Part shown: positions 1 through 36,881 of the stretch, piece after piece
Position numbering within the stretch: the stretch's first letter is position 1
Layout: each line of letters opens with the position of its first letter
Assembly (NCBI GenBank): GCA_023245895.1
Contig: JAHFJJ010000014.1
Location: forward strand, 1-36,881
Source of the DNA: Candidatus Doudnabacteria bacterium
GTDB taxonomy: Bacteria; Patescibacteriota; Doudnabacteria; UBA920
DNA length: 36,881 bases
Reading direction: 5' to 3'
Made by a program: the position numbers and the translations under genes
The notes under the pieces: model-generated
Seen by the model: the letters and a program-made list of their open reading frames with translations, nothing else
Databases searched by the model: none
What the model was told of the DNA's origin: nothing

Positions 1-12
1 AAAACAAACCTG

Positions 13-420
13 CTAGTTCATTCCACCCATACCTGAACCGCCCATGCCGGAAGAAGGCATTGCTGGAGCGCTGCCTTTGTTGGTCATGCCCAGTACAAGC
101 AAGACTACACCCAATACCACGTGCAACCAGTTATCGGCCGCGTTGTATTCTACCAACCCCAATAACGGTGAAGACATTACAAAACCCAAAACAGCCAAGA
201 GCAGGTATACTACGCCAAAAATTGTCATGGACATAGCGGCGGAAGCCTCGCCTTTAGAAGCCATTACAAGCATAATTATACCAATGAGCAAGTGGGCCAG
301 ATTATGTACCGCGTTGGTCATAAAGTATCCATATTCGCCGACTATTGGATTTTCAATAAAACCCAAGACCCCAACTATCACAAAAACTATACCCAGAATC
401 ATTGCTAATTTTTTAGCCAT
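13..420 (-). CDS. DUF4383-like small membrane protein
   Basis: 135-aa ORF, four hydrophobic segments, pattern MILGIVFVIVGVLGF...NLAHLLIGIIMLVMA...NWLHVVLGVVLLVLG. Confidence 0.75.
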   Translation of the reverse strand: MAKKLAMILGIVFVIVGVLGFIENPIVGEYGYFMTNAVHNLAHLLIGIIMLVMASKGEASAAMSMTIFGVVYLLLAVLGFVMSSPLLGLVEYNAADNWLHVVLGVVLLVLGMTNKGSAPAMPSSGMGGSGMGGMN

Positions 421-611
421 AAATTATTTAAATTCCAATATCCAAAAAAGCAAGAACCAAGTTATTATATTAAATTGATTTTTGTTTCTTGAATACTTAA
501 TAATATTGCATTAATTATAGCATTTTTTAATAAAATTTTCTTTCCATTTGTGGATAAAAATAAAAAAATGGCTAAAATAAGATAAGTTTTAGCCAATTTT
601 TTTAAATTTTA

Positions 612-1043
612 TTATTTGACTATACCAATAATTACCCCTGCCGCTCCTAAAGTTAAAAGCATGTTGCCAATGCCCAACCAGAACAAAATCATTTTACCGC
701 CCCATAAGGCATTGCCCAAGCTTAATGGGACAATAAAACCAAGCCAAACCCAAAACGCGGCTTGTATTCCGTCCATAGCGCTTTTAGCCCCCAAAGCTCC
801 CATTAGCCAGGCAAAAACATAAAACATCAGGATGCTGGCCAAAAACTGCCAAAGGTAAGTTAATCCCATCGATTTCTTCATTGCCGCCTTTTTTTCCGAG
901 CTCCAGCTGTCCATGCCCATGGCGCTCATAAACTTTTTGCCGAACAAAGGCCCATACCAAATACTGCCTATGACCATAGAGGCTACGGCCGAAGCCAATA
1001 CCGCCCAAAAATTTACCATGACATTAAATTGCATAATCTTCAC
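612..1043 (-). CDS. DUF1761-like membrane protein
   Basis: 143-aa ORF, VNFWAVLASAVASMVIGSIWYGPLFGKKF; GGGGGTG ribosome-binding-like sequence at the 5' end. Confidence 0.75.
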   Translation of the reverse strand: MKIMQFNVMVNFWAVLASAVASMVIGSIWYGPLFGKKFMSAMGMDSWSSEKKAAMKKSMGLTYLWQFLASILMFYVFAWLMGALGAKSAMDGIQAAFWVWLGFIVPLSLGNALWGGKMILFWLGIGNMLLTLGAAGVIIGIVK

Positions 1044-1081
1044 CCCCTTTCTATAGTAGCAATCTCAAATAAACAAATCGA

Positions 1082-1143
1082 CACAAATATACAAATTCCG
1101 GAAATTTAAGATTTGTATATTTGTCTAAATTTGTATATTTGTG
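1082..1143. repeat. Intergenic inverted repeat CACAAATATACAAATT / AATTTGTATATTTGTG
   Basis: Perfect 16-bp arms at 1082-1097 and 1128-1143. Confidence 0.85.
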
Positions 1144-1154
1144 CGCACTACACT

Positions 1155-2891
1155 CTAATGGCCGAAGAAGCCTCTTGCCTGGCTGTCCGGCAACATTACT
1201 AAATTAATACCTTTATCAACGCAAAACTTTTTAATTTCTTCGTCGCGCACGCTACCCGAAGTCGCGAAGATGGATTTAATTCCTGCCAATGATAGTGTTT
1301 CCACGCCGTCCACAAACGGAAAGAAACTGTCGCTGTAAGCCGCCGCACCTTTTGTGTCATGATTCGCGTCTGTCGCGCGCTTAATTGCAAGCTGACAGCA
1401 ACTTACGCGGTCTTGCTGTCCGACTCCGTTGCCTATGAGCATTTGATTTTTCGTGATGGTAACTGTGTTGCTATTGGAAGTTGAGCCGACTGCCCATGCC
1501 AGGATGATATCCGATTTTTGTTGGTCTGATAACTTGTAGTTGCCTGATTTATCAGGCTCCTCGGACTGCCCCATAAATGGGGCAACTACGTCGCACTTGT
1601 TTAAATCTAAAACAAAATTATAATTCGGCTGTTTTAAAAACCCGCCGCGCACATAGCGGAAGCGGGGATGGCTATCTAAACTTTCTTTTGATAAATTGGC
1701 CAACGCGGGGTTAACCAAAAACCTGCACTTGTCGCCTTTGCGTTTCATTAAATCAATTGCTGATAATGTAAATGACGGCGCGATTACGCCGTCCAAAAGC
1801 CTTCTTCCTAATTCCATTTTGTGCGTAAGCAAAACTTCTGCCAACTTTTCATCTATTTCAAAATTCACCATTACGACGCCGCCAAAAATCGCGCGCAAAT
1901 CCCCTTCCAGCATTTTTTCTATGGCTGATGCTGGGCTGTCAGAAACCGCCGCCCCGCAAGGATTGCCGTGCTTAACTCCTACGGCAATCATCGGTTTATC
2001 TGCGGAGCCTTCTCCCCCTCTGGGGGAGATGCCGAGTGCAGCCGAGGCAGAGAGGGTGCAGTTGTTTACATCAAATCCCGCCGCAATGTGGGTTATAGTT
2101 TGGAGCAAACGGTCAACATCCGCCAAATTATTGTAAGACGGCGCTGTGCCTGCGACCAATTTGAAATTAGCGATTGATAATTGGTCAATGTAGTTAGCCG
2201 ATTTATCGGCTGTCTGAAATAATCCCGAAGGTTGTTGCCAGCCATTCTCCCCGTATTTTGCTTCCAAAATTTGTTCTCCCACCAAACCATCCAGCTTTCC
2301 GGTGCTATGGTAACGCGCGGATGCTAAAACATAATCCGCCACAATATATTCGGCTTTGGCGACCAACGATGAAATAAATTCTTCCTTGTTTTGTTCACCG
2401 CCTTTAAGCCACTCAACCACGCGAGTCCTGTCCAAAGGGTCACAGACCACAATCCTCCTGCCCTTTGCCCCGCTCCTTAGCATTGTAGGACCGCCAATGT
2501 CTGTTTTGTCTACTACGGCCTCATTAGCTTTTAAAGTGTAGCGTGCCGATTTATCGGCGTCCCACTTTGCAATTTCATCTGCCAACGGATATAAATCGCA
2601 GCAAACTAAATCTATAAAAGGAATTTTAAGGTCTGCTAATTCTTTTCTATCAGCTTCGTCATCCTTTGCCAAAAGCCCGGCATGCACTTCGCGCGACAAA
2701 GTTACCACACGGTGCCCAAGTATTGCCGCGCCGCCTACCAAAGAAGCCACGTCTGTGACTTCCAGGCCTGCTGATGATAACGCTTTCGCCGTGCCGCCCG
2801 AAGCTAAAATCTTAAATCCTAAATCTGCCAACTGTTTTGCGAACTCAACAATCCCCTCTTTGTTGTAAACTGAAATTAAGGCAGTTTTCAT
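1155..2891 (-). CDS. purH: Bifunctional AICAR formyltransferase / IMP cyclohydrolase
   Basis: 578 aa; MGS-type N-terminus ALISVYNKEGIVEFAKQLADLGFKILASGGTAKAL, DIGGPTMLRSGAKG, VKHGNPCGAA; several repeat-derived insertions. Confidence 0.93.
   Translation of the reverse strand: MKTALISVYNKEGIVEFAKQLADLGFKILASGGTAKALSSAGLEVTDVASLVGGAAILGHRVVTLSREVHAGLLAKDDEADRKELADLKIPFIDLVCCDLYPLADEIAKWDADKSARYTLKANEAVVDKTDIGGPTMLRSGAKGRRIVVCDPLDRTRVVEWLKGGEQNKEEFISSLVAKAEYIVADYVLASARYHSTGKLDGLVGEQILEAKYGENGWQQPSGLFQTADKSANYIDQLSIANFKLVAGTAPSYNNLADVDRLLQTITHIAAGFDVNNCTLSASAALGISPRGGEGSADKPMIAVGVKHGNPCGAAVSDSPASAIEKMLEGDLRAIFGGVVMVNFEIDEKLAEVLLTHKMELGRRLLDGVIAPSFTLSAIDLMKRKGDKCRFLVNPALANLSKESLDSHPRFRYVRGGFLKQPNYNFVLDLNKCDVVAPFMGQSEEPDKSGNYKLSDQQKSDIILAWAVGSTSNSNTVTITKNQMLIGNGVGQQDRVSCCQLAIKRATDANHDTKGAAAYSDSFFPFVDGVETLSLAGIKSIFATSGSVRDEEIKKFCVDKGINLVMLPDSQARGFFGH
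1536..1589. repeat. Full two-hairpin palindromic element inside purH
   Basis: GTAGTTGCC-TGATTTATCA-GGC...GCCCCATAAATGGGGCAACTAC; terminal inverted repeats plus two inner hairpins; translated VVAPFMGQSEEPDKSGNY. Confidence 0.85.
2010..2063. repeat. CTCTCCCC-type palindrome plus tail inside purH
   Basis: tctccccctctgggggagatgccgagtgcagccgaggcagagagggtgcagtt, resembles the repeats flanking the DUF559 gene. Confidence 0.8.
2190..2216. repeat. Half copy of GTAGTTAGCCGATTTATCGGC element inside purH
   Basis: gtagttagccgatttatcggctgtctg; translated TADKSANY. Confidence 0.85.
2538..2562. repeat. Half copy of GTAGCGTGCCGATTTATCGGC element inside purH
   Basis: gtagcgtgccgatttatcggcgtcc; translated DADKSARYT. 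Confidence 0.85.
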
Positions 2892-2920
2892 AATTTATAC
2901 TTTATTATAACAGATTTCTT

Positions 2921-2957
2921 TAAAAAACAGAGGGGGTGGGAGAAATTTCTCCCACCC
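2921..2957 (-). terminator. Rho-independent terminator-like hairpin downstream of the 109-aa ORF
   Basis: Minus strand GGGTGGGAGAAATTTCTCCCACCC followed by a T-rich run. Confidence 0.7.
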
Positions 2958-2979
2958 AAGTCGACTGAAGTATCCACCA

Positions 2980-3309
2980 CTAGTCCTTACGGACTGTGTC
3001 GGATTCATTAATCTGTACCAACGTGCCGGCTCGTTCGCCTGTTAAAGCCAGGGCGTTATATTTTCCATATTTGCGCCGGAGCTTCGCATAGCATGGAGCG
3101 CCTGCAAAGCGAACTGAAGCCTCTTTGTCAGTACGAAACTGCTCACCGGGCTTTAAGGACAAGATGGTTTTTGGCCGCCGGGAATCAAGAGCGCTTTGGA
3201 TCATGGGCAGTATGCGACGATCCATTTCTGCATCTGATATTAAATGCTTCCTGGCAACGGGGATGTCTGATTGTCTGCTTGATAGGCGCGAGTTCATTCC
3301 AACCTCCAA
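2980..3309 (-). CDS. Hypothetical protein
   Basis: 109-aa ORF; likely start at internal Met (MNSRLSS, ~3297); followed by a terminator. Confidence 0.5.
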   Translation of the reverse strand: MEVGMNSRLSSRQSDIPVARKHLISDAEMDRRILPMIQSALDSRRPKTILSLKPGEQFRTDKEASVRFAGAPCYAKLRRKYGKYNALALTGERAGTLVQINESDTVRKD

Positions 3310-3363
3310 TTTTGAAATAACAATACCTTAGGTTATCACAAAAATCTGTAGCCGGTCAACGAA

Positions 3364-3939
3364 CTAAACTTCCATGCCCAATTTTTCCAGCGCGTTAAAA
3401 ACAAAGCCCAGCGGCAAGCCCAAGTCAACCGTTAAATCGCCTTCTATTTTTTCTACTAAATTAAAACCTTTGCCAATAAACCCATAAGCCCCTGCCTTGT
3501 CCATAGCCTCGCCGCTGGCAAGGTATTTTTTTATGTCCTTGGCCGATAATTTTTTAAAATAAACTTTTACTGAATCGGTAAAGCTTAGCGCCTGTTTGTT
3601 TTTCGCGTCCATTACCACAACCCCGGAAATTACATAATGCGCTTTGCCGCTAAAACTTTGCAGCATTTTATAAGCTTCTGATTTGCTTTTGGGTTTGCCG
3701 ATAGCCTTGCCTTTGAATGATACAATTGTATCCGCCGCAATTATGATTGATGAGGGATATTTTTTAGCCGCGGCCTTAGCCTTGCCAAAAGCCAAAAACA
3801 TCACCAGTTGCCTGTGTCCCATGTGCTGGTGCATAACTTCCTCATAGCCCGAATCCACGGCCTTAAACTTTATATCCAAAACTTTCATCAACTGCCTCCT
3901 CCTGGGAGAAGTTGAAGCTAAAATAACTTGCCTGCTCAT
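3364..3939 (-). CDS. maf: Maf-like nucleoside triphosphate pyrophosphatase
   Basis: ILASTSPRRRQLM, AADTIVSFKGKAIGKPKS motifs. Confidence 0.92.
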   Translation of the reverse strand: MSRQVILASTSPRRRQLMKVLDIKFKAVDSGYEEVMHQHMGHRQLVMFLAFGKAKAAAKKYPSSIIIAADTIVSFKGKAIGKPKSKSEAYKMLQSFSGKAHYVISGVVVMDAKNKQALSFTDSVKVYFKKLSAKDIKKYLASGEAMDKAGAYGFIGKGFNLVEKIEGDLTVDLGLPLGFVFNALEKLGMEV

Positions 3940-4040
3940 AAGTTTATTTTAGCATACTTTCCCAGCCATCACCGGCACAAAAAACTGCCCGCCATCCAAA
4001 GACTTAAAACTGCGGTGCTATAACAGCATTCTTTATTTTT

Positions 4041-4076
4041 ATTCTAAAAAAACTACAAATGTAGTTTTTTTAGAAT
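4041..4076. repeat. Perfect 17-bp-arm inverted repeat downstream of the PaaX-like gene
   Basis: ATTCTAAAAAAACTACA-AA-TGTAGTTTTTTTAGAAT. Confidence 0.9.
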
Positions 4077-4079
4077 ATT

Positions 4080-4736
4080 TTAAACCTGACGAAAAAATTC
4101 CTTAAGTATTGCTTCGTCCTGCCTATCCAAACGACTGACTTCTATTACGGTTAAAAAACGGGCTATGCCATAAGTTTCAGCGATAAATTCAATTTCCTTG
4201 CTCGGATTAAATGGGTAAACCCATAAAGTCCTTTGCAAAGAATAAAAACCCATATCCTTTAGTTTTTGCCTGAGTAAATCCGCTCCGCGGCGGTACTGTT
4301 TAGTAGGGATATCGGCCGCTACTAGCCACCACTTCCCATCCCAACGGGCAGGTTTAGGTATATAACAAGCATCGATTTGTAAAGCCTTAGACTTCTCTAA
4401 GCCTAATTTGGTCAATAAGACTTGCATACTCTTGCCCTGGTGTTTAATTTTTACCAATCCGGACTTTTTTAAATAATAAAAAGTTTTTATAATCTTCTCT
4501 TCTTTTTGCCTACGATTCAGCTTTTTGCCTTTTTTCAAAAATATTTTATCCACAGCCATAAATAAATTAGGTGCTATTGCGGCAATTGTCACAACCCCTG
4601 CGACCGCAATTAGACCCAAGGCAACTTTAGAAACGCTCTTAATCCGCTCTAGTTGCTGGGGACTAAGCTCTAACTTGCCCTTTTTAGGCAAATTTGACTT
4701 AACCTGCTTATATATTGATATTTTATTCAAGCTCAT
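4080..4736 (-). CDS. PaaX-like (Cas2-like fold) putative transcriptional repressor with an N-terminal hydrophobic segment
   Basis: 218 aa; winged-helix-like middle, WDGKWWLVAADIPTKQYRRGADLLRQKLKDMGFYSLQRTLWVYPF typical of PaaX C-terminal domains. Confidence 0.7.
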   Translation of the reverse strand: MSLNKISIYKQVKSNLPKKGKLELSPQQLERIKSVSKVALGLIAVAGVVTIAAIAPNLFMAVDKIFLKKGKKLNRRQKEEKIIKTFYYLKKSGLVKIKHQGKSMQVLLTKLGLEKSKALQIDACYIPKPARWDGKWWLVAADIPTKQYRRGADLLRQKLKDMGFYSLQRTLWVYPFNPSKEIEFIAETYGIARFLTVIEVSRLDRQDEAILKEFFRQV

Positions 4737-4807
4737 TTTATTCTAAAATTCCTACATTTGTATCTTTTTTTGACTAACTTTATCAAACTTACGATACTAA
4801 CCTATGG

Positions 4808-4878
4808 TCGGGCTGCCGGGAATTGAACCCGGTCTACATGCACCCCATGCATGCGTACTACCGGTATACTACAGCCCG
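4808..4878 (-). tRNA. tRNA-Pro(GGG)
   Basis: Cloverleaf on minus strand: CGGGCTG acceptor, CATGC-ATGGGGT-GCATG anticodon arm, CCGGGTTCAATTCCCGG T-arm. Confidence 0.92.
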
Positions 4879-4913
4879 TAATTTAACTTTAGATATCTTA
4901 ACAGAAAACTGGA

Positions 4914-4954
4914 AATAAAAAAAGACCGGCCACTCATCTAAAAGATGAGTGGCC
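4914..4954 (-). terminator. Rho-independent terminator
   Basis: Minus strand GGCCACTCATCT-TTT-AGATGAGTGGCC then T-run. Confidence 0.8.
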
Positions 4955-4960
4955 TGCCTG

Positions 4961-5224
4961 CTAGCTAGTTGCCGCTTCAAGCGCTAGTCCGCGGACGAGA
5001 CGCCTGGCTTCCGATGCCCTTCGCTCTAAAATCTGCTCTATTTCTCTGTTTTGTTCAAGCAAAAATTTGAGCCGATCCTCGCGCCTGGCTCGGACTTTAT
5101 CTGGTACATGATCTTCTTCCCTTTTTTCTAGAAGCGAACCAATCTCTACGAGATTAATTGCCTCCAGTTGTCTGAGAGCAAAACTTCTCCGTTCACCCAA
5201 CAATAAATGCTTCTTCGCCATCAA
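4961..5224 (-). CDS. Hypothetical small charged (coiled-coil-like) protein
   Basis: 87-aa ORF with adjacent downstream terminator. Confidence 0.6.
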   Translation of the reverse strand: MMAKKHLLLGERRSFALRQLEAINLVEIGSLLEKREEDHVPDKVRARREDRLKFLLEQNREIEQILERRASEARRLVRGLALEAATS

Positions 5225-5640
5225 TCAATTTCCTTAACACAAAAAGGGGGTTGGTGGGTGAGTGCAGAAAATTTTCAGCACCCGCTTGTACTTGTATCAA
5301 AATCCTCCAATGCAAATTCCCGCTTCATGCGGAATAGAATGACGGCTCGTATTGCTAGCCGTAAAATTTACTCCGAGTTTCCTTGGGATAATATTTACAA
5401 CTATCAACTAAAAGCAAAACACCCTTTCTCTTTGGGTGTTGGTTTTTACTTTAAATCTTTTTCAACTTTCACCAACCACCCAATTAGCAATTCCAAAGAG
5501 CCTTAGTAAAAAGGCTGTAGGGAAAAATGCTAGTTTGGTGTAATTGGATCATGGCTTTGTGTATATATGACTATATATAGATATATATTAAGTTTTTATT
5601 AAGTATGTGTCAAACCGGTTTTTCCACACTTATACCAGGT

Positions 5641-5720
5641 GTCGTTACGAGAGGGGTACATAAGACGCGGCAATCTTTACTTCTGATAATAAGATTGCTT
5701 CAGCCGCACTCGCAATGACA
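5641..5720. repeat. Intergenic GTCATTGCGAG-type palindromic repeat (degenerate)
   Basis: gtcgttacgag...gcaatctt...aagattgc...ctcgcaatgaca. Confidence 0.75.
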
Positions 5721-5726
5721 TAAGCC

Positions 5727-6692
5727 TTAAACCGTCAAAAACCCACCCTCTTCCGCCTGTCTTTCGGCTGCCATTTTGTGGACTATTTCGCTTAACTCTT
5801 CCTCGCTGAAAAACTCAATCATAATTTTTCCGCCCTGGCCCTGGCGCTGGATTTTAACCTGCGTGCCCAGCTTGCCGCGAAGCTCTGACTCCATGGCCAT
5901 AAGCTTTGGGTCCGGTGCGGCTGAATCTACCGGCCGTTTAGTGGTAAGTTCGCGGACTTTATACTCCACCTGGCGCACATTTAAATTTTGTTCCACCACC
6001 ATTTTATACATTAGCAGAATCTTTTCCGGGTCATTCAAACCAAGCAAAGCGCGGGCGTGGCCTTCCATAATTTTGCCCTCGATAACGGCGCGCTGGACTT
6101 CGGCCGGTAAATTTAACAGGCGGACCGTGTTGGCAACTGCCGGCCGGCTCTTGCCGACCTTTTTGGCGACCTGGTCCTGCGTCAGGTTAAAAGTTTTCAT
6201 CAGCCTCTCGTAGGCCTGCGCTTCTTCAATGGGGTTTAGCTCCTGCCGTTGGATGTTTTCTATTAATGCCACTTCCAGCTTGGTCTGGTCTACCATCGCG
6301 TCCTTGATAATGGCAGGGACTTTTTCCATGCCCGCCAACTGGGACGCGCGGAAGCGCCTTTCCCCTACTACAATTTCATAACCAACTGCCGTGCGCGTAA
6401 CCACCAAAGGCTGGATGACCCCATGCTCTTTTATGGAATCCGCCAGCTCCCTAAGCGCCGTGGGTTCAAAAGTTTTCCTGGGCTGGAATGGGTTAGGCGA
6501 AATTTTTGAAACTTCTATTTCTTCAATTTTGGCGTCGGCATAAGAAACTTTATCCGCGGGCACATCTGGCTTATCAGTTGCCTGGGTTTGAGTGGAAGGA
6601 TAGGATAAACCTGACGGATTAGCCAAATTAGGCAAAACGGCATCGCTTAAAGGCTGGATAGTAATATTCGGTTGTAGATTTGTTTCTTCCAT
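5727..6692 (-). CDS. parB: ParB/Spo0J chromosome partitioning protein
   Basis: ISPNPFQPRKTF, GERRFRASQLAG, ENIQRQELNPIEEAQAY, HARALLGL. Confidence 0.95.
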   Translation of the reverse strand: MEETNLQPNITIQPLSDAVLPNLANPSGLSYPSTQTQATDKPDVPADKVSYADAKIEEIEVSKISPNPFQPRKTFEPTALRELADSIKEHGVIQPLVVTRTAVGYEIVVGERRFRASQLAGMEKVPAIIKDAMVDQTKLEVALIENIQRQELNPIEEAQAYERLMKTFNLTQDQVAKKVGKSRPAVANTVRLLNLPAEVQRAVIEGKIMEGHARALLGLNDPEKILLMYKMVVEQNLNVRQVEYKVRELTTKRPVDSAAPDPKLMAMESELRGKLGTQVKIQRQGQGGKIMIEFFSEEELSEIVHKMAAERQAEEGGFLTV

Positions 6693-6720
6693 AAAAAATT
6701 CTTAAATACTGTGCAAGTGG

Positions 6721-6802
6721 TGCCGCGAGAGAGAGTCGAACTCTCATGGGTTTCCCCGCGCGCTCTTGAGGCGCGTGCGTCTGCCAGTTCCGCCATCGCG
6801 GC
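6721..6802 (-). tRNA. tRNA-Leu(CAA)
   Basis: GCCGCGATGGCGGAACTGGCAGACGC...CGCGC-CTCAAGA-GCGCG...variable arm...GAGAGTTCGACTCTC...TCGCGGC. Confidence 0.93.
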
Positions 6803-6831
6803 ATCACTTAAACATGATTTGTTTAAATATT

Positions 6832-7359
6832 TTACCAGATGGCGCCCCCAAGGTAAAGAGCCAAAAAAGCCGAGAATGTGCCAATAATCCAGCCTACAAT
6901 TACATCTTCCGGGTCATGGTAGCCCAACAGTACCCTGGCAATGCCATTTATAAAAGCCAAGGCTATCCAGGCCAAACCCAGCAATGGGAAAAACCAGTAA
7001 AAAACAACGCTGATGGCAGAAAGGCTGGCCGCGTGGGCCGAGGGCATGGAGTCAAAACGCTTGCTCGTCCAGGAAAGGAAAAATTTTGAGCCAGCTTGGC
7101 TAAAACCAATCCTTTGGTAAGGCCTGGATTTTTTATACACCAAACGCACCGCGCCGCAAACTACAAACCTGGCAAAAACAAAAGCGCCCAAGGCCAATAC
7201 CAGCGCTTTAGGATTTTTGAAAAGCAAATACACTCCCGTAACCAGCAACAAAGCCACAACATAAATTCCCACTCCCCGCCAAAACCAGCGGAAGTATTTT
7301 TTTTCACTAAGTGACTTTTGCCAATTTAAAAAAGTTTGGTCAGAAATTAACAGAGCCAT
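6832..7359 (-). CDS. PAP2-superfamily phosphatase
   Basis: KKSRPYQRIG, SMPSAHAAS, GIARVLLGYHDPEDVIVGWIIG. Confidence 0.88.
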   Translation of the reverse strand: MALLISDQTFLNWQKSLSEKKYFRWFWRGVGIYVVALLLVTGVYLLFKNPKALVLALGAFVFARFVVCGAVRLVYKKSRPYQRIGFSQAGSKFFLSWTSKRFDSMPSAHAASLSAISVVFYWFFPLLGLAWIALAFINGIARVLLGYHDPEDVIVGWIIGTFSAFLALYLGGAIW

Positions 7360-7375
7360 AAAAACTGCCTGGTTG

Positions 7376-7467
7376 TGTCATTGCGAGGAGTCCGGCCTTT
7401 TTGCATCAAAAGGTTGGACGACGTGGCAATCCCTTAATAGATTGCTTCGGATGCACTCGCAATGACA
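7376..7467. repeat. Intergenic GTCATTGCGAG-type palindromic repeat
   Basis: gtgtcattgcgag...ggcaatccc...gattgcttcggatgcactcgcaatgaca. Confidence 0.85.
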
Positions 7468-7480
7468 AAAAACTTTAATT

Positions 7481-8290
7481 CTACTTGAAACTAAAATAGG
7501 CAATTAAAATCAGCGCGGCAAATGCCAGCCTGTACCAGACAAATATTTTAAAGCCGTGGTTGCTTAAATATTTAAGCAAATATTTTATAGAAAGGAAGCC
7601 AAAGGCCGCGGAGGCTAAGAACCCTGTTATAAGTTCGGCTGATGAAACTCCTGTGTGGAAGTCTTTCAGCTTCAAAAGCCCAGCCCCGAAAGTTATGGGG
7701 ATGGACATTAGAAAGCTAAAGCGCGCGGCATCCGCCCGTTTAAAACCCAAAAATAGTCCGGTGCCAATTGTGGAGCCGCTCCTGGAAACTCCGGGGATAA
7801 TTGCCAAGGACTGGGCCAAACCTAAAATTACAGAATCCAGCCAGGTAACGCGATCCAAATTTTTCTGCTTGGCCCCTACCACGTCCGCGTACCAAATAAT
7901 TAAGGCGAAGACAGATATTGTAATTGCAATCAGTAAAGGATTCCTAAAAACCGTTTCAGCTTTGCTTTCCAATAACTTGCCTATGGCTGCGCCCGGAACG
8001 CTGGCGATGATGAGCAACCAAGCCAGCTTTTGGTAAATATTGTTTTTTAAATCCCGCGATGACTTAAACAGGCTATGGAAAAAACCCTTTACAATTAGCC
8101 AGCAATCCTGCCAAAAATAGCCAAGAACTGCCAAAAGCGTGCCCCAATGAAGGGCAACATCAAAACCCAAACCCGGATCTGTCCATTTAAAAAGCCAGGG
8201 TGTAATAATTAAGTGGGCCGATGATGAGATGGGCAAAAATTCGCTCAATCCCTGCACCATGCCTAAAATTAAAGCATGAAAGATGTTCAT
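7481..8290 (-). CDS. uppP: Undecaprenyl-diphosphatase
   Basis: MVQGLSEFLPISSSAHLII and PGVSRSGSTIGTGLFLG. Confidence 0.95.
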   Translation of the reverse strand: MNIFHALILGMVQGLSEFLPISSSAHLIITPWLFKWTDPGLGFDVALHWGTLLAVLGYFWQDCWLIVKGFFHSLFKSSRDLKNNIYQKLAWLLIIASVPGAAIGKLLESKAETVFRNPLLIAITISVFALIIWYADVVGAKQKNLDRVTWLDSVILGLAQSLAIIPGVSRSGSTIGTGLFLGFKRADAARFSFLMSIPITFGAGLLKLKDFHTGVSSAELITGFLASAAFGFLSIKYLLKYLSNHGFKIFVWYRLAFAALILIAYFSFK

Positions 8291-8350
8291 AATTTAATCC
8301 TTACCAATTCTCCCATACACTGGAGTATGGGAGAACGAAGTTAGATGTCG

Positions 8351-9649
8351 CTATTCTATCCCAGGAACCGGAAATTTAAGGCAAAGTTCGTTGACTTCTT
8401 TTTTAATTCTTTCCAGGGTTTCTTTTTCAGTCCGCTTTTTAGCAACCTCAACTATCCAATGGGCAATTTTTTTCATTTCTTCTTCTTTCAGCCCCCTGGA
8501 GGTCATGGCCGCGGTGCCCAAGCGCAAGCCGCTGGGCTTAAACGGGGGCATGGTGTCGTCGGGAATCGGGCTCTTGCTGGTGGTAATTTGGATTTCATCC
8601 AAAACTTCCTGCATTTCCTTTCCGTGGGAATTAAAAGATTTCACGCAATCTACCACCATCATGTGGTTTTCCGTGCCATCAGTAACCAGCTTGCAACCCA
8701 AAGCCATTAATTCATCGGCCAAAACTTTGGCGTTGTTAATTACCTGCTGGGCGTAAATTTTAAACTCCGGCTTTTGCACTTCGCCCAAAGCCACGGCAAT
8801 GGCCGCAATGGTGTTCATGTGCGGGCCGCCCTGCAAACCGGGAAATACCGAACGGTCAATAATTGTGGGCAAATTCTCGCGCGAGAATTCCACTTCTTTC
8901 AAAGGGTTGCCGACTTTTCCTTTGGTAAGTATCATGCCGCCGCGCGGGCCGCGCAAAGTCTTGTGGGTAGTTGTGGTTAGAATATCAAAACCGTAATCAA
9001 ACGGGTTCCGCATTACCCCGGCGGCAATTAAGCCGCCAATATGCGCCACGTCTGCCATGGTAAAAGCGCCGACTTCGTCCGCCACCCGCTTAAACGCGGC
9101 GTAATCCAAATCCCGCGGGTAACTGGTATAACCGCACAGAATAACTTTTGGTTTGTGCTCTTTGGCCAGCTTTAAAAGTTCATCAAAATCAATCCTGCCT
9201 TTTTCTTCGGGAAGGGTTTTGTAGCGTATCCAGTTAAACAATTTACCCATGTGGCTTACCGGATGGCCGTGCGTTAAGTGCCCGCCGTGTGAAAGGTCCA
9301 TGCCCATAATGGTATCGCCCGGCTTAAGCAAAGCCAAATACACGGCCTGGTTCATTGGGGAGCCGGACAGCGGCTGGACATTGGCGTGGTCGGATTTAAA
9401 CAAGGCCTTGGCGCGGGCAATAGCCAGCCTCTCCACCGCGTCGGTAAATTCCTGGCCGCCGTAATAGCGCATGCCCGGGTAGCCTTCGGAATATTTGTTG
9501 GTAAAAATTGAGCCTAAGGCATCCAGCACCGAAGGGAAAACATAATTCTCGCTGGCAATTAATTCCATGCCGTTTTTTTGCCGGAGCTCTTCCCCCCGCA
9601 AAGCCGCATGGACTTCCGGATCGGTTTTTTGTATATGGGAGTAATTCAT
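8351..9649 (-). CDS. glyA: Serine hydroxymethyltransferase
   Basis: NGMELIASENYVFPSVLDALGS, TTTTHKTLRGPRGG. Confidence 0.97.
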   Translation of the reverse strand: MNYSHIQKTDPEVHAALRGEELRQKNGMELIASENYVFPSVLDALGSIFTNKYSEGYPGMRYYGGQEFTDAVERLAIARAKALFKSDHANVQPLSGSPMNQAVYLALLKPGDTIMGMDLSHGGHLTHGHPVSHMGKLFNWIRYKTLPEEKGRIDFDELLKLAKEHKPKVILCGYTSYPRDLDYAAFKRVADEVGAFTMADVAHIGGLIAAGVMRNPFDYGFDILTTTTHKTLRGPRGGMILTKGKVGNPLKEVEFSRENLPTIIDRSVFPGLQGGPHMNTIAAIAVALGEVQKPEFKIYAQQVINNAKVLADELMALGCKLVTDGTENHMMVVDCVKSFNSHGKEMQEVLDEIQITTSKSPIPDDTMPPFKPSGLRLGTAAMTSRGLKEEEMKKIAHWIVEVAKKRTEKETLERIKKEVNELCLKFPVPGIE

Positions 9650-9784
9650 TTTTTTGTGGTTAGTAAATATTAATAAATTAGTAAGAATAGACGCATCTCT
9701 TTTAAAGATTCAAGCTTTGATTTCTAATTTGGAGTTTTGATTTTTGCATTTCTTAAACCTTTAATCATAAATCTTAAATTTCTA

Positions 9785-10933
9785 CTATATAAACATATAA
9801 AGGAGGCTATACAGCGCTCCTAAAATGAATAATACCATAAAGTTGCCGGGGAACAAACTAAAAAGCAATATGCCTATTAGGCATGCGCTTAATTTGCCTA
9901 TGCTTAAGGATTGCTCAAAAAAAACCACGTAAGGCACCACGTGGGTGCTTTCGGATTTTAGGTATAAGTTGGTGGATATGGGGATAAAGTAAATTTCTTT
10001 AGACGTCCTGGCCAGGCTGTCCACAAAAAAAGTATTCCAAAAATTCGTGGCAATAAAACGGGCCAGCCAAACCAGGGAACCAAAAAATGCGCCAAGTTTA
10101 ATAAGCATGTGCTTGGAATACTTGTCCGTAATTTTACCGACCAAAATGGCCAAAATAGCGGCCAGCAGGCTGGCTACGGTTGCCAGCGCACCGGCGCCCT
10201 GGAAGTCCTTGACTACTATATAAATAAATACCGGCCAAATGTTTAAAGCCAGCATCTCCTCACCAAAGCCCAGATAGCCTAAAAACTTGCGCGGAAAAGT
10301 TTTAAACAATTCCAGCGTGGTTTTGTATTCGTAAACTTTCGGCGTAAAAATTTCTTTATGCTTAAAAAGCGGGAAGAGGCTGAACGCGTAAATAACCGCG
10401 GTTACTATAAAAGTGGCGGTAAAACCAAAGTGCTTGGACAGGAATCCGGCAAAAAGCGGGCCCGCAATTAAGGTTAGGCTAACCAGCGAATAGACCATGC
10501 CAAACTCCCTGCCCACCTGTTCGCGGTCGGCGTAGCGCGCCATTAAAGAATGGAAGCCCGGCCAGTAAAAAGTTTTTGCCAGGCCGTAAAACACCGCGCC
10601 CAAAAAAGCCAAATTGGGATTTTGCTGGGAAGCAATCAACACCATCCAGTATATTATTTGGAACGGGACTGATATTGCTATGCAATGCTTGTAGCCGTAA
10701 AAGCTGGCGACTTTGCCGCCTAAGGGCAGGCAGACTATGTAAACTAAATATACCAACGCCGTGAACAGCAATATTTTGTTGATGCTAAAACCCAGGATGG
10801 CGTAAAGAAAAATCGGCTCAAACAGGGCCATCATGGAAACAGCCGTGTTGGCAACAAAGGCGTGCGCGTAAATTTCGCCAATCTCCTGCCTGACTTTTTT
10901 TGTGAAATATTGGGGGAAATGTATTGAAAACAT
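9785..10933 (-). CDS. MFS-like transporter
   Basis: 382 aa, multiple TM segments, LGGKVASFYGYKHCI, LMARYADREQVGREFGMVYS. Confidence 0.75.
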   Translation of the reverse strand: MFSIHFPQYFTKKVRQEIGEIYAHAFVANTAVSMMALFEPIFLYAILGFSINKILLFTALVYLVYIVCLPLGGKVASFYGYKHCIAISVPFQIIYWMVLIASQQNPNLAFLGAVFYGLAKTFYWPGFHSLMARYADREQVGREFGMVYSLVSLTLIAGPLFAGFLSKHFGFTATFIVTAVIYAFSLFPLFKHKEIFTPKVYEYKTTLELFKTFPRKFLGYLGFGEEMLALNIWPVFIYIVVKDFQGAGALATVASLLAAILAILVGKITDKYSKHMLIKLGAFFGSLVWLARFIATNFWNTFFVDSLARTSKEIYFIPISTNLYLKSESTHVVPYVVFFEQSLSIGKLSACLIGILLFSLFPGNFMVLFILGALYSLLYMFI

Positions 10934-10946
10934 AGTGCTAAGTGCT

Positions 10947-11003
10947 AAGTTATTAGTGCTAAGGAATTTTGGCTTAGCACTTAGAACTTAGCACTAATAA
11001 CTT
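10947..11003. repeat. Inverted repeat overlapping the 3' end of the tsaC-like gene
   Basis: AAGTTATTAGTGCTAAG (10947-10963) / CTTAGCACTAATAACTT (10987-11003), perfect 17 bp. Confidence 0.9.
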
Positions 11004-11646
11004 TTAAGATTTCTTTTTTGCTGACCGGTCCTTGGCGCAAAATTTCTAGCTGATTGTTATCTACTTTGACCACGGTAGATGGTTTACGTTTTGGTAATTT
11101 TCCCGCGTTGATTATAAGGTCTGGTTTGTATTTTGTATTTTTGAACTGTGAGGCAATATCAGCCGCAGAGTAACAATCCTTTTGCCCCCTAACATTGGCT
11201 GAAGTTGCTGTAATTGGCCGCTTAAGGTATTTAGCCAAGTCCAAAGCAATTTGGTTTTTCGGCATTCTTATTCCAAACCAACCTGATTTTGCTGATAGCA
11301 CTTTTAACTGTTCACTTTTCACTTTCAACTTAAGCACCAATGTTAAGGCACCGGGCCAATATTTTTTTACCAACGCCGATGATACTTTATTAACTCTAAC
11401 TATTCTTCTCGCGTAGGCCATAGAAGGCACGACCACATGCACAGGCTTGTTAAAATCCCTGCCTTTAAGCTTATAAAGTTTTTTTATCGCCGATAAATTT
11501 TGGGCATCAACCGCCAAGCCGTAACTGGTATCTGTGGGGTAAGCCAAAATTTTGCCTTGTTTAAGGGCTAAAACGCACGCGCGGATAATTTGCTGATGGT
11601 GGCTTTTTTTATAGTCGATAATAATCATAGCTCTATTCTTTGTCAT
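10981..11646 (-). CDS. tsaC: Sua5/YciO/YrdC family threonylcarbamoyl-AMP synthase
   Basis: ILAYPTDTSYGLAVDA, KLKGRDFNKPVHVV, TATSANVRGQ. Confidence 0.88.
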   Translation of the reverse strand: MTKNRAMIIIDYKKSHHQQIIRACVLALKQGKILAYPTDTSYGLAVDAQNLSAIKKLYKLKGRDFNKPVHVVVPSMAYARRIVRVNKVSSALVKKYWPGALTLVLKLKVKSEQLKVLSAKSGWFGIRMPKNQIALDLAKYLKRPITATSANVRGQKDCYSAADIASQFKNTKYKPDLIINAGKLPKRKPSTVVKVDNNQLEILRQGPVSKKEILKVISAKF

Positions 11647-11725
11647 TGCGAGTGCATCCGAAGCAATCTTATCAATGGTTCAATAGATTGCTTCGTCGTC
11701 CGCCTTAGGCGGACTCGCAATGACA
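11641..11725. repeat. Intergenic GTCATTGCGAG-type palindromic repeat
   Basis: tgtcattgcgagtgcatccgaagcaatct...agattgcttcgtcgtccgccttaggcggactcgcaatgaca. Confidence 0.9.
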
Positions 11726-11731
11726 GACAAT

Positions 11732-14701
11732 CTATACAACAAAATTTATTAACCGATTCTGCACAAAAATAACCCGCTTAACCGTTTGCCCCAATAGCAG
11801 GTTTTTGACGGCCGTCAAATTCCTGCTATCCTGTTCAACCGTTTGCTGATTGCTATTGGTGGCTACGCTTACTTTACCTTTTACTTTACCATTAATTTGC
11901 ACAACAATTTCCACGGACGCGTCTACAACCATCTTGGGATCGTAAGTCGGCCAAACTTCAAGCTGTAAAGATTTTTTACTTCCTAAAATATTATTCAACT
12001 CCTCGCTTATATGCGGCGCGAACGGGTACAAAAGAGTCAAAAAAATCTTAACAGACGCAAGACTAACCGTTTCTTCCTTAACCTCATTATAAAATTCCAT
12101 AAACGCCGAAATGGAAGTGTTAAAACGGAAATTTTCTAAATCTTCGCTAATTTTTTTGGTCAGTTTATTCAAAGAACGCCTAGCTTTATCGCTGTCCGTG
12201 TAGCGTGCCGATTTATCGGCGTCCTTGGATCGCCCATGAATGGGCACGCTACATACCCATAACCAAACGCGATCCAAAAACCGCTTCACACCCACATGCC
12301 CCAGTTCGTTCCAGCTCACAGTAGCCTCGTGCGGGCCCAAGAACAATTCATACATCCTTAAAGTGTCGGCCCCGTGGCTTTTAACTATAGTGTCAGGATT
12401 CACCACATTACCGCGGCTCTTGGACATTTTTTCACCGTCAGGGCCCAAAATAAGCCCGTGGGGTTTGCGCATAGTATATGGTTCGCGCGATGACACCAAG
12501 CCTTGGTCATGCAAAAATAAATTCCAAAAACGGCTGTAAAGCAAATGCAAAGTCGTGTGTTCCATGCCGCCAAAATAAACGTCTACCGGCGTCCAGTATT
12601 TTTGCTTCTTTATAGATGCAAATTCTTTTTTACTCGAAGGGTCTGCATATCTTAACCAATACCAAGAGCTGCCGGCCCACTGCGGCATGGTATTAGTTTC
12701 GCGTTTTGCTGGGCTTTTACAAACCGGACATTTTACATTTACCCATTTATCAATAACAGCCAAAGGCGACTCCCCTGTTCCGGTTGGGTGATAATTTTTG
12801 ACTGATGGTAATTTAACCGGCAAATCTTTTTCCGGCACGGGCACAATGCCGCACTTTGGGCAATGGATTATTGGGATAGGCTCGCCCCAATACCTTTGCC
12901 TGCTAAATACCCAATCACGCAATTTATAATTTGTGGTTAATTTTCCAAAAGCTGCTGCCATTTTAGGGATAGCTTCGGAAGTTTTCATTCCTGTAAATTT
13001 ACCCGAGTCAACAAGCACCCCTGGCCCAGTGTAGTTAGCCGATTTATCGGCTGTCTTGTCTCCCAGTGAGCCCATAAATGGGCTGACTACAGGAACAATT
13101 GGTAAGTTATATTTTTTCGCGAACTCAAAATCCCTTTCATCATGCGCAGGCACAGCCATAATGGCGCCGGTGCCGTAGCCGCCAATAACATAGTCGGCGA
13201 TCCAAACGGGAATTTTTTCTTTGGTGGCTGGATTTATTACCGAAACACCTTTTAATTCCACTCCGGTTTTTTCCTTTCCTTCCGCAGACCTTTCCATTTC
13301 TGGTTTAGATTTTGCCTGCTCTATATATTTAAGGACGTCCGCCGAATTGGAAACATGCGGGGCAACAACTCCCGCTAAGGGATGCTCAGGCGCTAGTACC
13401 AAGTAAGTCGCGCCAAAGATAGTATCGGGTCGGGTTGTAAAAACTTTTATCGATGGAATCAAAATACGCAAAATTGAAGGCTCTTCCGAATGGGTGAAAT
13501 GGGGCTCCACGCCGGGAGCCTCAAAAAATTCTCCGCCTAAATTTTTATGCAGATTTTTACCTTGTTCAATTCTTACAGCAAAATCATTTGGATCGCTTAA
13601 AATTTTTACAAACCCTGCTGAATTTTTAATTTTTTCGTAATTGAATTCCCAATTAAATGTGTTGTGGAAAGGCCTGGTCTTATCTTTAAACTGCGGGCTG
13701 GAAAAACCGCCTGCCAAAACGAGTCCGCCTATTTTCTTGTCTAATTTTTCTAAAACTTTCATGGCTACCACGCAGCCCAGACTGTGGCCAAATAAAATTG
13801 TGTTTTCATCAAACTTACAACTTTGTAAAACAAAACTAACCTGCTCTTCTTCAGTGGGGTTTTCCGGGTTTGGCATCTGCGGTGCCTGATATTTCAAGCC
13901 TCTTTTCTCCAGTTCTCCCTTTAACCACGGAAAAAAGACTCCATCTGGAGTGCCCTTAAATCCGTGCAATAAAACATAATTAGATTTCTTTGCTAATTCA
14001 AAATCTATTTCCGCGCCTACGCTTTTTCCAATCCAATTTTCCTGCTGTAATTTTACTGGCTCCGGCCATTGCGGCAGGTTTTTTAAACCTTGTAAAAGTT
14101 TTTCTGCATACGCAGTAATTTTTAAATACCACTGGCGGAGTTCTTTTTTTTCAACGACAGACCCACAACGCTCACATTTTCCGTCTATAACTTCCTCGTT
14201 AGCAAGCCCGGTTTTGTCTTTCGGACACCAGTTAATTAAACCCGTGGCTTCATAGGCTAAACCTGCTTTGTAGAACTGCAAAAAAATCCACTGCGTCCAT
14301 TTATAATAGTTTGGGTCAGTTGTATTTACCTCGCGGCTCCAATCAAAGCTCAAACCCCAACTTTGGATTTGCCTTTTGGCGTTAGCGACGTTTTTCTTTG
14401 TGCTTACCGAAGGATGCACGCCTTTTTTTATGGCAAAATTTTCCGCCGGCAGGCCAAAAGCGTCCCAGCCCATTGGGAAAATTACTTCATTGCCTTTCAT
14501 CCTATTAAAACGGCTGTAAACATCCGCCGCCACATAAGGCCGTAAATGCCCCATATGCAAACCTTCGCCCGAAGGATAGGGAAATTCTACAAGGACATAC
14601 TTCTTTGGCTTCTTGGAAAAATCCTTGGCTAAAAACGTTTTCTTAGCCTGCCAATATTTTTGCCACTTAGCTTCAATTTTTTTGTGATTATACTTTTGCA
14701 T
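11732..14701 (-). CDS. leuS: Leucyl-tRNA synthetase with inserted serine-hydrolase domain
   Basis: PYPSGEGLHMGHLRPY (HIGH), FTTRPDTIFGATYLVLAPEHPL (CP1), KMSKSRGNVV (KMSKS); extra domain with GHSLG. Confidence 0.96.
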   Translation of the reverse strand: MQKYNHKKIEAKWQKYWQAKKTFLAKDFSKKPKKYVLVEFPYPSGEGLHMGHLRPYVAADVYSRFNRMKGNEVIFPMGWDAFGLPAENFAIKKGVHPSVSTKKNVANAKRQIQSWGLSFDWSREVNTTDPNYYKWTQWIFLQFYKAGLAYEATGLINWCPKDKTGLANEEVIDGKCERCGSVVEKKELRQWYLKITAYAEKLLQGLKNLPQWPEPVKLQQENWIGKSVGAEIDFELAKKSNYVLLHGFKGTPDGVFFPWLKGELEKRGLKYQAPQMPNPENPTEEEQVSFVLQSCKFDENTILFGHSLGCVVAMKVLEKLDKKIGGLVLAGGFSSPQFKDKTRPFHNTFNWEFNYEKIKNSAGFVKILSDPNDFAVRIEQGKNLHKNLGGEFFEAPGVEPHFTHSEEPSILRILIPSIKVFTTRPDTIFGATYLVLAPEHPLAGVVAPHVSNSADVLKYIEQAKSKPEMERSAEGKEKTGVELKGVSVINPATKEKIPVWIADYVIGGYGTGAIMAVPAHDERDFEFAKKYNLPIVPVVSPFMGSLGDKTADKSANYTGPGVLVDSGKFTGMKTSEAIPKMAAAFGKLTTNYKLRDWVFSRQRYWGEPIPIIHCPKCGIVPVPEKDLPVKLPSVKNYHPTGTGESPLAVIDKWVNVKCPVCKSPAKRETNTMPQWAGSSWYWLRYADPSSKKEFASIKKQKYWTPVDVYFGGMEHTTLHLLYSRFWNLFLHDQGLVSSREPYTMRKPHGLILGPDGEKMSKSRGNVVNPDTIVKSHGADTLRMYELFLGPHEATVSWNELGHVGVKRFLDRVWLWVCSVPIHGRSKDADKSARYTDSDKARRSLNKLTKKISEDLENFRFNTSISAFMEFYNEVKEETVSLASVKIFLTLLYPFAPHISEELNNILGSKKSLQLEVWPTYDPKMVVDASVEIVVQINGKVKGKVSVATNSNQQTVEQDSRNLTAVKNLLLGQTVKRVIFVQNRLINFVV
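12200..12252. repeat. Full two-hairpin palindromic element inside leuS
   Basis: GTAGCGTGCCGATTTATCGGCGTCCTTGGATCGCCCATGAATGGGCACGCTAC, perfect 10-bp terminal inverted repeat; translated VPIHGRSKDADKSARYT. Confidence 0.9.
13031..13090. repeat. Full two-hairpin palindromic element inside leuS
   Basis: GTAGTTAGCCGATTTATCGGCTG...GAGCCCATAAATGGGCTGACTAC; translated VVSPFMGSLGDKTADKSANYT. Confidence 0.9.
13454..13993 (-). other. In-frame alpha/beta serine hydrolase domain insertion in LeuRS CP1 (residues ~237-416)
   Basis: NYVLLHGFKGTPDGVFFPWLKGELEKRG...ENTILFGHSLGCVVAMKVLEKL...ILSDPNDFAV...EPHFTHSEEPSIL sits between GAEIDFEL and IKVFTTRPDT. Confidence 0.88.
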
Positions 14702-14740
14702 AAAGATTTGGTAGAATCTAACTTACAGGAGGATAAAATC

Positions 14741-14971
14741 GTGAAAAAAAATAGTCAAGGGAGGAAGAGGTCGCCAGCGCAAGCGGCGTTAGGAGTTCTC
14801 GATAGCCCTGGAATAACATCCACCATTAAAGAAAGAATTAAAAAAGAAGGGCTTGTTGTGCTAGGGAGCGGCTTTGAGGGAAGAGAGAAAACAGATACAG
14901 AGGTAGGCTTCGCTACACCTAACGCAATCCAAAAAGAACTACGCAAGCGCTCATCCCGGAGAAAGATGTAA
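14741..14971 (+). CDS. Hypothetical basic small protein (GTG start)
   Basis: AGGAGG at 14727-14732 followed by GTG; 76 codons, C-terminus KELRKRSSRRKM; the ORF-track start (14660) lacks this RBS. Confidence 0.55.
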   Translation: MKKNSQGRKRSPAQAALGVLDSPGITSTIKERIKKEGLVVLGSGFEGREKTDTEVGFATPNAIQKELRKRSSRRKM

Positions 14972-15871
14972 TAACCTCTCCGCATTCCTTGTGGTTAAAG
15001 CCGCAAGTTCCTCTACCCCTATGTCTTTAAGCCCGGCTACATGTTCGGCCACAAACCGAACGTAGCTGGGCTCATTTCTTTTTCCGCGGTGCGGTACCGG
15101 GGTTAAGTAGGGGCAGTCTGTCTCTAACACTATTTTATCATCCGGCACAACCTTTAACACCGCTTCCTGGTTGCCGGTTTTGTCAAAGGTAATTATACCA
15201 TTGAAAGAAACGTAAGAGCCAAGCTCCACGAACATTTTAGCCACTTCCGGACTGCCGGTGTAGCTGTGCAGGACGAATCGCAAGGGACCCTCACCCTGCC
15301 CTCTCCCAGAGGGAGAGGGTTCTGCAGTCTTCCCTCCCCCCCTGGGGGAGGGATTGAGGGAGAGGGTTTCTCGTTTCAAAATTTCTAAAATATCCAAACA
15401 CGCATCATCCGTCCCCTTAGAAGAGCGGGAGTGGATAATCAAAGTTTTGTCCAATTCCCTAGCCAGTTTAATTTGCTGGACAAACGCCTCCGCTTGCATT
15501 TTTTTGACGGCTTGATGGTCGCCGTCCGTCGGCAAACGAAAATAGTCCAGCCCGCACTCCCCTATGCCAACGACTTTGTCGTGCATAGCCAATTTTTTAT
15601 ATTCTTCGTAGTCAAATTTTTCTTCGCGGGTCTTAAAATGCGTTTCTTCTTCATCTAATTCCTGTGAGTAAGTATGAACAGGGTGGATGCCAATTGCGGC
15701 ATAAACGCCTTTTTGGAATTTTGATGCCATTTGGACAGCCTGCCGGGAGGTATCTATTTGCGTGCCTACCAAAACCAAATTCACGCCCTCGTCCAAAGCG
15801 CGGTGTATAGTTGGCTCGGCATCTTCCTTATATGCCGCAAAATTCACATGTGCGTGGGTGTCGATTAACAT
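14951..15871 (-). CDS. tatD: TatD family hydrolase
   Basis: MLIDTHAHVNFAAY, GIGECGLDYFR, LETDCPYLTPVPHRGKRNEP. Confidence 0.95.
   Translation of the reverse strand: MLIDTHAHVNFAAYKEDAEPTIHRALDEGVNLVLVGTQIDTSRQAVQMASKFQKGVYAAIGIHPVHTYSQELDEEETHFKTREEKFDYEEYKKLAMHDKVVGIGECGLDYFRLPTDGDHQAVKKMQAEAFVQQIKLARELDKTLIIHSRSSKGTDDACLDILEILKRETLSLNPSPRGGGKTAEPSPSGRGQGEGPLRFVLHSYTGSPEVAKMFVELGSYVSFNGIITFDKTGNQEAVLKVVPDDKIVLETDCPYLTPVPHRGKRNEPSYVRFVAEHVAGLKDIGVEELAALTTRNAERLLHLSPG
15286..15370. repeat. CCCTCTCCC-type palindromes inside tatD
   Basis: gaccctcaccctgccctctcccagagggagagggttct...cctccccccctgggggaggg; translated SLNPSPRGGGKTAEPSPSGRGQGEGP. Confidence 0.88.
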
Positions 15872-15906
15872 CAGATTTAAGATTATCGATTAAAGAAACT
15901 AGTGCC

Positions 15907-15999
15907 GTGCCATTCCGAGAAGTGCAGCCGACGAGGAATCCCTTAAATTTGATAATTTATCGGCGTTAAGGGATCCCTCGGATGCACTCGGGATGACAC
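15907..15999. repeat. Intergenic palindromic repeat (GCCATTCCGAG...CTCGGGATGAC)
   Basis: Arms related to the GTCATTGCGAG family, inner ggaatcccttaa/ttaagggatcc. Confidence 0.8.
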
Positions 16000-16000
16000 A

Positions 16001-17503
16001 CTAGGGAATTCTAGGAAACAGGGGTTCGCATTTGGTAATTTTTTCTGCTGTGATGATTTTTAAAATCTTTTCCGAGGTTTCCGGCAAGAACGGCTTTAAC
16101 TGTTCCGCTGTAAAAGCAATAGCAGATGCCAGCTGTCCGGCAAGTTCTGTAAATTTAACAATGTCTGTCTTGCCCAATTCCCATAATTTATTTTCATCCA
16201 CAGTTTTATTGCTCCAAGCAACCCATTGCCAGGCAATAGCCAAAGCTTCGTGGAAGCGGAAATTTTCTACGGCTTCGCCCATGCCTTCGTCGTTCGGGAA
16301 AATACTTGTGTCAATTTTAACTTTGCCGTCCAAAAACTTTTCAATTAAAGTCGTTAAGCGGCTGACCAAATTACCAAGTCCGTTAGCAAGTTCGCCCTCG
16401 TAGCGGGCCCTTAATTTTTCCTCGCTGACGTCGCCGTCTTCGCCAAAGGCAACCTCGCGCAACAAAAAATACCTTACTGCGTCCGAGCCGTATTTTTGCG
16501 CCCACTCAACCGGGTCAATAACGTTGCCAATTGTTTTGCTGATTTTTTGCCCGTCTACGGTAAAAAAACCATGGGCAAAAACTTTTCTTGGAATAGCTTC
16601 GCCTATGGCCATTAAAAGCGCGGGCCAAATTATGCAATGGAACTTAATAATATCTTTGCCAACCAAATGCACGTCTGCCGGCCAATACTTTTTAAAATTG
16701 GCATCATCTTTCCCATAGCCAATTGCCGAACAATAGTTAAACAGCTCATCCAGCCACACATAGATAGTTTGATTTTCATCCCACGGCAAAGGCAGGGCAA
16801 ACTTGGCGTTTTGGCGGGATATGGTAATATCTTCAAGCCCCTGTGAAATAAAAGCCAAGACTTCATTTTTTCTTTCTTTTGGTAAAATTTCCAATTCGCC
16901 GTTTTGGATTTTTTCCGCTAGGATTTGCGCGTAGTCGGAAAGCTTAAAAAACCAATTCTTCTCTTTAACCGTTTCCGGTTTGGTTTTATGGTCCGGGCAA
17001 AGTCCGTTAACCAATTCACTTTCTTTTATGAAGGCCTCGTGGCCAACGCAATACAAACCTTCATAGTCGCCTTCGTAAATTTTCCCCGAAGCCTTTAGCT
17101 TTTCAAAAAACTTTTTTACCGCTTCCGTATGGCGCTCCTCGGTTGTGCGGATAAAATCATTATTTGATACTTGCAAAACATCCCAAGCCAATGAAAATTT
17201 AGCGGACATTTCATCGGCAAAAGCCTGTGGGTCTTTACCCGCCTTCTCCGCGCTTTGAAAAATTTTGGAGCCATGCTCCGCGGTGCCGGTCAAAAACCAG
17301 GCATCAACTCCCCGGCCGCGGTAAAAACGCGCCAGGACATCTGCCGCTATGGTTGGGTAGGCCGAACCTATGTGAGGCTTGTCGTTCACATAGTAAATCG
17401 GCGTTGTTATGTAAAATTTATCTTTTTTCATAAATAAAAAAGGCCGTTTAGGCCTCTTTATTATAGCTTTTTTTGCCCTTAAACTCAACCTCCACAAAAT
17501 CAA
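16001..17503 (-). CDS. metG: Methionyl-tRNA synthetase
   Basis: FYITTPIYYVNDKPHIGSAYPTIAADVLARF; KISKTIGNVIDP; likely true start MKKDKF at 17431, after the terminator. Confidence 0.95.
   Translation of the reverse strand: MILWRLSLRAKKAIIKRPKRPFLFMKKDKFYITTPIYYVNDKPHIGSAYPTIAADVLARFYRGRGVDAWFLTGTAEHGSKIFQSAEKAGKDPQAFADEMSAKFSLAWDVLQVSNNDFIRTTEERHTEAVKKFFEKLKASGKIYEGDYEGLYCVGHEAFIKESELVNGLCPDHKTKPETVKEKNWFFKLSDYAQILAEKIQNGELEILPKERKNEVLAFISQGLEDITISRQNAKFALPLPWDENQTIYVWLDELFNYCSAIGYGKDDANFKKYWPADVHLVGKDIIKFHCIIWPALLMAIGEAIPRKVFAHGFFTVDGQKISKTIGNVIDPVEWAQKYGSDAVRYFLLREVAFGEDGDVSEEKLRARYEGELANGLGNLVSRLTTLIEKFLDGKVKIDTSIFPNDEGMGEAVENFRFHEALAIAWQWVAWSNKTVDENKLWELGKTDIVKFTELAGQLASAIAFTAEQLKPFLPETSEKILKIITAEKITKCEPLFPRIP
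17433..17460 (-). terminator. Terminator hairpin between AI-2E transporter gene and metG
   Basis: Minus strand AGGCCTAAACGGCCT followed by T-run. Confidence 0.7.
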
Positions 17504-18498
17504 ATTATTTTACCGGGCCAAAATTCCTCGGCCACCACATTAAAAGCGCCGACCAAGGGCACGGCAACAACAATGCCCACGACTCCGTCCAGTTTAAAGC
17601 CTATTAAAATGGCCAAAAGAATTACCAGGGGGGATACCCCTATGGTTTTTTCCATAATTTTAGGAATAAGCACGTAGCCTTCCAGTTCATGGAGAATAAA
17701 GTATAAAACCGCCACTATAAAAGCCAGTCCCCAGCCACCCTGGAGCAGGGCGAAAAATATGGCCGGGATTGCTGAAAGAATCGGCCCCATGAAAGGGATG
17801 ACTTCTAAAACTCCGGCAATAACCGCCAGCACCAAAGCATACTGGACATGCAAAACTGAAAGGCCTATCCAGGTAATTAAAAACATTACTACACTGGCTA
17901 TAACCTGCCCCAAAATCCACAAGCCAATTTTTTTCTGGACTTTTTCCAAAAGGCCAAATGTAAAATTATGCTGCAACGGGGGGACGAATGAAGACACAAA
18001 ACGCTTCATGCCGTCCTGCTCGGCCAGTAAATAAAAGGAAATTACCAGCACGGAAATTATGCCTATCACGCTGTCTAAAAGGCCAAAAGTGCTGCTGACG
18101 ACATTTCCTCCGGCGCCTGTAAAGTTGGCTAACACCTGGCCTAATAAATCCTGCGGATTACCGAAATAGTCCCCGAACCGGTTGTTAAAAACCTGGACAT
18201 AGCCGGGCAAATTGGCCAATAAAACTTTAAACTGCTGGACTAAAAACGGGATAATGGAATAAAAAAGCAGGCCGAACAAGCCTAAGACAGAAATATAAAC
18301 AGCTACCACGCTTACGCCCCTGGGCACGCGGTGCTGTTTTAAATAATCTACCAAAGGGTCCAAAGCCGAAGCCAAAATCACAGCCAAAAGCAAGACCACA
18401 ATTACGTCGCGCACCAGCCATAAAACCGCCAGCAGGAGTACGGCAAAAATAACCTTTAAGATTATACGGGTTGAAATGTCTAAGTCTTTATATTGCAT
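17500..18498 (-). CDS. AI-2E family transporter (PerM/UPF0118)
   Basis: 332 aa, multi-TM, FYLLAEQDGMKRF, FMGPILSAIPAIFFALLQGGW, GVSPLVILLAILIGFKLDGVVGIVVAVPLVG. Confidence 0.88.
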   Translation of the reverse strand: MQYKDLDISTRIILKVIFAVLLLAVLWLVRDVIVVLLLAVILASALDPLVDYLKQHRVPRGVSVVAVYISVLGLFGLLFYSIIPFLVQQFKVLLANLPGYVQVFNNRFGDYFGNPQDLLGQVLANFTGAGGNVVSSTFGLLDSVIGIISVLVISFYLLAEQDGMKRFVSSFVPPLQHNFTFGLLEKVQKKIGLWILGQVIASVVMFLITWIGLSVLHVQYALVLAVIAGVLEVIPFMGPILSAIPAIFFALLQGGWGLAFIVAVLYFILHELEGYVLIPKIMEKTIGVSPLVILLAILIGFKLDGVVGIVVAVPLVGAFNVVAEEFWPGKII

Positions 18499-18522
18499 AA
18501 ACTAATTTTACCACTAAAAATA

Positions 18523-18556
18523 AAAAAAATCCATCCGCCTTAGGCGGACGGATTTT
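18523..18556 (-). terminator. Rho-independent terminator overlapping the 3' end of the 80-aa ORF
   Basis: Minus strand CAAAATCCGTCCGCC-TAA-GGCGGATGGATTTTTTTTA. Confidence 0.85.
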
Positions 18557-18782
18557 GGGTAACTGTTTCATCTAAAGTTTTTTTGGCCTCTGCCATTTGG
18601 GCGTCTATTTTTTTCAAACCTTCCATGCAGTAAGCTTTGATTTGTTCACGCAGAAAATCGGTAAGGCCTTCCGTTTCCAAGTCGCGGATAAGGATCCTTT
18701 TTATTGTTTCGTCCAGTTCCGATTGTTTTATAAGATGGATAATGTTTTGAATTTTTGCGTCCACCCCGTTAGAAGCTGTCAT
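18540..18782 (-). CDS. Hypothetical small protein
   Basis: 80 aa, helical, immediately followed by terminator. Confidence 0.6.
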   Translation of the reverse strand: MTASNGVDAKIQNIIHLIKQSELDETIKRILIRDLETEGLTDFLREQIKAYCMEGLKKIDAQMAEAKKTLDETVTQNPSA

Positions 18783-18860
18783 GTTTTTATTATTAAAATA
18801 TACATTTAATTAAATTTTTATAAACCTCCCGCGGAAGCTGCTATCGGCTTCTAACGGGGT
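18763..18860. promoter_or_regulatory. Inverted repeat pairing 5' leader with codons 3-7 of the 80-aa ORF
   Basis: ACCCCGTTAGAAGC (18763-18776) and GCTTCTAACGGGGT (18847-18860), perfect 14 bp. Confidence 0.6.
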
Positions 18861-18869
18861 CCATAAAAA

Positions 18870-19001
18870 TTACTTTTCTCCGGAAAGTTCTTGCATTAAT
18901 GCTTTAAGGGTCTGTTGCTCCCTTTGGGGGTTCTTAATTTCTGTTTTATATCCCGCCCCCAGGCTTTGTAATTCAGACACTTCTGATCCAAATTCACTCA
19001 T
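18870..19001 (-). CDS. Possible 43-aa small protein MSEFGSEVSELQSLGAGYKTEIKNPQREQQTLKALMQELSGEK
   Basis: ATG with GGAAGG upstream, immediately after the nfo stop; below the ORF-track size cutoff. Confidence 0.5.
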   Translation of the reverse strand: MSEFGSEVSELQSLGAGYKTEIKNPQREQQTLKALMQELSGEK

Positions 19002-19018
19002 ATGTTTGCCTTCCATTT

Positions 19019-19930
19019 TTATTTCTTAAGGTTATCCCTCAAGCTTTTTAAAATCTTAATGTCTGATTCCACTTTATCATGCTCAGTTTCTAAAATCAAG
19101 GGCATAGGGTTGGATATTGGAAATTGGATATTAGATATTAGATACTCCAACAGCGCCTTAAACCCGCCTTTGCCGATTTTGCCGTCGCCAATGTGGTCGT
19201 GGCGGTCTTTGCAGCCGCCTAATTCTGTCTTTGAATCGTTAATATGCGACATTTTAAGCCATTTAAGACCTATGACTTTATCGAATTTTTTGAAAGTTGA
19301 TGAGACTGCCTCGACATCCCGTAAATCATATCCTGAAGAAAAAGCATGCTGGGTGTCAAAACAAATGCCGCCAAAGGTTTTAAACTTCTCTAAAGGCTCC
19401 ATTAGGTTAGCCAAGTCCTCAAAAGAGTCGCCGATGACGCTACCGGCGCCGGCCGCAATTTCAAGGAGAAATTGAGTTTTGCCTTCGTACTTTTCCAAAA
19501 CCTCTTTTAGTCCTTTCCGAGCCTGCTCAAATCCTTTTTCATCGCCCAAATCCTTCGTACTGCCCAAATGGGTCATTACATATTTTGCGCCGATTGAATT
19601 GGCGCGCTTTAGTTCTTCGCTAACCACGCTAATGGAACCGTGGTAAATATTTTTCTTGGCCGAACCAAAATTTACAAAATACGGGCAGTGGACAACAAAA
19701 TCCATGCCCCCTCTCCCCCTGGGAGAGGGACGGGGTGAGGGTTCTGGAGGATAATATTTCTCCATCTCCGATTTAAACCTTTCAACCGCATCGTTATCAA
19801 TTTTCGGCGCCGGGCCGCCCATAGGCGGCCGGGTAAAAATTTGGAAAGTTTCGCATTTTAAATCCGCGGCGTTTTTAGGCGCGTTCCATACTCCCCCGGC
19901 GGCGCTGACATGACATCCTATTTTAAACAT
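19019..19930 (-). CDS. nfo: Endonuclease IV
   Basis: FKIGCHVSAAGGVWNAPKNA, HLGSTKD, ICFDTQHAFSSGYDLRD, LILETEHD. Confidence 0.95.
   Translation of the reverse strand: MFKIGCHVSAAGGVWNAPKNAADLKCETFQIFTRPPMGGPAPKIDNDAVERFKSEMEKYYPPEPSPRPSPRGRGGMDFVVHCPYFVNFGSAKKNIYHGSISVVSEELKRANSIGAKYVMTHLGSTKDLGDEKGFEQARKGLKEVLEKYEGKTQFLLEIAAGAGSVIGDSFEDLANLMEPLEKFKTFGGICFDTQHAFSSGYDLRDVEAVSSTFKKFDKVIGLKWLKMSHINDSKTELGGCKDRHDHIGDGKIGKGGFKALLEYLISNIQFPISNPMPLILETEHDKVESDIKILKSLRDNLKK
19707..19745. repeat. CCCTCTCCC-type palindrome inside nfo
   Basis: ccccctctccccctgggagagggacggggtgagggttc; translated EPSPRPSPRGRGG. Confidence 0.88.
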
Positions 19931-20342
19931 TCCTCACCCCCAAATCCTGGTAAATCCTTAAAAGATATCCGTCCGGGTCCATAACCCCGAACTGTTTGTT
20001 GCCGTTTTCAGTATTGCCATGCTTATACCATTTTTCTTCCATTGGGATGAATATTTCAAAGCCCTTGTCCTGTAAAGTTTCCAATACCGCGTCCGCGCTG
20101 TCAACTTCCATACGCAAATTCATGCCTCGGCCCAAAGGATATTCCAAATCTTTGGTAACCCAATTATGCCACTTGCCCGCTATTTGCTCCAGCATTATTT
20201 CCGAACTGCCCTTTTTTAAATGCACATAATCGTCTTCTGCTTTGCCTAAAAAAATTTTAAAGCCAAGCATGTCAATATAAAAAGCCTGGCTTTTTTTAAT
20301 GTCAGATACGAGGAGCTCAGGAATAAGGCTTACGGGTTTCAT
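19923..20342 (-). CDS. VOC/glyoxalase-family protein
   Basis: LIPELLVSDIKKSQAFYIDMLGFKIFLGK...FGVMDPDGYLLRIYQ. Confidence 0.88.
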   Translation of the reverse strand: MKPVSLIPELLVSDIKKSQAFYIDMLGFKIFLGKAEDDYVHLKKGSSEIMLEQIAGKWHNWVTKDLEYPLGRGMNLRMEVDSADAVLETLQDKGFEIFIPMEEKWYKHGNTENGNKQFGVMDPDGYLLRIYQDLGVRNV

Positions 20343-20345
20343 AAA

Positions 20346-21677
20346 TTATACGCTTAAAATATTTTTAAACATTTTATCGCTTTTATAAGGGCCAATTATT
20401 GCCAAGGTCATTTTTTTACTTTGGAATAAATCTCGCGCGACTTTTTGGATGTCGGCCGCTGTGACGGCATCAATTTTTTTAAAGGCTTGTGTTGGCGTGG
20501 TAATTTTAGGCTTAAACGCCGCTGCTTCCAAAAACCAATCCAAACGGACCTGGTTGTCTTCCAATGCCAGAGTGGACTTTCCTTTTATGTAATCTTTGGC
20601 TTTTTGCAGTTCTTTTTCGCCCACTAACTCAGTTTTAATTTTGTTAAGCTCACTGCCAATAACTTTAATTGCTTCCTGTATTTTCCCAACTTGCACGCCG
20701 CTGCCAATGTTAAACACGCCCGTGTCCTGGTAGCTAGAGCCTCCCGCGCGCACGTAATAGGCCAGCCCCCTTTTTTCCCTGACTTCGATGAAGAGGCGGG
20801 ATGACATTCCTCCGCCCAAAATTGCGGACAAAACCGACTGCGCCGCGTTGCGTTTATCGCCGTAAGCAAAACCTTTAAAGCCGATGGATAAGTGCGCTTG
20901 TTCTGTTTGTTTAAACTGTAGTTTCAAACGTGGCGATGATTGCTTGTCTTTTGCTTTTTCCCAGAGTCCTGTCATCGCGAGTGCAGCCGAAGCGATCTTT
21001 TTCTGTAAATAGATTGCTTCGTCGGATGCACTCCTCGCAATGACACCTCTGAATTGCCAGTGCTTGGCAATCAACTTATTTAAAATCGCCTGGCTATATT
21101 TTCCGGAAACGCCCAAAATCATGTTTGGGGTTTGGTAGTGGCAGTTAATATAATCCCGGAACATTGCGGTCGTAAATTTGGTCACGGTTTCTTTGGTGCC
21201 GGCAATATCCCTGCCCAAAACATCCTTTGGCCACATTATTTGTTCCAAAATATTATCTATTTCGTACATAGGCGTGTCCTTATACATATTTATTTCTTCG
21301 ACAATTACGCCCTTCTCGCGCTCTAGTTCGCCTGCGTCCAAAAGCGGGTTTTGGATCATATCTGTCAGCACTTCAAAAATTAAAGGCAAATGGTTGCTGG
21401 CCGCCTTAATATAAAATTGGGTATGTTCTTTGCCGGTGTTGGCGTTCATTTCCCCGCCGATTGAATCGATGAGCGATGAAATGGCAAGCGCGGACGGGTA
21501 CTTTTTTGTGCCCTTAAATAAAAAGTGCTCCAAAAAGTGGGAGATGCCGTTTTCTTTCGCGGTTTCCGAACGCGATCCGGTTTTAACAAAAAAATCCACC
21601 ACCACGCTGTTAGCGTCGTGGCTGGGGACTTCTATTACGGTTAAGCCGTTTGATAAAACTTTTTTGGTGTATTTCAT
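20346..21677 (-). CDS. M16 family zinc metallopeptidase
   Basis: HFLEHFLFKGTKKYP (HxxEH), GGMSSRLFIEVREKRGLAYYV. Confidence 0.94.
   Translation of the reverse strand: MKYTKKVLSNGLTVIEVPSHDANSVVVDFFVKTGSRSETAKENGISHFLEHFLFKGTKKYPSALAISSLIDSIGGEMNANTGKEHTQFYIKAASNHLPLIFEVLTDMIQNPLLDAGELEREKGVIVEEINMYKDTPMYEIDNILEQIMWPKDVLGRDIAGTKETVTKFTTAMFRDYINCHYQTPNMILGVSGKYSQAILNKLIAKHWQFRGVIARSASDEAIYLQKKIASAALAMTGLWEKAKDKQSSPRLKLQFKQTEQAHLSIGFKGFAYGDKRNAAQSVLSAILGGGMSSRLFIEVREKRGLAYYVRAGGSSYQDTGVFNIGSGVQVGKIQEAIKVIGSELNKIKTELVGEKELQKAKDYIKGKSTLALEDNQVRLDWFLEAAAFKPKITTPTQAFKKIDAVTAADIQKVARDLFQSKKMTLAIIGPYKSDKMFKNILSV
20970..21045. repeat. GTCATTGCGAG-type palindrome inside the M16 peptidase gene
   Basis: tgtcatcgcgagtgcagccgaagcgatct...agattgcttcgtcggatgcactcctcgcaatgaca; translated VIARSASDEAIYLQKKIASAALAMTG. 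Confidence 0.9.
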
Positions 21678-21931
21678 TATTCTCCTTTGCTCTTATACAT
21701 TTCATATAATGCTTCCAGCTCAGCAGTAGCTTTCTCTACATCTTTAGGATTAAGGTCAACTTGAGCTATCGCGTCATCAAAAATTTCCTTTAAACCCGTA
21801 ATTCTATCAACAACTTCTTTGTACTCCATACCGCTAATCTTTGCAATCTTTTCAGCCAAATCCGCCATACCAGCTAAAGGCCTCATTCTTCTAGCAAATC
21901 TTTCATCCTCCGGGGTTGTAGGTCCAAACAT
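21677..21931 (-). CDS. Hypothetical small acidic protein
   Basis: 84 aa, between M16 and M24 peptidase genes, near-overlapping junctions. Confidence 0.6.
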   Translation of the reverse strand: MFGPTTPEDERFARRMRPLAGMADLAEKIAKISGMEYKEVVDRITGLKEIFDDAIAQVDLNPKDVEKATAELEALYEMYKSKGE

Positions 21932-21934
21932 AGA

Positions 21935-23065
21935 TTATAAAATATTATCTTTTAACTTTGTTGAAACATTTATAAACTTTTTGACTTTTCCGCCCTCCAA
22001 GTATACCAAATCCTCTATGCGGATGCCACCTAAGCCGGAAATATAAACCCCCGGCTCAATACTAAAAACCATATTGTCCAGCATTACATCTTTAGAACCC
22101 GGGGAAAGGTTAGGCAGTTCGTGGATTTCCAGGCCTGTGCCATGCCCCAGGGAATGGATAAAGTATTTTTCAAGATGTTTTTCTTTTAAGACATCTACGG
22201 ATTTTTGGTAAATATCGCCTGCCTGCACTTCTCTGTCATTGCGAGCCCCGAGTGCATCCGAGGGGCGCGGCAATCCCTTACTAAATAGATTGTTTCGGTC
22301 GGATGCACTCCCTCGCAATGACACAAATTCGATTGACTCATTATACGCCTTCTGAACCTGATTATAAGCCTCTGCCAATTTTTTTGGCGCGTGATGAAGG
22401 AATACGGTACGCGTAAAATCCGAACAATAATTTTTATATTTAAAGCCAAAGTCGATTATTATCGATTCGCCTGCTTTTATTTTTTTGGCCGATGGCACAT
22501 GGTGGGGCACAGCCGCGTTAGCGCCCGACGCAACAATTGCGGGAAAAGATAAATCATTCGCTCCCATTTTTAAACCCGAAGATTCAATAAATTTAGCTAA
22601 TTTAATTTCCGTCAAAGCAGGCCGAGAGCCTGCACTACGTCTTAGTTCTTTTTTCACGAGTCCAAAAACCCTTTCCACAATCTGCATGGACTTTTTTACA
22701 TTGGCAATCTCCCCGGGCTCTTTAACGACACGCTGATAGTCCACCGGATCCCGTTTTACTGAAACCCTAATTCTTAATTCCTTGTTCTTAATTCTAATAT
22801 ACTTCACTTCCCCATAGGTAAAATCGCTAAAAACTTCTAAGCTTTCTTTTTTACCTATGTACTTACCAACATTTTTTAAAAAGTCTGTTTTTACTCCATC
22901 AACTTTTTCCAGTCCATCCCCTAAAAACACAACTTGCGATGGCTTTACGAGCAAATACCCATGCATAAAAACCCGTCCTGTTAAATAGAGCAGGTTTTCT
23001 TTTTTCTTAATTAAGATGGGGTTGTTTAGGGAACTTTGGAGTTTTTTTAATCTTTGGATATTCAT
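21935..23065 (-). CDS. M24 family Xaa-Pro peptidase
   Basis: FPAIVASGANAAVPHH, IIIDFGFKYKNYCSDFTRTVF, HSLGHGTGLEIHE, VFSIEPGVYISGLGGIRIED; the ORF-track extension to 23122 is repeat-derived. Confidence 0.93.
   Translation of the reverse strand: MNIQRLKKLQSSLNNPILIKKKENLLYLTGRVFMHGYLLVKPSQVVFLGDGLEKVDGVKTDFLKNVGKYIGKKESLEVFSDFTYGEVKYIRIKNKELRIRVSVKRDPVDYQRVVKEPGEIANVKKSMQIVERVFGLVKKELRRSAGSRPALTEIKLAKFIESSGLKMGANDLSFPAIVASGANAAVPHHVPSAKKIKAGESIIIDFGFKYKNYCSDFTRTVFLHHAPKKLAEAYNQVQKAYNESIEFVSLRGSASDRNNLFSKGLPRPSDALGARNDREVQAGDIYQKSVDVLKEKHLEKYFIHSLGHGTGLEIHELPNLSPGSKDVMLDNMVFSIEPGVYISGLGGIRIEDLVYLEGGKVKKFINVSTKLKDNIL
22234..22323. repeat. GTCATTGCGAG-type palindrome inside the M24 peptidase gene
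   Basis: tgtcattgcgagccccgagtgcatccgaggggcgcggcaatccc...gattgtttcggtcggatgcactccctcgcaatgaca; translated SLRGSASDRNNLFSKGLPRPSDALGARNDRE. Confidence 0.9.
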
Positions 23066-23079
23066 TGCGGTAAATAAGG

Positions 23080-23645
23080 CTCTCCCTCCCCTTTTAAGGG
23101 GAGGGTCGGGGAGAGGTTGCAAATTTCTCCCCTTTTAAGGGGATATGTCGCGAGTGCAGCCGAGGGACAGAGAGGTTGCAGTTACACACCGCAAGCCTTC
23201 TTAATAGTTTCTAGAACGCCTTCTATATTATTATCTATGTCGTTATTCCAGAACCTTAAAACCTGATAACCGAAACTCTCTGCGAATGCTTGTTTGCGTT
23301 TATCGTCATCAAAAATTTTTTTATCTGAATGCTGCCCGCCGTCTGCCTCAACCAAAACCATCTTTTCTCGGCAGCTGAAGTCAAAAATGTAAGTACCGAC
23401 GTTGACCTGTCTTTTAAAATTTAATCCGTAAAATCTTTTTGCTCTTAAATAATGCCATAACTTTGCTTCCCACGGAGTTTGATTTTTCCTGAGCAGGCGG
23501 GAGTTGGTTAAATAGGGTTCCGGGATAATTCTTTTCATAATACAACCTCTCTGCCTTTTGGGCATCTCTCCTTAAAAGGAGAGAGCTCCGCAGAACAACC
23601 TGACTACTGCAACCTCTCCCTTAATCCCTCTCCTTAAAAGGAGAG
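23080..23645. mobile_element. Putative DUF559 cassette bounded by inverted repeat copies
   Basis: CCTTTTAAGG-centred palindromes and GAGAGGTTGCA (23111-23121, 23170-23180) / TGCAACCTCTC (23608-23618) flank the ORF. Confidence 0.55.
23182..23538 (-). CDS. DUF559 (VSR-like) endonuclease
   Basis: LRKNQTPWEAKLWHYLRAKRFYGLNFKRQVNVGTYIFDFSCREKMVLVEADGGQHSD...QVLRFWNNDI; start at MKRIIPEP. Confidence 0.92.
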   Translation of the reverse strand: MKRIIPEPYLTNSRLLRKNQTPWEAKLWHYLRAKRFYGLNFKRQVNVGTYIFDFSCREKMVLVEADGGQHSDKKIFDDDKRKQAFAESFGYQVLRFWNNDIDNNIEGVLETIKKACGV

Positions 23646-23655
23646 GAAAACTCAT

Positions 23656-25005
23656 TTACTCCAGTTTGTTGCTAATATAGCTTACCAACTCCTCAACTTT
23701 AACCCTCGGCTGTTCTTTAGTATCCCTGTCGCGGACGGTGACGGTATTGTCTTTTTCCAGGGTGTCAAAATCCACAGTAATGCAGAAAGGTGTACCAATC
23801 TCGTCCTGGCTGTAATATCTTTTGCCTACATTGCCGCGTTCGTCCCAAGCCACATTAAAATGCTTTTGAAGTTCATGATAAATTTCTTTAGCCTTAGCTA
23901 CTAATTCCGGTTTATTTTTAAGCAGCGGGAAAACCGCTACTTTATAAGGCGCCAGTTTTGGCGGTAATTTTAGGTAAACGCGGTCTTCTTCCTCGCGGTA
24001 TGACTCCAAAAGTGTCATCAAAAATAGCCTTGTAAGCCCAAAGGTTGGCTCAATAACATGGGGAATACTTTTCTCATTAGTTTCCGGATCCATATACTCC
24101 AAACTCTGGCCGGATTTTTCGATATGGTTCTTTAAGTCAAAGTCTGTGCGATAAGCCAAACCGAACATTTCTTTCCAACCAAAAGGCGTATTATATTCTA
24201 TATCTACTGTGCGCTTAGAATAATGCGCCAGTTCTTCTTTGTCGTGTTCGCGCAACTTTAATTTATCTTTAGAAAAGCCTAACTCTGTAAGCCAGTCCTG
24301 TTGTTCCTGTAACCAGTATTCAAAATGCTTTTCCCATTCTACTTCTTTAACGAAATATTCAAATTCCATTAAATCGAACTCCAATGTGCGGAAAATAAAA
24401 TTACCCGGAGTAATTTCATTGCGAAAAGCTTTTCCAACACTGGCGATGCCGAATGGTAAACGCTTGCGCATTGTATCCAAAACATTCTTAAAGTTCACAA
24501 ACATTGCCTGGGCAATTTCCGGACGGAGATAAACATCGGAAGAAGATTCTTCAGTAGTCCCGATTGATGTTTTAAACATTAAGTTAAACTGCTTGGGCTG
24601 AGTTAGATCCTTTAATGTTCCTGGGCATGGTCCATTTTTAAAAATCCCTGGGCATTTGTATTTACCATTATCTCCCTGTATCTGAGACTGGTTGATAGCA
24701 TCTGATCTAAAACGATTATGGCATACACTACACTCCACTAATGGATCAGTAAAGTTGGCAATATGCCCGCTAGACTCCCAAACTTTCGGGTTCATTAAAA
24801 TAGCCGCGTCCAGCCCTACCATATCCTCGCGGTTTTGGACAAACCTTTTCCACCAGGAATCGCGCAAATTATTTTTCAGCTCCACGCCCAAAGGTCCGTA
24901 GTCCCAAGAGTTGGCTAGACCGCCGTAAATTTCGCTGCCCGGAAAAACAAACCCGCGGCGCTTACAAAGTGAAACTATTTTTTCCATTAAATCGTTATTT
25001 TCCAT
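23656..25005 (-). CDS. glyS: Glycyl-tRNA synthetase (dimeric class II type)
   Basis: GFVFPGSEIYGGLANSWDYGPLGVELKNN, FRNEITPGNFIFRTLEFDLMEFEYF, VIEPTFGLTRLF. Confidence 0.96.
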   Translation of the reverse strand: MENNDLMEKIVSLCKRRGFVFPGSEIYGGLANSWDYGPLGVELKNNLRDSWWKRFVQNREDMVGLDAAILMNPKVWESSGHIANFTDPLVECSVCHNRFRSDAINQSQIQGDNGKYKCPGIFKNGPCPGTLKDLTQPKQFNLMFKTSIGTTEESSSDVYLRPEIAQAMFVNFKNVLDTMRKRLPFGIASVGKAFRNEITPGNFIFRTLEFDLMEFEYFVKEVEWEKHFEYWLQEQQDWLTELGFSKDKLKLREHDKEELAHYSKRTVDIEYNTPFGWKEMFGLAYRTDFDLKNHIEKSGQSLEYMDPETNEKSIPHVIEPTFGLTRLFLMTLLESYREEEDRVYLKLPPKLAPYKVAVFPLLKNKPELVAKAKEIYHELQKHFNVAWDERGNVGKRYYSQDEIGTPFCITVDFDTLEKDNTVTVRDRDTKEQPRVKVEELVSYISNKLE

Positions 25006-25031
25006 GGGTATATTTTAACAAAAAAGGAGGC

Positions 25032-25073
25032 TTGATACAAGCAAAATATAGCGTTATAATAGGTATAAGGAGG
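25032..25073 (+). promoter_or_regulatory. Sigma70-like promoter and RBS for the plus-strand ORF
   Basis: TTGATA-17 nt-TATAAT (25032-25060), AAGGAGG (25067-25073). Confidence 0.75.
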
Positions 25074-25080
25074 ATTGGAA

Positions 25081-25346
25081 TGAAAACTTTCCTGTTCAAG
25101 AACGTCCCTTCCATACAAAAGGCCATTCTCGCGGTCGCGGTAATGCTCCTTTTGGGGATTGGGACCTTGGTTTTTGCTGTAAGAGTTCCGCTGCCCAAAG
25201 AGGCAAGCATGTTCATTGATCTTGTGGGCATGCTCTTGCTGCTGAGCTGCCTAACCCTCTCCGGGGACATCGCCTTCGGAATCAGCCGCCTTTTGAGGGC
25301 GGACATCAAAAAGGAGATCGACGAAGCTACGCACGAACCACATTAA
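25081..25346 (+). CDS. Hypothetical two-TM membrane protein
   Basis: MKTFLFKNVPSIQKAILAVAVMLLLGIGTLVFAV...; own promoter, RBS and terminator. Confidence 0.75.
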
Positions 25347-25367
25347 CCACCAACCGCAGGAAACAAC

Positions 25368-25405
25368 GCTGGCCGAGAGCACTGCCCTCGGCCAGCATTT
25401 TTATT
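25368..25405 (+). terminator. Rho-independent terminator
   Basis: GCTGGCCGAG-AGCACTGCC-CTCGGCCAGC-ATTTTTATTTATTTT. Confidence 0.9.
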
Positions 25406-25409
25406 TATT

Positions 25410-26597
25410 TTAAATTTCTTTATAGTTTGTCGCCATTTCCCCAAAATAATCGTAAGTTATGGCTTTGCGGATTTTAGCCATTAAGTTCAAGTAGAATTTT
25501 AGGTTATGCATTGTGGCAAGGCGAATAGCAAGCGGCTCCCCGGTTGCGAAAAGATGGCGTAGGTAAGACTTGGTGTGGTTCAGACACAAATAGCAGTCGC
25601 AGCCGTTGTCTACGGGCGTAAAATCTTCCTTAAATTTTTCGTTGTTGATGTTTATAGTGGAGTAGCCTTCGGTGGTATTACCCTCACCCCTAACCCCTCT
25701 CCCAGAGGGAGAGGGGGAAGAAACAGCACTAATATATAGCCGCCCATGCCTTGCCTCCCTTGTAGGAATAACACAGTCAAAAGTATCGCAACCCAGGCCC
25801 GTGGCGCGGACAATGTCAAAAGGCGTGCCAACGCCAAGCAAGTGCCTGGGAGCGGTTTCGGGCAAATGGGGCAGTGCGTAAGAAACTGCTTTCATCATTT
25901 CCTCGTGCGGCTCACCTACTGCCACGCCGCCAATGGCAAAGCCTTCAAAGCCAAAGGCGACCATATCTTTTGCTGATTGTTCACGAAGGTCAGGAAAACT
26001 GGCGCCCTGCACAATCCCCCACAACTTTTGCCCGGGGTTAACAGGGTCGCCATCAATCACAATTTTTTGATGTTCACGAATAGCGCGTTCAGCCCAACGC
26101 TTAGTTAGCGCAATAGATTCCTTTGACCGTTCGTACTCAAAAGGGTAGCCGGGAAAATCATCTAGTATTAAAGCAATATCACTTCCTAAGTTAGCTTGTA
26201 TATCTACGGATTTTTCCGGAGATAAAATTTCACTTCGTCCGTCCATGTCAAACTGGAACATGACCCCGACTTCCATCACCTTCCTCATTTTCGCCAAAGA
26301 AAAAACCTGGAAGCCGCCGCTGTCGGTAAAAATCGGCCCCTGCCAGCCCATAAATTTATGTAAGCCGCCGGCTTTGTAAACCAAAGCGTCCCCCGGCCTT
26401 TGCCACAAATGGTAAGTATTGGCCAAAATAATATCCGCGCCCCAAAATTTAAGCTCTTCGGAAGTAATACTCTTAACCGCCCCCTTAGTCCCAATAGGCA
26501 AAAACGCCGGCGTCTGGATGTCGCCATGCGCGGTGTGGATTGTCCCGGTCCTTGCCTGTGAACCGGGGTCTTTTTTTAATATGTCGAAATAAGGCAT
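25410..26597 (-). CDS. tgt: Queuine tRNA-ribosyltransferase
   Basis: HGDIQTPAFLPIGTKGAVKS, TDSGGFQVFSL, GFAIGGVAVGEPHEEM, CDCYLC. Confidence 0.95.
   Translation of the reverse strand: MPYFDILKKDPGSQARTGTIHTAHGDIQTPAFLPIGTKGAVKSITSEELKFWGADIILANTYHLWQRPGDALVYKAGGLHKFMGWQGPIFTDSGGFQVFSLAKMRKVMEVGVMFQFDMDGRSEILSPEKSVDIQANLGSDIALILDDFPGYPFEYERSKESIALTKRWAERAIREHQKIVIDGDPVNPGQKLWGIVQGASFPDLREQSAKDMVAFGFEGFAIGGVAVGEPHEEMMKAVSYALPHLPETAPRHLLGVGTPFDIVRATGLGCDTFDCVIPTREARHGRLYISAVSSPSPSGRGVRGEGNTTEGYSTININNEKFKEDFTPVDNGCDCYLCLNHTKSYLRHLFATGEPLAIRLATMHNLKFYLNLMAKIRKAITYDYFGEMATNYKEI
25681..25718. repeat. CCCTCTCCC-type palindrome inside tgt
   Basis: ccctcacccctaacccctctcccagagggagaggggga; translated SPSPSGRGVRGEG. 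Confidence 0.88.
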
Positions 26598-26635
26598 TAA
26601 TATAGTATAAAGTATTTGGTATAAAGTATAAAGTA

Positions 26636-26665
26636 AAACAGCGCTCCCGGCGGGAGCGCTGTTTT
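26636..26665. terminator. Bidirectional terminator-like hairpin
   Basis: AAAACAGCGCTCCCG-GCGGGAGCGCTGTTTT. Confidence 0.85.
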
Positions 26666-26675
26666 AAAAAACTAA

Positions 26676-26876
26676 TTAACTTCCCCTTTCAACATTGTCG
26701 TTATAATCCCTGAGTTGTTCAATAAGCTCTGCAATTGAACCAGCCTTCAATTTTGTACCATCCCTTAACTCAACTGACGCCTGCGCCACAGGTAAGTTGG
26801 AGGATTCCTTTGCAAACCATTCAAAACTTTCGAGCTTTGGTTCACCTGCACTTGGTGCCATTTCTGGTCTAGACAT
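26676..26876 (-). CDS. Hypothetical small protein
   Basis: 66-aa ORF followed by terminator. Confidence 0.55.
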   Translation of the reverse strand: MSRPEMAPSAGEPKLESFEWFAKESSNLPVAQASVELRDGTKLKAGSIAELIEQLRDYNDNVERGS

Positions 26877-26897
26877 AAATAATAGCTTAATATTAGT

Positions 26898-27245
26898 TTA
26901 GTTAATAGTTTCTTTTGACAATTTACTTAATATTTCTTCTAAACCTTTCCTACCTTTCTCTCTAACAATTTCCGCCACACTTACCCTAAATTCAGCTTTC
27001 TTATCAAAGTATTGAGCTATTTGCTGGTCAGTAATATCAGGATGTTCTTGAAAAAAACCTACTTCCCTAATTATTTGTTCTATATCCCTTGGCCCTAAAG
27101 AAGCTAAATCTGCAAAGTGTTTTTCAACAAGCTGACTTGCTTCAATAGCTCGTCTTACAGAACCTCTTTTATGGGCAAAATGAGACGGAGGAGTATTGTC
27201 CAAGTTACTGATGAGTGTATTTTCATTACTTCTAAAATGGGCCAT
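26898..27245 (-). CDS. Hypothetical protein
   Basis: 115-aa ORF, no overlapping alternative. Confidence 0.6.
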   Translation of the reverse strand: MAHFRSNENTLISNLDNTPPSHFAHKRGSVRRAIEASQLVEKHFADLASLGPRDIEQIIREVGFFQEHPDITDQQIAQYFDKKAEFRVSVAEIVREKGRKGLEEILSKLSKETIN

Positions 27246-27308
27246 AAGCTAAACTTTAAATATGGACTATAAGCTGATTTTAACACAAAATTCTTAACTG
27301 TCAAAACC

Positions 27309-27569
27309 CTACCCATGTACGCCTTTGGCTTTTGGAGCGGCATTTGCGCTAGGGTTTACATCGACAAGTTCTCTAAAGGCCTTAAGGTCGTTGTCTAATA
27401 AACCAGCAAACTTGGGAAAGTCCCCTGCAATTTCCTTTTGGCGCTCAGGGTGCAAACCAATAAATTCCGCTAATGACTCAGGTGAAGAAAGAAGGAACTT
27501 CCTAAACTGAGTCGACATTCCCTTTACATCAGGTATTTGTGTTGTAGGAGCTTCTAAAATTTCGGGCAT
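27309..27569 (-). CDS. Hypothetical protein
   Basis: 86-aa ORF downstream of pnp. Confidence 0.55.
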   Translation of the reverse strand: MPEILEAPTTQIPDVKGMSTQFRKFLLSSPESLAEFIGLHPERQKEIAGDFPKFAGLLDNDLKAFRELVDVNPSANAAPKAKGVHG

Positions 27570-27584
27570 ATACTGCCAATTTAT

Positions 27585-29882
27585 TTATCTTCTCGGTGGC
27601 CTGCCGCCGCCTCTGCCGCCAAAGGATGGCCTGCGTGGACCGCGGTCTCCGCCAGAGGCGGATCCGCCTCTGGCGGAAAAACCGCCGCTGCTTGCACCGG
27701 CCGCTAATTGCTCCGGAGTTGCCGGGGCTGCGAATGGTTTATGGGTAAGGTTGATTCTGCCTTGTTCGTCAATCTCGCTAACCTGGACTTTTAAAGTATC
27801 GCCAATGTGGACAACATCTTCTACATTTGCCACGCGATAGTTTGCAAGCTGGGAAATATGGACAAGTCCATCTTTACCCGGCAAAACTTCCACAAAAGCG
27901 CCAAAGTCCATAATGCGTACAACTTTGCCTTCGTAAATTTCTCCGGGCTCAACTTCCTTAACAATGTTTTGTATCCATTCAACTGCCTTTTTGGAACTCT
28001 CGGCATCGGTAGATGTAACCATAACCAAACCGTCGTCTTCAATATCAATTTTAACGCCCGGGCAGTTGGCAATAATTTCGTTAATTGTTTTGCCGCCGCT
28101 GCCAATAACTTCGCGGATTTTGTCAGGCTTGATTTTGAAAGATGTAATGCGAGGCGCGTAAGGAGAAAGGTCGGGCCTCGGGGCCGATAGCGCTTCCTTC
28201 ATTTTGGAAATGATGTGGATGCGAGCCGGCTTGGCCTGGTGCAAAGCTTTTTCCAAAATGTCCGCGCTTAAACCTTTTAATTTCATATCCAACTGCAAAG
28301 CAGTAACGCCCTCTTCACTGCCGGTAACTTTAAAGTCCATGTGGCCGTTAAAATCTTCTATACCGGCAATGTCTGTGAGGACTTTAAAGTTGGATGGATT
28401 GGATTCGTCCATAACCAAACCCATGGCACATCCGCCAATAATGTGCTTGATTGGTACACCGGCATCCATTAAAGCAAGCGTGGATCCGCAAGTGGAAGCC
28501 ATAGAAGTGGAACCGTTGGAAGATAAAACTTCTGATACTAAACGCATTGTGTAAGGGAAGCTTTCCTGTTCGGGTAGAACTACTTCAACCGCGCGTTCGG
28601 CAAGCATGCCGTGGCCAATTTCCCTGCGGCCGGCGCCCCTTAACGGGGTAACTTCGCCAACCGAGTAACCGGGCATATTATAGTGGTGGATGTAGCGCTT
28701 GGCTCGGCCGTCGGTCGGGTCTTCCATGCCATCCAGCAATTGTTCGTCGCCTTTACTGCCCAAAGTAACAGTAGTTAAAGCCTGGGTTTCTCCGCGGGTA
28801 AACAAAGCACTGCCGTGGGTACGAGGAAGCACACCGACTTCGCAGGTAATGGGACGGGTTTCGGTTAAAGCACGCCCGTCTACGCGGCGTTCTTTTTCTA
28901 ATATTTGATGCTGTTGGTATTTCTTTAAAACTTTATCTATAGCATCAACCGTTTCTTTTTCTATATCCACGCCCTCAATCTCTCCCAAAGAAGTTTTTAC
29001 CGCTTCGGTAAGTTCTTTGGTCAAAGCGTCCACGTTTGTTTCGCGGTCATCTTTTACCTTTACATAAATAGCCGCGTCAATTTTTTCCGCAGTTAGAAGT
29101 TCCTTAACTTTTTCGTAAACCTGTTCGTTTAGTTTTATTATAGTAGGCTCGGCCTTGGCAACGTTAATCTGTTTAGCAAATTCAATCTGGGTTTCCACCA
29201 ACTTGCCTAAAAACGGCTGGGCGAATTTAATGGCTTCGACAATTTCTTCTTCCTTAACCAGCATAGCGCCCATTTCCACCATAATAATGTGCTCACCGGT
29301 GCCGCAGACAATTAAGTCCATGGCGGATTTAGCCTGCTGTTCTTGGGTGGGATTTACTATATACTGGCCTTCAATTTTACCCACGCGCACGGCCGCAACC
29401 GGGCCGTCGTAAGGGATTCTGGAAATGGCAAGAGCCATGCTGGCGGCGTTGACCGCGAGCATGTCGGGTTCGTTTACCCCGTCTATGGATAAAATTGTAG
29501 CGATGACTTGCACATCGTTCCTCATCCCCTCCGGAAACATTGGACGTAAAGTCCTGTCTATTACACGGCCCTTTAATATAGCGTCATCGGTCGCGCGGCC
29601 TTCGCGTTTAACCCAGCGGGAACCCTTAATTTTTCCCGCGGCGTATAATCTTTCCTCATAGTCCACCAAAAGCGGGAAATAATTAATGCCGTTGCGCACG
29701 CCCTTGCTCATCATGGCCGTGGCCAACACTACGGTATCGCCCATTCGGGCAAGCACCGCGCCGTCGGCCTGGCCGGCCAGTTTGCCGGTTTCAAATACAA
29801 AATCAGCTTCGCCAATTTTGCACGCGGTGCGGCGTACCGAAGTGCCGCCGACTGGTACTGCCGAAATCTTTTTTGCTTCCAT
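27585..29882 (-). CDS. pnp: Polyribonucleotide nucleotidyltransferase
   Basis: RVIDRTLRPMFPEGMRNDVQVIATILS, RREIGHGMLAERA, KH domain IREVIGSGGKTINEI, S1 domain; RGG-like tail. Confidence 0.97.
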   Translation of the reverse strand: MEAKKISAVPVGGTSVRRTACKIGEADFVFETGKLAGQADGAVLARMGDTVVLATAMMSKGVRNGINYFPLLVDYEERLYAAGKIKGSRWVKREGRATDDAILKGRVIDRTLRPMFPEGMRNDVQVIATILSIDGVNEPDMLAVNAASMALAISRIPYDGPVAAVRVGKIEGQYIVNPTQEQQAKSAMDLIVCGTGEHIIMVEMGAMLVKEEEIVEAIKFAQPFLGKLVETQIEFAKQINVAKAEPTIIKLNEQVYEKVKELLTAEKIDAAIYVKVKDDRETNVDALTKELTEAVKTSLGEIEGVDIEKETVDAIDKVLKKYQQHQILEKERRVDGRALTETRPITCEVGVLPRTHGSALFTRGETQALTTVTLGSKGDEQLLDGMEDPTDGRAKRYIHHYNMPGYSVGEVTPLRGAGRREIGHGMLAERAVEVVLPEQESFPYTMRLVSEVLSSNGSTSMASTCGSTLALMDAGVPIKHIIGGCAMGLVMDESNPSNFKVLTDIAGIEDFNGHMDFKVTGSEEGVTALQLDMKLKGLSADILEKALHQAKPARIHIISKMKEALSAPRPDLSPYAPRITSFKIKPDKIREVIGSGGKTINEIIANCPGVKIDIEDDGLVMVTSTDAESSKKAVEWIQNIVKEVEPGEIYEGKVVRIMDFGAFVEVLPGKDGLVHISQLANYRVANVEDVVHIGDTLKVQVSEIDEQGRINLTHKPFAAPATPEQLAAGASSGGFSARGGSASGGDRGPRRPSFGGRGGGRPPRR
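27648..27677. repeat. Perfect 30-bp palindrome in the pnp C-terminal tail
   Basis: TCCGCCAGAGGCGGATCCGCCTCTGGCGGA. Confidence 0.92.
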
Positions 29883-29896
29883 TTAAATTTCCTTTT

Positions 29897-29964
29897 TTTC
29901 AGATGGTGTATGTGTTGACGATGACTAATTATAGCCCTCGCTGTACCCACACGCCATCCTGAAA
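29897..29964 (-). promoter_or_regulatory. Imperfect long hairpin upstream of pnp
   Basis: Minus strand TTTCAGGATGGCGTGTG ... CACATACACCATCTGAAA. Confidence 0.45.
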
Positions 29965-29976
29965 ATTAATTATTTA

Positions 29977-30102
29977 TAGTAATCGCGAAAATACAAATTT
30001 ATATTAATATACGAATCCTTAATCGGAAGTTTATAATATACTCACCGCGTTACGAATCACAATTTTGTATATTATTTTTGATTCGTATTTTCGGGATTAC
30101 TA
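29977..30102. repeat. Inverted repeat element overlapping the 3' end of the receiver gene
   Basis: TAGTAATCGCGAAAATACAAA / TTCGTATTTTCGGGATTACTA (19 of 21 complementary). Confidence 0.8.
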
Positions 30103-30485
30103 TTCAATATCTCGTTAATTTTTGTAACAATCTCATCGGGAGTAAAGTAAGCCTTAACCATGTAACCGTTAGCCTTAAGCCCCTGGGTTTTTAAAATATC
30201 CTGGTTGCTCCAAAGATTGCTTAAAATTATTACCGGCGTATCGGCGAGTTTTTTGTCCGGGTTTCCGCGGATTTTTTGCAGAACCTCAAAGCCGTCCATT
30301 TCAGGCATCATTAAATCCAAAAGCATTAAATCGGGAGGATCCTGGGCAAACATTTCCACTGCCTTCAGGCCGTTTTCCGCGTGGCGCACGCTAAAGCCGT
30401 GTATATTCAGCTTGTGGCTGACAATCTGCGCCATTGCCTGGTCGTCTTCGGCAACTATAATTTTTATTTTTTTGTCTTCGGACAT
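30072..30485 (-). CDS. Stand-alone CheY-like response regulator receiver
   Basis: KIIVAEDDQAMAQIV, PDLMLLDLMMPEMDGFEVLQKIR, PVIILSNLWSNQD. Confidence 0.92.
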   Translation of the reverse strand: MSEDKKIKIIVAEDDQAMAQIVSHKLNIHGFSVRHAENGLKAVEMFAQDPPDLMLLDLMMPEMDGFEVLQKIRGNPDKKLADTPVIILSNLWSNQDILKTQGLKANGYMVKAYFTPDEIVTKINEILNSNPENTNQK

Positions 30486-30559
30486 TTTGTATTGTAATTA
30501 ACCAGGCTAAATTATAGCACAAAAGTGTAAAATTAGGCAAATGCGATGGAACCCCAGTG

Positions 30560-30666
30560 TGTCATCCCGGCCGAATGCATCTGAGAGCCGGGATCCAGAA
30601 TCAGAGGACTGTATCCCGGATATTTTCATCTTTGACAACCTTTGAAGTGAAGATTCCGGGATGACA
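30560..30666. repeat. Intergenic GTCATCCCGG...CCGGGATGAC palindromic repeat
   Basis: tgtcatcccggccgaatgcatctgagagccgggatcc...attccgggatgaca. Confidence 0.85.
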
Positions 30667-30694
30667 GAGGTTTGTAAACTCAGGTCACCTGAGC

Positions 30695-32188
30695 TTACCC
30701 CCCGCAAAACTTTTTAACATCCGCCGGCGCCTCAGCGCAGATTTCTTTGGACTTTTCCGGCGAATACCAAACCGGCAAACGGGGTAAAATAAAAGCGTAG
30801 CAAGCCTGGCGCTCATCAGCTTGCAAAATTTTTGACGCGCAAAATGCCAAAGCTTTTACATATTCCTGCTGGGGCTGTCCGTACTTCATGTGGCCGCCGG
30901 ACAAACCCTCCACGCAGGGCAGGCGCATATCGGCGTTAAGGGACCTGCAAATTTTCAAACCTTCCGCCGCGCCGTAGTCCGGCTTATTCAGGTTTAGCCT
31001 TATCCATTCATGGAACAGGCTAAGCATAACCTGGGGGCGCACAGAATTAACTTTTTTTTCCGCTATGGCCTGGACTAATTTTGCTGACTTTATAAAATCT
31101 GCTTTGGTAAAACGCAAAACTGCCGGAAGCATGTTGGTGTAGCAGGCTTCCAAAAAATTTTCCGGCTGGCCGGGGCAAATATAAAAAGGGTCTTTCTTAA
31201 TTTGCTCAAGGCGGTATTTGGGGTCGCCGGATAAAATTTCAATCGCGTTAAAGGCGCCGGAAACGCAGCGGTAAAGCTTGCCGAACTCGCTGGTGTCCTG
31301 GCCGGCCACGCTTTGGCACATTTGCATGGCAGGCGCCATTATTTTTTCCGCGCTGCCCCAGGCGGTTGGGTTACTGCCGTCCACCGCGCCGTGGCCAATG
31401 CCATGGTAGCAAGCGCCTTCGGCGTCCGTAGTCTGGCCGGACAGCTGCTTGCCCGCGTAAGCGCAAAAATCTTTGGCTTCCTGGATGTCGCCGCTGGTTT
31501 GGAGCAAGGTTTCCATAAAGCCGTGGTAAAATCCATAACCGCAGTAGGAAGATTTTGCCGAAAGCGCGACATCTTTTTTTTGCGCGAATAACTGGTATGC
31601 CTTTTGCCCGAGCGTATGCGCGTAAGCGTGGCATTCCTGGGCAAAAGCCGGCTGTGTCTGGTAAAAATCCGCCAAAAGCGAAAAAGCCGCGTCCAGGCCT
31701 TTGTCTTTTAAAGCGGCATCAATTTGTTTTTGCCAACATTGGGGGGTTTGCCCGACTGTCGCGCAATCTATATTAGTAACTGACGACTGTCCTGCCGCCA
31801 CAACATTTACACTCCCCCGGTGGCTGGAAAAAAGATGGTCGTGGTATTTCCAGGAACCGACTTTGTTAAAAACAAACTGCCAGGACTGACTTTCCTGTAT
31901 TGGCTGCTTGGGGTCAAATTCCGGATAAATGTCGTGAGTGGGGTGCAGGTCCGAAGCCGGCCAGAAATCTTTTCCCGCGCTAGAGCTAAAAACCACGATA
32001 TCCCCCTGGTGGATAGTAATTTCATTGGGCTCAAAGCCGTCCTTGGTTAAAACTACAGAATGTTTGGATCCCGGTAAAACCTCGGCCGGCTTGTTTGGGG
32101 CGGGGTTATGGTAATATTTTAAATACCAAAAAATACCCCCTGCCAGAAGTATTAAGCAAAGCAAGATTGTGGACTTTTTACTCATCAT
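30695..32188 (-). CDS. Exported cupredoxin-like + Cys/His-rich (CxHGxGH) domain protein B
   Basis: N-terminal TM, VLTKDGFEPNEITIHQGDIVVF...DLHPTHDIYPEFDP...YHDHL; ECHAYAHTLG, SYCGYGFYHGF, CYHGIGHGAV; start MMSKKS at 32188. Confidence 0.8.
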   Translation of the reverse strand: MMSKKSTILLCLILLAGGIFWYLKYYHNPAPNKPAEVLPGSKHSVVLTKDGFEPNEITIHQGDIVVFSSSAGKDFWPASDLHPTHDIYPEFDPKQPIQESQSWQFVFNKVGSWKYHDHLFSSHRGSVNVVAAGQSSVTNIDCATVGQTPQCWQKQIDAALKDKGLDAAFSLLADFYQTQPAFAQECHAYAHTLGQKAYQLFAQKKDVALSAKSSYCGYGFYHGFMETLLQTSGDIQEAKDFCAYAGKQLSGQTTDAEGACYHGIGHGAVDGSNPTAWGSAEKIMAPAMQMCQSVAGQDTSEFGKLYRCVSGAFNAIEILSGDPKYRLEQIKKDPFYICPGQPENFLEACYTNMLPAVLRFTKADFIKSAKLVQAIAEKKVNSVRPQVMLSLFHEWIRLNLNKPDYGAAEGLKICRSLNADMRLPCVEGLSGGHMKYGQPQQEYVKALAFCASKILQADERQACYAFILPRLPVWYSPEKSKEICAEAPADVKKFCGG

Positions 32189-32712
32189 TCTTTTTTCCGC
32201 CTCCCAAAAAAAGCCCAAACCGCGCCCGCTCCTATAAATAATCCGGCCAGGCCGCTTAGTACCAATGGGGCGGAGGTTAAAGAAGCAACGGATTTCTCCA
32301 TTTCAGCCGGCGCAACAGTAAGGGGAAACGACGCTTCCACGAAAGTTTTTTCCGAATTTTCAAAACGTGCGCTTAAAGTGTAGTTGCCTTCTTTGGGGAA
32401 AATAAACATCATCCCGGTTGCGCCAAACTCAGGTTTGTGTATTCCCGAGGCAAAAACCGTCTGCTCGCCCTGGGAAACCCTGACCCAAACGTCGCTGAAG
32501 TCTACCGGTATATTTACCTTGACATCGTAAGCGTTAAAATCCAGCCTCTGGGACTGCCCGGCAACAAAATTAACCGGGTCGTAGCCTACATCCACCTTAT
32601 AACCGTCGACCTCTTTTTCCCACGAAGCCCCGGTCTGATGGGCTTTGGTAAAACGCATAGGCAGGGCAAGCCCTAAAAATGCCAGGCTGGCTATTGCAAA
32701 AATTTTTGTCAT
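32185..32712 (-). CDS. Exported beta-sandwich-like protein with C-terminal TM; possible N-terminal His metal site
   Basis: Signal peptide MTKIFAIASLAFLGLALPMRFTKA then HQTGASWEKEVDGYKVDVGYDPVNFVAGQSQRLDF; TM near C-terminus. Confidence 0.65.
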   Translation of the reverse strand: MTKIFAIASLAFLGLALPMRFTKAHQTGASWEKEVDGYKVDVGYDPVNFVAGQSQRLDFNAYDVKVNIPVDFSDVWVRVSQGEQTVFASGIHKPEFGATGMMFIFPKEGNYTLSARFENSEKTFVEASFPLTVAPAEMEKSVASLTSAPLVLSGLAGLFIGAGAVWAFFGRRKKE

Positions 32713-32721
32713 ATTGTTAAG

Positions 32722-33798
32722 CTATTTAGCCGAAATTTGGCTCATTAAATTTTTTACCTGTTCAGAATTTGGCTTGGCGGCCAGTTCAGCTTGCAGGGCT
32801 TGGCGGGCCTGGTTATAATCTTCCTTTGCAATATAAGCTTGAGCCAGGCCAAAATAGCCTCCAAGGGCTGGATTTAAGTCCGCGGATTTTTTAAAAACAT
32901 CCACAGCCTCGCCATATTTTTTTTCCTCTAAGTAAATATAGCCGAGGCCGTTGTAAACTTCGCTCTTGGGTTTTATTATTGCCAAATAATTTTTGAAAGC
33001 TTGTTCCGCTAAATCATTTTTCTTTTCAAAGCTATATAACCAGCCCAGGCCTAAGTAGGCTTCGCTGTGAGGATCGAGCGCCAAAGCTTTTTTAAACATT
33101 TTTTCCGATTCCTCATATTTGCCGGTATCCCGATAAATATCGCCCATGCCCATATAATTAAAGGCGCTTGGATTGAGTTCTAAAGCTTTTTTAAAACTTT
33201 TGACCGCCTCGTCCATTTTGCCCTCATCCCGGTACAAATAGCCAAGGCCATAAGAATAGAGATGGTCGTCTTTCGGGTTAAGCTCCAGCGCCTGTTTAAA
33301 AGCAGCCTCGGCTTCGGGATACTTATTCCAGTTTCGGTAAAGTTTGCCAATGTCCACCCTTAGCTCCGCGCTTTTTGGATTTAAAGCTATGGCCTTGTTA
33401 AAATAAATTTCAGATTTTTCATATTGCCCGCGGTATCTGTATAGATTAGCTAAAGCCTGTAAAGCGGCCAAATCTTCGCCGTTTAATTTAAGGGCTTTTC
33501 CCAAAATCTCCTGGGCCTGGTCATATTTTCCGTGGGCAAAATACAGGCTTCCCAGCTGGACTAAAACGGCAACATTGTCGGGATATTTCTGCAACTCTTG
33601 CTGATAAGCTAATTCCTGCGGATTGTCCGCGGCCACCGCAATGTCCTTGTGCCAATCCGCGGCAGACTCAATTTTATTCTGCGAAACCGGCGGGATTTTA
33701 GCTTGTCGATGCTTAGCGGACCATAACCAAAAAATGCACAAAACGGCAAAGATTAAAAAAATCGCGGTAAGCTTTATTTTTTTAAGTTTGAATTTCAT
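32722..33798 (-). CDS. Membrane-anchored TPR protein
   Basis: Repeated ~34-aa TPR units (AEAAFKQALELNPKDDHLYSYGLGYLYRDEGKMDEAVKSFKKALELNPS...); start MKFKLKK at ~33798. Confidence 0.92.
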   Translation of the reverse strand: MKFKLKKIKLTAIFLIFAVLCIFWLWSAKHRQAKIPPVSQNKIESAADWHKDIAVAADNPQELAYQQELQKYPDNVAVLVQLGSLYFAHGKYDQAQEILGKALKLNGEDLAALQALANLYRYRGQYEKSEIYFNKAIALNPKSAELRVDIGKLYRNWNKYPEAEAAFKQALELNPKDDHLYSYGLGYLYRDEGKMDEAVKSFKKALELNPSAFNYMGMGDIYRDTGKYEESEKMFKKALALDPHSEAYLGLGWLYSFEKKNDLAEQAFKNYLAIIKPKSEVYNGLGYIYLEEKKYGEAVDVFKKSADLNPALGGYFGLAQAYIAKEDYNQARQALQAELAAKPNSEQVKNLMSQISAK

Positions 33799-33802
33799 AA
33801 AA

Positions 33803-34915
33803 TTAAACCTGAATGGCTGAACAATAAGCCTGGTCCTGTTCATCTTTAAATGACCGGCAAAAAGCCTTGACATCGACAGCCTTTCCGCTGGATACAAAAG
33901 CCCTGGCCTCGCCGAAAAAACCCTGCATGTAAGCGTGCCGGCTGGCGGCAGGCAAAGTAAAAATTATTTGGGGTATTTTTACGGCCTGATTTTCTGTTAA
34001 AGTATGCTGGCTGTCTACCGCCCCGAGGATTTGTACGCAGCCTTCCTGTAAACTAACGGGATAAGCGCTGTTCAGGCATTTTTTAAAGGAAGCGTCGGGC
34101 GTGCCTGAAGAGTCATAGATTATCCTGCTTAACTGCAGGGAGCAGCCCTTCTGGTATTTGGCTTCCAGCGAAACGCACAAATCCAGGGGGTTATTTTCAG
34201 CCAGCTTTATTGGCGGGCCGTTCGGGAAAGCCAAACCGGTATCGCCGTCCACCCCCTGAACCAAAAAGGCCGTTTCGCTGAATACCCCTTTATAGCATTC
34301 GGTTAAATTATTTACCGGCCCCGGCAATAAACGGTCGCAGTCTTTGAGCGAATTGTTTATTTGCAAAGAGCGATGCATGGTGGCGTGCCCCATGCCGTGG
34401 TAGCAGTCAGCTCCTGGCGTGCGTTTTTGCACCTCGGCGCAAAATTCTTTAAGTTCGGTAATATAATCCAGATTTTTTATGGTAATCTCCGCCTCCACGC
34501 CGTGCTGGAACGCTCCGCCGCAGAGCTGTGAGTCTACTGAAGCCAGCTGGGAAAGTTTGTACTTGCCCGAGGAGTAGGCATTATGGCCAAGCAGGTGCAT
34601 AAGAGTGTGGCACTGGTTAATGTTAAACTCATTGTTTAAAAACCCCTGGTGTATGAGAACGATAGAATTATCCAGGCCATAGTCCAAAAAAACCTGCTTG
34701 GCATTGTAGTCCAAAGTTAAAAAAATGCCCTTGCCTTTAGCTTCATTTTTTATCTTTTGCAGCTCTGTAGCGGCATCAAAAACTTTGGCAGTCTTAGCGG
34801 ACAGTTGAGCCGGTAAGCGTGAAGGGAGCCTGCCAACGGCAATAAGATAAACCGCCCCGACGAAGCCCAGGATGGACAAAACCCGGATTAAATATTGGCG
34901 CGGTTTATTTTTCAT
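33803..34915 (-). CDS. Exported Cys/His-rich (CxHGxGH) domain protein C, no cupredoxin
   Basis: N-terminal TM; QCHTLMHLLGHNAY, LCGGAFQHGVE, DCYHGMGHATM, ECYKGVFSE. Confidence 0.75.
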   Translation of the reverse strand: MKNKPRQYLIRVLSILGFVGAVYLIAVGRLPSRLPAQLSAKTAKVFDAATELQKIKNEAKGKGIFLTLDYNAKQVFLDYGLDNSIVLIHQGFLNNEFNINQCHTLMHLLGHNAYSSGKYKLSQLASVDSQLCGGAFQHGVEAEITIKNLDYITELKEFCAEVQKRTPGADCYHGMGHATMHRSLQINNSLKDCDRLLPGPVNNLTECYKGVFSETAFLVQGVDGDTGLAFPNGPPIKLAENNPLDLCVSLEAKYQKGCSLQLSRIIYDSSGTPDASFKKCLNSAYPVSLQEGCVQILGAVDSQHTLTENQAVKIPQIIFTLPAASRHAYMQGFFGEARAFVSSGKAVDVKAFCRSFKDEQDQAYCSAIQV

Positions 34916-34927
34916 TTAAAAATTTTT

Positions 34928-36400
34928 TTATGCGCGGCATAAAGCTTTATATTTTTCCGGCAGGCTGTCGCAGGCTTCGGTAGCCTTTTTGACCGTCTGG
35001 CCGACAATCATTGAATAACAAGCTTGCTCCTCCTGGGCAGTAAGCAGCGGGTCTTTGCAAAAATTCAGGCCTTTTATATACTCCTGCTCGGGCTGCCCGT
35101 GGGCTAAAAAGCCGACCAAAACCCCGTTGAAACAAAATGTACGGAGATACTCGGGCAGGGACCGGCAATCCAGAAGGTTTTTTTTCTGGCTGGCTTTGGC
35201 AATGTCGTCCTGCATAAAATCAGCGGCCATTTTTGATATGGAATCTATTTTTATTTCGCGGCTAATATCCTCTTTCAGCAGCCAACCCGCGGCTTTCTTA
35301 AAGTCATGCCCGGAAAATTCCGAGGTTAAACCGGTAAATTCAAAGTAGCAGGAAATTTTGTATTTTTGTTCCTGTTTCCTGCATTCCGCGTAAACATCTT
35401 TGGGATCTACGGACAGTTTGTAATCCTTATGGTAGGCGTTTTGCTGCATGGCGTTAAACGCGCCATCATAGCAATTGCGCAGGTCCTGGGGCGAGTCCAG
35501 CGCGGCCTCGCAGGTCTTAAACCCTGGACTAATCATGGCTCCAAAATCCCCCCACAGGGCCGGATTGTCAATGTTAACCGAACCATGTCCAATGCCGTGC
35601 ACGCAGCTGGAATAAGTGCCGCCGGCTAAGCTGCCCAGCTGTTTGGTAGCGTATTCGCAAAAAGCCTTGGTTTGTTTTATGTCGCCGGAAGTTTGCAGGA
35701 GCCTTTCTATAAAACCGTGGAAAAAACCGTAGCCGCAATAGGAAGTTTCCTTCCTCAAAATAATTTCTTTTTGGTCTTTAAATTTTTCAAACGCGGCCTT
35801 GCCTAAAATATGCGCCCAGCCATGGCAGGCTTTGGGAATTTCCGGGTCGGTCTTGTACAATTCGACAAAAAGCTCAAAAGCGGCATCCAAACCGTCTTCC
35901 TTAACGGCTCTTTGCAGCTGCTCGTCCCAACATTGCTGTTTTTTATTCTTGTCTATATTAGCGCAATTGCCTACCGCGGCTTTAACTTTTTTTTCTGTAC
36001 CAAAAGCGCCGTTTGCAGCCACCACAATACTGCCCGTGTTGGTGGGCGAAAGGTGGTCATGGAAATACCATGTGCCGGGTTTGTTAAAAACAAAGCTCCA
36101 GGAATCTCCAGGTTTGATTTCGCGCTTAGGGTCAAACTCCGGATAAATAGCATGGGTAGGATGTAAATTAGAAGCCGGCCAAAAGGCTTTGCCCGCGGTC
36201 GTGGTAAAAATAACCGTATCGCCTTGATGGATCGCGATTTCGTCCGGAACAAATCCTTGCTTGGTAAGATTTATAGTATGGGTCGCGCCAAGAGCCACAG
36301 AAACCTGGTTTGACGGCATCGCCTGCTTGCGGTAAAGCAAAAAGCCCACCAGCGCAAGGCCGCATACAATAATCAAAAATTGATTGCGCTTAAGATTCAT
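34928..36400 (-). CDS. Exported cupredoxin-like + Cys/His-rich (CxHGxGH) domain protein A
   Basis: NLTKQGFVPDEIAIHQGDTVIF...NLHPTHAIYPEFDP...FHDHL; ACHGWAHILG, SYCGYGFFHGF, CVHGIGHGSV. Confidence 0.8.
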   Translation of the reverse strand: MNLKRNQFLIIVCGLALVGFLLYRKQAMPSNQVSVALGATHTINLTKQGFVPDEIAIHQGDTVIFTTTAGKAFWPASNLHPTHAIYPEFDPKREIKPGDSWSFVFNKPGTWYFHDHLSPTNTGSIVVAANGAFGTEKKVKAAVGNCANIDKNKKQQCWDEQLQRAVKEDGLDAAFELFVELYKTDPEIPKACHGWAHILGKAAFEKFKDQKEIILRKETSYCGYGFFHGFIERLLQTSGDIKQTKAFCEYATKQLGSLAGGTYSSCVHGIGHGSVNIDNPALWGDFGAMISPGFKTCEAALDSPQDLRNCYDGAFNAMQQNAYHKDYKLSVDPKDVYAECRKQEQKYKISCYFEFTGLTSEFSGHDFKKAAGWLLKEDISREIKIDSISKMAADFMQDDIAKASQKKNLLDCRSLPEYLRTFCFNGVLVGFLAHGQPEQEYIKGLNFCKDPLLTAQEEQACYSMIVGQTVKKATEACDSLPEKYKALCRA

Positions 36401-36881
36401 TATTTTGAACTATTGGCCAGACACCTGTTTTTCCAGCCGCCCGGCAGGCTGTTGCATAACTGGTAAAACTGCTCAGACCCCGGTTTAAAATTAAATGTGG
36501 AATAAAATACCAGCTCATTAAAGCACTGGTCCTGGTCATCGCTCCGGCCGGCAGATTTGCAAACTGCGGCTGACTTTTCTATATTAGCATAGTCGGTTTC
36601 AATTAGCCTAGAAGCGGTATTGGCAAAACAGCGGCCGCTCACGCCCGCGGGCAGTTGGGAGCAGTAATCTTTCATAAAATTGGTGTCAAACTGAACCTGG
36701 GCTGTCACCACATAAAATAAATCCGTGTAGCAGGAACTCTGGTCGCTGGCAGATTTAAAATGGCGGCAAAACCCGACTACGCCTGTGGGAGTCATAATTT
36801 CCGCGCGGTATAAAGGCCAGCCTTCGCTCCAGCAGGAAAGCGCCTCTTGGCCGGAAAATCTTGAACAATACGAGATGAGTT
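36400..36881 (-). CDS. Partial Cys-rich protein D, C-terminal part (gene continues past window edge)
   Basis: Frame stays open to 36881 (LISYCSRFSGQEALSCWSEGWPLYRAEIMTPTGVVGFCRHF...); spaced Cys pattern; stop overlaps the start of protein A (TAATG). Confidence 0.7.
   Translation of the reverse strand, partial: LISYCSRFSGQEALSCWSEGWPLYRAEIMTPTGVVGFCRHFKSASDQSSCYTDLFYVVTAQVQFDTNFMKDYCSQLPAGVSGRCFANTASRLIETDYANIEKSAAVCKSAGRSDDQDQCFNELVFYSTFNFKPGSEQFYQLCNSLPGGWKNRCLANSSK

Follow-up and report, generated by a model that had tools for sequence, protein, structure and literature searches.

Paralogous exported proteins with an unnamed Cys/His domain, linked by its fusions to copper import and respiration, in a Doudnabacteria operon

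The YcnJ protein of B. subtilis has the architecture CopC-CopD-YtkA, and its outer CopC domain binds Cu(II) (PMC12362106). Its C-terminal YtkA domain is homologous to CtaK, which is implicated in CuA assembly (PMC13344008). The family described here includes CopC-CopD fusion proteins that share this architecture, with a Cys- and His-rich domain (the Cys/His domain) in the place of YtkA. The domain has no sequence match to YtkA and differs from it in being all-helical in the model, with predicted disulfide staples and five conserved histidines. The proteins A, B and C of the window (the whole stretch of DNA analysed here, 36,881 bp from a Doudnabacteria-like member of the Patescibacteria) are further removed from YcnJ: CopC and CopD, looked for with Pfam, are absent from all three, and a YcnJ-type CopC-CopD-YtkA importer was rejected for them.

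The Cys/His domain can also be compared with helical proteins of other kinds. Type-3 copper proteins (tyrosinase, hemocyanin), which bind copper through HxxxH ligands, resemble it in being helical and in having HxxxH pairs; however, they have six conserved histidines against five in the domain, which has multiple predicted disulfides, and there is no sequence or fold match between the two. Sel1/HCP and TPR solenoids are composed of helical-hairpin repeats, some of them extracytoplasmic with disulfides. Such repeats are common to them and the Cys/His domain, which differs by the absence of any Pfam match, by its conserved His site and by Foldseek matches that are only of the generic HEAT/ARM type. 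As to the N-terminal domains of A and B, the likeness to plastocyanin-type cupredoxins lies in the fold of the domain of A; the type 1 site of plastocyanin is His2-Cys-Met, whereas the A/B-type domain has four invariant histidines and no Cys.

The operon and its paralogues

The features of the locus are reported in table 1. The right end of the window is the end of the contig, and D is thus open at its 5' end. The operon has the order D-A-C-TPR-175aa-B, with no gap of more than about 12 bp. An earlier note on this DNA had listed the open reading frames of A, B, C and the partial D and had described them as tightly packed; all are present at the coordinates given there, and the junctions TAATG (D/A) and ATGA (175-aa gene/B) are read in the sequence. 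The TPR gene likely starts at the ATG at 33798. For B, the start is placed at the ATG at 32188, and a longer form from the TTG at 32218 is possible.

Table 1. Features of the operon at the right end of the window.
Feature	Position	Strand	Remarks
D: another family member, C-terminal part	36400..36879	-	profile match 1e-28; 5' end past contig end
A: signal anchor + cupredoxin + Cys/His domain, 490 aa	34928..36400	-	
Cupredoxin domain of A (HPxH and HDH, no Cys)	36014..36295	-	
Cys/His domain of A	34931..35974	-	
C: signal anchor + Cys/His domain, without cupredoxin, 370 aa	33803..34915	-	orthologue L036_4781 (35%)
Exported TPR protein	32722..33798	-	
175-aa exported protein with C-terminal TM anchor	32185..32712	-	
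B: signal anchor + cupredoxin + Cys/His domain, 497 aa	30695..32188	-	
Cupredoxin domain of B	31796..32074	-	
Cys/His domain of B	30698..31780	-	modelled: pLDDT 92, pTM 0.90
B segment with conserved His51, His55, His86, (Glu90), His126, His130 (B-domain numbering)	31391..31630	-	

On sequence comparison, the truncated D forms a single protein family with A, B and C. The four motifs already noticed in A, B and C are shared far beyond chance (A versus B, E = 3e-115), and both C and D are retrieved with a profile made from A and B. The membership of D, first proposed from its Cys spacing, is borne out by this profile match and by reciprocal best hits with full-length proteins of two other genomes, L036_3582 (46%) and L086_16308 (49%). 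The host genome contains two further family genes, one on contig C17 and the other, which is also fused to a cupredoxin, on C34, and a lone cupredoxin gene on contig C28. A relative of the TPR gene lies between family genes in genome G038 too (L036:13768-14832). For the 175-aa gene, no relatives were found across all fetched loci, and its product gave just one sub-threshold Pfam match, to DUF6727; its predicted mature N-terminus may start with His.

Clusters with several members occur elsewhere, in G038 (six), G036 (eight), G214 and G339. Orthologous groups can be followed between them: B corresponds to L036_14829 and L086_15115 (46–55%), D to L036_3582, L086_16308 and L037_11208, and C to L036_4781. 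One group (L036_2288, L037_13405 and L086_12858) has no representative in the window and may sit past the contig end. Because these shared groups recur in different families of the phylum, the paralogues are taken to be ancient. The proposal that the system expanded by duplication is thus retained as to duplication itself, but not as a recent local expansion. The retention of each paralogue in such old sets suggests distinct parts of one system.

Conserved residues and predicted structure

The Cys/His domain, of about 310 aa, had not been recognized as a named family, and no Pfam or NCBIfam model matches it. A profile search of the PDB returned nothing (best E 0.51), repeat models (Sel1/HCP, TPR) gave no match to A, B or C at E <= 1, and a literature search found nothing on the domain.

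Invariance of the Cys and His positions in an alignment of homologues had been named beforehand as a test that could refute the proposal. In 120 sequences, spanning 12–54% identity to B, His55, His86, His126 and His130 are invariant and His51 is found in 118, giving the pattern H-x3-H, H-x3-E/Q, H-G-x-G-H. Glu90, four residues past His86, is present in 91 of the 120 and replaced by Gln in eight. Met178 (110/120) and Glu179 (103/120) form a pair that is missing from A, B and C, and a conserved R-D pair is also seen. A sixth His, located in the loop that precedes C202, occurs in only 90 of 140 domains and was rejected as part of the core.

The cysteines behave differently. Six of them (Cys 106, 124, 155, 172, 202 and 213) are invariant in the 120 sequences. 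Others are gained and lost pairwise: C50/C80 has 97 sequences with both, none with a single Cys and 23 with neither; C236/C250 has 112, 0 and 8; C278/C289 has 112, 0 and 3; and C6/C15 has 83, 4 and 19. Metal ligands would not predict such pairing, and the cysteines of the domain are therefore almost certainly disulfides; their assignment as metal ligands, implied in the earlier note, was set aside since pairs are lost together. A hydrophobic N-terminal segment or a lipobox is present in nearly all of the 140 domains, from which it follows that the domain is exported; together with the paired cysteines, this places it outside the cytoplasm, as had been supposed.

The Cys/His domain of B was modelled with AlphaFold2 from the 120-row alignment (table 1). 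The model is all helical; a short helix, a loop and a long helix are repeated, and a Cys pair spans most of the loops. Foldseek searches of the PDB and a viral library gave 0 matches at E <= 0.001, the top ones being generic HEAT/ARM solenoids (E 0.03, TM 0.26; all below 0.3).

For the N-terminal domain of A, the cupredoxin fold suggested earlier is confirmed (AlphaFold2 pLDDT 97; Foldseek E 4e-7, TM 0.79 to plastocyanin), but it belongs to a subfamily without the Cys ligand. Among 54 sequences of this subfamily, HPxH, Asp55 and HDH/HNH are invariant, with four invariant histidines, and Cys is found at a ligand position in none (0/54). A type 1 (blue) cupredoxin was considered for the N-terminal domains of A and B and rejected: the fold is there, the Cys copper ligand with two His is not. 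The fused cupredoxin is therefore not a blue-copper electron carrier, and its four histidines suggest a site of the Cu(II) type.

Distribution, fusion partners and gene neighbours

In the contig search, a single sequence gave no relatives, and a profile of close members gave 117. By profile search, 21 of 380 genomes in the phylum of the window carry the family, as do 16 of 347 in Actinomycetota, 41 of the 150 sampled in Gemmatimonadota (27%), eight of 118 in Nitrospirota and two of 194 in the Woesearchaeota phylum. One of 299 genomes in the phylum of a gammaproteobacterial bin also carries it, possibly through a binning error. A Deinococcales bin is also among the named hosts, and Candidatus Doudnabacteria provide the nearest relatives of the window. 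Most hosts are metagenome-assembled genomes; cultured ones are Gemmatirosa kalamazoonensis (tblastn) and Kitasatospora purpeofusca, whose plasmid pKP058 encodes KPHV_86690 (E 1e-60, all five His present). Two matches are on plasmids; none was found in viral contigs and phages. Single-copy members are common and widely spread.

Fifty-eight members have long extensions, in which Pfam identifies CopC (20), CopD (14), cytochrome c (11) and Cupredoxin_1 (9), and NCBIfam agrees; no other Pfam family was matched in these members, and so there is no match to YtkA. The copper link proposed earlier is backed by these fusions. The CopC-CopD fusions are found in Acidimicrobiia and, among the relatives, only in Actinomycetota. 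Hydropathy predicts that a signal peptide and CopC are followed in them by about eight TM helices, with the Cys/His domain last and outside. The cytochrome c fusions, from Thermoleophilia, are compatible with an enzyme as much as with a relay. On trees that hold long branches and some unsure joins, the CopCD type arose once (a single clade, 99*), the cytochrome c type once or twice, and the cupredoxin fusion requires 10–11 changes, at least six of them forced by strong branches. In one further case (L073/L094) the cupredoxin is at the C-terminus, and at five loci stand-alone cupredoxins lie near family genes.

Outside the fusions, operonic neighbours are not conserved. A Pfam census of neighbours revealed nothing strongly recurrent (cupredoxin, 4/115), and in Nitrospira the family gene adjoins unrelated housekeeping genes. 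KPHV_86690 of Kitasatospora adjoins a gene annotated 'cytochrome c oxidase assembly protein', with a BlaI/MecI/CopY regulator close by. Directly past the G-x-F-M-E-N motif there are loops of the HAGHDM type in Gemmatimonadota and HHHH in Nitrospira; His/Met-rich loops occur in copper-resistance proteins, and those of the family likewise point to copper.

The host genome encodes a heme-copper oxidase subunit I, and bo3 oxidase operons have been reported for Doudnabacteria (PMC8407418). Among 60 relatives, subunit I is found in five of the 12 bearers of the family and in eight of the 48 others, a difference that is not significant (p = 0.11). The family is thus not tied to subunit I, and oxidase loading cannot be all that it does.

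Proposed function

Given the five conserved histidines, the export and the copper-related partners, the domain is best read as bearing an extracytoplasmic copper site. We propose, with a probability of about 0.55, that it is an extracytoplasmic copper-handling module, in which copper would be held or relayed in exchange with CopC-CopD or with the four-His cupredoxin. A relay or holding role is favoured because CopC-CopD and cupredoxin bind or move copper and the cupredoxin is no blue electron carrier. A scaffold of helical hairpins stapled by disulfides would present the five-His metal site on three helices; the site would take up copper outside the cell and hand it on, possibly with a redox step beside the transfer. 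We infer the convergence of the histidines on one site, copper as the metal, the direction of transfer and any redox step. In the lineage of the window, an ancient set of paralogues would be made from one operon and probably act jointly, A and B each with its own cupredoxin. The lack of conserved neighbours outside the fusions, the loss of Met-Glu from A, B and C and the non-significant co-occurrence with subunit I were counted against the copper-relay reading.

The domain could instead be a copper (or iron) redox enzyme. Its five-His centre, for example type-3-like or otherwise polynuclear, would then be catalytic, with O2, peroxide, NO or a metal ion as substrate and with electrons supplied by carriers such as cytochrome c. 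HxxxH pairs on helices are reminiscent of type-3 copper and diiron sites, and the M178-E179 and R-D pairs are conserved. The reading stays in play because of the cytochrome c fusions and of the small cytochrome b5-like genes that adjoin members in L118, L123, L132 and L136. However, a cupredoxin without the Cys ligand would be a poor electron donor, CopC-CopD is no electron-transfer partner, Glu90 gives way to Gln in some members and the Met-Glu pair is not kept throughout; we consider such an enzyme somewhat unlikely. Rather less likely, and speculative, is a new class of copper enzyme, with a polynuclear His centre on a disulfide-stapled helical scaffold without a known fold relative. In many phyla it would work singly, as a lipoprotein or an anchored protein, and in some Patescibacteria as a hetero-multimeric surface machine of many paralogues.

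A structural or adhesive role at the cell surface, with another metal (Zn or Fe) and the arrays acting as surface-layer or matrix proteins, would account for the many paralogues per cluster and for the neighbours that encode TPR, repeat-rich and Cys-rich secreted proteins in L036, L037, L086 and L087; it appears improbable in view of three unrelated fusion partners, each concerned with copper or redox, and of the common, widespread single-copy members. Heme binding or handling, also raised in the earlier note, was set aside as very improbable: the cytochrome c fusion and the cytochrome b5-like neighbours could be cited for it, and His could serve as axial ligands, but the domain has no match to a heme protein, the CxxCH motif is absent from all 140 domains (its absence had been noted in the window), five conserved histidines exceed the need of one heme, and CopC and CopD are among the partners.

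Under the copper-handling reading, the family is relevant to the steps by which copper outside the membrane is accepted and transferred ahead of CopD-type uptake or oxidase assembly; its fusions link the domain to copper import and respiration. This unnamed domain, which has no solved fold and is not covered by Pfam or NCBIfam, occurs in at least six phyla that include cultured hosts. Another question it touches is the retention of as many as eight paralogues per cluster by ultra-small Patescibacteria, which are regarded as mainly fermentative.

Genes of the window

A stand-alone response-regulator receiver domain is encoded immediately 3' of the gene for family protein B, on the same strand. 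For the exported protein encoded directly upstream of B, no relatives were found among the fetched loci; after the predicted cleavage it would have an N-terminal His, as does the copper-binding domain CopC. The leucyl-tRNA synthetase contains a Ser_hydrolase match (PF06821, E 1.9e-7, residues 242-396), an insertion that lies after the start of the catalytic part and ahead of the editing domain.

Neighbours of the family in other genomes

Among the operonic neighbours of family genes (those of alignment A4 members) are two heliorhodopsins. A saccharibacterial member has a multi-TM domain fused ahead of its family part, and a cupredoxin gene adjoins it. Secreted Cys-rich repeat proteins (926-966 aa) lie within the clusters of genomes G214 and G339. 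Near the arrays of G038 and G036 are secreted proteins with long YYSQ/YYQG repeats, and these paralogue arrays are flanked by small, exported, cupredoxin-like proteins of a second kind, which end in HGPGLYGYxC. The DsbA-like gene beside the G036 array fits the disulfide-rich nature of the products.

Coordinates of the genes discussed
Feature	Location	Strand	Remark
Receiver domain	window 30072-30485	-	
Exported protein	window 32185-32712	-	175 aa
Leucyl-tRNA synthetase	window 11732-14701	-	989 aa; Ser_hydrolase match
YYSQ/YYQG protein	L036:19114-20000		G038 locus
YYSQ/YYQG protein	L037:1-1429		G036 locus
Cys-rich repeat protein(s)	L086:9940-12840		G214 cluster
Cys-rich repeat protein(s)	L087:8542-11322		G339 cluster
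Saccharibacterial member	L135:3238-4956		
Second-kind cupredoxin-like	L036:1693-2202; L036:6023-6565		G038 array
Second-kind cupredoxin-like	L037:14624-15097; L037:15528-16037		G036 array
DsbA-like, thioredoxin fold	L037:16484-17230		borders G036 array
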